64,000 nt of DNA, taken from Arthrobacter sp. PvP023. GTDB taxonomy: Bacteria > Actinomycetota > Actinomycetes > Actinomycetales > Micrococcaceae. This document shows, one piece after another, positions 1-64,000 of this stretch. The stretch is taken from contig NZ_JAFIBI010000001.1 in assembly GCF_017832975.1 (NCBI RefSeq), positions 744,001 through 808,000 of the forward strand, written 5' to 3'. The translations under genes were made by a program, and so were the position numbers. The first letter of the stretch is position 1, and each line of letters starts with the position of its first letter. The notes beneath the pieces were generated by a model. That model saw only the letters and a list, made by a program, of their open reading frames with translations, searched no databases and was not told the DNA's origin.

Positions 1-447
1 GAGCGCGTCCGGCACGTCGTCCGTGAGGGTGTGGCTGGCGTGGTCGTAGGTGAACGTCACCGGTCCTCCCGGCGCGGTGAGCGCGATGTCGCCGCCGCCC
101 GCCACTCCTCCGGCCCCGTAGTTTTCGTCCCATGAATTGTTGAGGGCGACCTTCATGGCGTAGGTGCCGGGCGGGACATCGAAGGTGGCCCGGTACAGGG
201 TTGCAGATCCCTCGACCGGCAGCAGCCTGCTGGCGGTGCACTCCGGCTGCCAGTCGCCCGGGCAGCCGATTTCGGACTGCAGTGATCCTACGAGGGCCAC
301 CGTGCCGGGAGTGGCGGTGTGGTCCGCAAAAGCGGGGAGGGCGAGGCCGCCCAGGGTGAGGGGAGTGACGCAGGCTGCGGCCAGCGCAGCCAGGAGCTTC
401 CTGTTGAGGGCGGGCGGGGACCCGGGCAGGCGGGAGTGGCGAATCAT
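1..447 (-). CDS. Secreted pullulanase-type enzyme, N-terminal fragment (X25 starch-binding-like module)
   Basis: The frame read leftward from the ATG at 447 stays open to the window edge, so 149 N-terminal residues are visible and the rest lies outside. A Shine-Dalgarno (SD) sequence AAGGAAGG (454-461) precedes the start. Residues 1-41 look like a Sec signal peptide: basic start, hydrophobic LLAALAAACVTPLTLGGLAL, probable cleavage after AFA. The mature start VALVGSLQSEIGCPGDWQPE, followed by YRATFDVPPGTYAMKVALN and NNSWDENYG, is typical of the X25 module at the front of secreted actinobacterial pullulanases and alpha-amylases. The catalytic GH13 part is not visible, so pullulanase rather than another amylase is inferred. 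It diverges from a LacI regulator at 643, the likely controller. The module call is firm and the exact enzyme moderate. Confidence 0.72.
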   Translation of the reverse strand, partial: MIRHSRLPGSPPALNRKLLAALAAACVTPLTLGGLALPAFADHTATPGTVALVGSLQSEIGCPGDWQPECTASRLLPVEGSATLYRATFDVPPGTYAMKVALNNSWDENYGAGGVAGGGDIALTAPGGPVTFTYDHASHTLTDDVPDAL

Positions 448-506
448 GGGAGACCTTCCTTGGCAATGCCCCAGAACGGCATCAGCGGTGAGCGGGGATA
501 CCGATG

Positions 507-536
507 AGCCTAGGTAGCTGTTGTGATGCACGTCAA
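507..536 (-). promoter_or_regulatory. Probable sigma-70-type promoter of the pullulanase gene
   Basis: On the minus strand TTGACG (531-536) and TAGGCT (507-512) are separated by 18 bp, upstream of the start at 447. Several ACGT-centred words lie nearby (about 530-595) and could be half-sites for the divergent LacI regulator, but no single clear palindrome stands out. Confidence 0.4.
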
Positions 537-642
537 CCATTTACCGAAAATTTTACGTTCTGTTTTCATGAGATGCGGCGTGCTGTTTACGTAGACTGGG
601 AGCACCATGACTTCCGGACGGCTGTTCCGGTGAAGGAGCCTT

Positions 643-1728
643 ATGAGCACGACAGCGGGCCGCGCAGACCCTGACGCCCCGGAGCGACCCAAGCTGGAGG
701 ACCTCGCCCGGAAGGTGGGCGTCAGCATCGCCACCGTGTCCCGCGTGGTCAACGGCCGGAAAGGCGTTTCGCGTGAGGTGCGGCAGGCGGTTCTCGCCGC
801 GATGGACGACCTTGGCTACGAGCGCCCGGACCGTGCGCGGAGCACCACCCGGGGCCAGGTGGGGATTATCGTCCCGGACTTGACCAATCCGATCTTTCCG
901 GCAATTGCGCAGACCGTCGTATCGCTCCTGTCCCAGGAGGACTTCATCCCGATTCTCTGTGCGTTGCCGGGCGGGGGACGTTCAGAAGATGAGTACATCG
1001 AGATGCTTGTGGCGCAGGAAGCGTCCGGAATCATTTTCATCTGCAGTTCACACGCCGACGGCCAGGCCAGCCTGGAGCGCTACCACCGGCTGCGCGGCCG
1101 CGGCATCCCCTTCGTCCTGGTCAACGGTGCCCGCCCGGAACTGGCGGCCGCTTCCGTGTCCAATGACGACGCCGCGGCAATCTGCACCGCGGTGCAGCAC
1201 CTCGCCAGCCTGGGGCATCGGAAGGTGGGGCTGGCCATCGGCCCGCACCGCTTCATCCCCAGCAGGCAGAAGCTGGCCGGATTCCGCTCCGCCCTCGCCG
1301 AGTACCTGGACATCGAGGACCCGGAACCACATACGGCCACCAGCATGTTCACAGTGGAAGGCGGGCAGAGCGCGGCGAATGAGCTCCTGGACTCCGGCCA
1401 CACGGCGATTGTGTGCGCCTCCGACGTCATGGCACTCGGCGCCATCCGGGCGGCCCAGGCAAGGGGGCTGCGAGTCCCGGAGGACGTGTCCATCGTCGGT
1501 TTCGATGACTCCCCGCTGATGGCCCTGACCAACCCGCCGCTGACCACGCTCCGGCAGCCTGTCGCGGCCATCGCGCACGCCGCCGTCCACGCCCTGGCGG
1601 CCGACATTGCCGGCGAACACTCCACGCGCTCGCCGGTGGTCCTGGCGTCCGACCTGGTGGTGCGCGGCTCTACCGGTCCTGTGGCAGAATCTTCAACCCC
1701 GCCGCGCAGCCAACGATCCCGGCGATGA
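643..1728 (+). CDS. LacI-family transcriptional regulator
   Basis: Sugar-responsive DNA-binding regulator of 361 aa, the usual LacI length. The N-terminal helix-turn-helix covers about residues 16-40 (LEDLARKVGVSIATVSRVVN), followed by the hinge helix (VLAAMDDLGYERP) and a type I periplasmic-binding-protein fold that begins at GQVGIIVPDLTNPIFPAI. The start is well supported: AAGGAG at 633-638 precedes the ATG. It is transcribed away from the secreted pullulanase fragment, so glucan or maltodextrin control is the likely job; that is inference from position. Its last 59 bp overlap the 3' end of the convergent SMR gene at 1670-2008. Confidence 0.9.
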   Translation: MSTTAGRADPDAPERPKLEDLARKVGVSIATVSRVVNGRKGVSREVRQAVLAAMDDLGYERPDRARSTTRGQVGIIVPDLTNPIFPAIAQTVVSLLSQEDFIPILCALPGGGRSEDEYIEMLVAQEASGIIFICSSHADGQASLERYHRLRGRGIPFVLVNGARPELAAASVSNDDAAAICTAVQHLASLGHRKVGLAIGPHRFIPSRQKLAGFRSALAEYLDIEDPEPHTATSMFTVEGGQSAANELLDSGHTAIVCASDVMALGAIRAAQARGLRVPEDVSIVGFDDSPLMALTNPPLTTLRQPVAAIAHAAVHALAADIAGEHSTRSPVVLASDLVVRGSTGPVAESSTPPRSQRSRR

Positions 1729-2008
1729 ACAGCAGCTTGAGCGGGCTGGCAGGCTCGACACCGGTGGCCATGGCCCAGCCCACTGTCAGCGCGGCGCCGA
1801 TGCCCACCCACACGGCGTAGGCGGTCCCGAGCGGGATCGATTTCACGGCGATCCCCAGCCCCGCCATGCTCAGAGTTGCGGTGACGGCAAAGACAGCAGT
1901 GGGCAGTGCCTGGGAGAAGCCGTCGGACAATCCCAGTGCCGTGGCCCAGACGGCCTCCAGCACGGCGGAAGCGAGCAGGACCAGCCACGCAATGGCATTC
2001 CTGGTCAT
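1670..2008 (-). CDS. SMR-family exporter subunit A, probable guanidinium exporter
   Basis: 112-aa membrane protein with four predicted helices, the standard small multidrug resistance size. It keeps the membrane glutamate (E18 in VLEAVWA) that couples protons to substrate, and GTAYAVWVGIG, a signature typical of the SugE/Gdx branch. The ATG at 2008 overlaps the TAA of the upstream SMR gene by one base (TAATG), so the two are translationally coupled and probably form a heterodimer. Because the mRNA leader carries a guanidine-III riboswitch, guanidinium export is the best-supported role; quaternary-ammonium export is the alternative. The 3' end overlaps the convergent LacI gene. Confidence 0.85.
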   Translation of the reverse strand: MTRNAIAWLVLLASAVLEAVWATALGLSDGFSQALPTAVFAVTATLSMAGLGIAVKSIPLGTAYAVWVGIGAALTVGWAMATGVEPASPLKLLFIAGIVGCAAGLKILPQDR

Positions 2009-2331
2009 TACGCCACCACCTTCAGGCCCACCACGGACGCCGCGATGCCGGCGAGCAGCAGCAGCCGCGCCGCCGTCGCGCGTTCCACTTTGGTGACCAT
2101 CGCGTAAGCGGAGGTCAGCACTACGCCGACACCCACCCACACCGCGTAGGCAGTGCCTGTGGGGATGGACTGCATAGCGATGGCGAGGCCGCCGGTGCTG
2201 GCGATGACGGAAACCAGGAAGACCGCCGCGGGCAGCACACGCCGGCGGCCTTTGGCCTGGGACGTCCGGTGCAGCGCTGCGGCCCAGACGGCCTCGAGGG
2301 CGCCGGAGAAAATGAGGATTAACCACGACAT
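2008..2331 (-). CDS. SMR-family exporter subunit B, probable guanidinium exporter
   Basis: 107-aa four-helix SMR protein, first gene of the pair. It carries the conserved E13 (ALEAVWAAAL) and GTAYAVWVGVG. It differs from subunit A by a basic loop (SQAKGRRRV) between helices 1 and 2, as expected for a two-gene SMR system in which the partners adopt opposite membrane topologies. The start ATG at 2331 has SD AAAGGA directly upstream, abutting the 3' end of the riboswitch at 2344-2384. It was chosen over longer in-frame starts because those would run through the riboswitch. Confidence 0.85.
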   Translation of the reverse strand: MSWLILIFSGALEAVWAAALHRTSQAKGRRRVLPAAVFLVSVIASTGGLAIAMQSIPTGTAYAVWVGVGVVLTSAYAMVTKVERATAARLLLLAGIAASVVGLKVVA

Positions 2332-2343
2332 GACAGATCCTTT

Positions 2344-2384
2344 GGCCAGTCTTGTCGCGTGCCGGGTACTGAACCGTCGTCCGG
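2344..2384 (-). promoter_or_regulatory. Guanidine-III (ykkC-III) riboswitch
   Basis: The minus strand here reads CCGGACGA, then seven bases, GTACCCGG, then GCGACAAGACTGG. These are the conserved blocks I know for the guanidine-III aptamer (CCGGACGA, GUACCCGG, ACAAGAC) in the right order and spacing. The two CCGG blocks can pair, and CAGT can pair with ACTG to close the pseudoknot. The SD AAAGGA follows three bases or fewer after the aptamer, so ligand binding probably controls ribosome access. The genes controlled are the SMR pair at 2331-1670. Confidence 0.85.
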
Positions 2385-2493
2385 AGGCTCCGGACGGGAA
2401 CCTTGGTCCCAGCGTAGCAACGCCCGACGGCGGGCGGCCACCGTTGGTGGCCAAGCTCACCGGGGCTTCGCAGGCCGGTGTCTTAGCTGCACG

Positions 2494-3693
2494 CTAGCTG
2501 GTGCCGGTTGCCGCCAGCGGCAGCGGAATCCGTTCCACCACCCGCGGTGCAAGGAGGAGCTGCCTTTTCGGCGGGCTGGGGTCTGCAGGGACGGAACCGC
2601 CCCCGGTTCGGGCGGCGCCCGTTCCGGCAACGGGGCCGGTTCCGGCCAGCTCGTCAGCCAGGACACGGATAATGTGGCGCGCTGCCTCCTCCACGGGCTG
2701 GGCGACGCTGGACAGTCCCAGGGCGGCAGCCACGGGAGTGTTGTCAAAGCCCACGACGGCGGGCCGGCCGGCAGGCAGCCCGGAGCCGGAACTGCCAAGC
2801 CGTGATTCCCGCAGCGTCTCCGCGGCACCCAGCGCCAGGGAGTCGCTGGAACAGACGACGGCGGTGGCTCCCCTTGATGCCAGTAGTGCTGCTCCGGACG
2901 CGCCGCCGGCAACGGTGTCCTCCGTTTCCACGCTGAGGGCCGGCACATCCGAGCCCCGTCCTGCCTCGGTCATGGCGCGCTCCCAGCCGTGGCGGCGGTC
3001 CGCACCCACCGGATCGCCCGTGTACCAGCCCAGGAATCCGATCCGCGAGTGGCCCTGCGCCAGCAGCATCCTCACGGCCTCTTCCGTTCCGGCGGCCCCG
3101 TCCACGTCCACCCAGGGGTGGTCCGCCGCTGCGGGGTGCCCGGCGGCATCCCAGGGCCTGCCGAAAACGGCGAAAGGCGTGCCGCGTTCCTGCAGCCACC
3201 GGGTCCGGGGGTCGTCGGGGGTGCTGGAGGTGAGGATGAATCCGTCCAGCCCGGCGACGTCCAGAAGTTGTTCGTACTGGCGGATTTCGTCCCGGTCCGA
3301 GTCGGCGCAGAAGAGCGTGAGCCGGTAGCCGGCCGACTGGGCTGCTTCCGTGAGCGCGTGCAGGAACCGGTCCAGGACGGCGCCGTTGATGCCGTCCGTG
3401 GCGGGAAGGAGCCGCATGCCGAAGTTCATGGAACGCTGGGTGCGCAGTTGGCGGGCGGCGGCGCTGGGCCGGTAGCCGGCCGCGGCGATGGCGGCCTGGA
3501 CGCGTTCCCGGGTGGCGGGCTTGACCTTGTGCGGGGCGTTCAGCACGTTGGAGATGGTCTGCCGCGACACGGCAAGTTCGCCGGCCAGGCTGGCGAGGGT
3601 GGGCCGGGGCAAACGGGGCTCCTTGGGACGCGGGTACTGGGTGCAGGTCCGCCCGGACAGTGGTCGGCGGGCGTCCCGGCAAGGCCGCAGCAT
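2494..3693 (-). CDS. LacI-family transcriptional regulator beside a glycogen-debranching gene
   Basis: About 399 aa when started at the ATG at 3693, which has GGGAA upstream; an in-frame GTG at 3711 is possible. Roughly 30 residues precede the helix-turn-helix (LASLAGELAVSRQTISNVLN), a longer lead than usual. A standard sugar-binding domain follows, with VVCSSDSLALGAAETL and VVGFDNTPVAAALGLSSVAQ near its end, and a proline/serine-rich tail. It diverges from the amylo-alpha-1,6-glucosidase at 3840. A perfect 20-bp palindrome between them overlaps this gene's own -35, so autoregulation and control of the glucosidase are both likely. The effector is unknown. Confidence 0.88.
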   Translation of the reverse strand: MLRPCRDARRPLSGRTCTQYPRPKEPRLPRPTLASLAGELAVSRQTISNVLNAPHKVKPATRERVQAAIAAAGYRPSAAARQLRTQRSMNFGMRLLPATDGINGAVLDRFLHALTEAAQSAGYRLTLFCADSDRDEIRQYEQLLDVAGLDGFILTSSTPDDPRTRWLQERGTPFAVFGRPWDAAGHPAAADHPWVDVDGAAGTEEAVRMLLAQGHSRIGFLGWYTGDPVGADRRHGWERAMTEAGRGSDVPALSVETEDTVAGGASGAALLASRGATAVVCSSDSLALGAAETLRESRLGSSGSGLPAGRPAVVGFDNTPVAAALGLSSVAQPVEEAARHIIRVLADELAGTGPVAGTGAARTGGGSVPADPSPPKRQLLLAPRVVERIPLPLAATGTS

Positions 3694-3729
3694 GGTGGAC
3701 TTTTCCCTCACAGACTAACGTGTGAGACG

Positions 3730-3757
3730 ATTTAACCGCACAAATTTGATCGATCAA
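3730..3757 (-). promoter_or_regulatory. Probable promoter of the LacI gene at 2494-3693
   Basis: Minus-strand TTGATC (3752-3757) and TTAAAT (3730-3735) are 16 bp apart. The -35 lies inside the 20-bp palindrome at 3742-3761. The implied leader to the ATG at 3693 is about 30 nt and contains the SD GGGAA. Confidence 0.5.
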
Positions 3758-3761
3758 ATTT
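3742..3761. promoter_or_regulatory. LacI-type operator, perfect 20-bp palindrome
   Basis: The sequence AAATTTGATCGATCAAATTT is its own reverse complement and has the central CG typical of LacI-family operators. It sits between the divergent LacI regulator (start 3693) and the debranching enzyme (start 3840), overlapping the regulator's -35. Confidence 0.8.
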
Positions 3762-3839
3762 CCGCGCCCAGGTTCACGCCCGGTACTGCGGGACACCATC
3801 CTCCGCACCCACATCCAGCAGCACAGGAGTTGTTTCACC

Positions 3840-5804
3840 GTGGCCTCTGAACAGCCATACCTGCACAATCTTTCCGGCGTTTTCAGCGCCCCCATCCAGG
3901 CATGGTCAGACGCCCATGGCCAGATCCGCCACGCCGGCGCGCAGGGGATCTACTGCGGCGATGACCGCGTGCTCAACACCGCCGTCCTCACGGTGGACGG
4001 GCGGGAACCGGAGTGGGTGTCCACGCAGTTGCGTTCCTCCAAGGAAACCGACTACATCTATTTTGTGCGTGCCGACGCCGAAGTAGCGGACCCCCTGCTC
4101 TCCCTGGTGCGCACGCGCACGGCAGATTCCGGCAGGGTCCGGTCCGGCGGGGACACCGAAACCCTCACCGGTTGCTCCGGCCGGGTGGCTGAGACGTTGC
4201 GCCTTGAATCGGCCATGCGGGAGCCGGTGTCGCTGACTGTCCGTCTGACCCTTGGCACGGACAACACCACGATGGAGACCATCAAGCAGGGCGCGCGTGG
4301 CGGCGCCCCGGTGGAGCCGCAGGGGACCACCTGGTCCTGGCGGGACAAGGACACCACCCTGGCACTCACGGCGGGCAACGGAACCGTCAGCATCCATGGC
4401 AGCACGGTGACCATCGACTGGGCCGTGGAGGTGCTTCCCGGAGTGCCCGTGGAGCTGGCCTGGGCGGTGGACCTGACGGACGAGGATTCCCCGATGCTCG
4501 CCGCGGACGGGGACCCCATCGTTGCTCCGGCCTCAAACGACCCCCGGCTCAGCAGGCTCCTGGAACGGTCCGTCAGCGACCTCAACAGCCTGCGCCTGGC
4601 GCACTACTCGCATCCGCATGACACGTTCCTGGCGGCCGGCGCCCCGTGGTTCTTCACCATGTTCGGCCGTGATTCCATCATTGCGGCGCGCATGCTGCTG
4701 CCCATCAACACGGCCATTGCCGGCGGAACGCTCCGCGCGCTCGCCGGCCGGCAGGGCACGGAGACGGACCACACCACGGCCGTCCAGCCCGGCAAGATCC
4801 TGCACGAGGTCCGCCGGACCGTCCTGACCATGGCCGAGAGCGGGCAGGCCCTGCGCCTGCCGCCGGTGTATTACGGGACCATTGACGCCACGCCGCTGTG
4901 GATCTGCCTCCTGCACGACGCCTGGAAAGCCGGCATGCCGGATGCCGAGGTGGAGGAACTCCTGCCCAACCTCCAGGACGCCCTCGAATGGCTCAGGGAC
5001 CATGGCGACCTGGACGGGGACGGCTTCCTGGAATACCTTGACGCCTCCGGCCAGGGCCTGGTGAACCAGGGCTGGAAGGACTCCGGCGACGCCATCCGCT
5101 GGCACGACGGTTCTCTGGCGAAGGGGCCGATTGCGCTCGCCGAGGTCCAGGCCTACGCCTACGAGGCCGCCGTGGTGGGCGCCGAGATCCTGGACGCCTT
5201 CGGACGCCCCGGGGCACAGGAATGGCGCGACTACGCGGCAGGCATGGCCGAGCGCTTCCGGGCGCAGTTCTGGTGCGAGGACGAACTGGGTCCCTACCCG
5301 GCGCTCGCCCTGGATGCGGACAAGCGCCCGGTGGATGGCGTGACCTCCAACATGGGCCACCTGCTCGGAACCGGAATCCTCAATGAGGAGGAGCAGCGGA
5401 TCGTGGTGCGCCGCGTCATGGACCCCACCATGTTCTCCGGCTACGGCGTACGGACCCTGTCCACCACCAACGGCGGCTACTGGCCCACCCGGTACCACGC
5501 GGGTGCTGTCTGGAGTCATGACACGGCCCTGATCATCAGCGGCATGCTGGCGGACGGCTTCCCGGATGAGGCAGCGCAGCTCGCCGCCGGGCTGCTGCAC
5601 GTGGCCGAAGCCAACGACTGGCGGCTGCCGGAGCTCTTTGGCGGCCACGGCTCGGACACCATGCGCACCCCCGTGCCGTTCCCGGCGAGCTGCCGTCCGC
5701 AGGCCTGGGCCTCGGCCAGCTCGGTGGTGATCGCCGCTGCGCTCGCCCCGAACGGGCGGCCGGCACAGCGGGAGGACCTGCAGCCGTCCGCCGCCAGCGT
5801 GTAA
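3840..5804 (+). CDS. Amylo-alpha-1,6-glucosidase / glycogen-debranching family protein
   Basis: 654-aa cytoplasmic protein (no signal peptide). The N-terminal beta-sandwich domain (about 1-230; YLHNLSGVFSAPIQAWSD, GIYCGDDRVLNT) is the glycogen-debranching N-terminal domain, followed by an (alpha/alpha)6 glucosidase domain. PWFFTMFGRDSIIAARMLLP, VNQGWKDSGDAIRW and GVRTLSTTNGGYWPTRYHAG are conserved blocks of this family. Starts at GTG 3840 with AGGAG at 3825-3829. Expected role: removal of branch-point glucose from intracellular glucans; some relatives act on other glucosides, so the substrate is inferred. Control by the adjacent LacI regulator through the palindrome at 3742-3761 is likely. 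Confidence 0.85.
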   Translation: MASEQPYLHNLSGVFSAPIQAWSDAHGQIRHAGAQGIYCGDDRVLNTAVLTVDGREPEWVSTQLRSSKETDYIYFVRADAEVADPLLSLVRTRTADSGRVRSGGDTETLTGCSGRVAETLRLESAMREPVSLTVRLTLGTDNTTMETIKQGARGGAPVEPQGTTWSWRDKDTTLALTAGNGTVSIHGSTVTIDWAVEVLPGVPVELAWAVDLTDEDSPMLAADGDPIVAPASNDPRLSRLLERSVSDLNSLRLAHYSHPHDTFLAAGAPWFFTMFGRDSIIAARMLLPINTAIAGGTLRALAGRQGTETDHTTAVQPGKILHEVRRTVLTMAESGQALRLPPVYYGTIDATPLWICLLHDAWKAGMPDAEVEELLPNLQDALEWLRDHGDLDGDGFLEYLDASGQGLVNQGWKDSGDAIRWHDGSLAKGPIALAEVQAYAYEAAVVGAEILDAFGRPGAQEWRDYAAGMAERFRAQFWCEDELGPYPALALDADKRPVDGVTSNMGHLLGTGILNEEEQRIVVRRVMDPTMFSGYGVRTLSTTNGGYWPTRYHAGAVWSHDTALIISGMLADGFPDEAAQLAAGLLHVAEANDWRLPELFGGHGSDTMRTPVPFPASCRPQAWASASSVVIAAALAPNGRPAQREDLQPSAASV

Positions 5805-5810
5805 TGCGGC

Positions 5811-6443
5811 CTAGCCGGTAACGCGGTCTATAGACACGACTGCCAGGAAGCCCCGGCCCAGGATTTCCGGGGTGCCGGAGTCGGAGCCGACGACGGCGTC
5901 ATAGCGGCCCAGCGTCTCCGGCTCGCCGGCAGCCGGGGCTGTTTCGGGTGCTTCGCCGTCGCCCGGGGTGTCCCCGCCGCCGGCGGTGCCGGGGGTGACG
6001 GTGGCCTGGCCCTGCAGCAGGATGCCCAGCTGGCCTTCGAAGACGGGGTGGGCGCGCTTCTTGGAGAGTTCGATGATGGACGTGTACCCCTTGAACGCCC
6101 CGTTCCGGGTAATCACGTTGAGGTCGCGGATGTCGCCTGTGGGCAGTGCGCCGGCTGCGTCCGCATCACCGGAAAAACGGAAGGGCCGGTACTTCTCCAG
6201 CGGGTGTTCGGCGCCGTCAACCGTCAGCAGGAGGAGTTCGCCTTCGATGACGGTCAGCACGCGGTCCATGCCGGGAAAAGCGGAGAACTCGCCGGCCTTG
6301 GACACCTCGGCGATGCTCACCCGCCAGTCCCACACGCCGTCCTGTGAGGAAGCAGCTTTCGGATGGCTGGCCAGTTCGCGGGTGACCCCGCCCTTGTTGC
6401 GCCACGGTTCGGCCCTGAGTTCGGCATAGCGGATGATCTCCAT
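5811..6443 (-). CDS. HutD/Ves family cupin-like protein
   Basis: 210 aa with the HutD fold signature: YAELRAEPWRNKGGVTRELA at the start, then DWRVSIAEVSKAGEFSAFPG and MDRVLTVIEGELLLL. The family is found near histidine-utilisation genes in other bacteria and its biochemical role is not settled. No hut genes are visible here, so this copy is isolated. About 40 residues rich in Gly, Pro and Glu (about 150-190) form a probable disordered insert before the C-terminus. It is convergent with the debranching gene, 6 bp apart. Confidence 0.8.
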   Translation of the reverse strand: MEIIRYAELRAEPWRNKGGVTRELASHPKAASSQDGVWDWRVSIAEVSKAGEFSAFPGMDRVLTVIEGELLLLTVDGAEHPLEKYRPFRFSGDADAAGALPTGDIRDLNVITRNGAFKGYTSIIELSKKRAHPVFEGQLGILLQGQATVTPGTAGGGDTPGDGEAPETAPAAGEPETLGRYDAVVGSDSGTPEILGRGFLAVVSIDRVTG

Positions 6444-6565
6444 CCGACCAGCCTAGCGGCCGGGGGCCGGGCGGCGTCGGCAGGGACGCCGGTGAAGGGG
6501 TGTCGGTGGGGGTTTCGCGGACTTGCTAACGTCAGGTGGAGGAATTACGGCAGGAGGAGCCAGGG

Positions 6566-7162
6566 ATGTTCGTCAAGGTGTGCGGGTTGAGTACGCCGGA
6601 GTCGGTCCGGGAAGCGGCCGGCGCCGGTGCGGACGCCGTCGGCTTTGTCCTGACCAGGAGTCCGCGCGAGGTCACGCCCGCCCGCGCGCGGGAGCTTCTG
6701 GCCGACGTTCCGGCCGGCACCCCGGCTGTGGGCGTGTTCCGGCACGAGCCGGTGGCGGACGCCATCGCGCTCGCCCGCGACGCCGGCCTGGACTGGATCC
6801 AACTCCATGGGGACCGCACCCCGCAGGACGTCGAAGCAGCGCACGACGCCGGCATGAAGGTGATCAGGGCCGTCACCATGGGTGCCTCACCGGAAGCATT
6901 CGGCAGCTGGGGCGAGGAACTGCTGCTGATCGACGCTGCTGTTCCGGGCTCCGGGGAGGCCTGGGACTACGCCTCGGTGCAGGCCAAGGGGCTGGCCGGC
7001 CGGAACTGGCTGCTGGCAGGGGGCCTGGACCCCGCTAACGTCGCCCTGGCCGCGAAGGAAGCCGGTGCGTGGGGAGTGGATGTCTCCTCCGGCGTCGAAA
7101 GCTCGCGCGGGGTAAAGGACCTGGCGAAGATCCGGGCGTTCGTGCTGGCGGCGAAGGCTTAG
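6566..7162 (+). CDS. trpF: Phosphoribosylanthranilate isomerase
   Basis: 198 aa from the ATG at 6566, which has AGGAGG at 6552-6557; the in-frame ATG at 6536 would put this SD inside the gene. TrpF converts N-(5'-phosphoribosyl)anthranilate to CdRP in tryptophan synthesis. FVKVCGLSTPESVREA carries the catalytic Cys of the KICG-type motif. WIQLHGDRTPQDV and the C-terminal LLAGGLDPANVALA and GVDVSSGVESSRGVKD are the phosphate-binding blocks, with a catalytic Asp (LIDAAV). It stands alone, away from other trp genes. Many actinobacteria lack TrpF because PriA does both HisA and TrpF reactions, so this copy may be redundant. Confidence 0.9.
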   Translation: MFVKVCGLSTPESVREAAGAGADAVGFVLTRSPREVTPARARELLADVPAGTPAVGVFRHEPVADAIALARDAGLDWIQLHGDRTPQDVEAAHDAGMKVIRAVTMGASPEAFGSWGEELLLIDAAVPGSGEAWDYASVQAKGLAGRNWLLAGGLDPANVALAAKEAGAWGVDVSSGVESSRGVKDLAKIRAFVLAAKA

Positions 7163-7228
7163 CACCCTTCCGCTGGGGTACACGGCGTCAGCCGGAATGG
7201 ATGGCGCACGGTTCTTGTTGCCGCAGTC

Positions 7229-8314
7229 ATGAAGCGCATCGGATTTCTTTCCTTCGGCCACTGGGGCAACGTTGAGGGGTCCCGTACCCGCACCGCCCGG
7301 GATGCGCTGCTGCAGGGCATCGACCTCGCCGTGGCAGCTGAGGAACTGGGGATCGACGGCGCCTTCTTCCGGGTGCACCACTTTGCCCGCCAGCAGGCCT
7401 CCCCGTTCCCCCTGCTGGCCGCCATCGCCGCCCGCACCAGCCGGATCGAAATGGGCACCGGCGTCATCGACATGCGGTACGAGAACCCGCTGTACATGGC
7501 CGAGGAAGCGTCCGCCACGGACCTGATCAGCGGCGGGAGGCTGCAGCTCGGGGTCAGCCGCGGTTCACCCGAACCTGCCCGGGACGGAGCAGCGGTGTTC
7601 GGCCATGTTCCGGCCGACGGCGAGAGCCCCGCTGACATGGCGCGCCGACACACCGCAGTGTTCCGCCATGCCATCACCGGCGCCGGGGTGGCCGAATCCG
7701 ATCCACGCTATGGCGGCGGACCCGGCAGGCTTCCGGTGCAGCCGAACTCGCCGGATCTTGCCCGCCGGATCTGGTGGGGCGCCGGATCCCGCGCCACCGC
7801 CGTGTGGACCGCGGAACAGGGGATGAACCTGATGAGTTCCACGCTCCTGACCGAAGACACAGGTGTGCCCTTCGACGAGCTGCAGGCGGAGCAGATCAGC
7901 ATGTTCCGTGATGCCTGGGCCGGCGCAGGCCACCAGCACACGCCGCGGGTATCGGTCAGCCGCAGCGTCCTGCCCATCGTCGACGACGAGGACCGCCGGT
8001 ACTTCGGCCTCAGCGCCCTGCGGGAAAGGCGGGACCAGGTGGGCATCATCGACGGCCTGGTGGCACGGTTCGGAAAGAGCTACGTGGGCGAGCCTGAGGC
8101 GATCGCCGAGGAACTTGCGGCAGACGCCGCGGTGCAGGCTGCCGACACGCTGCTCCTCACTGTCCCGAACCAGCTGGGCGTGGACTTCAACGCCAAGCTG
8201 CTGGGCACCATTGCCCGCCACATTGCCCCCGCCATCGGCTGGCAGCCTAAATGGGCTGCGTCTGCGGCTACAGCCCCGGCTGAGGTGCCGGGCGCGGAGG
8301 CTAGCCGTGGGTAG
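7229..8314 (+). CDS. LLM-class flavin-dependent oxidoreductase
   Basis: 361-aa luciferase-like monooxygenase (TIM barrel, uses reduced FMN). RIGFLSFGHWGNVEGSRTRT starts the barrel, and HHFARQQASPFPLLAAIAAR, TSRIEMGTGVIDMRYENPL and GGRLQLGVSRGSPEPA are typical segments. The substrate is unknown. No convincing SD precedes the ATG (CAGTCATG), so translation may depend on a very short leader. It follows trpF by 66 bp in the same direction, without obvious functional links to it. Confidence 0.85.
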   Translation: MKRIGFLSFGHWGNVEGSRTRTARDALLQGIDLAVAAEELGIDGAFFRVHHFARQQASPFPLLAAIAARTSRIEMGTGVIDMRYENPLYMAEEASATDLISGGRLQLGVSRGSPEPARDGAAVFGHVPADGESPADMARRHTAVFRHAITGAGVAESDPRYGGGPGRLPVQPNSPDLARRIWWGAGSRATAVWTAEQGMNLMSSTLLTEDTGVPFDELQAEQISMFRDAWAGAGHQHTPRVSVSRSVLPIVDDEDRRYFGLSALRERRDQVGIIDGLVARFGKSYVGEPEAIAEELAADAAVQAADTLLLTVPNQLGVDFNAKLLGTIARHIAPAIGWQPKWAASAATAPAEVPGAEASRG

Positions 8315-8397
8315 GGGTCTTCGCTAGCATTCAGCTGGGGAGCACCCCGAAGAACCCGGCGGGCCACGCCCGCCAACCGAGTCAAAGGAGACCCGTT

Positions 8398-8943
8398 GTG
8401 ACTCTGCCCCAAGGTATTACCCCCGGCATTTGGACCCTCGACATGTCCCACAGCGAAATCGGGTTCACGGTCCGCCATGCCGGCATCAGCAAAGTCCGCG
8501 GCCGCTTCACCGACGCCTCGGCGGAGGCGCACGTGGGAACGTCCCTGGCAGCCTCCAGCCTGCACGCCACCGTCAAGACGGCGAGCTTCGACTCCGGCGA
8601 TGCCAACCGTGATGCCCATGTACGCGGAGCGGACTTCTTCGACGTCGAGCAGTATCCCGAGATGACTTTCCGGGCCACGGGCATCGAAGGCGACGGCGAG
8701 GACTACACCGTCACCGGCGACCTCACCATCCGCGGCATCACCAAGCCCGTGGAACTCGAAGTGGAGTTCACCGGCGTGGCGGTTGATCCGTTCGGGGCCA
8801 CCCGGGCGGGATTCAGTGCCGAGGCCGAAATCAGCCGCAAGGAGTTCGGACTGACCTGGAACGCGGCCCTCGAAGCCGGCGGGCTGCTGGTAAGTGACAA
8901 GGTCAAGATCAACGTGGAGGCGGCCCTGGTCAAGCAGAGCTAG
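8398..8943 (+). CDS. YceI-family lipid-binding protein
   Basis: 181-aa YceI-like beta-barrel. ITPGIWTLDMSHSEIGFTVR is the family opening; RGADFFDVEQYPEMTF and VTGDLTIRGITKPVELEVEF are the central motifs, and the end is LLVSDKVKINVEA. The family binds long isoprenoid or amphiphilic molecules; the ligand here is unknown. There is no signal peptide, so it is probably cytoplasmic, as usual in Gram-positives. GTG start with a strong AAAGGAG at 8384-8390. The gap 8315-8397 contains GCTAGCATT, a possible -10, without a clear -35. Confidence 0.9.
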   Translation: MTLPQGITPGIWTLDMSHSEIGFTVRHAGISKVRGRFTDASAEAHVGTSLAASSLHATVKTASFDSGDANRDAHVRGADFFDVEQYPEMTFRATGIEGDGEDYTVTGDLTIRGITKPVELEVEFTGVAVDPFGATRAGFSAEAEISRKEFGLTWNAALEAGGLLVSDKVKINVEAALVKQS

Positions 8944-8994
8944 ACCGGAAGGACCGGCCACGGGGCGCGGCGCCAGCCGGGCGGCCGCGGCGGC

Positions 8995-10131
8995 TCAGGT
9001 CCAGGGCATCCGGAGGATCAGGGAAAACAAGGCGGCGTAGTCGTAGCTCGTGGAGCCGTTGGACATGAGCACGACTGCCCTGCCCCGTTCCGGGTAGAGG
9101 CGCATGATGTTCCAAAACCCCAGCCCGGTGCCGAAGTGCTCCACGTAGGACCCGTGGGGCCCGCGGGTGTGCTTCCGGAACCAGCCTGCGGAGTGGTCAA
9201 ACCCCTTTCCCGGGACATGGATTTGGCGCATTGCCCGGGCCGTGGATTCCTGCAGAATGCGGCTCCCGCCCGCCCTGCCGGCAGCCCCGGACACCGTGGT
9301 TCCGAGAGCCGTGGTTCCGGGGCCGGCGGCCAGCCCGTCATTGAGGTGCATCCGGGCAAACTCGGCCGCGTCCAGTACTGTTCCCACCAGGCCGCCGTAG
9401 CCCGCGCCGTCAACCAGGAACGGGTTCAGTGACGAGTAGTCGCCGTGCCGTGGGCCCAGAGTCCCCGGCGGGAGGATCCGCGCCAGCACCGGTGCGAGCG
9501 GGCGTGGGAGCCGGACATAACCCGTGGCCGCCTGACGCCCTGGCGGATACGAGAAACCGGTTGAATCCATCCCCAGCGGGGTGAGGATCTCGCGTTGGAC
9601 ATAGCTTGTGAACGGCTCGCCGGAGACCTGGCTGATGATCTGCGCCGCCACAAGGTAGCCGACGTTGGAGTAGTGTCCGGTGCCTCCCACCCGGTAGCGG
9701 AACGGCCTGCGCCTGGCCATCAGTTGCCGCAGCATCTGTTCCTGGTCCGGCCCCGTTGCGCCCGCGGGGTGGATCCATTTCACGGGCAGCGGATTGCCCA
9801 GCCCCGCCGAATGGCTGAGCAGCTGCCACACGGTGGGCTGGGCAGGGCCGGGGGCGCGCAGCCAGGGCAGGTATTCATGCACAGGTGCGTGCAGGTCCAG
9901 GAGCCCCTGGTCGGATAGCCGCAGGGCGGCAGTGGCTGTCACCGGCTTGGTCATCGAAAACCATGGATAGACCGTGTCCGCGGTTGCCGGCGTCAGGGCA
10001 TACACGTCCGCATACCCGGTCGCGCCGGAATACAGCACGCGGTCCCGTGACACGACCGCCAGGGACATTCCCGGCACGCGGGCCCGGTTAGCTGTTTGAG
10101 CCAGGGCCGCCCGGAGCGCCGTCAGATCCAT
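8995..10131 (-). CDS. Serine hydrolase of the class C beta-lactamase / esterase EstB fold
   Basis: 378 aa. The penicillin-binding-protein fold is recognised by the S-x-x-K catalytic motif (S59-M-T-K62 in YPWFSMTKPVTA), the Y-x-N motif (Y154-S-N156 in GHYSNVGYL) and a C-terminal H-x-G-type motif (EHFGTGLGFW). There is no signal peptide, so a cytoplasmic esterase or peptidase is likelier than a secreted beta-lactamase. The start lies inside the end of corA (10-bp overlap), so it is probably co-transcribed with corA. Substrate unknown. Confidence 0.85.
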   Translation of the reverse strand: MDLTALRAALAQTANRARVPGMSLAVVSRDRVLYSGATGYADVYALTPATADTVYPWFSMTKPVTATAALRLSDQGLLDLHAPVHEYLPWLRAPGPAQPTVWQLLSHSAGLGNPLPVKWIHPAGATGPDQEQMLRQLMARRRPFRYRVGGTGHYSNVGYLVAAQIISQVSGEPFTSYVQREILTPLGMDSTGFSYPPGRQAATGYVRLPRPLAPVLARILPPGTLGPRHGDYSSLNPFLVDGAGYGGLVGTVLDAAEFARMHLNDGLAAGPGTTALGTTVSGAAGRAGGSRILQESTARAMRQIHVPGKGFDHSAGWFRKHTRGPHGSYVEHFGTGLGFWNIMRLYPERGRAVVLMSNGSTSYDYAALFSLILRMPWT

Positions 10132-11138
10132 TTGTTGTGCCGGAAGGCCGCGTAGAGGATCACGCCCATGACCGCCATCAGGCCCAGCGCCATAGGGTAG
10201 CCAAAGACCCAGTCCAGCTCAGGCATGGTGCGGAAATTCATCCCGTAAATGGTGCCTACCAGGGTCGGGGCGAAGAGGATGGCAGCCCACGAGGAGATCC
10301 GTTTGACCTGCTCGCTCTGCGCGAAGCTGGATTCCGTCAGGCGCCGCATTTCATCGTTCTGCCGCTGTGCAACCAGCGCCGCGTTGACCGTGAGCGCGTT
10401 CTGCAGCAGGGCCCTGAAGGAAGCGGTCCGCTCGCCAAGCCGCAGGACGTGGTCCAGGACGTCGCGCAGGTGGTCCTGCAGTTCGGGGCCGGGCCGGTGC
10501 TCGGGTGTGCCGGTGAGCAGGGCCTGCAGGATCCCTGCAAGGGGACTGGTTCCGCGCTGGAACATGATGACCTGGCGCGAGAGCTCATAGATCCGGCGTG
10601 ACACGTCGGGGTCGCCGCCGAAGAGGTCATCCTCGATTTCGTCGATGTCGTTTTCCAGCCCGGCGGCCACCGGCTCGTATTCATCCACCACCTGGTCCAG
10701 GATGGCGTACAGCACGGCGTCGGGTCCCAGCGCCAGGAACTCGGGCTCCGATTCCATCCTGCGGCGGACGCGGGCAAGGTCCGGTGACTCGGCATGGCGG
10801 ACGGTGACCACAAAGTCAGTACCCACGAAGACGTGGATTTCGCCAAACTCGACCTTTTCGACGTCGTCGAGATAGCGCGCCGGGCGCAGCACCAGAAACA
10901 GGGTTTCGCCGTAGTGCTCAAGTTTGGCCCGCTGGTGCCCGGTCAGGGCGTCCTCCACCGCCAGGTGGCTGAGTTCGAACTCGTCTGCCACGGAACGCAG
11001 TTCCTGCGAGTCCGGCCGGTACAGCCCGATCCAGGCCATCCCCTCACGCTGCCGCAGCAGGAAGTAGGTCTCCTCGAGCCCTTCCGGGTCGGTGGTCCGG
11101 CGGCCATTCACATAGACGGCATTGTCAACAATAGTCAC
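10122..11138 (-). CDS. corA: CorA-family magnesium/cobalt transporter
   Basis: 338 aa from GTG 11138, chosen because AGGAGG lies just upstream; a longer in-frame reading would have no SD. The large N-terminal cytoplasmic domain (acidic and helical) ends in two transmembrane helices. The diagnostic G-M-N motif is at 299-301 (IYGMNFRTMPELDWVFGYP) and the basic tail is FRHNKWI. It should form a pentameric Mg2+ channel. It is the first gene of a two-gene unit with the serine hydrolase and diverges from trkH, making this a cation-transport junction. Confidence 0.92.
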   Translation of the reverse strand: MTIVDNAVYVNGRRTTDPEGLEETYFLLRQREGMAWIGLYRPDSQELRSVADEFELSHLAVEDALTGHQRAKLEHYGETLFLVLRPARYLDDVEKVEFGEIHVFVGTDFVVTVRHAESPDLARVRRRMESEPEFLALGPDAVLYAILDQVVDEYEPVAAGLENDIDEIEDDLFGGDPDVSRRIYELSRQVIMFQRGTSPLAGILQALLTGTPEHRPGPELQDHLRDVLDHVLRLGERTASFRALLQNALTVNAALVAQRQNDEMRRLTESSFAQSEQVKRISSWAAILFAPTLVGTIYGMNFRTMPELDWVFGYPMALGLMAVMGVILYAAFRHNKWI

Positions 11139-11242
11139 GCTGCGCCTCCTTGTGCGGACCGTCCCTTGCTGTGACGTTAGCCCTTCGCCGGGACGCTGCC
11201 AACAGTATGCGCCCGGGCCGCCGTGACGCCGTGAGCGGGCAG

Positions 11243-11294
11243 CGTAAGGATTTCGTAAAGACCGGGTTAAGCCGGAATCGCACGGTGCTACGCT
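11243..11294 (+). promoter_or_regulatory. Probable trkH promoter with an upstream 11-bp-phased direct repeat
   Basis: TTAAGC (11267-11272) and TACGCT (11289-11294) are 16 bp apart. Just upstream CGTAAGGA and CGTAAAGA (11243-11261) repeat with an 11-bp period, the spacing of OmpR/PhoB-type response-regulator sites. No such regulator is in the window. The intergenic stretch 11139-11377 holds nothing else I can identify. Confidence 0.35.
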
Positions 11295-11377
11295 CCGTGA
11301 TGCGTCGAACAACAGGCACGTTATAGAGGCACGGCGCCTGAAGCCCTTCGCATGCCCGCCGATGAGAGGATTTTCCA

Positions 11378-12772
11378 ATGGCGGTACCGCTGAGAGGGTC
11401 GGCAAAAGCGGGCACGGACATCCGGCCCGGGGACAGCCGCATCAGGCGCCTGCTCCTGCACCCGGTCAGGTCGGTGCCGGTGGCATTCCTTGCCGTAATC
11501 ATGCTGGGAGCCGGGCTGCTCCTGCTTCCCGCCTCGCATTACCCCACCGACTCCGACACAGCGATGCCCGCCCTGTTCACCTCGGTTTCCGCCGTCTGCG
11601 TGACAGGGCTGATCACTGTGGACACGGCCACGTTCTGGACGCCCTTGGGCCAGGCAGTCATCCTCGGGCTGATCCAGGTGGGCGGCTTCGGCATCATGAC
11701 GCTGGCAACCCTGCTCGCACTGCTGGTCCGCAAGAACCTGGGCCTCCGCGGGCAGCTCGTGGCGCAGTCCGAAACCCACACCTTGAACTTCGGCGATGTC
11801 CGGTCCGTGCTGGTGCGGGTCGCCAAAATCATGGCAACCATCGAGGGCAGCACGGCGGCGGTCCTGACGCTCCGGTTCTGGTTCGGGTATGACGCCAACC
11901 CGGCCACGGCACTGTGGCACGGCATCTTCCACGCAGTATCCGCTTTCAACAACGCAGGCTTTTCGCTCTACAGCGACAACCTCGTCGGGCTCGCTGAAGA
12001 CCCGTGGATCATCATCCCCATCTGCGCGGCAGTGGTGGCCGGCGGCCTGGGTTTCCCGGTCATCATCGCCTTGATGGGGGACGGGTTCCGGTTCAAGGAG
12101 TGGACGGTCCACGTGCGGCTGACCGTCTACGGCACCCTCATGCTGCTCGCCGCCGGCTTCGTGCTCTTCGCCGCCTTCGAATGGAACCGGCCCGAAACCC
12201 TGGGGTCGCTCAGCACCGGCGGAAAGTTCCTCGGCGCACTGGCCGGCAGCGTGTTTCCGCGCACCGCGGGCTTCAACAGCATCGACTACGGGGCCGCCAC
12301 GCCGGAAACCCTGATGGTCACCAACATCCTCATGTTCATCGGCGGCGGGAGCGCCGGGACCGCGGGCGGTATCAAGATCACCACCTTCCTGATCCTGGGA
12401 TTCGCCATCTGGAACGAGGTGCGGGGCCGTGAGCAGGTCACCATCGCCCACCGGTCCATCAGTTCCTCGGCACAGCGCCAGGCGCTTTCCGTTGCCTTGC
12501 TGGGGGTTGCCGCGGTCATCGCGGGAACGCTCCTGCTCCTGATGTTCACCGACTACAGCCTCGAAAAGGTGCTCTTCGAATCCATTTCCGCCTTCGCCAC
12601 AGTGGGGGTGAGCACCGGCATCACCTACCACCTGCCGGCCAGCGCGGAGTGGGTCCTGATGGCGCTGATGTTCATCGGCCGGATCGGGACCATCACTGTG
12701 GCCTCTGCCCTTGCACTGTCTGCGCATCCGCGGCTCTACCACCTGCCCGAAGAGCGGCCGATCATCGGCTGA
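11378..12772 (+). CDS. TrkH/KtrB-family potassium uptake protein
   Basis: 464-aa integral membrane protein with four repeated M1-P-M2 units. The four pore-loop selectivity segments are visible around SVSAVCVTGLITVD, SAFNNAGFSLYS, FPRTAGFNSIDYG and AFATVGVSTGIT, each with the conserved glycine; a glycine-rich gating loop (GGGSAGTAGGIKITT) follows the third. It moves K+ together with a cytosolic TrkA/KtrA RCK subunit. No RCK gene is adjacent, so its partner must be elsewhere. Short SD-like GAGAGGA precedes the ATG. Confidence 0.9.
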   Translation: MAVPLRGSAKAGTDIRPGDSRIRRLLLHPVRSVPVAFLAVIMLGAGLLLLPASHYPTDSDTAMPALFTSVSAVCVTGLITVDTATFWTPLGQAVILGLIQVGGFGIMTLATLLALLVRKNLGLRGQLVAQSETHTLNFGDVRSVLVRVAKIMATIEGSTAAVLTLRFWFGYDANPATALWHGIFHAVSAFNNAGFSLYSDNLVGLAEDPWIIIPICAAVVAGGLGFPVIIALMGDGFRFKEWTVHVRLTVYGTLMLLAAGFVLFAAFEWNRPETLGSLSTGGKFLGALAGSVFPRTAGFNSIDYGAATPETLMVTNILMFIGGGSAGTAGGIKITTFLILGFAIWNEVRGREQVTIAHRSISSSAQRQALSVALLGVAAVIAGTLLLLMFTDYSLEKVLFESISAFATVGVSTGITYHLPASAEWVLMALMFIGRIGTITVASALALSAHPRLYHLPEERPIIG

Positions 12773-12852
12773 AGCAGCGTGGCCCGGAATTCAGGGCCCG
12801 GTCAGGGCAGTCCCCTACTTCCGATCACTCGCCCTCGGTGGACAATGGCTGT

Positions 12853-13254
12853 ATGAAGACATTGCTCAACATCATTTGGCTGGTCTGCGGCGGGCTCTGG
12901 CTGGCGCTCGGGTACTTCTTCGCGGGGATCATCTGCTGCCTGCTCATCGTGACCATCCCCTGGGGCATCGCGTCCTTCCGGATTGCGTCCTACACGCTGT
13001 GGCCCTTCGGCCGCATGGTGGTGGACAAGCCGGGCGGCAACGGCGTGTTCTCGCTGCTGGGCAACGTCATCTGGTTGGTGGTCGCGGGCATCTGGATCGC
13101 GATCGGCCACGTGGTGACCGCGTTCGCCATGGCCATCACCATCGTCGGGATCCCGCTGGCCATCGCCAACCTGAAGCTCATCCCGGTTTCGCTGATGCCG
13201 CTCGGCAAGCAGATTGTGCCCTCCGACCGGCCGTTCGTCACCAGCTACCGCTAG
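12853..13254 (+). CDS. YccF domain-containing inner-membrane protein
   Basis: 133 aa with two tandem YccF repeats: LLNIIWLVCGGLWLALGYFF with IPWGIASFRIASYTLWPFGR, then LLGNVIWLVVAGIWIAIGHV with IPLAIANLKLIPVSLMPLGK. Each holds one or two membrane helices and the conserved W-P-F-G/M-P-L-G end. Function unknown in the family. The last four bases overlap the 3' end of the convergent ComB-like gene. Confidence 0.88.
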   Translation: MKTLLNIIWLVCGGLWLALGYFFAGIICCLLIVTIPWGIASFRIASYTLWPFGRMVVDKPGGNGVFSLLGNVIWLVVAGIWIAIGHVVTAFAMAITIVGIPLAIANLKLIPVSLMPLGKQIVPSDRPFVTSYR

Positions 13255-14003
13255 GCCCGGCGGAAAGCGCCGCCGTCGAGAAGCGCGACGGCGGCGCTTC
13301 CGTTGAGTTCCGCTGCGATTTCCACGTCCTCCTGGTAGCCGCCGAAAACGAGCTCCCGTCCGCTGGAGGACTCCAGAAGCGTGCCACCAAGCCGTGGCTC
13401 CGCAGCCATGAACGCGTCCATCGCCCACTGCGCCTCCGGGGAGAACCCGCTCCGGCGGTGCTCTGGCAGCGCGGCCAGGAAGGCCCCCGCTCCCAACTGG
13501 TCCTCCAGCGCGGGCCGGAGCCCGCCGTCGGGCCACTTTTCCCCGGCCGCGATGACGGCGATCACCGCTGCGGGCGGAAGGTTCCGGGCCGCCCACTCGG
13601 CGGTCGCGCGGGCGTTGCGGAGGCATACCGCGGCCACCCGCGGTACTGTTCCCGCCAGGGAGTGGGCCAGCGCGGAGCCGTTGGGCGAGGGAAGCACCAC
13701 CCTGTCCAGAGCCGGCGCGGAGCGCAGGCTGGCAGGGGAGAGGCTCACCCCGCTCCCGCCGCGCCGGCCGGCGAGGACCGCGTCCTGCGCCGCGGCGAAA
13801 TCAGCGGCGGTGCCGTCCTTCCAGCGGTAGGGGAACACATTGGCGCCGCGGTCCACGGCGACGCTCACGCACGTGGTGAAACACAGGACATCCACCACCA
13901 CGGCCAGTTCGGCTCCTGGCGCCACGGCCATGGCGCCATCGAGCCCCCATTCAAAGCGGACCGTAAACGGCAGTTGCCGGTGCGCGGCCTGAACCTCGCT
14001 CAC
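13251..14003 (-). CDS. ComB-like 2-phosphosulfolactate phosphatase family protein
   Basis: 250 aa. Family blocks: VVDVLCFTTCVSVAVDRGAN (metal/substrate region), RVVLPSPNGSALAHSLAG, CLRNARATAEWAARNL and VIAAGEKWPDGGLRPALEDQ. In archaea and some bacteria ComB dephosphorylates 2-phosphosulfolactate in coenzyme M synthesis. Actinobacteria lack coenzyme M, so another phosphoester substrate is likely. The ATG overlaps the stop of the upstream DUF4031-HD gene (ATGA), indicating coupled translation. Confidence 0.78.
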   Translation of the reverse strand: MSEVQAAHRQLPFTVRFEWGLDGAMAVAPGAELAVVVDVLCFTTCVSVAVDRGANVFPYRWKDGTAADFAAAQDAVLAGRRGGSGVSLSPASLRSAPALDRVVLPSPNGSALAHSLAGTVPRVAAVCLRNARATAEWAARNLPPAAVIAVIAAGEKWPDGGLRPALEDQLGAGAFLAALPEHRRSGFSPEAQWAMDAFMAAEPRLGGTLLESSSGRELVFGGYQEDVEIAAELNGSAAVALLDGGAFRRA

Positions 14004-14869
14004 GCGAGCTCGCCCGCCAGGTTTCGCCGGGCGGAGTCAAGCCAGAGCTCACGGCCGCGGGCCGTGTTGAACAGCGGGTCCAGCTCCAGCAGGTGACGCA
14101 CGACGGCGGCGCGTCCCGCCGCGAAGTCGGCGTCGCCGATGTGCGCGAAGTCTTCCCGGACGGCGCTGAGGTAGCGGCCGTACGCCTTGGGTTCGCCGCC
14201 GAGAACCGACAGGTCCGCGTCGCAGAGGAGGGCACCGTCGTCGTCCCCCGGTTCCGGACGGTGGTCGGCAGTGAGCCGGACCAGCCGCCCCACCTCGTAC
14301 GCCTCATCCTGGGACAGTCCGGCGTGCAGGAGCCTGTCCTCGGCCAGCCGCGCCGATTCCTCCTCGTCCTGTCCGGCGATCCCGCGGTAGACGGCGTCGT
14401 GGAACCAGGCGGCGAGAACCACGGTGCGTGGCGGGCCGGCCGGCTCGGTGAGCAGGTCCAGGGCCTCCAGGACGGACAGCAGGTGGGTACGGCCGTGGTA
14501 CTTCCGGTGTTCCTCGCCCCACCGGTCCAGCAGGTCCAGGAACAGGGCGTCGTGGCCGGGCAGCACGGCGTTCCAGCGGTTCAGCAGCGGCACCTTGAGG
14601 GCCTTGCCGCGCTGGCGGGCAGGGATGCGGAGCCCGCAGGCAATCAGCTTGCGGACCAGGATCCTTGCCTCAACGGGGATGGCACCGGCCTCCACGAGGG
14701 CGTTGTACCTGGCCTCGGAGACGTCGTAATGGTCGCCGTCGAACGCCCGCTCCGGAATGCCGGCGGCCGCCGCGAAGCGGTGCAGCTCGTCGAGGGAGGT
14801 GTCCGAGATCAGGTGTGAAAAGTGGGTTCCGTGGGCTGGCCAGAGCGGCGGATCGAGGTATACGGCCAT
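14000..14869 (-). CDS. DUF4031 domain fused to an HD-type phosphohydrolase-like domain
   Basis: 289 aa with two parts. Residues 1-80 are DUF4031 (MAVYLDPPLWPAHGTHFSHL, FDGDHYDVSEARYNALVEAG, EARILVRKLIACGLR). From about 90 on comes an all-helical HD-like domain: HRKYHGRTHLLSVL, AAWFHDAVYRG (the H-D pair), and LLCDADLSVLGG (distal Asp). This layout matches predicted metal-dependent HD phosphohydrolases. It is translationally coupled to the ComB-like phosphatase downstream, so the two may process the same phosphorylated compound; that is inference. Confidence 0.78.
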   Translation of the reverse strand: MAVYLDPPLWPAHGTHFSHLISDTSLDELHRFAAAAGIPERAFDGDHYDVSEARYNALVEAGAIPVEARILVRKLIACGLRIPARQRGKALKVPLLNRWNAVLPGHDALFLDLLDRWGEEHRKYHGRTHLLSVLEALDLLTEPAGPPRTVVLAAWFHDAVYRGIAGQDEEESARLAEDRLLHAGLSQDEAYEVGRLVRLTADHRPEPGDDDGALLCDADLSVLGGEPKAYGRYLSAVREDFAHIGDADFAAGRAAVVRHLLELDPLFNTARGRELWLDSARRNLAGELA

Positions 14870-14878
14870 GGGGGAATT

Positions 14879-15697
14879 CTAGACTTCCGCCCTCACGTTG
14901 TTGGTGATGCTGCCGACTCCTTCCACGGCCACAGTGATGGTGTCGCCGTCCTTGAGGAACAGTTGGGGGTCTCGGCGGTATCCCACTCCGGATGGTGTGC
15001 CGGTGAGGATGACGTCCCCTGGCTCCAGTGTGGTGAATTCGGAGATGGTGGCGATGAGTGTTGGGATGCTGAAGATCAGGTGGGAGAGATCAGATTTTTG
15101 TACCACTTTCCCGTTCAGGGTTGTGCTGATGCCTGCCTTGCTCACCTCGGTTTCTGCCGGGGTGACGATGTAGGGGCCTATCGGGGTGGTGTTGTCCCAG
15201 ACCTTGCCCTGCAACCATTGGTGGGACTTGTTTTGGTAGTCGCGCATGGTGACGTCGTTGGAGACGCAATAGCCAAGGACGTGGTCCATGGCGTCCTGTT
15301 CGGCGATGCGGCGGCCTGTCTTGCCGATGATGACGGCAAGTTCCCCTTCGAAGTCGACCTGGGTGGATTCCGGGGGCAGGATGATGTCGTCGGCGGGTCC
15401 GATGAGGGTGGATGTGTACTTGGGGAAGAGAACGGGAAAGACGGCCGTGCTGGCGTCGTTGGCATGGTCCTTGTAGTTCAAACCCACGCAGAGGATCTTC
15501 CCGGCCCGTGGCGACGCAGCGCGCAGGGTGACTTCGGACAGGGCAACCCGTGATCCGGTCAGACGGGCAGCACTGGCAAGGAGCTCTGCGGATGTTTCCG
15601 GCCCGACGTCAGTGAGCCCGGCCAGCGGGATGAGGTGCGCGCCGTGAACTTCGCCGATGAAGTTGCGACCCTTGTACTGGTAATTTGCGTAGGCCAT
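14879..15697 (-). CDS. Fumarylacetoacetate hydrolase (FAH) family protein, possible oxaloacetate decarboxylase or acylpyruvate hydrolase
   Basis: 272 aa. The FAH core starts at GKILCVGLNYKDHANDAS; metal ligands are in the E-x-E pair VDFEGELAVIIGKTGR and the D of SNDVTMRDYQ. QWLQGKVWDNTTPIGPYI and VILTGTPSGVGYRRDPQLFL are standard. It is the last gene of the leftward tartrate operon. FAHD1-type relatives decarboxylate oxaloacetate, the product of tartrate dehydratase, which would fit; acylpyruvate hydrolysis is equally allowed by sequence alone. Confidence 0.85.
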   Translation of the reverse strand: MAYANYQYKGRNFIGEVHGAHLIPLAGLTDVGPETSAELLASAARLTGSRVALSEVTLRAASPRAGKILCVGLNYKDHANDASTAVFPVLFPKYTSTLIGPADDIILPPESTQVDFEGELAVIIGKTGRRIAEQDAMDHVLGYCVSNDVTMRDYQNKSHQWLQGKVWDNTTPIGPYIVTPAETEVSKAGISTTLNGKVVQKSDLSHLIFSIPTLIATISEFTTLEPGDVILTGTPSGVGYRRDPQLFLKDGDTITVAVEGVGSITNNVRAEV

Positions 15698-15752
15698 TCG
15701 TTGTCTCTTCCTGATCTTGGTTGCTGTTTACGGCAGTGCGCGGTGAGGGCAT

Positions 15753-16670
15753 TCAGAGTGCCGGTTGCACCCCAAAGGCAACCGCGAGCTTCATGATCTT
15801 CCCGGCGCGGCCCAGGCGGGGCAGGTCGGAGCCGTCGCGGATGACGCGGCCGTTGGCTTCGAAGTCGGCCATGAAGTCCGTGGCCCAGGCGACGTCCGAC
15901 GGCGTGGGGCTGATGACCTCGTTGATGACGTTGGTCTGGTCAATGGCCAGGCAGAGCTTGCCGGTCATGCCCATCATCACGGTGATGCCGGTCTGCTCGC
16001 GCAGGATCGGGTGGTTGGTTCCCACCGTGGGGCCGTCGATGGGGCCCGGGAGGTTGCCGACGCGGCTGGCGACAACCAGCTTGGCCCGCGGGTACGCCAT
16101 GGCCTCGGGAGTGGCCGCCATGCCGGTGTCGCGGCGGAAGTCGCCGGAACCGAACGCCAGGCGGAAGGCGCCCTGGGCCTTGGCGATGTTGTTGGCTTCC
16201 TCGATGCCGACGGCGGATTCCACCAGCGGAATCACGGGGGTCTTGCCGTCCATGCGGTGGTAGCTCTCGGTGACCTGGTCCGCGGACTCGGTCTTGGCGA
16301 GCATAACGCCGAGCAGGCCCGGGGTGCCGCGCAGTCCGGCGAGGTCATCGGCCCAGAACGGGCTGGTGGCGTCGTTGATGCGCACCCAGGCCTGGCCGCC
16401 GGCGGTCAGCCAGTTGATGACGTGTTCGCGGGCGGTGTCCTTCTGCGAGGGGTCCACTGCATCTTCGATATCCAGGATGATCGAGTCCGCGCGCGACACG
16501 GCCGAGACGTCAAAAAGCTCAGGCTTCATTGCGTTCACCAAAAGCCACGAACGGGCAATTTCAGCGGGGATGTTTCGTTCGGGCCGCATGGCCTGGGGAA
16601 CGTCATTGAGCGGCGGGGTGGCGTGGGTGGTGTCTTCGATGCTTTGGGGCATGTAGGTGTGCTGCGTCAT
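15753..16670 (-). CDS. HpcH/HpaI aldolase / citrate lyase beta (CitE-like) family protein
   Basis: 305-aa TIM-barrel lyase. RSWLLVNAMKPELFDVSAVS replaces the usual RS-x-L-x-x-P start. ADSIILDIEDAVDPSQKDTA holds the acidic metal-binding segment; VRINDATSPFWADDL, VIPLVESAVGIEEANNIA (Glu ligand) and RLAFGSGDFRRDTGM follow. Relatives cleave citryl-CoA, malyl-CoA or aldol substrates. Within the tartrate operon it may act on a CoA ester or 4-carbon 2-oxoacid; the substrate cannot be read from sequence. Confidence 0.85.
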   Translation of the reverse strand: MTQHTYMPQSIEDTTHATPPLNDVPQAMRPERNIPAEIARSWLLVNAMKPELFDVSAVSRADSIILDIEDAVDPSQKDTAREHVINWLTAGGQAWVRINDATSPFWADDLAGLRGTPGLLGVMLAKTESADQVTESYHRMDGKTPVIPLVESAVGIEEANNIAKAQGAFRLAFGSGDFRRDTGMAATPEAMAYPRAKLVVASRVGNLPGPIDGPTVGTNHPILREQTGITVMMGMTGKLCLAIDQTNVINEVISPTPSDVAWATDFMADFEANGRVIRDGSDLPRLGRAGKIMKLAVAFGVQPAL

Positions 16671-16686
16671 GGGTCTCCGTGCTAAC

Positions 16687-17001
16687 TCAGGTTGATGATG
16701 GTGGTGGGGATGTCATCCGGTGGTAGCGGAGCCCGTCTTCGGTTTCTTCCGGTTCTGTCCACACCTCGATCCCGAGCGAGGCTTCGTACATGGTGCGTGG
16801 TTGGGCGGCGTCGCCTGCGATCCAGAGTGCGGTGGAGTCTGCCATCGCATCATCGACGGTTCCGGTGCGGATGATCCTGCCGTGCTGGCGGATCTGGACA
16901 GTCGCTCCGATAAGCCGGCGCCAATTGATGTACTGCCGGAGCATGATCCGCTCTCCGTAGGCAGGTGCCCGATGGGTGCCGGGGCCGGTTGATGGGGTCA
17001 T
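16687..17001 (-). CDS. Small protein of unknown function in the tartrate operon
   Basis: 104 aa if started at ATG 17001, which overlaps the stop of the dehydrogenase gene (ATGA), indicating real, coupled translation. An internal Met at residue 20 is a second candidate start and gives 85 aa. The conserved-looking part is RRLIGATVQIRQHGRIIRTG then GTVDDAMADSTALWIAGD, a short beta-rich pattern like an SH3 or KOW-like barrel. No signal peptide or membrane helix. I do not recognise the family; a chaperone or accessory role to a neighbour enzyme is only a guess. Confidence 0.6.
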   Translation of the reverse strand: MTPSTGPGTHRAPAYGERIMLRQYINWRRLIGATVQIRQHGRIIRTGTVDDAMADSTALWIAGDAAQPRTMYEASLGIEVWTEPEETEDGLRYHRMTSPPPSST

Positions 17002-18077
17002 GGTGCGGTCAGGGCAGATGCCACCGCTTTGCCTAGTTCTTCTGTGGTGGCATTGCCGCCCATGTCGGGTGTGAGGGCTTTTTCCCCGTGAGCGAGCACG
17101 GTTTCCATGGCGGTGGTGATGGCGGCCGCGGCTTCCGGTTCCCCCAAGTGGTCGAGCATCATCGCGGCACACCAGATCTGACCTATGGGGTTGGCGATGC
17201 CCTTGCCGGCGATGTCCGGGGCGGACCCGTGGACCGGCTCGAACAGGCTGGGAAACTTGCGTTCAGGGTTGATGTTGCCGCTGGGGGCGATGCCGATGGT
17301 TCCCGTGCACGCCGGCCCGAGGTCGGAGAGGATATCGCCGAAGAGGTTGCTGGCGACGACGACGTCGAACCAATCGGGGTGCATGACAAAGTTAGCCGCC
17401 AGGATGTCGATGTGGTACTTGTCCACCTTTATCCCCGGGTAGGCGGCGGTCATGGCCTGCACCCGTTCGTCCCAGTAGGGCATGGTGATGGAGATGCCGT
17501 TGCTCTTCGTGGCGGAGGTCAGGTGCTTCTTGGGCCGGCTCTGGGCCAGGTCGAAGGCGTATTTGAGGATCCGGTCCACGCCGGTGCGGGTCATGACGGT
17601 TTCCTGGATGACCGTTTCGCGGTCGGTGCCTTCGAAGATCTTCCCGCCGATGCTGGAGTATTCGCCTTCGGTGTTTTCGCGCACGACGTAAAAGTCGACA
17701 TCGCCCGGAACCCTGCCGGCCAGGGGGCTGGGCACGCCGGGCAGGAGCTTGACCGGGCGGAGGCTGACATACTGGTCGAAGTGACGGCGGAACTGCAGGA
17801 GGCTGCCCCACAGCGATACGTGGTCGGGGACGACGTCAGGCCACCCGACGGCACCGAAGAAGATGGAATCGAACCGGTTCAGTTCCTCGAACCATCCGTC
17901 GGGCAGCATCTTCCCGTGCCGGGTGTAGTAGTCAGCGGAGGCGTAATCGAAGTGTTCGTATGTGAGGTTGAGGTCGAAGGCTGAGGCTGCGGCGTCCAAG
18001 ACGCGCAGCCCCTCGGGCACAACTTCGGTCCCGATTCCGTCGCCGGGAATGACTGCGATGCGGTGGGATTTCGACAT
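16998..18077 (-). CDS. ttuC: Tartrate dehydrogenase / D-malate dehydrogenase (isocitrate/isopropylmalate dehydrogenase family)
   Basis: 359 aa, NAD-dependent beta-decarboxylating dehydrogenase fold. HRIAVIPGDGIGTEVVPEGL opens the protein; the substrate-specificity segment SLWGSLLQFRRHFDQYVSLR is that of the TtuC/DmlA branch, not LeuB. Catalytic region: YVVRENTEGEYSSIGGK (Tyr/Glu), metal Asp residues in NLFGDILSDLGPAC, and the NAD loop FEPVHGSAPDIAGKGIANP. It could oxidise tartrate or D-malate. Its location four genes after a tartrate dehydratase supports a C4 hydroxy-diacid substrate. Confidence 0.85.
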   Translation of the reverse strand: MSKSHRIAVIPGDGIGTEVVPEGLRVLDAAASAFDLNLTYEHFDYASADYYTRHGKMLPDGWFEELNRFDSIFFGAVGWPDVVPDHVSLWGSLLQFRRHFDQYVSLRPVKLLPGVPSPLAGRVPGDVDFYVVRENTEGEYSSIGGKIFEGTDRETVIQETVMTRTGVDRILKYAFDLAQSRPKKHLTSATKSNGISITMPYWDERVQAMTAAYPGIKVDKYHIDILAANFVMHPDWFDVVVASNLFGDILSDLGPACTGTIGIAPSGNINPERKFPSLFEPVHGSAPDIAGKGIANPIGQIWCAAMMLDHLGEPEAAAAITTAMETVLAHGEKALTPDMGGNATTEELGKAVASALTAP

Positions 18078-18112
18078 CAGGATCCTTCTTCGTAGTTGGC
18101 GTGTGTTCGGCT

Positions 18113-19060
18113 TTAGCGGTCGACCGGGTGTGCCGGTTCACGGTTTTCGATGACGTCAATGACGGCGTGCGCGGCTGCCAGCCCGGCCCGAGCCCGGGCT
18201 TCGGCTGTCTGGCCGGCGAGGTGGGAGGTGATGAGAACGTTATCCAGGCTCCGGAGGGGGCTGTCGCCGGGCAGGGGTTCGCTTTCGAGCACGTCCAGCG
18301 CGGCGCCGGCAATGATGCCATCGTTGAGTGCGTTAGCCAGGGCCCCTTCGTCCACGAGCGAGCCGCGGGCTGTGTTGATGAGTACGGCGGTGGGTTTCAT
18401 CGCTTGCAGCCGGGGCGCGTCGATGAGTTTGCCGGTGCCCTGGCCGCCGCGGGTGTGCAGGGAAAGATAGTCGGCGTCGCGGATGACGGTGTCGAGATCA
18501 GTGAACCGGACCGGCTGGTTATCACCGTCAGGGTAGGCGGTGCTGACCAGGACAGTCATGCCAAGGGCGACGCCCAGGCTTGCGGTGGCGCGTCCGCTGG
18601 GGCCGAAGCCGATGATGCCGAGGGTGGAACCGTGCAGTTCATGGCCGGCTTCCCGGGGCCAGCGACCTTGGTGGACGCCGTTGGTGACCTCCAGGAGGCG
18701 GCGTGCGGCCATGACGATCAGTCCGATGGTCAGCTCAGCGACGGAGTGGTGGTTTGTCCCGGGGGCGTTGCAGACCCTGATTCCTTGTGCGGCCGCGGCA
18801 GGGACGTCGATGGAGTCGTACCCCACGCCACTGCGTGCGATGACTTGCAGGGCGGCAGCGCCGGTGAGCATGTCTGCGGTGACCGGCTCGCTGGCTAGGA
18901 TCGCACCGGAAATGCCGTCGAACAAGGAGCGGCGTTCCTCAGGGGTCCGTGTCCCCCGGGATGGAGCGTAGACCGGTTCCAGGCCGTGTTCGCGCAGGAG
19001 CTGGTCAACGGTATCTCCGGGGTGGAGGTAGTCGGTGGTGATCAGGATGCGTGGGGCCAT
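18113..19060 (-). CDS. D-isomer 2-hydroxyacid dehydrogenase
   Basis: 315 aa. The NAD-binding motif is HGSTLGIIGFGPSGRATASL; note G-F-G-P-S-G where the usual form is G-x-G-x-x-G, still consistent. Catalytic residues: Arg in LINTARGSLVDEGALANAL, Glu in ALDVLESEPLPGDSPL and His in NVLITSHLAGQTAEA. PGTNHHSVAELTIGLIVMAA is the hinge. It resembles hydroxypyruvate/phosphoglycerate-type reductases, so within the tartrate operon it may reduce hydroxypyruvate or oxaloglycolate-derived acids. Confidence 0.85.
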   Translation of the reverse strand: MAPRILITTDYLHPGDTVDQLLREHGLEPVYAPSRGTRTPEERRSLFDGISGAILASEPVTADMLTGAAALQVIARSGVGYDSIDVPAAAAQGIRVCNAPGTNHHSVAELTIGLIVMAARRLLEVTNGVHQGRWPREAGHELHGSTLGIIGFGPSGRATASLGVALGMTVLVSTAYPDGDNQPVRFTDLDTVIRDADYLSLHTRGGQGTGKLIDAPRLQAMKPTAVLINTARGSLVDEGALANALNDGIIAGAALDVLESEPLPGDSPLRSLDNVLITSHLAGQTAEARARAGLAAAHAVIDVIENREPAHPVDR

Positions 19061-19137
19061 GGTGCGGCTGGGTTCCTCTTCTTGTTTGGGGCGGATGCGC
19101 TGCCGTCAGCGGCTGTGGGTTTACGGTTCATGCGGAC

Positions 19138-19166
19138 AGGGCCGCCGCGGTGCGCGCGGCGGCCCT
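19138..19166 (-). repeat. Intergenic GC-rich hairpin after dctA
   Basis: AGGGCCGCCGCG and CGCGGCGGCCCT form a perfect 12-bp stem around a 5-base loop, 14 bp past the dctA stop. No U-run follows on the minus strand, so mRNA stabilisation or partial termination is likelier than full termination. Confidence 0.6.
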
Positions 19167-19180
19167 GGCTGGGCGCGGTG

Positions 19181-20557
19181 CTAGTGGACGTCGACCTTGT
19201 CCGGTTCCACGGCGGCCGGTGTCTTTGCCTCGATTTCGTTCTTCTTCCGGCCATGGGCGTGCAGGGCCTCGCGGGCCTGTTCAGGGTCGTAGTCCTTCTC
19301 CCATTTGCCGACGACAACGGCTGCCATCACGTTGCCAAGGACGTTGATGAACACCCGGCCTTCGTTCAGGAGCCGGTCGATGCCGACAATGAGGGCGAGA
19401 GCGGCCAGCGGGATTCCGCCCACTGAGCTCAGAGTGCTGGCCAGGACGATAAACGCGCCGCCGGCAATTCCAGCGGTGCCCTTGCTGGTGAGCATCATGA
19501 CGCCGACCATGACCAGCTGCTGTTCCCAGGAGAGGTCCATGCCGACGGCCTGGGCCAGGAACACTGAAGCCATGGTCAGGTAGACGGCGGATCCGTCGAG
19601 GTTGAAGGAGAACCCGGACGGGATCACGATGCCGACGGTGGACTTGCCGACGCCCATGGCTTCGAGCTTCTTGATCAGCTGCGGAAGGACCGCTTCGCTG
19701 GAGCAGGTGCTCAGGGCGATGAGCAGTTCTGCCTTGAAGTAGCGCATCACCGTGAAGATGTTCAGTCCGCAGGTACGGGCGATAATGCCCAGAACTACCA
19801 GGACGTAGAGGATGCAGGTTCCGGTGAACAGCAGGACCAGGTATCCGAGTTGCTGCAGGCTCTGGGTGCCGTAGTTGGCCACAACGGCCGCCAGCGCACC
19901 GAACGTGCCGATGGGGGCGAGGCGCATGACCCAGGTGACGATCTTGAAGATCACTGTGGACAGGGCCTGGATGCCCTTGGTGAGGAAGGCACCGGCTTCT
20001 CCGGAGACGTTCATGGCGGCACCGAACACGATGGAGACCATCAGCGCGGCGATGATGGTGTGGCCGGTGAGGGCTCCGAACAGCGATTCCGGAATGATGT
20101 TGCTGACGAACTCGAGGCCGTCGAAGCTCTTGTTAGCGGCCGCAGGAACCTTGCTCGAGTCCAGCTGTGATGGATCGATATTCATGCCGTCGCCGGGGCG
20201 GAAGACGTTGGCGACGACCAGGCCGATCAGCATCGACACCAGCGACAGGGCCAGGAAGTAGCCCAGCGCCTTCACCCCGATGCGGCCTGCCTTGCGCAGG
20301 CTGTCCATCGAAGCGATGCCAAGGGACACGACGCAGAACACCACTGGGATGACGATCATCTTCACCAGGGCGATGAACCAGTCGCTAAGGGGGGTGAGTT
20401 GTTTGCCGACGGAGGGCAGGAGCAGGCCGACGGCGATGCCCAGGACTGCGCCCAGGACAACTTGGAACCAGAGTTCGCGAATCAGCCGGCCGAACCGGGA
20501 TCGCTGCTTGGGCGGGTGGGCGGAATGCTGCGGGTTCTGCATTGTGTGGGAGGACAT
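19181..20557 (-). CDS. dctA: Dicarboxylate:cation symporter (DAACS / DctA family)
   Basis: 458 aa from ATG 20557, which has AAGGAG upstream. About eight membrane helices with the DAACS re-entrant motifs: IALSTCSSEAVLPQLIKKLE (serine-rich hairpin), VIPSGFSFNLDGSAVYLTMA (substrate/cation motif) and MLTSKGTAGIAGGAFIVLAS (second hairpin). This is the C4-dicarboxylate branch, so uptake of tartrate, malate or succinate is expected. It follows the tartrate dehydratase gene and is bracketed on both sides by strong intergenic hairpins. Confidence 0.9.
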   Translation of the reverse strand: MSSHTMQNPQHSAHPPKQRSRFGRLIRELWFQVVLGAVLGIAVGLLLPSVGKQLTPLSDWFIALVKMIVIPVVFCVVSLGIASMDSLRKAGRIGVKALGYFLALSLVSMLIGLVVANVFRPGDGMNIDPSQLDSSKVPAAANKSFDGLEFVSNIIPESLFGALTGHTIIAALMVSIVFGAAMNVSGEAGAFLTKGIQALSTVIFKIVTWVMRLAPIGTFGALAAVVANYGTQSLQQLGYLVLLFTGTCILYVLVVLGIIARTCGLNIFTVMRYFKAELLIALSTCSSEAVLPQLIKKLEAMGVGKSTVGIVIPSGFSFNLDGSAVYLTMASVFLAQAVGMDLSWEQQLVMVGVMMLTSKGTAGIAGGAFIVLASTLSSVGGIPLAALALIVGIDRLLNEGRVFINVLGNVMAAVVVGKWEKDYDPEQAREALHAHGRKKNEIEAKTPAAVEPDKVDVH

Positions 20558-20602
20558 CTTGGTGCTCCTTTGCACGTCGGACGGAGAAAGTTGGAGGGGT
20601 GC

Positions 20603-20631
20603 GGTCCCGGGCAGTGATGCTGCCCGGGACC
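20603..20631 (-). repeat. Intergenic GC-rich hairpin between tarD and dctA
   Basis: GGTCCCGGGCAG and CTGCCCGGGACC form a perfect 12-bp stem with loop TGATG, 19 bp past the tarD stop and about 45 bp before the dctA start. No U-run follows. Confidence 0.6.
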
Positions 20632-20649
20632 GGGGCACTACCGGATTGG

Positions 20650-21816
20650 TTAGTTGTGCAGCGCGCGCAGGACTTTGTAGAACTCGGCCTTGCCCTCGAG
20701 CCCGATACCCGGCAGGTCACCCGGGGCTACGCGGCTGTTGACGATGACGGCGTCGTCGGTGAAGCCGCCGGTCGGCTGGAACTCGCCCGGGTAGGACTCG
20801 TTGCCACCGAGCTTGAGGGCTGCGGCGATGTGCAGGGAGAACTGGTGTCCGCCGTGGGGGATGCAGCGGCGTGAGGACCAGCCGTGCTGGGCGAGCATGT
20901 CCTGGATCCGGCGGTATTCGGTCAGGCCGTAGCTCAGGGCCGGGTCGACCTGGATGAAGTCGCGGTCCGGGCGCATCCCGCCGTAGCGGACCAGGTTGCG
21001 GGCGTCCTGGAGGGAGAACAGGTTCTCTCCGGTGGCGATCGGGTTTTTGTAGTGCTCGGAGAGGGTGGCGTTCAGGGCGTAGTCCAGCGGGTCTCCGACT
21101 TCCTCGTACCAGAACAGCCCGTACTGGTCGATGGCTTTGCCGTATTCAAGGGCGGTGTCCAGGTCGAACTTGCCGTTGACGTCCACCATCAGGCGGGAAG
21201 CGTCGCCGTCGAGGACCTCGATCACGGCTTCGATGCGGCGGAGGTCTTCAGCGAGGTCGGCGCCGCCGATCTTCATCTTGACCACGTTGTAGCCCTTGGC
21301 GAGGAAGCCGCGCATTTCGTTCTGCAGGTCCTCGAGGCTCTTGCCGGGTGCGTAGTAGCCGCCAGCGGCGTAGACGAAGACGTCCTTGTCCGGGTTTCCG
21401 TCGCCGTAGTGGTCAGAGATCCACCGGTAGAGCGGGACGCCGGCGATCTTGGCCGCGAGGTCGTGCAGGGCCATGTCGGCGACGCCGACGGCCACCGAGC
21501 GCTCGCCGTGGCCGCCGGGCTTTTCGTTGGACATCATCAGGTCCCACGCCTTCTCCGGCGAGAGCTGGCCGTCCTCGTCCAGAAGATCCTCGGACGGGGC
21601 ATCCATGATGCGCGGAAGAATGCGATCTTTCAGGATGCCGGTCGCGTTGTAGCGGCCGTTGGAGTTGAATCCATAACCAACCAGGGGCTTTCCGTCGACG
21701 AACACGTCGCTGACCAGGGCGATGATCGTGCAGTCCATCTTGGTGAAGTCAATGAAGGCGTTCCGGATCGAGGAACTGATGGGAATGGTGCCAACGTGGG
21801 CGGAAACGATTTTCAT
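20650..21816 (-). CDS. tarD: D(-)-tartrate dehydratase (enolase superfamily, mandelate racemase subgroup)
   Basis: 388 aa, the length of the characterised rhizobial TarD. The enolase-superfamily barrel residues are present: K180-x-K182 (VVKMKIGG), metal ligands D212 (VDVNG), E238 (WYEEVGDP) and E264 (ATGEN), and the distal base/acid H321 (CIPHGGHQF). The N-terminal capping domain begins KIVSAHVGTIPISSSIRNAF. The reaction is tartrate -> oxaloacetate + water. First gene of the leftward operon, with SD AGGAG before the ATG. Operator 1 of the TCTTATAAGA set sits inside its promoter. Which tartrate isomer is used is inferred from family resemblance. Confidence 0.85.
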   Translation of the reverse strand: MKIVSAHVGTIPISSSIRNAFIDFTKMDCTIIALVSDVFVDGKPLVGYGFNSNGRYNATGILKDRILPRIMDAPSEDLLDEDGQLSPEKAWDLMMSNEKPGGHGERSVAVGVADMALHDLAAKIAGVPLYRWISDHYGDGNPDKDVFVYAAGGYYAPGKSLEDLQNEMRGFLAKGYNVVKMKIGGADLAEDLRRIEAVIEVLDGDASRLMVDVNGKFDLDTALEYGKAIDQYGLFWYEEVGDPLDYALNATLSEHYKNPIATGENLFSLQDARNLVRYGGMRPDRDFIQVDPALSYGLTEYRRIQDMLAQHGWSSRRCIPHGGHQFSLHIAAALKLGGNESYPGEFQPTGGFTDDAVIVNSRVAPGDLPGIGLEGKAEFYKVLRALHN

Positions 21817-21839
21817 CTTTGAATCTCTCCTGTGTGGGT

Positions 21840-21867
21840 ATCTTATTTCTTATAAGACTTGGATCAA
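21840..21867 (-). promoter_or_regulatory. Promoter of the tartrate operon
   Basis: Minus-strand TTGATC (21862-21867) and TAAGAT (21840-21845) are 16 bp apart. The palindrome TCTTATAAGA at 21848-21857 fills the spacer, the classic position for a repressor operator. Confidence 0.6.
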
Positions 21868-21991
21868 AGCTAATCCGAGGCGGCGACGAGGGGTATGGGC
21901 CCTTCGAGCGAATATCTTATAAGATCTTGGAATCAAGGTTAGCCTGAGGGTGATGGGGCGCACAAGTCTTTCCGAGGAATTTCTTATAAGA
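21848..21991. promoter_or_regulatory. Three TCTTATAAGA operators spaced exactly 67 bp apart
   Basis: The perfect 10-bp palindrome TCTTATAAGA occurs at 21848-21857, 21915-21924 and 21982-21991, each 67 bp from the next. The first two copies share more sequence downstream (CTTGGA, TCAA, then TA and CGAGG/CTGAGG-like words), so they look like a degenerate duplicated unit. Site 1 is in the tarD promoter; sites 2 and 3 are nearer gntR. The GntR regulator at 22057 is the probable binder. Confidence 0.75.
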
Positions 21992-22056
21992 TGTTTCCAA
22001 GGCAGTGAAGTGTGAACAACGGGGGCCATACCTCGGTAAGAGATTCGGAGCGTCAG

Positions 22057-22758
22057 ATGAGCACCACGAACGTCTTTTCCAGCAAGGGCAGCCTGGCGTA
22101 CAACGAACTCCGCCAGCTGATCCTTTCCGGTGGCCTGACCCCGGGCTCGCGCATCTCCCAGTACGAACTGGCGGACAACATGCACATGAGCATCACGCCC
22201 CTGCGTGAGGCGATCCGCCGGCTCGCCAGCGAGGGCCTGATCATCATGGACACCCACCGGGATTCCCGCGTGGCTGACATGAGCGCCTCCGAAGCGCGCG
22301 AACTCCTTGAAGTCCGCCTCTCACTGGAACCGTCAGCAACGGAACTGGCAGCCGCCCGCCGGACCGATGCCGATATTGCAGCAATGCGCACGGCAGCCGA
22401 GAAGCTCTTGCCGGTCACGCGGGTCTGGGGCGAGGACGCCATCACCGTGCACAGGGAATTCCACCGCGCTGTCTACGCGGCCTCGCACAACGACGTCATG
22501 ATCAAACTCCTGGATGACCTGTGGGACAAGTCCGACCGTTACCGCCGCATCGGGCTCGAGCTCCCCTCCGGTGACGAGCCCCGCACCATCGACCTGAACC
22601 AGCACCACCAGATCCTCGAGCTCGTCATTGCCCGGGACGGCGCTGGCGCGGCCGACCTCGCGCGCACCCACATCGCCAACAGCCTCACGGCCTCTGTAAC
22701 CGGAGCCCTGGAGGAACGCGAAACCGTCCAGACAGCAGCCTTCGAGAAAACCGCCTAA
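22057..22758 (+). CDS. GntR-family (FadR/FCD subfamily) transcriptional regulator
   Basis: 233 aa from ATG 22057 (GGAG upstream); an in-frame GTG at 22012 would add 15 residues and cannot be excluded. The winged helix covers about residues 10-75 ([40 protein letters not shown]). The all-helical FCD ligand domain follows, with metal-site type residues in [17 protein letters not shown] and [18 protein letters not shown]. It diverges from the tartrate operon, across the three palindromes, and is 2 bp from the dehydratase gene downstream. Likely a tartrate- or C4-acid-responsive repressor. Confidence 0.88.
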
Positions 22759-22760
22759 CC

Positions 22761-24611
22761 ATGCCTCCTCTACGTTCCCGCACTGTCACCCACGGCCGAA
22801 ACATGGCCGGCGCCCGCGCACTGCTGCGCGCCGCCGGCGTGGCCCGTGAGGATTTCGGAAAGCCCATCATTGCCGTCGCGAACAGCTTCACTGAATTCGT
22901 TCCCGGCCACACCCACCTTGCCCCGGTGGGACGGATCGTCTCCGAGGCCATCCACGCCGCCGGTGGCATCGCCCGCGAATTCAACACCATCGCCGTTGAT
23001 GACGGCATTGCCATGGGGCACTCCGGGATGCTGTACTCCCTGCCGTCCCGCGACCTGATCGCCGACTCCGTTGAGTACATGGTCAACGCCCACTGCGCGG
23101 ATGCCTTGGTGTGCATCTCGAACTGCGACAAAATCACGCCCGGGATGCTGATGGCGGCGCTTCGCCTGAACATCCCCACGGTGTTCGTCTCAGGCGGTCC
23201 CATGGAGGGCGGCACCGCTGTCCTGATCGACGGAACGGTCCGCAAGCGGCTCCACCTGGTCAACGCCATGACTGACGCGGCCAACGAGTCCATCTCGGAC
23301 GAGGACGCCCTGTCCGTGGAAGAAGCCGCCTGCCCCACCTGCGGATCCTGCTCCGGAATGTTCACCGCGAACTCCATGAACTGCCTGACCGAAGCCCTTG
23401 GCCTTTCCCTGCCAGGCAACGGCTCCACCCTCGCAACCCACACTGCCCGCCGCGCGCTCTACGAGGACGCGGGCTCCACCATCGTGGATCTCACCAACCG
23501 CTTCTACGTCGGCGACGACGAATCGGTCCTTCCCCGCGCTATTGCAAGCCGCCAAGCCTTCGAGAATGCCATGGCCCTGGACATCGCCATGGGAGGGTCA
23601 ACGAACACCATTCTCCACCTGCTCGCCGCGGCCCACGAAGCAGAACTGGACTACACGCTCACCGACATCGACCGGCTCTCCCGCCGGGTGCCCTGCCTCT
23701 GCAAGGTAGCCCCGAACGGAACATACCTGATGGAGGACGTGCACCGTGCTGGTGGCATGCCCGCTATCCTCGGAGAGCTGCAGCGCGGAGGACTCCTGAA
23801 CGAAGACGTCAATTCCATCCACGCCCCGTCCCTCAAGGAATGGCTCGCGCGCTGGGACATCCGCTCCGAAGATCCTTCACCGGAAGCAGTGGAACTGTTC
23901 CATGCGGCTCCGGGCGGGGTCCGTTCATCGTCGGCGTTCTCCCAGTCTGAACGCTGGCACACCCTTGACCGGGACGCTCAGGCAGGGTGCATCAGGGACA
24001 TCGACCACGCCTACTCGTCAGACGGCGGTCTGGCCATCCTCCGCGGAAACCTAGCCCCGGACGGCTGCGTCGTTAAAACCGCCGGCGTGGACGAGTCAAT
24101 CCACATCTTCACCGGACCCGCCGTCGTAGTCGACTCCCAGGAAGACGCCTGCGACATCATCCTCAACAAACGCGTCAAAGCCGGCGACGTCGTCGTGGTC
24201 CGCTATGAAGGCCCCCGCGGTGGTCCCGGCATGCAGGAGATGCTCTACCCCACGTCGTTCCTCAAGGGCCGCGGCTTGGGCGCCAAATGTGCCCTTATTA
24301 CCGACGGGCGATTCTCAGGCGGAACCTCCGGACTCTCCATTGGACACGTTTCCCCCGAGGCAGCCGCCGGCGGAACCATCGCCCTGGTCGAAAACGGCGA
24401 CAGGATCACCATCGACATCAGCCAGCGCCTCGTTCACCTCCACGTGGAAGACCAGGTCCTCACCGCGCGCGCCGAAGCCATCAGGGCCAACGGCGGCTAC
24501 AAGGCCCGGAACCGGGACCGCAAGGTCTCGCCCGCCCTGCGCGCCTACGCCGCCATGGCCCTCTCAGCGGACAAGGGAGCCGTCCGCGACGTTTCCCTCG
24601 TGGAGAACTAA
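22761..24611 (+). CDS. ilvD: Dihydroxy-acid dehydratase family protein (IlvD, E. coli type)
   Basis: 616 aa, the exact length class of the E. coli enzyme, with near-identical blocks such as [60 protein letters not shown] and [20 protein letters not shown]. The three Fe-S cysteines are in the CDKITPG and CPTCGSC motifs. The canonical role is valine/isoleucine synthesis. Here it is 2 bp behind the GntR regulator in the tartrate locus, so a duplicate recruited for sugar-acid or tartrate dehydration is plausible. The last 75 bp before the next gene show nothing. Confidence 0.85.
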
Positions 24612-24686
24612 ACGCCCGTCAAATGGATCCCGGACAATTCAAATAGAGCGCCATCGACAGCTCAGCCCTGGCCGCCGGCAGACTCC

Positions 24687-26021
24687 CTACTCTGTTGCAG
24701 GCGGAATGTTCTGGTTGCCGCGGAACACGTTGTCCGGGTCGAAGTCGCGCTTCACCCGGGACAGCCGGTCGAAATTCTCGTTCCCGAAGGCTGCGCGGAC
24801 GCGGGCCTGGCCTTCGTCGCCGATGAAGTTCAGCCACACCCCGCCCGTGGCGTAGGGCGCGATGTCGTGACGGAAATGCTTCACCCACGCCTTGGCCTCT
24901 TCGCCCTCCTCCGGTGTTTCACCCAGCCCGAACGGGTGGCTGACCCAGCTGGCGTTGCGGTTCAGCAGCGGAGTGGCCGCCGCGGCCGGTCCGCCCACCG
25001 CACCTCCCCAGTGCGCAATCAGCTGCTGGGAGTGCTGGCCGGGCAGCCTGCGCGCGGAATCGATGATGACGTCCAGGGCGTCGTCGGAGAGTTCATTGTG
25101 GTAGTCGGCGCTCCAGTAGTTGTACATGCCCGGGGGATCGTCCAGCGAGCACTGGAAGTCGGCGTAATTCGTGTCTCCCAGCAGATCCACTGCGGGGTCG
25201 AGCGCACGGTACGGCCTGGCCCGTTCCGCGCCTTCGCCGGCGTCCCCGGCGTAGATGTACACCACGGCAACAGCCATCTTCCCCACCATCTCCGCGGGAA
25301 CAAACGGCTCAGGCGGGGCTGTCAGGTAGATGAGGGTTGCGCATTCCTCGTTGGGTGCCGCCAGGGCAAGTTCCCGGAAGCCGCGGCTGACGTCGGTGGC
25401 TGCGTCCCCCGGCCAGAGCATGAGCCCGGCATGGACCTTCGGGCCCAGTTCGTGGAGTCCGAACGTGAAGGAGGTGGCCACGCCGAAGTTGCCGCCTCCG
25501 CCGTGCAAAGCCCAGAACAGTTCGGGGTTCTCCCGTGCGCTGGCGGTCACCTGGTCGCCGCCGGCAGTGACCAGGTCCACCGAAATGAGGTCGTCGCAGG
25601 CAAAGCCGAAGGCCCGCTCCAGCCAGCCGGAGCCGCCGCCCAGCGTGAAGCCGGCCAGCCCGGTGGTGGAGACGCGGCCGCCCGTCAGGGCCAGGCCGTG
25701 CTCCTGTGTTGCGCGGTCGAACTCACCGCAGGTGAGGCCCGCTCCGGCGGTGACCGTGCGACTTTCCGGATCCACCCTGACCGACTTCATGGGGCGGACG
25801 TCCACCACCAGGCCGCCGTCGTTCATGGACATCCCGGCCACCGAGTGGCCGCCCGCGCGGACGGCCACGGGCAGTTCGTTGTCGCGCGCGTGCTGGAGGG
25901 CCCGGGCAACGTCGGCGGGGGTGCCGCATTGGGCAATGACGGCCGGGCGCCGGTCGATCATTGCGTTGAAAAGCTTCCGGGATTCGTCATAGTCCGGACT
26001 GTCAGGCTTGATCCATTTCAT
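24687..26021 (-). CDS. FAD-binding oxidoreductase, berberine-bridge-enzyme-like
   Basis: 444 aa from ATG 26021 (AGGAG upstream). PCMH-type FAD domain: PVAVRAGGHSVAGMSMNDGG contains the His that usually binds FAD covalently, and GGRVSTTGLAGFTLGGGSGW is the second FAD loop. The C-terminal BBE segment is FDRLSRVKRDFDPDNVFRGN with NQNIPP at the end. In bicovalent members a Cys in the second loop also binds FAD; here that position is Val/Ser, so attachment is probably single. Substrate unknown (sugars or alkaloid-like alcohols in relatives). Neighbours give no clue. Confidence 0.88.
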   Translation of the reverse strand: MKWIKPDSPDYDESRKLFNAMIDRRPAVIAQCGTPADVARALQHARDNELPVAVRAGGHSVAGMSMNDGGLVVDVRPMKSVRVDPESRTVTAGAGLTCGEFDRATQEHGLALTGGRVSTTGLAGFTLGGGSGWLERAFGFACDDLISVDLVTAGGDQVTASARENPELFWALHGGGGNFGVATSFTFGLHELGPKVHAGLMLWPGDAATDVSRGFRELALAAPNEECATLIYLTAPPEPFVPAEMVGKMAVAVVYIYAGDAGEGAERARPYRALDPAVDLLGDTNYADFQCSLDDPPGMYNYWSADYHNELSDDALDVIIDSARRLPGQHSQQLIAHWGGAVGGPAAAATPLLNRNASWVSHPFGLGETPEEGEEAKAWVKHFRHDIAPYATGGVWLNFIGDEGQARVRAAFGNENFDRLSRVKRDFDPDNVFRGNQNIPPATE

Positions 26022-26131
26022 GGCAACGCTCCTCGGCGCTGGCGGCTTCGCCCCCAGGAAAAATCGTACTGCGGCCGGGATTGGCGGGCTACGGCTGAGG
26101 CTTACAGAAGAGCGCACAAACCATTACCGAA

Positions 26132-26178
26132 CCGGATATGCGGATAAATCATGCTTTCAAAACCGCATATGAGGTAAT
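26132..26178 (+). promoter_or_regulatory. Direct-repeat operator upstream of the molybdate regulator and mod genes
   Basis: CCGGATATGCGGATAA (26132-26147) and CCGCATATGAGGTAAT (26163-26178) repeat in the same orientation 31 bp apart, about three helical turns. ATATGCGG in the first and CCGCATAT in the second also form an inverted pair. TAATAG (26175-26180) could be a -10; a transcript from it would start within a few bases of the ATG at 26190, so the mRNA may be almost leaderless. Confidence 0.5.
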
Positions 26179-26189
26179 AGGCTGGACAA

Positions 26190-26600
26190 ATGCCCACCAT
26201 ACGCATTGCGGAAGCAGCCCGGTTCCTCGGTGTCAGCGACGATACCGTCCGCCGCTGGACCGAGAACGGAAGCCTCACTCCGGTGAAGGACGAATCCGGC
26301 CGCCTGGCCGTGGACGGTTTCGAGCTGGCAACCCTGGCCCGCGAACAGGCACAGCTGCCGGATGACCCCGCCCGGGTGGGCAGTTCGGCGCGCAACCGGT
26401 TCGTCGGCCTGGTCACGGGAATCACCGCGGACAAGGTCATGGCTCAGGTGGAACTGCAGTGCGGGCCATTCCGCGTCGTGTCCCTGATGAGCAGCGAAGC
26501 TGTCCGCGAGCTCGGCCTGGAGCTCGGTTCCGTGGCCACGGCCGTGGTCAAGGCCACCACCGTGATCATTGAAACGCCGCAGGGAAAGAGCATCGTGTGA
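26190..26600 (+). CDS. HTH-TOBE molybdate-responsive regulator
   Basis: 136 aa. Residues 3-45 form a MerR/excisionase-type helix-turn-helix (IRIAEAARFLGVSDDTVRRW); residues about 66-132 are one TOBE/Mop domain (SARNRFVGLVTGITADKVMA, LGSVATAVVKATTVIIETP), which binds molybdate. This compact HTH-plus-TOBE layout takes the role of ModE in actinobacteria. Its stop overlaps the GTG of modA, and the direct repeats upstream are likely its own site, giving autoregulation and control of modABC. Confidence 0.85.
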   Translation: MPTIRIAEAARFLGVSDDTVRRWTENGSLTPVKDESGRLAVDGFELATLAREQAQLPDDPARVGSSARNRFVGLVTGITADKVMAQVELQCGPFRVVSLMSSEAVRELGLELGSVATAVVKATTVIIETPQGKSIV

Positions 26601-27409
26601 ACACCAGGAAACCGCGCGCTGCAGCACTGCTGGCAGCGGCGGCGCTCACCGCAGGCCTTGCCGCTTGCGCTCCGGCAGCGTCGACGTCGGCCGGCCCTGC
26701 GGCCGGCGCATCCTCGGATACGGCCGGGCAGCTTTCCGGGACCATCACCGTTTTTGCGGCGGCTTCGCTCAAAGCCACCTTCACAACGCTCGCGGACGAG
26801 TTTGAGAAGAAGAACCCCGGCACCACGGTGACACTCAGCTTCGCCGGTTCCTCGGACCTGGCCACGCAGATCAGCCAGGGTGCGCCCGCTGACGTGTTTG
26901 CCTCCGCAGACACCACGAACATGGCCAAGCTCGCCGACGCGGGACTCCTTGACGGCGCAGCGACGAACTTCGCCACTAATGTCCTGCAGATCGCGGTCCC
27001 GCCGTCCAACCCGGCGTCGATCGCTTCCTTCGCGGACCTGGCCAGGCCCGGCGTCAAAGTGGTGGTCTGCGCGGGCCAGGTCCCGTGCGGTGCCGCGGCG
27101 GACGCCGTTGAAAAGGCTGCCGGCGTCACGCTTGCCCCGGTCAGTGAGGAATCATCCGTCACCGACGTCCTGGGCAAAGTGACGTCGGGTGAGGCCGATG
27201 CCGGCCTGGTGTACGTCACCGACGTCAAGGCCGCCGGCGCCAAGGCGAAGGGAATCCCGTTCGCGGAAGCCGGCAAGGCCGTCAACACTTATCCCATCGC
27301 CACCGTAGGCGCCAGCAGGAACAAGCAACTGGCCGCAGCGTTCGTCGCCATGGTGGCCGGCGCCGACGGCAGGAAGACCCTCGCCGACGCGGGCTTCGGG
27401 GCTCCCTAA
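26597..27409 (+). CDS. modA: Molybdate ABC transporter, substrate-binding lipoprotein
   Basis: 270 aa. GTG start overlapping the upstream stop by 4 bases (GTGA). A lipoprotein signal with lipobox LAAC (Cys at about residue 24) is followed by a Ser/Ala/Gly linker. The binding domain has [20 protein letters not shown], the oxyanion serines in [20 protein letters not shown], and [16 protein letters not shown]; the C-terminus has the YPIATVGAS segment. It captures molybdate (or tungstate) outside the membrane for ModBC. Confidence 0.93.
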
Positions 27410-27411
27410 GG

Positions 27412-28293
27412 ATGGTCCAAGCCAACGTGAGCGGTTACCACGGCATCCCGCGCTGGATCTATGCCATCGCAGCGGCGGGCGGACTGTTCGTGCTCCTGCC
27501 GCTGGCCGCGATGGCTGCCAGGGTCAACTGGCCCCAGTTCATCCCGCTGGTCACGTCCGAATCCTCCCTGACGGCCCTGGCGCTCAGCCTGCGGACCTCG
27601 GCCGCGAGCACCGTCTTGTGCATCGTCTTCGGAGTGCCGCTTGCCCTGGTGCTGGCCCGCTCGAGCTTCCGGGGCCAGCGGCTGCTGCGCGCCTTCGTGC
27701 TGCTGCCACTGGTGCTGCCGCCGGTGGTGGGCGGCATCGCGCTCCTGTACACCTTCGGCCGCCAGGGCCTGCTGGGCCGCAGCCTTGAGGCTGCCGGGAT
27801 CCAGATTGCGTTTTCGACGACGGCGGTGGTGCTCGCGCAGACCTTCGTGGCACTGCCGTTCCTGGTGGTGAGTTTGGAAGGCGCACTGCGCACGGCCGGC
27901 GGACGGTACGAGGCAGTGGCGGCCACGCTCGGCGCCCGCCCCACCACTGTGCTGCGCCGCGTCACCGTGCCGCTGGTGCTGCCAGGCCTGGCCTCCGGCG
28001 CCGTGTTGTCCTTTGCCCGGAGCCTGGGCGAATTCGGTGCGACGCTCACCTTCGCCGGGAGCCTGCAGGGGGTGACCCGGACGCTGCCGCTGGAAATCTA
28101 CCTGCAGCGGGAAACGGATGCCGATGCCGCCGTCGCGCTTTCCCTCGTCCTGGTGGCTGTCGCCGTGACAGTGGTGGGACTGACTTACCGGCGCCCGGGG
28201 CAGCAGAGCCAACGCAGTTCGCCGGCGGACAGCACCGCCAGCCGGCTGGGAGACGGGCGACCGGCCGATGGAAAACTGGACGGTGCCCGGTGA
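27412..28293 (+). CDS. modB: Molybdate ABC transporter, permease
   Basis: 293 aa with about five or six membrane helices and the EAA coupling loop [20 protein letters not shown] that contacts Mod[21 protein letters not shown] and [20 protein letters not shown] are ModB-typical. The hydrophilic tail after residue 260 ([15 protein letters not shown]) is longer than in most ModB proteins. Starts 2 bp after modA and overlaps modC by 4 bases. Confidence 0.93.
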
Positions 28294-29366
28294 GCTTCCA
28301 CATGCAGGCAACCGTGCGTGCCCGCGGGTTCGACGTCGGGCTGAGCCTCGCGCCGGGCGAAACCGTTGCGGTGCTCGGCCCCAACGGGGCCGGGAAATCG
28401 ACCCTCCTCAACGTCATCGCCGGGCTGCTGCGGCCGGATACCGGCCGCGCCGAAATCGACGGAAAAGTGCTGTTCGACCTCGACGGCGGCGCCACCGCCT
28501 GGACTGCGCCGCACCACCGCGGCACGGCCCTGCTCGCGCAGGAACCGCTGCTGTTCCCGCACCTCAGCGCCCTGGAAAACGTGGCCTTCGGGCCCCGCAG
28601 TGCCGGGACGGCAAGGAAAGCGGCCCGCGAGTCGGCCCGGAAATGGCTTGCCGCGGTGGATGCGGCGGAGCTCGAAGCCCGGCGCCCCGCGGAACTCTCC
28701 GGCGGCCAGGCCCAGCGCGTGGCTGTCGCACGGGCGCTCGCGGCCAACCCCGAAGTACTGCTGCTGGACGAGCCCATGGCAGCCCTGGACATCCACGCCG
28801 CACCGCTGCTCCGCAGGCTCCTGAAGAAGGTCCTGGCCGGGCGCCGCGCCATCATCATCACCCACGATGTCCTTGACGCCCTGATGCTGGCCGACCGGGT
28901 GATCGTCCTCGAGGAGGGCCGGATCGCCGAGGAAGGGCCCACCCGGCAGGTCCTGCAGCGGCCCCGGAGCCGGTTCGCCGCCGGACTGGCCGGGCTCAAC
29001 CTCATTCAAGGGACGCTGACCGCCACAGGAATCCGGACCGCGGAGGGCCGGGAAGTGGCCGGGCACCTGGACCAGGAATACCTCCCGGACGGTACCGGGG
29101 CGGCCGCCCTGGCCGGTCAGCCCGGCGTGGCAGCCTTCCCGCCGTCGGCCGTTTCCGTGTTCCTGACGGACGCGCACGGCAGCCCGCGGAACTCATTCGC
29201 CGTCACCGTCTCCGACCTGGAACAGCATGGAGACCAGATTCGGGTCCGGGCCAGCGGGATGTCCGCCGATATCACTCCGGCCGCCTCCGCGGACCTGGGG
29301 CTGGCGCCGGGAATGACGGTCTACTTCGTCATCAAGGCGGCAGCGGTAGCCGTCTACCCGGCCTAG
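28290..29366 (+). CDS. modC: Molybdate ABC transporter, ATP-binding protein
   Basis: 358 aa from GTG 28290 (GTGA overlap with modB). Walker [10 protein letters not shown] at 30-38, signature LSGGQ at 136-140, Walker B LLLDEP at 157-162, then the H-loop ([12 protein letters not shown]). After residue about 290 lies the ModC-type TOBE regulatory domain ([20 protein letters not shown], ending [13 protein letters not shown]). It energises molybdate import. The 197 bp after it hold no gene; TTGGGG and GATACC 17 bp apart near 29426-29454 might be a weak promoter for the transporter. Confidence 0.93.
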
Positions 29367-29563
29367 CAAACTCCCACAAACCGCCGCAAACGGCACCAAA
29401 CGCGTGAGTAGTCTCATAAAACTTGGGGGTCCGCCGCACCGCGTTGATACCGTCGAAAGCCAAGCCAGACTCAATACGACCCCTGGCCCCCGCCTCCGCG
29501 CGCCACAGCGCGGCCGGGAGACCCGGCGTCTGGACCGCAGCCTCAAAAACTGAAATGGGACCA

Positions 29564-31729
29564 ATGAGCCACAACTCCTCAGCGCACCCCGGCGCAGCGC
29601 CGGCAGCGGGCGCACCCTCACCGCCAAGCCAGTCCCCGGCGCAGGACGCCGCGCCGGAACGCACCACCCGGGTCAACAAGACCGTGTTTTTCGGCTCGGC
29701 CGCGGGCGTGGTGGGCATCGCGCTCTGGGCCATGCTCGCCAAGGACAACGCCGAGGCGGTCATCGGGTCCATGGTGGGCTGGGTGTCCACCAACATGGGC
29801 TGGTACTACTTCCTTATCGTCACGGCCGTGGTGGTTTTCGTCCTCGTGGCCGCGCTGTCACGGGTGGGCAAGACCAAGCTCGGACCGGACCATTCCAAGC
29901 CCCAGTTCGGCATGTTCACCTGGGCCGCCATGCTGTTCGCCGCCGGCATCGGAATCGACCTGATGTTCTTCTCCGTGTCCGAACCGGTCAGCCAGTACCT
30001 TGCCCCGCCGCAGGGCGAAGGCGGTACCGCTGAAGCCGCCCGGCAGGCCCTGGTCTGGACCCTGTTCCACTACGGCATCACCGGCTGGGCGCTCTACGCG
30101 CTGATGGGGCTGGCGCTTGGCTACTTCGCGTACCGCCACAATCTTCCGCTGAGCATCCGTTCCGCGCTGTACCCGATCTTCGGCAAGAAGATCGAGGGCC
30201 CGGTGGGGCATGCCGTGGACATCGCCGCCCTGCTCGGCACCATCTTCGGCATCGCCACTTCGCTGGGCATCGGCGTGGTCCAGCTCAACTACGGCCTGAA
30301 CTTCATGTTCGGCATCCCGGAGAACCTCGCCGTGCAGATCGGCCTGATCGCCCTGTCCGTGGTGATGGCCACCGTCTCGGTGGTGTCCGGCGTCGAGAAG
30401 GGCATCCGGCGGCTGTCCGAACTCAACGTGATCCTGGCCGTGGCCCTGATGCTGTTCGTGCTGGTGACCGGCAAGACCAGCTTCCTGCTGGACGGCATCG
30501 TGCAGAACGTCGGCGACGTCATGAGCCGCTTCCCGGCCATGACCCTGGACACCTTCGCGTACGACCGGCCCACCGACTGGCTGAATGCCTGGACCCTGTT
30601 CTTCTGGGCCTGGTGGATAGCCTGGGCGCCGTTCGTCGGCCTGTTCCTGGCGCGCATCTCCCGCGGCCGCACGATCCGCCAGTTCGTGCTCGGCACCATG
30701 ACGGTCCCGTTCCTCTTCATCCTGCTGTGGATCTCCGTGTTCGGGAACTCCAGCATTGACCTGATCATGAACGGCAACGCGGCCTTCGGCGAAGCCGCCA
30801 TGAGCCACCCGGAGCGCGGCTTCTACAGCCTGCTGTCCCAGTACCCCGGCGTTCCGGTGACGGCCGCCGTCGCCACCTTCACGGGACTGCTGTTCTACGT
30901 GACCTCCGCGGACTCCGGAGCCCTGGTGATGGCCAACTTCACCTCGCACCTCAAGGACGCCGACGCCGACGGTCCCGAATGGATGCGCGTGTTCTGGGCG
31001 GTGGCAACCGGCCTGCTGACGCTCGCCATGCTGATGGTGGGCGGCGTGGCCACCCTGCAGAACGCCACGATTGTGATGGGCCTGCCGCTGTCCCTGCTTC
31101 TGGTGTTCATCATGCTGGGGCTCTACAAAGCGCTGCGGGTGGAGAATTCGCTCAACGACAGCTACCGCGCCAGCCTTCCGGGCATCATCACCGGCCGTGC
31201 GGGCGAACAGCGCGGCGGCCGCAGCTGGCGCCAGCGACTCACCCGCGCCATGAGCTATCCCGGCCGCCGGCAGACCACGCGGTTCGTCGAAACCGTGGCC
31301 GTGCCGGCGCTCCGGGAGGTCAGCGAGGAACTGAAGGCCCAGGGCGCAGAGACCGCGCTTTCGGTGTCCACCGTGGAATCCTGCGGGATTGAGAGTGCGG
31401 ACCTGCAGCTCGCCATGGGCGACGAGCGGCCCTTCAAGTACCAGATCTACCCGGTGCAGTACGAGACGCCGTCCTACGCCACCCGGCGGGCGGACCCGGA
31501 CGACCACTACTACCGGATGGAAGTGTTCTCCCTCGAGGGCAGCCACGGCTACGACCTCATGGGCTACACGAAGGAACAGGTCATCACCGATGTCCTGGAC
31601 CACTACGAACAGCACCTGGAATTCCTGCACCTGAACCGTGCAGCGCCGGGCAATACCGTCCTGGTCGAAGACCAGGTGGCCAAAGACAATTGGGAATCAG
31701 ACTTCGAAACGCAGGAGGCAGCGAAATGA
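29564..31729 (+). CDS. BCCT-family choline/glycine betaine transporter (BetT-like)
   Basis: 721 aa from ATG 29564 (a weak GGGA upstream; an ATG at 29555 is also possible). About 60 residues of Pro/Ala-rich N-terminus precede 12 membrane helices. The BCCT substrate box of aromatic residues is in FFWAWWIAWAPFVGLFLARI, and the helix-3 signature is FAAGIGIDLMFFSVSEPVSQ. After residue about 560 a long cytoplasmic domain follows, as in BetT choline transporters. It is followed with a 4-base overlap by betaine aldehyde dehydrogenase and choline oxidase, so choline is the likely cargo. Confidence 0.9.
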   Translation: MSHNSSAHPGAAPAAGAPSPPSQSPAQDAAPERTTRVNKTVFFGSAAGVVGIALWAMLAKDNAEAVIGSMVGWVSTNMGWYYFLIVTAVVVFVLVAALSRVGKTKLGPDHSKPQFGMFTWAAMLFAAGIGIDLMFFSVSEPVSQYLAPPQGEGGTAEAARQALVWTLFHYGITGWALYALMGLALGYFAYRHNLPLSIRSALYPIFGKKIEGPVGHAVDIAALLGTIFGIATSLGIGVVQLNYGLNFMFGIPENLAVQIGLIALSVVMATVSVVSGVEKGIRRLSELNVILAVALMLFVLVTGKTSFLLDGIVQNVGDVMSRFPAMTLDTFAYDRPTDWLNAWTLFFWAWWIAWAPFVGLFLARISRGRTIRQFVLGTMTVPFLFILLWISVFGNSSIDLIMNGNAAFGEAAMSHPERGFYSLLSQYPGVPVTAAVATFTGLLFYVTSADSGALVMANFTSHLKDADADGPEWMRVFWAVATGLLTLAMLMVGGVATLQNATIVMGLPLSLLLVFIMLGLYKALRVENSLNDSYRASLPGIITGRAGEQRGGRSWRQRLTRAMSYPGRRQTTRFVETVAVPALREVSEELKAQGAETALSVSTVESCGIESADLQLAMGDERPFKYQIYPVQYETPSYATRRADPDDHYYRMEVFSLEGSHGYDLMGYTKEQVITDVLDHYEQHLEFLHLNRAAPGNTVLVEDQVAKDNWESDFETQEAAK

Positions 31730-33249
31730 CCACCGCAACGCTATTCATCGGCGGCACCTGGAGTGCAGCGTCCGACGGCGGCACCCGGGAAATCCGCTGC
31801 CCGGCCGACGGCGAACTGGCCGGCATCGTCTCCGAGGCCAACGCCTACGACGCTGTCCGCGCCGTGGCGGCCGCCCGGGCGGCGTTCGACGGCGGCGAAT
31901 GGGCCGGCGTCCCCGCCCTGGAACGCGGGTCCTTCCTGCTGCGCGTCGCCGCGAGGCTGCGGGAGCGCAAGGACGAGTTCGCCCGCGCCGAAACGCTGGA
32001 CACCGGCAAGCGCCTGGTGGAGAGCGAAATCGACATGGACGACATCGCCAACTGCTTCGAGTACTTCGGCAAGATCGCGGGCCAGGACTCCGGCCGGCTG
32101 GTCGATGCGGGCAGCAGCACCGTGGTCAGCCGGATCGAATACGAACCGGTGGGCGTCTGCGCGCTGATCGCACCCTGGAACTACCCGCTGCTGCAGGCCG
32201 CCTGGAAGATCGCCCCGGCGCTCGCGGCAGGCTGCAGCTTCGTGCTCAAGCCGAGCGAACTGACGCCCCACACTGCCATCCTGATGATGGAGGTGCTGGA
32301 AGAGCTGGGACTGCCGTCCGGCGTCGCCAACCTTGTCCTCGGCGACGGGAAAACCGTGGGTTCCGTGCTTTCCGGAAACCCGGATGTTGACCTCGTCTCC
32401 TTCACGGGCGGGCTCGAAACCGGCAAGACCATCGCGGCTTCGGCCGCCGCCACGGTCAAGAAGGTGGCGCTGGAGCTGGGCGGCAAGAACCCCAACATCA
32501 TCTTCGCTGACGCCGACTTCGACGCCGCCCTGGACAATGCTCTCAACGCCGCCTTCGTGCATTCCGGCCAGGTCTGCTCGGCCGGCTCGCGCCTGATTGT
32601 CGAGGAATCCATCGCCGAACGGTTCGTGGACGAGCTGGTCCGCCGTGCGGAGCAGATCCGCCTGGGCGGCCCCTTCGATCCCGACGCCGAGACGGGGCCG
32701 CTGATCTCCGCTGCGCACCGCGACAAGGTGACCGCCTACGTGGACAAGGGCGTGGCCGAGGGCGCACGCCTGCGCTGCGGCGGGAAGTGGGGCGATGGCG
32801 AGCTCAAGAAGGGCTACTACTACCTGCCCACCGTCCTGGACCAGGTCACCAGCGGCATGTCCGTGCTCAAGGACGAAGCCTTCGGCCCGGTGGTCACGGT
32901 GGAAACCTTCAGCACCGAAGAAGAAGCCGTCCGGCTGGGCAATGACACCCACTACGGCCTGGCCGGCGCCGTCTGGACCCAGGATGCCGGCAAGAGCCAG
33001 CGCGTGGCCCGCAAGCTGCGCCACGGCACCATCTGGATCAACGATTTCCACCCCTACCTGCCGCAGGCGGAGTGGGGCGGCTTCGGCCAGTCCGGCGTCG
33101 GACGCGAACTCGGACCCACGGGCCTGGCCGAATACCAGGAAGCCAAGCACGTCTATCACAACATCGATCCGCAGGTGACGGGCTGGTTCGCGGACCACGG
33201 CGCAGCCGGAAACACAGGCGAGAACACAGTCACTGCAGAGGGGAACTAA
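31726..33249 (+). CDS. betB: Betaine-aldehyde dehydrogenase
   Basis: 507 aa from ATG 31726 (AGGAGG upstream, ATGA overlap with the transporter stop). Aldehyde dehydrogenase superfamily: APWNYPLLQAAWKIAPALAA (cofactor/substrate entry), FTGGLETGKTI where the usual form is FTGS, catalytic Glu in VALELGGKNPNIIFADADFD, catalytic Cys in FVHSGQVCSAGSRLIVEESI, and INDFHPYLPQAEWGGFGQSG near the C-terminus, typical of betaine aldehyde enzymes. It oxidises betaine aldehyde to glycine betaine using NAD(P)+. Middle gene of the choline operon. Confidence 0.9.
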   Translation: MTTATLFIGGTWSAASDGGTREIRCPADGELAGIVSEANAYDAVRAVAAARAAFDGGEWAGVPALERGSFLLRVAARLRERKDEFARAETLDTGKRLVESEIDMDDIANCFEYFGKIAGQDSGRLVDAGSSTVVSRIEYEPVGVCALIAPWNYPLLQAAWKIAPALAAGCSFVLKPSELTPHTAILMMEVLEELGLPSGVANLVLGDGKTVGSVLSGNPDVDLVSFTGGLETGKTIAASAAATVKKVALELGGKNPNIIFADADFDAALDNALNAAFVHSGQVCSAGSRLIVEESIAERFVDELVRRAEQIRLGGPFDPDAETGPLISAAHRDKVTAYVDKGVAEGARLRCGGKWGDGELKKGYYYLPTVLDQVTSGMSVLKDEAFGPVVTVETFSTEEEAVRLGNDTHYGLAGAVWTQDAGKSQRVARKLRHGTIWINDFHPYLPQAEWGGFGQSGVGRELGPTGLAEYQEAKHVYHNIDPQVTGWFADHGAAGNTGENTVTAEGN

Positions 33250-33253
33250 GCGC

Positions 33254-34837
33254 ATGACAGCACTGGACAAGACTGACTTCGACTACATCGTGATCGGCGG
33301 CGGGTCCGCCGGCGCGGCGGCGGCCTCCCGGCTGAGCGAGGACCCCTCGGTGGAAGTGGCACTCGTGGAAGCCGGCCCGGACGACCGCGGCGTGGACGCC
33401 ATCCTCCAGCTGGACCGTTGGATGGAACTGCTGGAATCCGGCTACGACTGGGACTACCCCGTGGAGGAGCAGGAAAACGGCAACTCCTTCATGCGCCACG
33501 CCCGCGCCAAGGTGATGGGCGGCTGCTCCAGCCACAACTCCTGCATCGCTTTCTGGGCGCCCCGCGAGGACATCGACGAGTGGGAGCAGAAGTTCGGCGC
33601 CACCGGCTGGAACGCCGAGACGGCCTACCGCCTGTACAAGCACCTGGAGACCAACGAGGACGCCGGACCGGACGCGCCGCACCACGGCGACAGCGGCCCG
33701 GTCCACCTGATGAACGTACCGGCGGAGGACCCCTGCGGCCGCGCCTTGCTGGACGCCTGCGAGGAAACCGGGATTCCCCGGGTCCGCTTCAACTCCGGCG
33801 AAACGGTGATCAACGGCGCCAACTTCTTCCAGATCAACCGCCGCGCCGACGGCACCCGCTCGTCGTCGTCCGTGTCCTACATCCACCCCGTGGTGGACCG
33901 TCCCAACTTCACCCTGCTGACCGGGCTGCGGGCCCGCGAGCTGAAGTTCACAGCGGACAACCGCTGCACCGGCGTCGATGTCGTGGACAACTCCTTCGGT
34001 AAAACGCACACCCTGACTGCCCGGGCCGAGGTGATCCTGTCCGCCGGGGCCATCGATTCGCCCAAGCTGCTCATGCTGTCCGGGATCGGCCCGGCCGCCC
34101 AGCTGGAAGAGTTCGGCATCCCGGTCCGCTCCGATTCCCCCGGGGTCGGCGAACACCTTCAGGACCACCCGGAAGGCGTCATCCAGTGGGAAGCCAGGAA
34201 GCCCATGCCGGAGACGTCCACACAGTGGTGGGAGATCGGGATCTTCACCACCACTGAAGAAGGCCTGGACCGGCCGGACCTGATGTTCCACTACGGCTCG
34301 GTGCCCTTCGATATGCACACGCTGCGGCAGGGCTTCCCGACGACGGACAACGGCTTCTGCTTGACGCCCAACGTCACGCACGCCAGGTCACGCGGGACGG
34401 TCCGGCTCCGCAGCCGCGACTACCGGGACAAGCCCAAGGTGGATCCGCGGTACTTCACCGATCCGCACGACATGCGCGTGATGGTTGCCGGCATCCGCAA
34501 GGCCCGCGAAATCGTGGCGCAGCCGGCCATGGCCGAATGGGCGGGCAAGGAGCTCTATCCCGGCGAGGCCATTCAGAGCGATGCGGAAATCACTGACTAC
34601 ATCCGCAAAACCCACAACACGGTCTACCACCCGGCGGGAACCGTGAGGATGGGTGCGTCGGACGACGTGATGTCCCCGCTGGACCCTGAGCTGCGGGTCA
34701 AGGGCGTGACCGGACTGCGTGTTGCGGATGCCTCGGTGATGCCGGAGCTGACCACGGTGAACCCGAACATCACCACCATGATGATCGGGGAGCGCTGCGC
34801 GGAGCTGGTGAAGGCCGCGCGGGCACAGGCCTCCTAA
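33254..34837 (+). CDS. codA: Choline oxidase (GMC flavoprotein)
   Basis: 527 aa, closely similar throughout to Arthrobacter globiformis choline oxidase (I recognise long blocks such as RHARAKVMGGCSSHNSCIAF and DSPGVGEHLQDHPEG). Rossmann FAD site FDYIVIGGGSAGAAAASRLS; H94 in GGCSSHNS matches the histidine that binds FAD covalently; the active-site His/Asn are in NTVYHPAGTVRMG and TTVNPNITTMM. It converts choline to glycine betaine in two O2-dependent steps, releasing two H2O2. The 3' end overlaps the convergent AhpD-like gene by 4 bp. Confidence 0.93.
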   Translation: MTALDKTDFDYIVIGGGSAGAAAASRLSEDPSVEVALVEAGPDDRGVDAILQLDRWMELLESGYDWDYPVEEQENGNSFMRHARAKVMGGCSSHNSCIAFWAPREDIDEWEQKFGATGWNAETAYRLYKHLETNEDAGPDAPHHGDSGPVHLMNVPAEDPCGRALLDACEETGIPRVRFNSGETVINGANFFQINRRADGTRSSSSVSYIHPVVDRPNFTLLTGLRARELKFTADNRCTGVDVVDNSFGKTHTLTARAEVILSAGAIDSPKLLMLSGIGPAAQLEEFGIPVRSDSPGVGEHLQDHPEGVIQWEARKPMPETSTQWWEIGIFTTTEEGLDRPDLMFHYGSVPFDMHTLRQGFPTTDNGFCLTPNVTHARSRGTVRLRSRDYRDKPKVDPRYFTDPHDMRVMVAGIRKAREIVAQPAMAEWAGKELYPGEAIQSDAEITDYIRKTHNTVYHPAGTVRMGASDDVMSPLDPELRVKGVTGLRVADASVMPELTTVNPNITTMMIGERCAELVKAARAQAS

Positions 34838-35343
34838 GGCGTTTCGGATTCATTCTTTACGTCGCGCCGCACAGGGTGCTGGCTGGTGATGGACACGCGG
34901 TTGAACGCGTTCATGGTGATCACCAGCCAGCTCACCGCCGAATATTCGGCCGTGTTCAGGTGCTGCCGCGCGTAGGCGTCCTCCCGTTCACGGGTGTGGG
35001 CGTCCGGCAGGGTGGTGATGGACTCGGCCAATGCCAGGGCCGCGCGCTCCTTTTCCGTGAACAACGCGGTGTCCCGCCAGGCGGACAGCACGGCGAGGCG
35101 CTGCGTGGTTTCGCCCTTCTTCAGAGCATCGGCAACATGCATGTTCAGGCAGTAGGCGCAGCCGTTGATCTGCGAGATGCGGACGTTGAGCAGCTCCGTC
35201 AGCTCCCTGCTGATGCCGGCTTCGTCGGCGGCCTCCCGGGCCTTCAGGCCGAGTCCGTTCAGCGCACGCCAGACGGCCGGGCTTTCCTTGTCAATGAAGA
35301 TGTGCTGGGTGGTGGGGTTGCCGGCATCATGAGTCTGGTCCAT
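34834..35343 (-). CDS. Carboxymuconolactone decarboxylase / AhpD-like protein
   Basis: 169 aa from ATG 35343, with GGGAG about 9 bases upstream. The AhpD redox motif is present: NGCAYCLNMHVADALKKGET, with C-x-x-C and the following His. Such proteins act as thiol peroxidases or hydroperoxidases. The convergent gene makes H2O2 (choline oxidase), so a link is possible but unproven. It diverges from the protease gene; the 263 bp between them hold only the hairpins noted at 35425-35551. Confidence 0.85.
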   Translation of the reverse strand: MDQTHDAGNPTTQHIFIDKESPAVWRALNGLGLKAREAADEAGISRELTELLNVRISQINGCAYCLNMHVADALKKGETTQRLAVLSAWRDTALFTEKERAALALAESITTLPDAHTREREDAYARQHLNTAEYSAVSWLVITMNAFNRVSITSQHPVRRDVKNESETP

Positions 35344-35424
35344 GGCTCCCAGAATACCCATCACGGCTTGACGGATTTTGTCATAGTCGTGACACAACCT
35401 CGATAGCGTTGTAGTGTTTTCACC

Positions 35425-35551
35425 GGACCGCTTGCCCGCCCCGCGGCGGGCGGCGGTCCACCAGAGAAGTTCCTGTATGTCGGGCCGTGCGCATGCCGTG
35501 CGCCGGCTCCCATGCCAGCCGGAGGGCGGTTCCTTGGGGGAGCCGCCCTCC
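35425..35551 (+). other. Hairpin-rich leader region before the protease gene
   Basis: Three strong stems follow each other: GGACCGC with GCGGTCC (35425-35459, with inner CCCGCC/GGCGGG pairing), CCGGCT with AGCCGG (35503-35522) and GGAGGGCGG with CCGCCCTCC (35521-35551, perfect 9 bp). The last two share two bases, so they could be alternative structures. No U-run follows. I do not recognise a known RNA family. Confidence 0.4.
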
Positions 35552-35606
35552 TGCATGTCCGCCTGCGGGGCTAACGTTTCTCCGGCCGCAGTCCTACCAT
35601 GTGAAA

Positions 35607-36422
35607 ATGCGTTGTCGCCTGAGTTTCCAGGGTCGCCGCACCCTACGGGTGATGTTCGCCGTCGCGCTTCTCATTGCCCTGCCGTTGGCGCCGGCGTTCG
35701 GGTCGCGGGCCCCCGCTTCGCCAGCCCCCGCTTCCCCTGTCTCGGATCCGCCGGAGCCGGGCCCGGGCGGCACGAACATTGCCGGCGGCGAGGCCGTTGC
35801 CATGTCCGACGCCCCCTTCGCCGCCCAGATCGCCTACGACACCGCCGGCACCAGGGTGGGCTGCACGGGCAGCCAGATTTCAGCGGAGTGGGTGATTACT
35901 GCCAGGCACTGCGACTCTGCGCGACTTCAGTCGGTCCGCCTCGGCACCCCGTACCTGGGAGCCGGCGGTTCGGTGCGGACGGTCGCTGCCCGGTACCCTT
36001 CGACGGCGGGCGACGTGCTCCTGCTCAAACTCTCCACCCCGTACCCCGGACAATATGCCAGCCTGTCCCGAACCACCCCGGCGCCCGGCTCGGACGCGCG
36101 GGCATTCGGCTGGGGTGACCAGGCTGAGGGGTCGGGGGCCATGTCGTTCCAGCTCAAGGCTGCCGGTGCCACCGTGGCGGGGCAGGGCTCGGACGCTTTT
36201 GGCGGCCTGTCGGTGCGGACGCGGTCCCGGACGGGGCACCCGCTGTCCGGTGACTCCGGGGGGCCCCTCATTGTCGGCGGAAAGCTGGTTGGCGTGCTGT
36301 CGACGTCGAGCGTCCTGCCGGGCGGCAACCCGTCCGGGTTCGCCGGCCTCTACAACGACCATGCCGCCGTCTCGCGCCACCTGGGCTGGATCGCGGTCAT
36401 CACCGGCGTCACCCCGTCCTGA
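35607..36422 (+). CDS. Secreted trypsin-like serine protease (S1 family)
   Basis: 271 aa from ATG 35607 (GTG 35601, two codons upstream, is possible; no good SD for either). Signal peptide in residues 1-33 (LRVMFAVALLIALPLAPAFG), then a Pro/Ser-rich linker and the mature-like NIAGGEAVAMSDAPFAAQIA. Catalytic triad: His in VITARHCDS, Asp in STAGDVLLLKL, Ser in HPLSGDSGGPLIVGG. One Cys pair (GCTGSQISAE...RHC) is visible, matching the chymotrypsin fold. Substrate unknown. Confidence 0.87.
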   Translation: MRCRLSFQGRRTLRVMFAVALLIALPLAPAFGSRAPASPAPASPVSDPPEPGPGGTNIAGGEAVAMSDAPFAAQIAYDTAGTRVGCTGSQISAEWVITARHCDSARLQSVRLGTPYLGAGGSVRTVAARYPSTAGDVLLLKLSTPYPGQYASLSRTTPAPGSDARAFGWGDQAEGSGAMSFQLKAAGATVAGQGSDAFGGLSVRTRSRTGHPLSGDSGGPLIVGGKLVGVLSTSSVLPGGNPSGFAGLYNDHAAVSRHLGWIAVITGVTPS

Positions 36423-36530
36423 CAGCCGGACGCCTTGGCTGCCGGTCCTGCTGGTGCCCGCCAGTGGGGGCCGATCGCCCCTAGACAGCCATTTCGCCGT
36501 CGGCAAACATGGAGCGTAGGGCCCCTCTGC

Positions 36531-36557
36531 AAAGTTGAGTCATGTACACTCAACTTT
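36531..36557. promoter_or_regulatory. HAIR element (HspR operator) overlapping the clpB promoter
   Basis: AAAGTTGAGT and ACTCAACTTT are perfect 10-bp inverted arms around a 7-base spacer, matching the HspR HAIR pattern (CTTGAGT-N7-ACTCAAG) except at the outermost base pair of the core. TTGAGT (36535-36540) and TAAGAG (36557-36562), 16 bp apart, are the probable -35 and -10, so HspR binding would block transcription. Confidence 0.85.
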
Positions 36558-36588
36558 AAGAGTTGATCTATCCCGAAAGGAGCTCTCT

Positions 36589-39258
36589 TTGGACGCCAAG
36601 TTCACCACCAAGAGCCAGGAGGCTCTTTCGGCAGCAGCCATGAACGCCTCCACGGCAGGAAATCCCCAGGTTGAACCTGCCCATCTACTCAAGGCGCTGA
36701 TGGACCAGCGCGAGGGCGTCGCCGTCGCGCTCCTCCGCGCCACCGGCGCCGATCCGGATGCCGTCAGCGTCCAGGCAAGCACCGCCATCAAAGCATTGCC
36801 GGCGTCGTCCGGCACCTCGGTGCAGCAGGCCCAGCTGTCCCGCGCCGCCCTGCAGGCCATCAAGAACGCCCAGAACGAGGCGGACAAGCTGGGGGATACC
36901 TTTGTCTCCACCGAGCACCTGCTGCTCGGGCTCTCCGCTGGCAGTGACGCCGTCGGCAAGCTGATGCGCGACGCCGGCGCCTCCCATGAGGCCCTGCTCG
37001 CCGCCCTGCCGGGTGTCCGCGGGGACCGCAAGGTCACCAACGCCGATCCAGAGAACACCTTCCAGGCCCTGGAGAAGTTCGGCACGGACCTCACCGCGAT
37101 CGCCCGCTCCGGCAAGCTGGACCCGGTGATCGGCCGCGACGCCGAGATCCGCCGCATCATCCAGGTGCTGAGCCGCCGCACCAAGAACAACCCGGTCATC
37201 ATCGGCGAACCGGGCGTCGGCAAGACCGCCGTCGTCGAAGGCCTGGCCCAGCGGATCGTCGCCAATGACGTCCCGGAGAGCCTGCGCGGCAAGACCCTCA
37301 TCGCCCTGGACCTCGCCTCGATGGTGGCCGGGGCCAAGTACCGCGGCGAGTTCGAGGAACGGCTGAAGGCCGTCCTGGAGGAGATCAAGAGCTCCGAGGG
37401 CCAGATCGTGACCTTCATCGACGAGCTCCACACCGTGGTGGGAGCAGGCGCCTCCGGAGATTCCTCCATGGACGCCGGCAACATGCTCAAGCCCATGCTG
37501 GCCCGCGGCGAGCTGCGCTTGATCGGCGCCACCACGCTGGACGAATACCGCGAGAACATCGAGAAGGACCCCGCCCTGGAGCGGCGCTTCCAGCAGGTGT
37601 TCGTGGGTGAGCCGAGCGTGGACGACACCATCGGCATCCTCCGCGGCCTGAAGGAACGCTACGAGGCCCATCACAAGGTGTCCATCGCGGACTCCGCACT
37701 GGTCGCCGCAGCGACGCTGTCCAACCGCTACATCTCCGGCCGGCAGCTCCCGGACAAGGCGATCGACCTCGTGGATGAGGCGGCGTCACGGCTGCGCATG
37801 GAGATTGACTCCGCACCGGAGGAGATCGACCAGCTGCGCCGCCAGGTGGACCGCCTGACCATGGAAGAGCTTGCCCTTGCCAACGAGAAGGACGCCGCCT
37901 CCGTGGAACGCCTGGCCGCGCTGCGGGCGGACATGGCGGACAAAAAGGAAGCGCTGTCCGCACTGAATGCCCGCTGGGAAGCCGAGAAGGCCGGCCTGAA
38001 CCATGTCGGTGACCTGAAAGCCCGGATCGACGAGCTGCGCTCGGCCGCTGAGAAGTACCAGCGCGAAGGCGACCTCGCTGCCGCCTCCCGTATCCTGTAC
38101 GGCGAACTTCCCGCACTGGAACGCGAGCTGTCCGCTGCCGCCGAGGCGGAAGCCGCCCGGGTTGCCGGCGGGGGAGCCAAGCAGGAACTCATGGTGGCGG
38201 ACGAGGTCACGGCCGGTGACATCGCCGAGGTGATTTCGGCATGGACCGGCATTCCGGCCGGCCGCATGCTGCAGGGCGAGAGCCAGAAGCTGCTGCACAT
38301 GGAGGAAGAGCTCGGCAAACGTCTGATCGGCCAGAAGAAGGCCGTCACTGCAGTGTCGGACGCCGTCCGGCGCGCCCGCGCGGGCATCAGCGATCCCAAC
38401 CGGCCCACGGGCTCGTTCCTGTTCCTGGGACCCACCGGCGTGGGCAAGACCGAACTCGCCAAGGCCCTGGCGGAGTTCCTGTTCGACGACGAGCGCGCCA
38501 TGGTGCGGATCGACATGTCCGAGTACGGCGAGAAGCACTCCGTCGCGCGGCTTGTCGGTGCCCCTCCGGGCTACGTGGGCTACGAGGAAGGCGGCCAGCT
38601 GACTGAAGCCGTCCGCCGTCGTCCGTATTCCGTGGTGCTGCTGGACGAAGTGGAGAAGGCCCATCCCGAGGTGTTCGACATCCTGCTGCAGGTGCTCGAC
38701 GACGGCCGCCTCACCGACGGCCAGGGCCGCACCGTGGATTTCCGCAACGTGATCCTGGTGCTGACCTCGAACCTTGGCAGCCAGTTCCTGGTGGACCAGA
38801 CACTGGATGCCAACGCAAAGCGCAGCGCCGTGATGGCCACCGTGAATGCGTCCTTCAAGCCGGAATTCCTGAACCGGCTGGACGAAGTGGTGCTGTTCGA
38901 CGCCCTGGACGTCGAAGAGCTGGCCCGGATCGTGGAACTCCAGGTGGCTGAACTCGGCGGAAGGCTGCGCGAGCGCCGCCTGGACCTGGAAGTCACCGAC
39001 GGCGCCCGCGCCTGGCTGGCCATGACGGGCTTCGATCCTGCCTACGGCGCCCGGCCGCTGCGCCGGCTGGTGCAGCGCGAGATCGGCGACCGGCTGGCCA
39101 AGGCCATCCTCGCCGGGGAAATCGCCGACGGCGACACTGTGCTGGTGGACACCGCGGCCGACGTCGACGAACTCACCATTGCCAGCCTGGGCGGACAGGA
39201 AGCGCCCGACGGCGGTGCCCTCGCCGGCAGCGGGCTGTCAGTGCGGCGGAAGGGCTAG
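36589..39258 (+). CDS. clpB: ATP-dependent disaggregase chaperone ClpB
   Basis: 889 aa from TTG 36589, chosen because a strong AAAGGAG lies at 36576-36582; no ATG or GTG is suitably placed and an upstream in-frame GTG falls inside the HAIR element. Order: Clp-N repeat domain (about 1-150, [20 protein letters not shown] after initiator Met), AAA1 with Walker A GEPGVGKT and [13 protein letters not shown], the coiled-coil middle domain (about 400-520), AAA2 with GPTGVGKT and [20 protein letters not shown], and the sensor-2 GARPLRR. It resolves protein aggregates with DnaK. Heat-shock control by HspR is indicated by the HAIR element. Confidence 0.96.
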
Positions 39259-39293
39259 CAGCGCTAGGGCGGGTGGAGGCGGTCCGGGCGGTC

Positions 39294-39977
39294 CTAGGGG
39301 AGCAGGGATTCCATGATGATGTTGCCCTTGTCCGCCGTGACGTAGCAATCCACCCGCCGGTCGCCCTTCTCCCAGCTGGTGTCGCTCGGGTAGGCGTTGC
39401 GCTGCATGAGGACGTAGTTTGCCACGGCGTCGGTGAGGCCGGCGTCCTGGCAGATCTCGCGGCCCTTTTGCCGCAGCGCGGCGATGCCCGGATAGGAGTC
39501 CGATTCCGGGTACCGGTACAGGGCGACCAGTTGGGCCGAGTGGCCCGTGGTGCAGGCCACCACCCGGGATCCCGTGGCTTCGGGATCGAAGTTCTCGAAG
39601 CAGTCGCCCAGTTGGTAGTCCAGGGCGCTCACGCCGTCCTGGGGAAGCTGGCTCCGGGTTGCCGGCGCAGACTGGGACGTTTCCTGGGCGGCCGGGGCCG
39701 GGTCCTGGCCGGCGGCCTGCTCGTTTGCGTTGGCGATCAGGGTGGCCAGCCACCAGATGAAGAGGCCCAGCAGCACAAGTCCGGCCACCACGAAGCCGGC
39801 CTTGAACAAGGTCTGTTTTTGCTCGGAGGCCTGCTCTGCGGTTCTCCTGGTGTTGCTGCTGGTCGGCGGCCTGGCAGGCGGAGGCGGCACCACGGGCAGC
39901 GTTCCGGTGCCCGGGGATGTCTTGTGGTTCCCGTCGCTGGTGTCCGTTGCGTTCTCGTCATTCACGTGAAGATTCAC
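39294..39977 (-). CDS. Septum-formation family membrane protein
   Basis: 227 aa. A disordered N-terminus (1-55, Pro/Thr-rich), one membrane helix (about 61-83, FKAGFVVAGLVLLGLFIWWL), a second disordered linker, and an extracellular domain from about 115 with the family pattern YQLGDCFENF, VVACTTGHSAQLVALY, and GREICQDAG, then DRRVDCYVTADKG. Four cysteines are spaced for two disulfides. The family (septum_form) is linked to actinobacterial division by name only; function not established. Confidence 0.78.
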   Translation of the reverse strand: MNLHVNDENATDTSDGNHKTSPGTGTLPVVPPPPARPPTSSNTRRTAEQASEQKQTLFKAGFVVAGLVLLGLFIWWLATLIANANEQAAGQDPAPAAQETSQSAPATRSQLPQDGVSALDYQLGDCFENFDPEATGSRVVACTTGHSAQLVALYRYPESDSYPGIAALRQKGREICQDAGLTDAVANYVLMQRNAYPSDTSWEKGDRRVDCYVTADKGNIIMESLLP

Positions 39978-40245
39978 CCTTCCCGGCGTCTTTTTCCCCG
40001 CCTTGGGCCGTGGCTGCGGCCGCCGGCGGGGAGTCGCTCAAACGACTCTACCGAAGAAAAACCGAGGGCCGCAGAAGGCCCGGACCTGCGTAAACGTGGC
40101 TGCTGTCCGCCGGGGGCCCGTTCCGGGGAGCAGTTACCGCTGAAAGCATGTAATCTAGGTGTACGACAAATTGACCAAACATTCCGGGGCCTCACTAACG
40201 CCAATGGTGACCACCTCCGGTCCGAGTACAAAAGGGGGTCACGCC

Positions 40246-40479
40246 ATGGGGCGCGGCCGTCAAAAGGCAAAAGCTACCAAGCAGGCTCGGGATATTAAGT
40301 ACTATTCCCCGAACACCGACTACACTGCTCTTCAGCGCGAGCTCAAGAGCTCCGAGGGTCGTGCACCGAGCCGTTTCTCGAGTGAGCCGGTAGAGCCGGA
40401 TTATTCGGCCTATGTGGATAAGTACGCGGATGATTTGGAAGAAGACGACGACGAGGTTGACACCCGTCGAATCGGTTAG
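40246..40479 (+). CDS. DUF3073 domain-containing protein
   Basis: 77 aa from ATG 40246 (AAAGGGGG upstream). The basic start MGRGRQKAKATKQARDIKYY and the middle YSPNTDYTALQRELKS are the DUF3073 signature; the C-terminus is acidic (DDLEEDDDEVD). This small protein is conserved across actinobacteria next to purM-purF, and function is unknown; a nucleic-acid-binding role is suggested only by charge. The 268-bp gap before it has TTGACC and ACTAAC 17 bp apart (40171-40199) as a weak promoter candidate. Confidence 0.9.
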   Translation: MGRGRQKAKATKQARDIKYYSPNTDYTALQRELKSSEGRAPSRFSSEPVEPDYSAYVDKYADDLEEDDDEVDTRRIG

Positions 40480-40604
40480 TTGTCGCCCGCTGAACCTGCC
40501 GTAAGGCACTCAGCGGCGTGCCGCCGTCGTTCATTCACCACAGTGATCCGTACGATGCTTCGGCTCTTCTTTCCCAGCACCCCCGGGTGCTGACCCCAGA
40601 TATC

Positions 40605-40654
40605 AGGCCCGTCAGGGCGCGCCGGTTTCCGGTGTGCTCTGACGGGCCTTTCTG
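40605..40654 (+). terminator. Rho-independent terminator after the DUF3073 gene
   Basis: AGGCCCGTCAG (40605-40615) and CTGACGGGCCT (40639-40649) form a perfect 11-bp stem followed by a T-rich run (TTTCT). Confidence 0.8.
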
Positions 40655-40694
40655 CTGTACGCCTACACTGTTGGGGTCGAAGGGAAACAATTTT

Positions 40695-41477
40695 ATGACC
40701 GAGCGCAGCACGTACGACGCGGGCGAGATTTGCTGGACGGACCTGCAGGCCAAGGATGTGGAGGCCGCCAAGTCCTTCTACGCAAGCGTGTTCGGATGGC
40801 GCTATGAGGACCTGCCCACACCGGACGGGCGAAGCTATTCGAAGGCTTACCTGGACGGTGACCTCATCACCGTCATTGCGCCGCAGAATCCCCTCCAGGA
40901 GGCATCCGGGACGGCCGCGCAGTGGAACATCTACTTTGCCGCGGGTGACGCCGGCGCCATAGCCGAGGAAACCCCGCACGCGGGCGGAATACTGGAGTTC
41001 GGTCCCGAGGACGTGGGGGACACCGGTGTGATGGTGTTCGTTGCGCCGCCCGGGGGCGGCACCACCGGGGTGTGGCAGCCGGGAACGCATACCGGCACCG
41101 CCCGGTACAACCAGGCCGGGGCGCTGGCCTGGGCTGAACTGCTGACTCCCGAACCGCAGGCAGCTGTCGCGTTCTTCCAGCAGCTGTTCGGGCACGAGGT
41201 CACGGAATATCCGCAGGACGACGGCGGGACGTACACCACGCTGATGGTGCACGGCGCGGAGGTGGCCGGCATCGCCAGGGTTCCCGGCGATGCCCAGGAT
41301 ACGCTCGAGCCCGGCTGGCAGGTGTACTTCGGCGTTTCAGATGTCGCGGAAGCGGTGGCAGCTGCGGTGGCAGCAGGCGGCGTGGTCCTCGTTGAGCCGG
41401 ACGACATCGACGAGGCAGGAACCATCGCCACGCTGAGAGACCCGCAGGGCGGGGTATTCAGCGTGCTGGAGGTTTAG
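40695..41477 (+). CDS. VOC-family protein with two glyoxalase-like domains
   Basis: 260 aa from ATG 40695 (AAGGGA upstream). Two tandem VOC domains: GEICWTDLQAKDVEAAKSFY with SVFGWRYEDL, then ALAWAELLTPEPQAAVAFFQ with LFGHEVTEY. Each starts with a beta-strand carrying an acidic metal-type residue; the end is ATLRDPQGGVFSVLEV. Relatives include hydroxylase-like and antibiotic-resistance proteins. Substrate unknown. Confidence 0.87.
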   Translation: MTERSTYDAGEICWTDLQAKDVEAAKSFYASVFGWRYEDLPTPDGRSYSKAYLDGDLITVIAPQNPLQEASGTAAQWNIYFAAGDAGAIAEETPHAGGILEFGPEDVGDTGVMVFVAPPGGGTTGVWQPGTHTGTARYNQAGALAWAELLTPEPQAAVAFFQQLFGHEVTEYPQDDGGTYTTLMVHGAEVAGIARVPGDAQDTLEPGWQVYFGVSDVAEAVAAAVAAGGVVLVEPDDIDEAGTIATLRDPQGGVFSVLEV

Positions 41478-41499
41478 CCGCCGCGGGCTTAGACGCCGA

Positions 41500-41551
41500 G
41501 TGCCCCGCAACTGCCGTTCTCAGTTCTCTCTAAACGGCGGTTGCGGGGCAC
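41500..41551. terminator. Large inverted repeat between convergent VOC and purM genes
   Basis: Arms of 19 bp at 41500-41518 (GTGCCCCGCAACTGCCGTT) and 41533-41551 pair fully except for one G-U wobble, with a 14-base loop. No clear U-run, but its position after two convergent genes suggests a bidirectional terminator. Confidence 0.6.
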
Positions 41552-41576
41552 CCGGTGGGTTGCTCAGGCGAGGTGC

Positions 41577-42722
41577 TTAGGCGTAGGCGTTCACCAGTCG
41601 GACTGCGCCGCCGTCAACACCCTTGGCACCCTGGACGTAGTCGGGGCCGGTCTTGACGATCGAGTCCGTGTTCTCTTCCACGGTGCCCATGATCCAGGAC
41701 GGCAGGCCGCGGTCGTTGAGGCGGTTCACGGCGGCGTCGGCGGCTTCGGGGGAGACAATCGCCACCATGCCCACGCCGAGGTTCAGGGTGCGCTCGAGGT
41801 CGGCCAGCGGAACGTTGCCCAGTTCCGAAACCAGCTTGAAGATGGCGGGGAGTTCCCAGGTGGCGCGGTCCACCGTGGCGATGAGGCCCTGGGGGAGGAC
41901 ACGCGCCAGGTTGGCTGCGAGGCCGCCGCCGGTGACGTGGCTGAAGCCGTGGACGGCGGCGCCGGCCGTGACCGGGAAGGTGCGGGCCAGGTCCAGGCAG
42001 TCAGCGGCGTAGACGCGGGTGGGCTCGAGCAGTTCCTCGCCCAGCGTGCGTCCGAGTTCGGAGACCTGGCGGTCCAGGGCCCAGCCGGCGTGGTTGATGA
42101 CCCGGCGGACCAGGGAATAGCCGTTGGAGTGCAGGCCGGAGGAGGCCATGCCGATCACCACGTCGCCGGCGCGGACGCGGTCCGGACCCAGCAGGGCGTC
42201 GGCCTCGACAACACCGGTGGCGGCACCGGCGACGTCGTACTCGTGCTCACCCAGCAGGCCCGGGTGCTCTGCGGTTTCGCCGCCCACCAAGGCGGTTCCC
42301 GCCACGGAACAGGCTGCTGCGATGCCGCGGACGATGTCCGCGATGCGCTCGGGGACAACCTTGCCGCAGGCGATGTAGTCGGTCATGTAGAGCGGTTCGG
42401 CGCCCACCACCACGATGTCGTCCACCACCATGCCCACCAGGTCGAAACCGATGGTGTCGTGGATGTCCATGGCCTGGGCGATGGCCACCTTGGTGCCCAC
42501 GCCGTCCGTGGAGGTGGCGAGCAGCGGCCGCTTGAAAGTGAGGAGCCTCGAAACGTCGTAGAGTCCGGCAAAGCCGCCCACCCCGCCGATCACGGAGGAA
42601 TTATGGGTGGCCTTGACGGCGTCCTTCATGAGTTCGACGGCGCGGTCTCCCGCTTCGACGTCAACACCGGCAGAGGCGTACGTGATGCCGGCGTTCTGGG
42701 CGGAGGAAGATGCGGAAGTCAT
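41577..42722 (-). CDS. purM: Phosphoribosylformylglycinamidine cyclo-ligase (AIR synthetase)
   Basis: 381 aa. The PurM/ThiL fold with ATP-binding SSVIGGVGGFAGLYDVSRL and LLATSTDGVGTKVAIAQAMD, the metal segment DIVVVGAEPLYMTDYIACGK, and VGGETAEHPGLLGEHEYDVA and SSGLHSNGYSLVRRV. It closes the imidazole ring of FGAM to AIR in purine synthesis. The ATG overlaps the purF stop by 4 bases, giving a coupled purF-purM pair; the DUF3073 neighbourhood is typical of actinobacteria. Confidence 0.96.
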   Translation of the reverse strand: MTSASSSAQNAGITYASAGVDVEAGDRAVELMKDAVKATHNSSVIGGVGGFAGLYDVSRLLTFKRPLLATSTDGVGTKVAIAQAMDIHDTIGFDLVGMVVDDIVVVGAEPLYMTDYIACGKVVPERIADIVRGIAAACSVAGTALVGGETAEHPGLLGEHEYDVAGAATGVVEADALLGPDRVRAGDVVIGMASSGLHSNGYSLVRRVINHAGWALDRQVSELGRTLGEELLEPTRVYAADCLDLARTFPVTAGAAVHGFSHVTGGGLAANLARVLPQGLIATVDRATWELPAIFKLVSELGNVPLADLERTLNLGVGMVAIVSPEAADAAVNRLNDRGLPSWIMGTVEENTDSIVKTGPDYVQGAKGVDGGAVRLVNAYA

Positions 42723-44365
42723 ACGGACTCTTTCTTGTCAGCGGTCAGACGGTCGGCGTCGGTCAGCAGGTTCTCGAACTCGGCGTCCGGTCCCGGATCG
42801 CAGCCCGTAGCGCCGGGCTTCCCGGCCGGGTCCTCTTCGGAATCAACGGCAACCGCGGCGGCGGCTGTGGTGGCGGATCCTGCCGCGGGCAGGCCGCCGA
42901 GGTCCGTGCGCTCCAGCAGGTTCTTGCCCAGTTTGTCCGAGCCCGGGAGCTCGATGGGGTACTTGCCGGTGAAGCAGGCGGTGCAGAGGCGTTCGCGCGG
43001 CTGCTGGGTGGCGCCGATCATGCCGTCTTCGGAGATGTACGCCAGCGAATCGGCGCCGATTGCCTGGGAAATTTCCTCAATGGTGGCGCCGTTGGCGATC
43101 AGCTCCGCGCGGGACGCGAAGTCGATGCCGTAGAAGCACGGCCACTGGACCGGCGGGGAGGAGATCTTCACGTGCACCGCAGCAGCGCCGGCCTCCCGGA
43201 GCATCCGGACGATGGCGCGCTGGGTGTTGCCGCGAACGATCGAGTCATCCACCACCACAACGCGCTTGCCGCGGATCACGGATTCGAGGGCGTTGAGCTT
43301 GAGGCGGATGCCCAGCTGGCGCAGGGTCTGCGAGGGCTGGATGAACGTGCGGCCCACGTAGGAGTTCTTGACGAAGCCGTGCGCGAACGGGATGCCGGAT
43401 TCCTCGGCGTAGCCCACGGCGGCCGGGGTTCCGGACTCGGGGACGGGGATGACGATGTCCGCTTCCTGGGTGTTCTCGCGGGCCAGTTGGCGGCCCATCT
43501 CCACACGGGACTCATACACGGAACGTCCCGCAATGGCGGCGTCCGGACGCGCAAGGTAGACGTACTCGAAAACGCAGCCCGCCGGCGTCGGCTCCGCAAA
43601 GCGCTGGGACCGCACGCCCTCTTCGTCAATGGCGATGAATTCGCCGGGTTCGATTTCCCGGATGAAGCTGGCGCCCACCGTTGCGAGGGCCGACTGCTCG
43701 GAGGCCACTACCCAGCCGCGCTCCAGCCGGCCGAGGACCAGCGGGCGGATGCCATAGGTGTCGCGTGCCGCGTAGAGGGTGCCTTCGTCCATGAAGACGA
43801 AGCAGAAGCCGCCCTTGATCTTGGGCAGCAGCTCGATGGCGGTCTGTTCGAGGGACTTGCCCTCTTCACCCTCCAGCAGTGCCGTCACCAGGGCGGTGTC
43901 CGAGGTGTTGCCCTGCTTCATTTCACCGCTGAGCTGGCCGCCGTTGCGCTCAATGATCATGGCATTGAGCTCGGCGGTGTTGGTGAGGTTGCCGTTGTGG
44001 GCCAGCGCCACGGTTCCCGTGGCGGTAGCGCCAAGCGTGGGCTGGGCGTTGGCCCAGTGGCTGGCGCCGGTAGTGGAATAGCGGCAGTGGCCGACGGCCA
44101 GGTGCCCGGTCAGGGTGTTCAGCGTGGTCTCGTCGAAGACCTGGGATACGAGGCCCATGTCCTTATAGACGTTGATCCGCTTGCCGTCACTGGTTGCTAT
44201 GCCAGCCGACTCCTGACCGCGGTGCTGCAATGCATACAGCCCGTAATAGGTGAGTTTTGCTACTTCTTCACCTGGTGCCCAGACCCCGAAGACGCCGCAA
44301 GCGTCCTGGGGGCCTTTTTCGCCAGGGAGAAGATCATGAGAAAGTTTTCCATCGCCGCGTGCCAC
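42719..44365 (-). CDS. purF: Amidophosphoribosyltransferase
   Basis: 548 aa. First committed step of purine synthesis (PRPP + glutamine). The N-terminal nucleophile class II glutaminase starts at C23 (DACGVFGVWAPGEE), so a 22-residue propeptide is expected to be removed. LYALQHRGQESAGI and HNGNLTNTAEL are glutaminase motifs; the PRPP loop is VVVVDDSIVRGNTQRAIVRM. Two Cys in the C-terminal part (LCTACFTGKYPIELP), with others, could hold the Fe-S cluster of this type. An Ala/Thr/Glu-rich tail of about 60 residues is low-complexity. Confidence 0.96.
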   Translation of the reverse strand: MARGDGKLSHDLLPGEKGPQDACGVFGVWAPGEEVAKLTYYGLYALQHRGQESAGIATSDGKRINVYKDMGLVSQVFDETTLNTLTGHLAVGHCRYSTTGASHWANAQPTLGATATGTVALAHNGNLTNTAELNAMIIERNGGQLSGEMKQGNTSDTALVTALLEGEEGKSLEQTAIELLPKIKGGFCFVFMDEGTLYAARDTYGIRPLVLGRLERGWVVASEQSALATVGASFIREIEPGEFIAIDEEGVRSQRFAEPTPAGCVFEYVYLARPDAAIAGRSVYESRVEMGRQLARENTQEADIVIPVPESGTPAAVGYAEESGIPFAHGFVKNSYVGRTFIQPSQTLRQLGIRLKLNALESVIRGKRVVVVDDSIVRGNTQRAIVRMLREAGAAAVHVKISSPPVQWPCFYGIDFASRAELIANGATIEEISQAIGADSLAYISEDGMIGATQQPRERLCTACFTGKYPIELPGSDKLGKNLLERTDLGGLPAAGSATTAAAAVAVDSEEDPAGKPGATGCDPGPDAEFENLLTDADRLTADKKESV

Positions 44366-44412
44366 TGGTCGATTATCTCACGTCATGGGGTAGGACTTTT
44401 CCGGCTGCCCGT

Positions 44413-44763
44413 TTATGACTGACGGCCGGCCGGGGTGCCGCTGTCATCGCCGTCGTCTGCTTCGTTGCCCGGGGCGTCCTCCGGGACGGCCTCGACGACG
44501 GCGTGTTCGGCGCGGCGGACGCTGAGCCGGTCCAGCAGGAGGGCGACGACGGCGCCCAGAATCACGCCGCCGGCGCCGAAAAGGACCAGGAAGAAGCCGA
44601 AGACCGAGCTGGGTTCGTAGCCCGGGTCTCCGGGCAGCGCGAACGCGATGACCGCCGCAACGATGATGCCCACGAGTCCGCCAAGTATGAGGAACGGCAC
44701 GTATTTGGGTGCTCGGCGCACGGTGATTTCGCGCCTCTCGGCGGGGGTGTCTTCAGAAGCCAT
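44413..44763 (-). CDS. Small two-helix membrane protein of unknown function
   Basis: 116 aa. N-terminal tail with basic residues, two membrane helices (about 22-44 PFLILGGLVGIIVAAVIAFA and 55-77 FGFFLVLFGAGGVILGAVVA) and a hydrophilic acidic C-terminus (DAPGNEADDGDDSG). It lies 47 bp upstream of purF on the same strand, a conserved actinobacterial arrangement as I recall. No recognised function. Confidence 0.7.
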   Translation of the reverse strand: MASEDTPAERREITVRRAPKYVPFLILGGLVGIIVAAVIAFALPGDPGYEPSSVFGFFLVLFGAGGVILGAVVALLLDRLSVRRAEHAVVEAVPEDAPGNEADDGDDSGTPAGRQS

Positions 44764-44835
44764 GCCCTCTAGCCTACTGCCCCGTGTTGATCGGGTTGGC
44801 CGCCCGGGGCCGCCTCGCCCTGAGCGGCCCCCTCC

Positions 44836-44900
44836 CGAGTTTTTGTCCAGATAATGGGCTTTCGAGGAGCGTTTGGCCGTGGTATCTGGACAAAAACTCG
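44836..44900. repeat. Perfect 18-bp inverted repeat with 29-base loop
   Basis: CGAGTTTTTGTCCAGATA (44836-44853) and TATCTGGACAAAAACTCG (44883-44900) are exact reverse complements. It abuts the uraH stop codon at 44901-44903 and fills most of the 137-bp gap. It may terminate uraDH transcripts, or be a dispersed palindromic element of this genus. Confidence 0.75.
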
Positions 44901-45242
44901 TCAGCTGCCGCGGTACGTCGAGTAGGCGAAGGGGCTCAGGAGCAGCGGCACGTGGTAGTGCTCGCCGGCGTCGGACACCGTGAACACCAGGTCCACTTCC
45001 GGGAAGAACGTGGCCGTGCCCACGCCTTCGTAGTAAGCCCCTGTGGCGAAGTTCAGCCGGTACGTCCCGGCCGGGAGCAGTTCCGGACCGAGGTCCTTCG
45101 CCCGGCCGTCACCGTCGGTGGTGCCCGACGCAACGAGGTTCCAGCCTCCGCCGTCGCGCGCGTAAAGCCCGACGGCGACGCCGGCAGCCGGGCGCCCGGA
45201 TCCGGTGTCCAGGATGTGGGTGGTCACCTGTGAAACGGTCAT
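44901..45242 (-). CDS. uraH: 5-Hydroxyisourate hydrolase (transthyretin-like)
   Basis: 113 aa, the normal length. TTHILDTGSGRPAAGVAVGL carries the catalytic His (H9); Arg in DGRAKDLG; PEVDLVFTVSDAGEHYHVPL and the diagnostic C-terminal tetrapeptide YRGS. It hydrolyses 5-hydroxyisourate to OHCU in urate breakdown. The start ATG overlaps the uraD stop (ATGA). I did not extend the frame upstream because that reading duplicates uraD on the same DNA. Confidence 0.95.
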   Translation of the reverse strand: MTVSQVTTHILDTGSGRPAAGVAVGLYARDGGGWNLVASGTTDGDGRAKDLGPELLPAGTYRLNFATGAYYEGVGTATFFPEVDLVFTVSDAGEHYHVPLLLSPFAYSTYRGS

Positions 45243-45736
45243 TCGCTGATCACTCCTTCGAGCCGGAGCAGGGCGATTTCGCGCAGCTGCCCGGCCACTA
45301 TGGCGTCTTCTTCTTCGGCGGTGTGGTTGAGGCGCTCGTGCAGCGCCGCCAGGATTTCCGGCGCGGTGCGGCCGGCTGCCCGGATCAGGAAGACCCGGCC
45401 GAACTTCTCCTCGTAGGCGCGGTTCCCCTCGGCCAGTGCCGTGGTGACGTCCGCGTCCGCCGGATCCACTCCGGCCTGCTCCGAGCGGGACATGGATGCC
45501 TCCGTGGTTGAGGCCGTGGGCCGTTCCCCGATCCGCGGGTGGTGGGCCATGGCGGACTCCACCTCGTCCGGTGTAAACGGGGCGGCGGCGTCGCGGGCAA
45601 AGTCCAGCAGGGCCTTGCTGCTGGCAAAGGGTCGTGCGTCCGCGATCTGGTCCACCCAGCGCTGGACGTCGATGCAGGGGCGAAGTGCCGCGGTGACTTC
45701 CGCGCGGTCCGCCCCGTTGAATACGGCAAGCTGCAT
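45239..45736 (-). CDS. uraD: 2-Oxo-4-hydroxy-4-carboxy-5-ureidoimidazoline decarboxylase
   Basis: 165 aa all-helical protein. The family signature AMAHHPRIGERP holds the catalytic His (65/66); EKFGRVFLIRAAGRTAPEIL is the conserved OHCU-decarboxylase segment (F-G-x-x-F-x-x-x-A-x-G). It converts OHCU to S-allantoin, the step after UraH. Coupled to uraH. Urate oxidase and allantoinase are not nearby. The palindrome at 45853-45867 is a candidate operator. Confidence 0.94.
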   Translation of the reverse strand: MQLAVFNGADRAEVTAALRPCIDVQRWVDQIADARPFASSKALLDFARDAAAPFTPDEVESAMAHHPRIGERPTASTTEASMSRSEQAGVDPADADVTTALAEGNRAYEEKFGRVFLIRAAGRTAPEILAALHERLNHTAEEEDAIVAGQLREIALLRLEGVISE

Positions 45737-45852
45737 GCTTGTTCATCCCTCGTGCAAAATGCTGGCATCCATGGCGTCGGCTATGCGGAAGAGGGAGTAC
45801 CCCGGTGCAGGTGCCGCCGCGGATCCGGTCAGGGCCGCTGCGTTCACCTACA

Positions 45853-45867
45853 TTCCACATCATGGAA
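45853..45867. promoter_or_regulatory. Candidate operator TTCCA-N5-TGGAA
   Basis: Perfect 5-bp arms TTCCA and TGGAA around CATCA, 117 bp upstream of uraD and 153 bp upstream of the histidine kinase. The rest of the 283-bp divergent gap has no clear signal. The TTCCA/TGGAA pattern recalls IclR-type operators of purine-catabolic genes, which is only suggestive. Confidence 0.35.
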
Positions 45868-46019
45868 CTGTTATTTCAGCATGCGTAATAGTCAACCCGA
45901 AATTTGCGGTTGGTGTCAAGAGACTACCTCACCCCTGTGAGCGGCAATCCGCTCCGCTAGACTCCTGCTGGGGGGACTGCGGCGCTTGGCTGGGTGTCCT
46001 GGATGTGGAAGGGACTCAC

Positions 46020-47255
46020 GTGGCTCAAGCAGATGGGCACAGCCTTGCTAGCGCTGACTTTAAACGGCGCTCCGTGCTGGGGGAGTACGGACTGCTGGAA
46101 GAGAATCCCAGTGCCAGCGCGGCACGCGCACTGAACTTCCTGGTGGACCTTGCCGCGAAGCTTTGCGGCGTTCCCTTCAGCGTCGTCAACATCATCACTC
46201 CCGAGCAGCAGGTCCAGCTCGCGGCTGCGGGCCTGAAACCCGGGCTGTGCGCCCGCGAAGACTCGATGTGCGCCAGGGTCTTCCAGCAGGGCCGCACCAC
46301 CGTGGTGCCCGACGCTGCCGCCGACCCCAGGTTTGCGGCCCATCCCTTTGTGACCGGAGAAATCGCCAGCGTCCGGTTCTACGCCTCCTCCCCGCTGCTG
46401 ACCGGTTCGGGGTTCGCGCTGGGCTCCCTGTGCGTCTTTTCCGAAGCGCCGGCCACCCTCTCCGCCGAACAAACCGCCATGCTGGATGTCCTCGCGGCGC
46501 AGGTGGTGGAAGTGCTGGAACTGCAGCACCGCACCCTGCAGCTCCAGCATGCCCTGGAAGAACTGGGCCGAAGCAACCGCAAGCTCGCTGATTTTGCCGG
46601 CCGGGTCAGCCATGACCTGCGGATCCCCCTCACCACCATCCTTGGCTATGTGGAACTGAGTGAGGACGACGAGGACATCCGTCCGGGCAGTCCGGCTGCG
46701 GGATACCTGGAACACATCCGAGGCAGCGGGCGGCGGATGCTCTCCACGCTGGACGGCGTCCTCAGCTACTCCCAGGTGGGCGGAATGCTGCGTTCCCGTC
46801 CGGTGTCCCTCAAGGAGACCGTTGCGGCGGCGGTCAGCGACCTGGGCGACGGGTTCAGTCCTGACGCCGGGCTGGACTGCGAGGACGCGGAAGTCATGGC
46901 TGATCCGGCGCAGCTGAGGTCCTTGCTGCAGAACCTCCTGGGCAATGCCTCCAACTACCGCAGCCCGGCGCGCGAGCTCAAAGTCAGGGTCTACGCGCTG
47001 GCAGACGACCGCGGAGTCACTGTCCGGGTGTCGGATAACGGCAAGGGCATCAGCGCCGCCGACCGCGAGCGGGTCCTTGAACCCCTGGTCCGGCTGCACC
47101 GTCCCGGTGACGCCGCCGGCTCGGGCCTGGGGCTGGCTACCTGCGTGCGCATCGTCCAGTCGCACGGCGGAGAACTCTCGCTCACGGAAACCCCCGGCGG
47201 CGGAACGACCGTCTCGGCACTCTTCCCGAAAGGCGGCCCGCATGAATCCGCTTAA
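46020..47255 (+). CDS. GAF-domain sensor histidine kinase
   Basis: 411 aa from GTG 46020 (GGAAGGGA just upstream); the long open frame upstream is antisense to uraD and was rejected. A GAF domain covers about 35-165 (FSVVNIITPEQQVQLAAAGL, CARVFQQGRTTVVPDAAADP, ASVRFYASSPLLTGSGFALG). The dimerisation/phosphoacceptor helix has H198 (FAGRVSHDLRIPLTTILGYV); the ATPase domain has N-box NLLGNASNYR, G1 VSDNGKGIS and G2 GSGLGLATC. There are no membrane helices, so it senses a cytoplasmic signal. No response regulator is adjacent; its last 14 bp overlap the next gene. Confidence 0.88.
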   Translation: MAQADGHSLASADFKRRSVLGEYGLLEENPSASAARALNFLVDLAAKLCGVPFSVVNIITPEQQVQLAAAGLKPGLCAREDSMCARVFQQGRTTVVPDAAADPRFAAHPFVTGEIASVRFYASSPLLTGSGFALGSLCVFSEAPATLSAEQTAMLDVLAAQVVEVLELQHRTLQLQHALEELGRSNRKLADFAGRVSHDLRIPLTTILGYVELSEDDEDIRPGSPAAGYLEHIRGSGRRMLSTLDGVLSYSQVGGMLRSRPVSLKETVAAAVSDLGDGFSPDAGLDCEDAEVMADPAQLRSLLQNLLGNASNYRSPARELKVRVYALADDRGVTVRVSDNGKGISAADRERVLEPLVRLHRPGDAAGSGLGLATCVRIVQSHGGELSLTETPGGGTTVSALFPKGGPHESA

Positions 47256-49767
47256 AGCCTTCCGGAGGGCCGCGCTCCTGGTGCTCGCCCTCGTGCTCTT
47301 CCTGCCGGCTGGGGCCGCGCAGGCTGCCGTGGCAGCGCAAGCCGGCGTGGCTGCGCAAGCCGCCATCCCGGCGTCGAACACTAACAGCGGTGAGGACCTC
47401 GGTGCCTCATCGGGAAAGCCGCTCCTGGGCGGCGTCCTGGAATGGGGCGAGGACGACGCCGCCGGGTTCGCCGGCCGGTTGCAGGCAACCCCGGCGGTCC
47501 TCGGTCACGACGTCTCCTTTCCCATCACGCGCGGTGAAAAAGGCTACCTGCGGGAGTTCCTGGCCCAGAGCGCCGCCTCCGGGGCCCATGCCCTGCTCAC
47601 CGTGAATCCCGCGGTGCCCCTCACGGAGGTGGACGCAGCCGGTGCCGCAGATTTTGCCGGGCAGCTTGAGGAACTCGCGCAGGGTTTCCCCGGGAAGCTG
47701 CTGATCCGCTTCGCCCCGGACATGAACACAAGCTGGGTGTCCTGGGGTCAGCAGCCCGGGGACTATGTGACGGCGTTCCGTGCGGTGGCCCAGGCGTTCG
47801 AACCGGAACCAAATGCGGTGATGGTGTGGCAGCCGTTCCAGGCGCGTGACTATCCGTTCACCAGGAACCGTGAAGCCCCGGCACCCGGCACTCCGGGTTT
47901 CCCTGCACTGGACACCAATTCCGACGGCGCCTGGAACGGGGCCGACGCACCTTACGCCCCGTACTACCCGGGAGACGACGCGGTTGACTGGGCGGGCCTG
48001 ACGGCACTGCATGACGACACGGGCGGCGGAGCTGCCGTCAACACACTGCCAAGGGACGGGGAACTGGCCTCCCTTTTGAACGGGACCGCCCGCGGGGCCG
48101 CCTCCGCTGAGGGCGCCGGTTCCGACGGCGGTGGCTCCGACTTCTACGAGTCCTACGCAGTGAAGCGGGACAAGCCGCTGCTGGTCCAGACGGCGGCCTA
48201 CTTCAGTCCGACGGCAGGCGGCCCGTCGGAAGCCGACATCAAGTCCGGCTGGTGGGAGCAAGTGCTGGGCGAGGCAGCGCCGGGCAAGCTGGAGCGTATT
48301 GCCGCCGTCGTGTGGGACGAGAAAACGGAGGTGGGGGACGCCGGCAACACCATCATTGACTGGCGCCTCACCCGGAACCCGGGCGTGGCAGCCGCCGCCG
48401 GGGCAGCCGTCAAGGAATCCACGCTCGTCACCGGGCCGGTCACCAGGATTGTGGAGGGGCTGGGCGGGGCGCCCGGCAACACCCTGTCCGGCGCTCCGGC
48501 GGGGATTGCGGCGGCCGCCCTGCTGGCCGGTGCGATCCTGCTGTGGTTCCTGCCGATGCGGTTGCGCCCGGCGAAGGGCTGGACGTATTCGGACAAGTCC
48601 TCGCGCGATTCCCGGGTTGACCTGATGCGCGGGCTGGCCATCCTCTTTGTGGTGGTGAACCACGTGGGCATGACGTCCCTCTTTCAGCTGTTCACCCAGG
48701 AGACCATCGGCTTTGTCTCCGGCGCCGAGCTGTTCGTGCTGCTGTCCGGGCTGGTGCTGGGGATGGTCTACGGGCCCAAGGCCCAGGACAACATCGGCGA
48801 GGTCGCCCAAAAAACCGGCAGGCGGGCGGGCAAGCTGTACGTCACGGCGCTGGGAGTTGTTGTCCTGGTGTTCGCCCTCAGCCTCATCCCGGCCTTCAAT
48901 TCCGACGTGCTGACCACGTTCACGGACCAGGGGACCGGCGGCGCCGGCAGGTCGGGAGCGGGCCGGACTTATGACCTCTACACCGGTATGCAGGGCCTGC
49001 TGCAGTTCCCGGTGTCCGGGGCCGTCATCCCCGCGGTGCTGCTCCTGCAATTCGGGCCATGGCAGTTCAACGTCATGGGACTCTACGTGATCATGCTCCT
49101 GGTCAGCCCGCTGATCCTGCTCGCCCTGGCCCACGGCAAGGTGCTCTGGGTACTCGCGGCCACCACCGCGCTCTACGTCGCAGGCACAGTGTTCCGGTTC
49201 AGGGTCCTGCCGTCGCAGTTCGAGGATTCCTTCCCGCTGATGGTGTGGCAGGTCCTGTTCGTGCTGGGCCTGGTGGGCGGCTACTACCGGCGGACCATCG
49301 TGGCCTGGCTGTCAGCGCACCGCTGGGTGGTGGGTCTCTGTGCCGCCGTCACCGTGGCCTTCGCCCTGATGTCCTGGGCCAACCCGTACCTGGCGAACGA
49401 ATACGATGTGCGGCTCGCGCTGACGTCCGACGCGAACTACCGCGCCGTTTACGACCGGTTCTTCGGGCGGACCTACCTGGAACCGGGGCGGCTCCTGAAC
49501 GTGCTCACCCTGCTGGTGACGGTCTACGCGCTCCTCACGGCCTACTGGAAGCCGATCGAACGCGCCGTCGGCTGGTTGCTGATTCCGCTGGGGCGGGCCA
49601 CGCTGTACGTCTTCATCATGCACGTGGTGCTGATCGCCGTGGTGGCGAACATCCCGGCACTGCAGCAGGGAAACATCTGGCTCAACACCGCCGCGTATGC
49701 CCTGATCGTGGCGCTGCTGTGGGTGATGGTCCGGACCAAGTTCCTGTTCCGCATCATCCCCACCTGA
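47242..49767 (+). CDS. GH26-like extracellular domain fused to an OpgC-type membrane acyltransferase-like domain
   Basis: 841 aa from ATG 47242. Signal peptide 1-29 (ALLVLALVLFLPAGAAQA). Residues about 55-385 resemble a GH26 beta-mannanase barrel (LLIRFAPDMNTSWVSWGQQP); the usual acid/base Glu of HEMN is Asp160, while E360 (VVWDEKTEVG) could be the nucleophile. An EF-hand-like loop, DTNSDGAWNGAD, is at about 224. From about 455 an OpgC domain follows (SRVDLMRGLAILFVVVNHVG) with about ten helices; the end is FIMHVVLIAVV. OpgC adds succinyl groups to glucans in Gram-negatives; the target here is unknown. Starts inside the kinase gene. Confidence 0.82.
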   Translation: MNPLKAFRRAALLVLALVLFLPAGAAQAAVAAQAGVAAQAAIPASNTNSGEDLGASSGKPLLGGVLEWGEDDAAGFAGRLQATPAVLGHDVSFPITRGEKGYLREFLAQSAASGAHALLTVNPAVPLTEVDAAGAADFAGQLEELAQGFPGKLLIRFAPDMNTSWVSWGQQPGDYVTAFRAVAQAFEPEPNAVMVWQPFQARDYPFTRNREAPAPGTPGFPALDTNSDGAWNGADAPYAPYYPGDDAVDWAGLTALHDDTGGGAAVNTLPRDGELASLLNGTARGAASAEGAGSDGGGSDFYESYAVKRDKPLLVQTAAYFSPTAGGPSEADIKSGWWEQVLGEAAPGKLERIAAVVWDEKTEVGDAGNTIIDWRLTRNPGVAAAAGAAVKESTLVTGPVTRIVEGLGGAPGNTLSGAPAGIAAAALLAGAILLWFLPMRLRPAKGWTYSDKSSRDSRVDLMRGLAILFVVVNHVGMTSLFQLFTQETIGFVSGAELFVLLSGLVLGMVYGPKAQDNIGEVAQKTGRRAGKLYVTALGVVVLVFALSLIPAFNSDVLTTFTDQGTGGAGRSGAGRTYDLYTGMQGLLQFPVSGAVIPAVLLLQFGPWQFNVMGLYVIMLLVSPLILLALAHGKVLWVLAATTALYVAGTVFRFRVLPSQFEDSFPLMVWQVLFVLGLVGGYYRRTIVAWLSAHRWVVGLCAAVTVAFALMSWANPYLANEYDVRLALTSDANYRAVYDRFFGRTYLEPGRLLNVLTLLVTVYALLTAYWKPIERAVGWLLIPLGRATLYVFIMHVVLIAVVANIPALQQGNIWLNTAAYALIVALLWVMVRTKFLFRIIPT

Positions 49768-49774
49768 CGCTCTC

Positions 49775-50584
49775 TCAGGCCGGGGCCGGGGAGGCGCCGC
49801 CGAGGCGGGCTGTGACGCGGTCCGCGGCTGCCTTGCAGGATTCCCCGAGGCGTTGCAGCGTGTCCGGGGAGACCCGGAAGCGCGGTGCCGGGATGAGGAC
49901 CGCCGCCACGATGTCGCCGCGGTGGTCGAACACGGGGGCGGCCAGCCCCACTTCGTCCAGGGACGACTCCCCGTAGTTGGTGGCCCAGCCGCGCCGGGCG
50001 ACGTCACCAAGCCGGATCAGGTAGGCCTCGAGGCTGGTGTCGTCCAGGCCCGGATAGGCAATTTCGCCGCTGCGGAGCAGTACCCGCACCCGCTCGGCGG
50101 GCTCGGCGGCGAGGAAGACCTGCACGGAGGCGCTGAGGGCATCGTTGTACCGGGCGCCCAGCGGGGTGGTGTGCTTGATCTGGTGGTGGCTGGCAATTTG
50201 CTCCACGCACATCGACTCGGAGCCGTTCCACACCATGAGGGCGCTTGTTTCGCCGGTCTGCTCCGTCAGTTCGCGCAGGACGGGGTAGGCCACGCGGCGC
50301 TCTTCGAGTTCGGCCAGCAGCGGTCCGGCGACGGCGATGAGGCCCAGCCCCAGCCGGAACCTGCGGGTCTCCGGGTCGCGCTCCACCAGGTGTTCCTGTT
50401 CGAAGGTGGCCAGGATGCGGGAAACGGTGCTCTTGTGCAGGCCCACGCGGTTGGCGATCTCGGTGACGCCGAGCAGCGGCTCGTCCGCGGTGAAACTTCG
50501 AAGCACCGCGATGGCGTTGACGATGACGGACGTGCCCTTGGCGTCGCCGTTGCTGCTGGATTCGGAAGCTGCTGCAGAGGTCAT
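49775..50584 (-). CDS. IclR-family transcriptional regulator
   Basis: 269 aa from ATG 50584; ATGs at 50596 and 50599 would add 4-5 residues and SD evidence is weak for all. The winged helix is at about 25-80 (EIANRVGLHKSTVSRILATF, LVERDPETRRFRLGLGLI). The C-terminal GAF-like effector domain carries TSALMVWNGSESMCVEQIAS and LGARYNDALSASVQVFLAAE. It is last in a leftward unit with creatinase and an MHS transporter, so a creatine/sarcosine-responsive regulator is likely. Confidence 0.9.
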   Translation of the reverse strand: MTSAAASESSSNGDAKGTSVIVNAIAVLRSFTADEPLLGVTEIANRVGLHKSTVSRILATFEQEHLVERDPETRRFRLGLGLIAVAGPLLAELEERRVAYPVLRELTEQTGETSALMVWNGSESMCVEQIASHHQIKHTTPLGARYNDALSASVQVFLAAEPAERVRVLLRSGEIAYPGLDDTSLEAYLIRLGDVARRGWATNYGESSLDEVGLAAPVFDHRGDIVAAVLIPAPRFRVSPDTLQRLGESCKAAADRVTARLGGASPAPA

Positions 50585-50613
50585 GGTGTGCACCATCATT
50601 CCGTATGTAAGCA

Positions 50614-50650
50614 GGAAAGCGGCGCCACGAAGGACGTGGCGCCGCTTTCC
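50614..50650 (-). repeat. Strong hairpin between creatinase and iclR genes
   Basis: GGAAAGCGGCGCCACG (50614-50629) and CGTGGCGCCGCTTTCC (50635-50650) form a perfect 16-bp stem with a 5-base loop. No U-run; probably an attenuator or RNA-stability element that lowers iclR expression relative to the genes before it. Confidence 0.7.
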
Positions 50651-50673
50651 GGCGGTGGCAACTCCGGTGCTTG

Positions 50674-51930
50674 TTAGGCCCCGATGATGTTGTATTCCGG
50701 ACCGAACGGGAACTTGGTGATGTTCTCCGCGCCGTCCTCGCCCACCACCAGGATGTCGTGCTCGCGGTAGCCGCCGGCGCCGGGCTGGCCGTCCATGACC
50801 GTGATCATCGGCTCCATGGAAACCACCATGCCCGGCTCCAGGACCGTGTCGATGTCCTCGCGGAGTTCCAGCCCGGCTTCGCGGCCGTAATAGTGGCTCA
50901 GGACACCGAAGGAATGGCCGTAACCGAAGGTGCGGTTGGCGAGCAGTCCGTAACCGACGTAGATCTCGTTGAGCTCCGCGGCGATGTCCTTGCAGACCGC
51001 GCCGGGCTTGATCAGTTCCAAACCGCGCTTGTGGACCTCGACGTTGATGTTCCACAGCTCCAGCGAGCGGGCATCCGGTTCGCCGTAGAACAGGGTGCGT
51101 TCCAGCGCGGTGTAGTAGCCGGAGGTCATGGGGAAGCAGTTCAGCGACAGGATGTCGTGTTCCTGGATCTTGCGGGTGGTGGCCCAGTTGTGCGCGCCGT
51201 CGGTGTTGATGCCGGACTGGAACCAGACCCAGGTGTCGCGGATTTCCGAATCCGGGAAGGTCCGGGCGATTTCGTGGACCATGGCTTCGGTGCCGATCAG
51301 CGCGACCTCGTACTCGGTGATGCCTGCCGTGATGGCGTTGCGGATGGCTTCGCCGCCGAGGTCGCCGATGCGCGCCCCGTGCTTGATGACCTCGATCTCC
51401 TCGGCGGACTTGATCATCCGCTGGCGCATGGCGGCCTGGGCCACGTCCACGAGGGCTGCTGAGGGGAAGGCAGCCTGGATCTTGTTGCGGTTATCCAGCG
51501 GCAGCGAGTCGTCCTCGACACCGAGGCGGCGCGGGTTGATGCCGCGGGTGCGCAGGACTTCCTGGATGGCGAAGATGTAGTTGTCCCGGCGCCAGTCCGT
51601 GTAGATGACGTTGTCGCCGTAGCTGCGCCGCCACGGCATGCCGGCGTCGATATTGGCCGTGACGGTGACGGTGTCATCCTTGGTGACCACCATGCCGTAG
51701 GAGCGGCCGAAGGTGGTGAAAAGGAAGTCGGAGTAGTACTTGATGGAGTGGTAGCTGGTCAGGACGACGGCGTCCAGGTCCTTCTCGGCCATGATGCGGC
51801 GCAGGCCGGCGAGGCGGCGCTCGAACTCAGTGTCGGAGAACGTCAGCTTGACCTTGTCGCCGTTTTTCAGGACTTTGAGCCGCTCCAGTTCGGCGACGGA
51901 CGTTGCGTTCTCGGATGTTGTGGTGGTCAT
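50674..51930 (-). CDS. Creatinase (creatine amidinohydrolase, M24 pita-bread fold)
   Basis: 418 aa. It hydrolyses creatine to sarcosine and urea. The sequence tracks the Pseudomonas and Arthrobacter creatinases closely: TSYHSIKYYSDFL, NIDAGMPWRRSYGDNVIYTD, RMIKSAEEIEVIKHGARIGD, WFQSGINTDGAHN (H247, the catalytic His, H232 in the Pseudomonas enzyme), TFGYGHSFGVLSHYYGREAG and MEPMITVMDGQPGAGGYREH. Unlike metallo-aminopeptidases of this fold it needs no metal. It sits between an MHS transporter and an IclR regulator. Confidence 0.93.
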   Translation of the reverse strand: MTTTTSENATSVAELERLKVLKNGDKVKLTFSDTEFERRLAGLRRIMAEKDLDAVVLTSYHSIKYYSDFLFTTFGRSYGMVVTKDDTVTVTANIDAGMPWRRSYGDNVIYTDWRRDNYIFAIQEVLRTRGINPRRLGVEDDSLPLDNRNKIQAAFPSAALVDVAQAAMRQRMIKSAEEIEVIKHGARIGDLGGEAIRNAITAGITEYEVALIGTEAMVHEIARTFPDSEIRDTWVWFQSGINTDGAHNWATTRKIQEHDILSLNCFPMTSGYYTALERTLFYGEPDARSLELWNINVEVHKRGLELIKPGAVCKDIAAELNEIYVGYGLLANRTFGYGHSFGVLSHYYGREAGLELREDIDTVLEPGMVVSMEPMITVMDGQPGAGGYREHDILVVGEDGAENITKFPFGPEYNIIGA

Positions 51931-51984
51931 AGTGGTGTTGCCTTTCCGTGGTGCAGTTACGTGAGGTGAGTGGAAGAAGTTTGG

Positions 51985-53388
51985 CTATTCGTGGCGCAGC
52001 GGTTCTTTGCAGGTTTCCCGGGAGAGCGAAACGGCGATCAGGGAGATCACCGCCGCGGCGACGAGGTACCAGGCCGGTGCCAGATCGCTGGCGGTGGCAG
52101 CGATCAGGAGGGTTGCCATAAACGGGGCGGTGCCGCCGAACAGGGCGTTGGAGAGATTGAAGCTGACCGCGAAGCCGCTGTAGCGGACACGGGTGGGGAA
52201 CATTTCGGCCAGGAAGCTGGGGAGCGTTCCGTCGTTGAGGGTGAGCATCGCACCCAGCAGGATCTGGACCAGGACAATGATCAGGAAGTTCCCGGTCCCC
52301 AGGAGGGCGAACGCCGGCACCGTCAGCACGATGAAGGCAACGGATGCGCTGATGAGCACCTTCTTGCGGCCGTAACGGTCCGAGAGCATCCCGGTGAGGA
52401 AGATGAACCCGATGTACGTGATCAACGCGATGGTGGTGGCCAGGAAGGATTCGGTTGCGCCCAGGCCCAGCTCTGAGGACAGATAGGTGGGCATGTAGCT
52501 GAGGATCACGTAGAAGCCGACGGCGTTCAGCAGTACAGCTCCGACGGCCTGAAGCAGCTGCCGCCAATGGTTCCGGAACAGGCTGGAAACAGGTGCCTTG
52601 ACGGCCTCGTCCTCCGCTGCCATTTCGCGGAACACCGGGGTGTCCTCCAGCTTGGTGCGGATGTAGCGTCCGATCAGTCCCATCGGGGCAGCCAGCAGGA
52701 ACGGCAGGCGCCAACCCCAGCTATGCATCGCGTCGGAACTGAGCAGGACTGTCAGCAGGCCCGCCAACAGGGAACCCAGGAGCAAGCCTGCTGCGGTGCT
52801 CGCAGGAACCACTGCGGCGTAGACGCCCCGCTTGTTAGCGGGGGCGTATTCGACCAGGAACGCCGATGCTCCGGCGTACTCCCCTGAGGCTGAGAAGCCC
52901 TGCACGACCCTGATGATCAGCAGCAGGATCGGGGCCCAGAGGCCGATTGTGTCGTAGCCCGGAATAAGAGCTATGCAGAATGTCGCCCCGGACATGATCA
53001 GGATCGACAGGGAGAGCGCGGTCCGGCGGCCCACCCTGTCACCGATGTGGCCCCAGACGAACCCGCCGAGCGGGCGGACCAGGAATGAAATCGCGAACAG
53101 GGCGAAAGTCAGCAGAAGCCCGGTCTGGGGGTTTGATTCAGGGAAGAAGACCGTCGCGATCGTGACGGCCAGGTAGCCGTAAACGGCGTAGTCGAACCAT
53201 TCAACGAAGTTGCCGATGAAGCTGGCCGCGATGACCCTGCGGCGGGTTTCCTTGCTGACATCGTTGTCAGCAGGTTGGAAATGCTGGCCGCTCAACGTGC
53301 TGCGGCCGGCGCGGGGGCCTTCATGCAGGCCATCCTGCTCCGCGCCCGGTCCTCCCGCAAGAGCGGGAGAGGAAGTTTCGTTACTCAT
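51985..53388 (-). CDS. MHS-family (metabolite:H+ symporter) MFS transporter
   Basis: 467 aa from ATG 53388. About 12 membrane helices after a 48-residue cytoplasmic start. The MHS/ProP-type opening is SFIGNFVEWFDYAVYGYLAV; GGFVWGHIGDRVGRRTALSL is the loop 2-3 motif; VVQGFSASGEYAGASAFLVE and MLSDRYGRKKVLISAS are also typical. Family members carry osmolytes and dicarboxylates by proton symport. As first gene of the creatinase unit it is a candidate creatine importer (inference). Confidence 0.88.
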   Translation of the reverse strand: MSNETSSPALAGGPGAEQDGLHEGPRAGRSTLSGQHFQPADNDVSKETRRRVIAASFIGNFVEWFDYAVYGYLAVTIATVFFPESNPQTGLLLTFALFAISFLVRPLGGFVWGHIGDRVGRRTALSLSILIMSGATFCIALIPGYDTIGLWAPILLLIIRVVQGFSASGEYAGASAFLVEYAPANKRGVYAAVVPASTAAGLLLGSLLAGLLTVLLSSDAMHSWGWRLPFLLAAPMGLIGRYIRTKLEDTPVFREMAAEDEAVKAPVSSLFRNHWRQLLQAVGAVLLNAVGFYVILSYMPTYLSSELGLGATESFLATTIALITYIGFIFLTGMLSDRYGRKKVLISASVAFIVLTVPAFALLGTGNFLIIVLVQILLGAMLTLNDGTLPSFLAEMFPTRVRYSGFAVSFNLSNALFGGTAPFMATLLIAATASDLAPAWYLVAAAVISLIAVSLSRETCKEPLRHE

Positions 53389-53437
53389 GTATCCACCAAA
53401 TTGTTTGTGGTTGCATTCAGCGCAACGCTGTTGCACC

Positions 53438-53466
53438 AGATTAGGCGTGACGTGTAACACAGTCAA
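53438..53466 (-). promoter_or_regulatory. Promoter of the MHS transporter-creatinase unit
   Basis: Minus-strand TTGACT (53461-53466) and TAATCT (53438-53443) with the ideal 17-bp spacer. The GTTGC-N7-GCAAC palindrome at 53410-53426 falls at the expected transcription start, suiting a repressor. Confidence 0.75.
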
Positions 53467-53470
53467 TACC

Positions 53471-53485
53471 TTTTGGTTTCCAAAA
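53471..53485. promoter_or_regulatory. Candidate IclR-type operator TTTTGG-TTT-CCAAAA
   Basis: Perfect 6-bp arms with a 3-bp centre, 4 bp upstream of the -35 of the leftward promoter. The spacing suits an activator or a second repressor site for the IclR protein encoded at 49775-50584. Confidence 0.55.
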
Positions 53486-53646
53486 TGTGAAATTTCCGCC
53501 CCGTAAGGACTCGGTGAATGTGCCCAAGGAGCCCAGGTGTGGAAAATTAGTTGCGCTGAAAGCGACGCGGTTGCGTTTTGTTGCATCGCGCCGAAGCCTG
53601 CTGCGACGCCGCGATGAACCCCGGGACGTAGCACTCCGGCGATCTA

Positions 53647-53675
53647 TTGACACCCCTGTGTGACGACTGTCATAT
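53647..53675 (+). promoter_or_regulatory. Promoter of the formaldehyde-oxidation operon
   Basis: Consensus TTGACA (53647-53652) and TCATAT (53670-53675) are 17 bp apart. TTGTGT-AAT-ACGCAA lies about 25 bp past the expected start of transcription. Confidence 0.75.
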
Positions 53676-53951
53676 TTTCCAGTACGCGCTATGTGCATCG
53701 TGTTGTGTAATACGCAATTTGTAGATCCTGAGCACGCCGCAGTGCCCGCCGCAGCCCGGGCAGCAGCGCACGCCGCCGTCCCGGGCGCGGATCAGGTCCG
53801 GGTTTCGGGCCCCGGCCAAGGCCCCGGCCAGGGCGCCGATCAGGGCCTTGAGCCGCTGGAAGAAGATTTGGAACCGCAACGAGTCAGCTAGATTGGCAAT
53901 GGGTGCCGTTGCCAGCGAGCCCCCCGGGCTCAGGAAAGGAACACAAGAATC

Positions 53952-55085
53952 ATGGTTCACAAAGTAAAAGCCGTTGTCGTCAAGGAGAAGAACGCTCCGG
54001 TTTCGCTGGAGACCATCCTGGTGCCGGACCCGGGGCCGGGTGAAGCACTGGTGGACATCCTCACGTGCGGGGTGTGCCACACGGACCTGCACTACAAGCA
54101 GGGCGGTATCGGTGAGGACTTCCCCTACCTGCTGGGCCACGAGGCTACCGGCGTGGTCAACGCGGTGGGACCGGACGTCACCGAAGTGGCCCCCGGCGAC
54201 CGCGTGATCCTGAACTGGCGCGCCGTGTGCGGAGAATGCCGCGCCTGCGCGAAGGGCCAGCCGCAGTACTGCTTCAACACGCACAACGCGACGCAGAAGA
54301 TGACGCTGGAGGATGGCACTGAGCTCTCGCCCGCGCTGGGCATCGGTGCGTTTGCGGAGAAGACGCTCGTTGCCGCCGGGCAGTGCACCAAGGTGGACGA
54401 CGACGCCGATCCCGCCGCCGTCGGGCTCCTCGGCTGCGGCGTGATGGCAGGCATTGGCGCCGCGATCAACACCGGTGAGGTCAAGCGCGGCGAATCCGTT
54501 GCCGTGATCGGCTGCGGCGGCGTGGGCATCGCCGCCATCGCGGGCGCGAAGCTGGCCGGCGCCACCACCATCATCGCGGTGGACATCGACGCCAACAAGG
54601 TGGAAATGGCCAAGTCCCTCGGCGCTACCCACGGCGTGGATTCCAGCAAGGAAGACCCGATCGAGGCCATCCGGGCGCTGACCGGCGGCAACGGCGCCGA
54701 CGTCGTGATTGAAGCGGTGGGCCGCCCCGAGACATACAAGCAGGCGTTCTACGCCCGCGACCTCGCCGGCCGCGTGGTGCTGGTGGGCGTTCCGACACCG
54801 GACATGAAGCTGGAGCTGCCCCTGCTGGATGTTTTCGGCCGCGGCGGATCCCTGAAGTCCTCCTGGTACGGCGACTGCCTGCCGTCCCGGGACTTCCCGA
54901 TGCTGGTGCAGCATTACAAGCTGGGCAACCTGGACCTGGACGCGTTTGTCTCCGAACGCATCACCATCGACCAGGTGGAGGAGGCCTTCGAGAAGATGCA
55001 CGAGGGCAAGGTGCTGCGTTCCGTGGTCGAAATCAGCCCGTCCGCCGAGACCGCGCGCACCGCCCCGGAAGCGGCCGCCGTATGA
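53952..55085 (+). CDS. S-(hydroxymethyl)mycothiol dehydrogenase (formaldehyde dehydrogenase)
   Basis: 377 aa, zinc-dependent medium-chain alcohol dehydrogenase of the mycothiol-dependent class (about 360 aa plus an Ala-rich tail). Catalytic zinc: [14 protein letters not shown] and LGHEATGVV; structural zinc: [18 protein letters not shown] site [37 protein letters not shown] is typical of this class. It oxidises the adduct of formaldehyde and mycothiol to formyl-mycothiol. First of three coupled genes (ATGA overlap with the next), fitting formaldehyde released from sarcosine and other N-methyl compounds. Confidence 0.9.
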
Positions 55086-55702
55086 GCGTGACCATCGAGA
55101 ACCTGGTCACCTCGGGCACGTTTTCGCTCGACGGCGGCACCTGGGATGTGGACAACAACGTCTGGATCGTGGGAAACAACGAAGAATGCGTGATCATCGA
55201 CTCCCCGCATGATGCGGAGGCGATCATCAGCCAGGTCCGCGGCCGAAAAGTCCTGGCCATCCTGCTGACGCACGCGCACAACGACCACATCGGGGCGGCG
55301 CGTGCCGTGGCCGGGGCCGTGGGCGCGCCGATCTACCTGCACCCTGACGACCTGGTGCTGTGGGAGCAGGTCTATCCCGACGTCAAACCGGACCGCTACC
55401 TCGCGGACGGCGATGTGTTCCAGGTGGGCGGGGCAACCCTGCGCGCCCTCCACACCCCGGGCCACTCGCCCGGGTCCACGTGCTTCCAGCTCGAGGATGA
55501 GGGGACGGTGTTCACCGGGGACACGCTGTTCAACGGCGGCCCGGGCGCCACGGGCAGGTCCTACAGCGACTACCCCACCATCCTGGCGTCCATCCGCCAA
55601 CGGCTGCTGACCCTGCCTGCCGCGACGGTGGTCCGCACCGGCCACGGTGACAACACCACCATAGGGGCCGAGCGCGAGACGCTGGCCAAGGTAGACCAAT
55701 GA
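55082..55702 (+). CDS. MBL-fold hydrolase, candidate S-formylmycothiol hydrolase
   Basis: 206 aa. The metal motif H-x-H-x-D-H is [15 protein letters not shown], with further ligands in [16 protein letters not shown] (His), [20 protein letters not shown] (Asp) and [13 protein letters not shown] (His): the glyoxalase II-like layout. Co-translated after the mycothiol formaldehyde dehydrogenase, so cleavage of formyl-mycothiol to formate and mycothiol is the natural proposal; such neighbours are common but this function is inferred. Confidence 0.85.
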
Positions 55703-58068
55703 AACCTCCCAAGTTCGGCAGGCAGCCGGCCCCGGTCGCGGACATCAACGAGGACGACCTTGAAGTCCACCCGCCGAAGAGGGAAGCGGCCGGCGTCAAG
55801 GCTGTGATGGTTGCGCTGGAGCGCGCCGTGGCGCAGGCCGGGGTGTCCCGGACGGCCCATTCGCTGCTCCGGCTGAACCAGCGCGGCGGCTTCGACTGCC
55901 CTGGCTGCGCGTGGCCTGAATCGGACAAGAAACGCAAGACGGCGGAGTTCTGTGAGAACGGCGCCAAGGCCGTGGCCGAGGAGAACACGCTGCGCACGGT
56001 CGGCGCCGAATTCTGGGCGAAGCACTCCATCGCCGAACTGTCAGGGAAAACGGAGTACTGGCTGGGCAACCAGGGCCGGCTCAGCGAACCGGTAGTGATC
56101 CGCGAAGGCGAAACGCACTATTCGCCCATCTCCTGGGCGGACGCGTTCGACCTCATCGGCGAACACATCCGGGCCAGCACGCCGGACCGCTGCGTCTTCT
56201 ACACCTCCGGTCGCACGGCGAACGAGACGGCGTTTATGTACCAGCTGTTCGCGCGGGCCCTGGGCACCAACAACCTGCCGGACTGCTCGAACATGTGCCA
56301 TGAATCCTCGGGTTCGGCGCTGAATCCGACCATCGGCATCGGCAAGGGCACCGTGTCGCTGGACGACATCCATGACTCCGAGCTCATCTTCGTGGTCGGA
56401 CAGAACCCGGGCACCAACCATCCCCGGATGCTCTCGGCGCTGAAGGAGTGCAAGGACAAGGGCGGCAAGGTGGTGGCGGTGAACCCGCTGCCCGAGGCCG
56501 GGCTGTTCAACTTCAAGGACCCGCAGACAATCTCCGGTGTGGTGGGCGGCGGCACACCACTGGCGGACGAGTACCTGCAGATCAAGGTGGGCGGGGACCT
56601 GGCCCTGTTCCAGGCCCTGGGCCACCTGCTGCTGGCGGAGGAAGAGCGGAACCCGGGTTCCGTCGTCGACCGTTCTTTCGTTGACGCGCAGACGGACGGC
56701 TTCGACGCCTACCGCGAAGCCCGCGCTGAGCTGGACTGGGACGAGACGGAGAAAGCGACCGGATTGGCCCGGAAGCAGATCGAGGACGTGGCCGGGATGC
56801 TGGTCCGGTCCAAGGCCACGATCTTCTGCTGGGCCCTCGGCGTCACGCAGCAGCCCCACTCGGTGGACACCATCAAGGAAATGGTCAACGTCCTGCTCCT
56901 GCAGGGCAACTTCGGCAAGCCCGGCGCCGGCGCCTGCCCCGTCCGCGGACACTCCAACGTCCAGGGCGACCGGACCATGGGCATCTGGGAGAAGCCGAAG
57001 GAATGGCTGCTCGAAGCACTGGACAAGGAGTTCAACATCCAGTCACCGCGCGGCCACGGCTACGACGCCGTGGAAGCGATGGAGGGGTTCGAACGCGACG
57101 ACGTGGACGTCTTTGTGTCCATGGGCGGCAACTTCTCGCTGGCCTGCTCCGACACCGAAACCCTGGAAGCCGGGATGCAGCGCATCGGCCTGACCGTGCA
57201 TGTGTCCACCAAGCCGAACCGGTCCCACGTGGTGCACGGGCGCACCTCGCTCATCCTGCCCACGCTGGGCCGGACGGACAAGGACGACAAGCACCCGGGC
57301 GGCGCCCAGTTCCTGTCCGTGGAGGACTCCATGTCCGTGGTCCACTCCACCCAGGGCAGGCTCCACCCGGTCTCTGACCACCTGCTCGCGGAGCCGGTGA
57401 TCATCGCCCGGATGGCCGACGCCACCTTCGGCGAGGACCACCCGGTGGACTGGAAGGCCATGGCCGCGGACTATGACGTGGTCCGGGACCACATCTCCCG
57501 CGTCATCCCGGGCTTCCAGGACTTCAACGAGCGGATCCGGACCAGGAACGGCTTTGTGCTGCCCAACCCGCCGCGGGACACCCGGTCCTTCAAGACGGAC
57601 ATCGGGCGCGGACGCTTCACGGTCAGCCCGCTGGAATACCTGACACCGCCGGAGGGCCACCTGGTGCTCCAGACCATCCGCAGCCACGACCAGTACAACA
57701 CCACGTTCTACGGCGTGGATGACCGGTACCGCGGCATCTCGGACGGTCGCCGGGTGATCCTGGTGCATCCGGAGGACCTGGCCGAACTCGGCTTCAAGGA
57801 CCGGGACCTGGTGGACGTGGTGAGCACCTTCCGCGGGAACGACCGGCAGGCGGACAAGTTCCGGCTGGTGGCCTACCCGACGGCGAAGGGCTGTGCCGCG
57901 GCGTACTTCCCCGAAGCCAACGCCCTGGTCCACAAGGAAAACGTGGCCCGGGAATCCAACACCCCCGGGTTCAAAGCCATGTTCGTCCGCTTCGTGCCGC
58001 ACCCCGCGGAAACCCCGGCGGATGTCCCGGCTGAGCGCAGCGAGGCAGCTGCCGCGGCGGCCGGCTAA
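55699..58068 (+). CDS. FdhF/YdeP-family molybdopterin oxidoreductase, formate dehydrogenase-like
   Basis: 789 aa, the FdhF/YdeP length. N-terminal cysteines C67-x2-C70 and C85 (FDCPGCAWPES, AEFCENG) form a reduced Fe-S-type motif. C200 in CSNMCHESSG is the probable molybdenum ligand. Bis-MGD binding: FYTSGRTANETAFMYQLFAR, LIFVVGQNPGTNHPR, NFGKPGAGACPVRGHSNVQG, and the C-terminal RSHDQYNTTFYGVDDRYRGI. Third gene of the formaldehyde operon, so oxidation of formate to CO2 is the natural role; relatives are poorly characterised. It needs molybdenum or tungsten, which modABC in this window could supply. Confidence 0.87.
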   Translation: MKPPKFGRQPAPVADINEDDLEVHPPKREAAGVKAVMVALERAVAQAGVSRTAHSLLRLNQRGGFDCPGCAWPESDKKRKTAEFCENGAKAVAEENTLRTVGAEFWAKHSIAELSGKTEYWLGNQGRLSEPVVIREGETHYSPISWADAFDLIGEHIRASTPDRCVFYTSGRTANETAFMYQLFARALGTNNLPDCSNMCHESSGSALNPTIGIGKGTVSLDDIHDSELIFVVGQNPGTNHPRMLSALKECKDKGGKVVAVNPLPEAGLFNFKDPQTISGVVGGGTPLADEYLQIKVGGDLALFQALGHLLLAEEERNPGSVVDRSFVDAQTDGFDAYREARAELDWDETEKATGLARKQIEDVAGMLVRSKATIFCWALGVTQQPHSVDTIKEMVNVLLLQGNFGKPGAGACPVRGHSNVQGDRTMGIWEKPKEWLLEALDKEFNIQSPRGHGYDAVEAMEGFERDDVDVFVSMGGNFSLACSDTETLEAGMQRIGLTVHVSTKPNRSHVVHGRTSLILPTLGRTDKDDKHPGGAQFLSVEDSMSVVHSTQGRLHPVSDHLLAEPVIIARMADATFGEDHPVDWKAMAADYDVVRDHISRVIPGFQDFNERIRTRNGFVLPNPPRDTRSFKTDIGRGRFTVSPLEYLTPPEGHLVLQTIRSHDQYNTTFYGVDDRYRGISDGRRVILVHPEDLAELGFKDRDLVDVVSTFRGNDRQADKFRLVAYPTAKGCAAAYFPEANALVHKENVARESNTPGFKAMFVRFVPHPAETPADVPAERSEAAAAAAG

Positions 58069-58086
58069 CAGGACCGGCCAGGAGAG

Positions 58087-59484
58087 CTAGCCCTCTCCGA
58101 GCACTGCCCACCCGTAACCGGGCAGGCCCGCGGCGTCCCGGTCCGGATGCCGGTGGGCCCGCCCGGCCAGCAGCCCGCCCGAACCGGGCGGCACGGGCAG
58201 GTCCGCCGGCGTGCCGGAGAGGTTCAGCGCAACTGTCAGCACTCCTCCGGCGCCTGCGCCGCTGTCGTCTGCGCTACCGGCGCCTGCATTACCCTCGCCA
58301 CGGACCTGGTAGACGAGGTGCTCGTTGCTGAGCGTCAGGACCGTGGTGCGCGCCCGGTGCAGCCAGGCATGCCGCCGTCGGAGGCTGATCAGTTCCTGGT
58401 GCAGGTGGTACACGGGCCAGCCGGCCGCTGCCAGTTCTGCGGGGCCGGCGGGGAACGCCGGACGGACGGCGTCGTCTCCGCCGGCGCGCTCCTCCTTGAC
58501 GCCGCGGAAGGCCTGTTCGTCGCCGTAGTAGATGCAGGGCGTCCCGCCCGCGGTCAGGAGGACGGTGAGCGCCAGCGCCAGCTGGTCCGGGTTCGCCAGC
58601 TTGCTGGCCAGGCGGGTGACGTCGTGGTTGCCCACGAACGTGAGCGGCACGAAGCTGTCCAGGAACCCGTTGTGCCGCTCGAGCGCGGATGCGAGTTCGT
58701 AGAAGTTGGCATCGTTGAGTGAACTCCAGACGGCTTTCCACAGTTCGTACTGCGTGACCGAGTCGAGGGTGCTCCGTTCCACCTCCTCGGCGAAGTCGCC
58801 GTGGATGTACTCGCCCACGAAATAGGAGTCCGGATACTCGCGGCGCACCTCAGCCAGCACCGGGGCCCAGAACGACGGCGGCACGGCGTACGCCGCGTCG
58901 AGCCGCCAGCCGTCCGCCCCGCGGGCCAGCCAGTGCTTCATCACGTCCGTGACCAGGGCGGCGACCCCCGGTTCGTCGTGGTTGAGGGCCACCAGATGAT
59001 GGTGGCCCTCGAAGTCCTCGTAGTCCGGTTCTGTCCCCGGCGTCCACTCGGAGTCCGGCCACTGCAGGCGGAACCATGAGGCGGCAGGAGACCCTGGACC
59101 GTCCGTGAGCACATCCTGGAACGCCCCGAAGCTGCGTCCCACATGGTTGAAGACGCCGTCCAGCAGGACTTTCAGCCCGCGGGCGTGGCACTGGGCGATG
59201 AGCTCGTCAAAGTCCGCGTCATCGCCCAGCCGGGGATCGATCCTGAAGTAGTCCGTGGTGTCATAGCCGTGGGTTTCCGAGGCGAAGACCGGCCCCAGCG
59301 CGAGCCCGGACGCTCCGAGTTCCAGCACGTAGTCCAGCCAGGGGACCAGCTGGCCCAGCCGATGGGCCACAGGCTCTTCCGGCTCCTTGGACGCCCGCTC
59401 TGCGGCAGTCTGCTCCGCGCCGACAAAGCCGATCGGGTAGACCTGCCACCAGATTGCGTGTTTGACCCAGTCCGGTTCCGTCAT
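58087..59484 (-). CDS. GH13-family alpha-glucan hydrolase / alpha-amylase-like enzyme
   Basis: 465 aa from ATG 59484 (AAAGGTGG upstream). TIM-barrel motifs: LKVLLDGVFNHVG, DGWRLDAAYAVP (nucleophile D196), FVGEYIHGD (acid/base E225) and TFVGNHDVTRLAS (D288). No signal peptide, so intracellular. The C-terminal beta domain is short and low in conservation. The subfamily (alpha-glucosidase, neopullulanase or trehalose-type) cannot be settled by eye. It is convergent with the FdhF/YdeP gene, 18 bp apart. Confidence 0.87.
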   Translation of the reverse strand: MTEPDWVKHAIWWQVYPIGFVGAEQTAAERASKEPEEPVAHRLGQLVPWLDYVLELGASGLALGPVFASETHGYDTTDYFRIDPRLGDDADFDELIAQCHARGLKVLLDGVFNHVGRSFGAFQDVLTDGPGSPAASWFRLQWPDSEWTPGTEPDYEDFEGHHHLVALNHDEPGVAALVTDVMKHWLARGADGWRLDAAYAVPPSFWAPVLAEVRREYPDSYFVGEYIHGDFAEEVERSTLDSVTQYELWKAVWSSLNDANFYELASALERHNGFLDSFVPLTFVGNHDVTRLASKLANPDQLALALTVLLTAGGTPCIYYGDEQAFRGVKEERAGGDDAVRPAFPAGPAELAAAGWPVYHLHQELISLRRRHAWLHRARTTVLTLSNEHLVYQVRGEGNAGAGSADDSGAGAGGVLTVALNLSGTPADLPVPPGSGGLLAGRAHRHPDRDAAGLPGYGWAVLGEG

Positions 59485-59650
59485 GGGGATCCACCTTTCG
59501 TCAGCTTCCCAAGATACTCGGTTGGCTCCCTTGCCGTACCTTGAGCGAATCCTTGCATTTCTTTGAGCCGACGCTGAGCTACGTTCGCCACACTCGAAGG
59601 GAAGGGTCAAGTAAGAGTCAGTCTGCGTACCGGGGATGGTGAAGGTCCGC

Positions 59651-59938
59651 ATGGAAAGAATTCAAAGCGGGGAGAAACTGCTGGGTGAAGCCCTGGCCAG
59701 GGCCGCCGTCGGACTCGTGCGGGAAGCCCCCGGGTACAAGAGGCGGGCCCTGCACTACCTGAAGCATTCGTGGAAGGTGTACTCCCTTTCCCGTGCCCTG
59801 GCCAAGGCCCTGGAGGACTCCCGGGAGGCCTCCAGCTGGCCCGGCGACCGGCTCCAGGTGGGCTCGTACATGTCCGAACGGGTCGAAAAAGTCACCCGGC
59901 TCATTCAGCGCGAAGCCAAAACCTACGCGGCCGGCTAG
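59651..59938 (+). CDS. Small helical protein of unknown function
   Basis: 95 aa from ATG 59651, chosen because GAAGG lies at the right distance; an in-frame ATG at 59636 would add 5 residues. The whole chain looks helical and is Arg/Lys/Ala-rich (LGEALARAAVGLVREAPGYK, HYLKHSWKVYSLSRALAKAL, YMSERVEKVTRLIQREAKTY), without membrane helices or cysteines. It diverges from the GH13 gene across a 166-bp gap. I do not recognise the family. Confidence 0.55.
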   Translation: MERIQSGEKLLGEALARAAVGLVREAPGYKRRALHYLKHSWKVYSLSRALAKALEDSREASSWPGDRLQVGSYMSERVEKVTRLIQREAKTYAAG

Positions 59939-60017
59939 GACTTCGGCCCCGCCAGCCCCAGCCGTCCGCCCCGGCCGCCAGCCCCCGCCGCCCGCCGTCG
60001 TGACCCTGTTTAACCGC

Positions 60018-60062
60018 GAACGACGGCGACACTCCGGGCTCGCCGGTGTGTCGCCGTCGTTC
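60018..60062. terminator. Perfect 15-bp inverted repeat between convergent genes
   Basis: GAACGACGGCGACAC (60018-60032) and GTGTCGCCGTCGTTC (60048-60062) flank a 15-base loop, between the small protein and dimethylglycine oxidase genes. No U-run; probably a bidirectional terminator. Confidence 0.6.
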
Positions 60063-60124
60063 TGGCGTAATAGAGGGTCGGGACGGCCGGGCGGCCGTCC
60101 TGAGCCGCCGTCGAACTAGTCGAA

Positions 60125-63600
<3,476 letters not shown>

Positions 63601-63609
63601 GGTCTACTC

Positions 63610-64000
63610 CTAATTTTTTGCGGGGGCTTGGGTGTCAGCGGGGGAAGCCGCGCAGCGGCCGTCGTCCGGACAGCGCTGATCACATTGATGCTTGGTAACG
63701 AGATCGAACTGGACGCCGCCGTGCTGGTCCACGCCGCTGCGAATGGCGCGCTCCACTACGGAGTCCGCCAGTCGGCGCCGGAGGGACAGCGGATCCCGGC
63801 GCAGGTCCTTGACCAGGGCGAAGCACAGCAGCAGCATGACCAGCACAAACGGCAGGGCCGCCACGATGGTGATCCGCTGCAGGCCGGAGAGCGCCTCCGA
63901 GGGTTCATCACCGCCGGCCAGCATCATGACGGCGGCTACTGCGCCGGTGAGCAGGCCCCAGAAGATGACCAGGCCGCGCTTCGGGTCGGAGGACCCGTTG
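63610..64000 (-). CDS. BCCT-family transporter, C-terminal fragment
   Basis: The minus-strand frame is open from the window edge to the stop at 63610, so only the last 129 codons or so are visible. The visible part starts inside helix segments (RGLVIFWGLLTGAVAAVMML, ITIVAALPFVLVMLLLCFAL) and ends in a cytoplasmic tail; LQRITIVAALPF and LVKDLRRDP are typical of BCCT helix 12 and what follows. A Cys-rich end (HQCDQRCPDDGRC) is unusual. Being upstream of purU and dimethylglycine oxidase, it probably imports betaine or dimethylglycine. Confidence 0.8.
   Translation of the reverse strand, partial: NGSSDPKRGLVIFWGLLTGAVAAVMMLAGGDEPSEALSGLQRITIVAALPFVLVMLLLCFALVKDLRRDPLSLRRRLADSVVERAIRSGVDQHGGVQFDLVTKHQCDQRCPDDGRCAASPADTQAPAKN

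Follow-up and report, generated by a model that had tools for sequence, protein, structure and literature searches.

Which RNA precedes the overlapping SMR genes at this locus, what would the two proteins export, and how could binding of a small molecule to the leader decide whether a ribosome starts on them? We searched the whole stretch of DNA under analysis (64 kb, hereafter the window) with cmscan against 4227 Rfam families, and a single match reached its gathering threshold: RF01763, the Guanidine-III riboswitch, on the minus strand at 2406..2341, with 57.4 bits against a gathering threshold of 36, E 3.1e-9 and model positions 1-67 covered, i.e. at full length. The original prediction, which had recognised the conserved aptamer blocks in the leader and proposed a scan with the Guanidine-III covariance model as the check, is confirmed by this match. 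Its interval of 2008-2384 holds correct facts and omits the first stem of the aptamer as well as nearly all of SMR2: position 2384 is the first base of CCGGACGA, and the full model extends 22 bases beyond it on the 5' side, where it opens with a variable stem-loop.

The aptamer, its leader and its distribution

The pocket blocks ACGA, GUACCCGG and GACAAGAC are all present within 2380..2349 of the minus strand; the pocket bases of CCGGACGA are those given in the accessible part of Huang et al. (PMC5696562), mapped by hand. Like RF01763 and the T. fusca structure 5NWQ, the element combines a full-length covariance match with CCGGACGA, GUACCCGG, GACAAGAC and both stems, and sits 5' of SMR (emrE-type) genes. 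It differs from them, in an alignment that was likewise mapped by hand, in being one base shorter before the last stem and in holding a U.C mismatch within that stem. The aptamer lies in the leader of an SMR gene, a location that fits Guanidine-III, which is expected ahead of SMR, guanidinase or related genes: its 3' end at 2341 falls within the Shine-Dalgarno (SD) sequence AAAGGA of SMR1, and the start codon follows 9 bases past the aptamer end. Two features of this layout depart from T. fusca: the SD touches the aptamer, whereas the T. fusca RBS is reported to lie 16 nt behind it (PMC5696562, accessible part), and what follows downstream is a pair of genes.

Guanidine-III was found once in the genome to which the window belongs, and the corresponding searches for Guanidine-I and Guanidine-II found none; in each case 150 first-look candidates were scored, out of 1451 for Guanidine-III, 217 for Guanidine-I and 1600 for Guanidine-II. 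Across the genus, by which we mean the Arthrobacter/Pseudarthrobacter/Paenarthrobacter group, 193 of 198 searched genomes carry Guanidine-III, all 193 above the cut-off, and in the class 124 of 296 genomes do, 118 of them above the cut-off; the numbers of genomes lacking a match are maxima, because a limited number of first-look candidates was scored per genome. A search with the SMR1 protein (E 1e-6) gave no match in the five genus genomes without Guanidine-III, two of which are only 83% complete. Named relatives at 78-89% protein identity (the best 80 of 588) fall in the same Arthrobacter/Pseudarthrobacter/Paenarthrobacter group. The Guanidine-III element described here is an unremarkable representative of an established riboswitch class, near-universal in the searched genomes of the genus.

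The aptamer is preceded by an extended -10 element, TGCTACGCT (Table 1). Its pattern, TGnTAnnnT, recurs in 88 of the 91 genus leaders, 26-31 bases ahead of GGACGA, in 9 of 62 other leaders and in none of 364 control stretches from the same genus loci. A scan of 1500-2700 for sigma-70 promoters (with a -35 element required) and for terminators returned nothing. We infer that transcription would start about 7 bases 3' of TGCTACGCT, just ahead of the 5' stem of the aptamer.

Table 1. Features of the riboswitch locus, in window coordinates
Feature	Position	Strand	Basis
Extended -10 element TGCTACGCT (TGnTAnnnT)	2411..2419	-	conserved in genus leaders
Guanidine-III riboswitch aptamer (RF01763), variable 5' stem-loop included	2341..2406	-	cmscan 57.4 bits
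CCGGACGA, conserved: P1 5' strand (naming of PMC5696562) plus guanidine-pocket ACGA	2377..2384	-	sequence, Rfam alignment
GCGACAAGAC, conserved aptamer 3' strand, proposed anti-start strand without guanidine	2349..2358	-	no variation among the 91 genus leaders read
SMR1 Shine-Dalgarno AAAGGA; in the predicted clamp the GG faces CC from the last stem strand of the aptamer	2338..2343	-	sequence, fold
Predicted clamp partner GUC-AUG-UCG-UG (3 non-coding bases, start codon, codon 2, part of codon 3)	2324..2334	-	conservation, pair counts
SMR1, Gdx-type subunit, 107 aa, ATG start, positive first loop	2008..2331	-	PF00893 61 bits
SMR2, Gdx-type subunit, 112 aa, without positive first loop	1670..2008	-	PF00893 61.1 bits

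The exporter gene pair

As predicted, the aptamer is followed by a two-gene SMR unit in which the stop codon of SMR1 and the start codon of SMR2 have one base in common (TAATG, joined at 2008). Compared with solved structures, SMR1 matches Gdx-Clo (6wk5) with E 1.6e-13 and EmrE at best with 1e-6; for SMR2 the values are 2.9e-15 and 1.2e-4. Both subunits share with Gdx (SugE-type) proteins and Gdx-Clo the central Glu and the LEAVWA and GTAYAVWVGxG motifs, and E13, W16, Y62, W65 and G67xG69 (the mechanistic Glu, Trp, Tyr and GxG) are invariant across eight aligned sequences. The homology to Gdx-Clo supports the exporter type that had been proposed, and SMR1 and SMR2 together are probably a guanidinium exporter of the Gdx type. 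The first loop of SMR1 carries R22, K27, R29, R30 and R31, that of SMR2 has no such charges, and the two proteins are of opposite Arg/Lys bias, with the topology assigned by eye. Opposite bias is what paired Gdx subunits display and what a heterodimer would lead one to expect, and more than 95% of adjacent SMR pairs are reported to show it (PMC9574504, accessible part).

A multidrug (Qac/EmrE-type) function in place of Gdx strikes us as very improbable. SMR subtypes are alike, and the NCBIfam matches are all below cut-off, SugE included (74.3 for SMR1 and 62.8 for SMR2, with the equivalog cut-off at 126 bits). SugE nevertheless ranks first among the models listed (20 for SMR1, 21 for SMR2), Gdx-Clo is the best structure for both, and the pair sits under a guanidine riboswitch. 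It is the other SMR pair of the genome, at 883 kb of the contig, that looks Qac/Mdt-like: one of its proteins weakly matches Qac/Mdt models and the other matches none, and no Rfam family reaches its gathering threshold at that pair.

The organisation of the locus was compared across 160 loci. Of these, 91 were taken from the 193 in the genus, namely the locus of the window, the 30 with the best scores and 60 chosen from lower rows; the remaining 69 came from the class search (29 supplied by the search and 40 chosen by hand). The 160 loci contain 153 aptamers, after removal of seven that were off-pattern, and 145 leaders with an SMR start, after removal of eight that had none, all removals being from outside the genus; 91 of the 145 are genus leaders and 54 are others. 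The genus counts are not independent, because the sequences are related. Two genes follow the riboswitch at 90 of the 91 genus loci, locus L002 being the exception, whereas 53 of the 54 riboswitch-controlled SMR loci read outside the genus have a single gene. By these counts the paired-gene arrangement under Guanidine-III is lineage-specific, and it offers a clear example of a lone Gdx gene that probably turned into a coupled exporter of two subunits governed by one riboswitch.

Two observations concern the coding sequences themselves. In the genus alignment the synonymous sites of codons 80, 86, 102, 105 and 106, towards the 3' end of SMR1, are as slow as that of codon 2, with codon 80 showing 0 steps in 77 sequences; the slow change at codons 102, 105 and 106, just 5' of the SMR2 start, is as expected from translational coupling. 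SMR2 and the convergent gene of a LacI-type regulator (643..1728) share 59 bases at their 3' ends (1670-1728).

Pairing between the aptamer and the start codon

In an unconstrained fold of 2420..2300 the start codon lies opposite the conserved strand of the aptamer. In this predicted clamp CGCGACA (2359..2353) is paired with UGUCGUG (2330..2324), GAC (2351..2349) with GUC (2334..2332), and GGCC (2347..2344) with the SD's GG and the bases that follow it; in the ensemble, GCGACAAGAC pairs with the start region at a mean probability of 0.73. We favour, with a fair degree of confidence, a mechanism in which Guanidine-III switches on translation of the two-subunit guanidinium exporter by means of a start clamp that guanidine releases. 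Without guanidine, CGCGACA.GAC (2359..2349) would pair with GUC-AUG-UCG-UG (2334..2324) and the last stem strand of the aptamer with the SD, so that the ribosome could not start. Once ACGA and the stem beside it have bound guanidine, the 3' strand would be held in the pseudoknot, and the SD and AUG would be freed (an ON switch); the published structure, as presented in the accessible part of PMC5696562, suggests to us that the strand cannot pair with the start while it is in the guanidine core. SMR2 would be translated through coupling at the TAATG overlap, and SMR1 and SMR2, opposite in charge bias, would assemble into an antiparallel heterodimer that carries guanidinium out against protons.

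Alternative pairing would govern ribosome access here as it does in translational riboswitches that hide the RBS or start (PMC7266159, accessible part); unlike in those, sequestration would fall to the conserved strand of the ligand core itself and not to a separate anti-SD. Aptamer and expression platform would share one strand, because the core strand GACAAGAC itself would pair with GUC-AUG. This provides a specific model for how Guanidine-III may turn translation on, a step for which the accessible part of Huang et al. (PMC5696562) refers to competing structures and leaves these unspecified. The literature titles and abstract openings that we searched contain no description of pairing between an aptamer strand and the start codon.

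Translational control, as originally predicted, is supported by the conservation of leader and start features. Of the 91 genus leaders 81 have the triplet GTC immediately 5' of the start, as do 30 of the 54 others; among these other families it is found in 27 of 42 short-spacer leaders versus 3 of 12 with long spacers, and among the window's gene starts that have an SD it occurs once in 41, the one being SMR1 itself. Parsimony on a tree of 90 genus loci (L002 excluded) gives 3, 2 and 4 Fitch steps at -1 to -3 as against 20, 14 and 12 at -4 to -6. Where codon 2 is Ser in the genus, it is TCG in 74 of 82 cases, compared with 52 of 544 at the remaining Ser codons of the gene. Beyond the genus TCG shows no excess at codon 2 (9 of 16 versus 141 of 356 other Ser codons). 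The third base of Ser-2 changed 4 times in 81 genus sequences, and 5 of the 66 other fourfold columns are as slow or slower.

Could GTC-ATG-TCG have been kept for some other cause, be it shared ancestry, initiation context or a protein site, with its complementarity to the aptamer incidental? The leaders are related, so TCG and GTC could be ancestral, and control homologues without an aptamer are few: six of ten named loci without a recognised aptamer were usable, two of the six have GTC, and one of these two carries what, judged by eye, resembles a deviant aptamer. Against this stand the free variation at -4 to -6, the recurrence of the pattern in other families with variable spacers and its absence from the 40 other gene starts of the window; we judge incidental complementarity to be distinctly improbable. 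SMR homologues from genomes without the aptamer were dropped as a control set, with four matches in 3 of 25 such genomes being too few. In Pseudarthrobacter sp. AL07 (L171, upstream of 983) the SMR gene is kept, an intact aptamer is not recognisable by pattern or by eye, and GTC has become GTT.

The pairing itself was assessed by folding 91 genus leaders and 45 others (nine others with a spacer over 30 were left out), as well as 70 of the 80 leaders of the named set, which is the best 80 of 588 and partly overlaps the unnamed set. The start pairs with the aptamer 3' strand at a mean probability of 0.665 in the genus (n=91; 0.19 in shuffles) and 0.33 in the other leaders (n=45; 0.14 in shuffles). 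For the exact GAC-GUC register the means are 0.776 versus 0.022 in the genus (n=91), 0.432 versus 0.022 in other families of the order (n=14) and 0.322 versus 0.015 in other orders (n=31), an enrichment of about 20- to 35-fold in all five sets, of which the named ones partly overlap the others. Pairing of the start with the aptamer 5' strand, the spacer or the coding sequence was rejected, at mean probabilities of 0.01, 0.025 and 0.014, respectively, in the genus.

Complementarity at the six positions free of coding constraint follows the same order. Counted over distinct leaders, with the Arthrobacter part of the named set (L165-L187) excluded, the paired fraction is 0.93 in the genus, 0.72 in other short-spacer leaders, 0.54 in long-spacer leaders and 0.35 at the window's other gene starts (n=40), and at least five of the six positions are paired in 87 of 91, 43 of 88, 2 of 15 and 0 of 40, respectively. 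Shifting the arms by 1-3 bases lowers genus pairing over all 12 positions from 0.79 to 0.18-0.46. When the aptamer is locked, i.e. its bases are forbidden other pairs, the start becomes cheaper to open: in the genus the energy needed drops from 8.7 to 2.96 kcal/mol, with 79 of 91 leaders gaining 1.5 or more, and in the other leaders from 7.09 to 4.95 kcal/mol, with 24 of 45 gaining as much. The aptamer pseudoknot is beyond what the folding program can represent, and so is the balance of the two states.

Other results fit the clamp less well. The fold energy of the window's leader is unexceptional (z -1.48, with 17 of 200 shuffles as good), and so is that of the hairpin alone (z -1.31, 21 of 200). 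The 5% shuffle rank is passed by 11 of 45 non-genus leaders and by 16 of 49 in the named non-Arthrobacter set. The register is weak or absent in Mycobacteriaceae (0.098, n=6) and in Rhodococcus/Nocardia/Gordonia (0.154, n=12), and it is 0.000 in three divergent Arthrobacter. The riboswitch might control the pair without any clamp, the folded aptamer mainly blocking RNase E scanning or perturbing the SD through nearby structure. Besides the lineages in which the clamp is not seen, this reading can draw on in-line probing cited by Huang et al. (accessible part of PMC5696562), in which both aptamer stems are formed without guanidine and the third strand alone changes, and on a review that attributes to Guanidine-III translation control plus protection of the mRNA from RNase E scanning (PMC12186494, accessible part). 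It leaves unexplained the non-coding GTC, the TCG at codon 2 in the genus and the excess of the register over shuffles and other starts, and we consider it rather unlikely.

Returning to the start clamp released by guanidine, how far beyond this locus might it extend? For short-spacer actinobacterial Guanidine-III in general, the proposition that GACAAGAC doubles as an anti-start strand on GUC-AUG, with codon 2 drawn in within the Arthrobacter group, seems to us evenly poised.

Guanidine physiology and other genes under Guanidine-III

The original prediction had pointed to creatine breakdown by the surrounding genome as a reason why guanidine stress might be relevant, and this part of the argument is not supported. 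The creatinase is real (50674..51930 on the minus strand; PDB 1chm, E 5e-172) and lies 48 kb from the riboswitch. Its gene adjoins an MFS symporter gene, and an S-(hydroxymethyl)mycothiol dehydrogenase gene is found at 53952. Creatinase yields urea and sarcosine, and creatine as a guanidine source was rejected as support for this reason. Gdx proteins, moreover, are described in the accessible part of PMC9574504 as highly selective for guanidinium over creatine. As a whole, the original interpretation is partly supported.

A better physiological link than creatine lies at 860-869 kb of the contig (within L257, 858000-872000), where genes for a permease (TIGR03428), UAAP1, UAAP2, a urea-carboxylase-type enzyme (1780 bits against a cut-off of 1304) and allophanate hydrolase stand in a row. 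An alignment counted by hand places Asp785 of the carboxylase opposite an Asn of the K. lactis urea carboxylase, at a position that we take to be the specificity residue N1330. Asp is stated to mark guanidine carboxylases and Asn urea carboxylases in the accessible part of PMC12186494. By this residue L257 would be a guanidine-carboxylase-type operon, about 114 kb from the riboswitch, and no Rfam family reaches its gathering threshold there. Because it has both a carboxylase-type operon and a riboswitch-controlled Gdx pair, the organism can probably both assimilate and export guanidine, and of the two processes probably only export is under a known riboswitch.

Other genes, too, stand behind Guanidine-III elements among the loci read. 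At L033, L035, L036 and L042 the riboswitch is found 5' of a protein of about 380 aa; that of L033 belongs to the arginase family, is agmatinase-like and is possibly a guanidinase. At L043, L055 and L085 it lies directly 5' of a gene for a small protein of 86-93 aa, a possible unrecognised guanidine-related transporter; the small protein of L055 matches the CBU_0592 family membrane protein.
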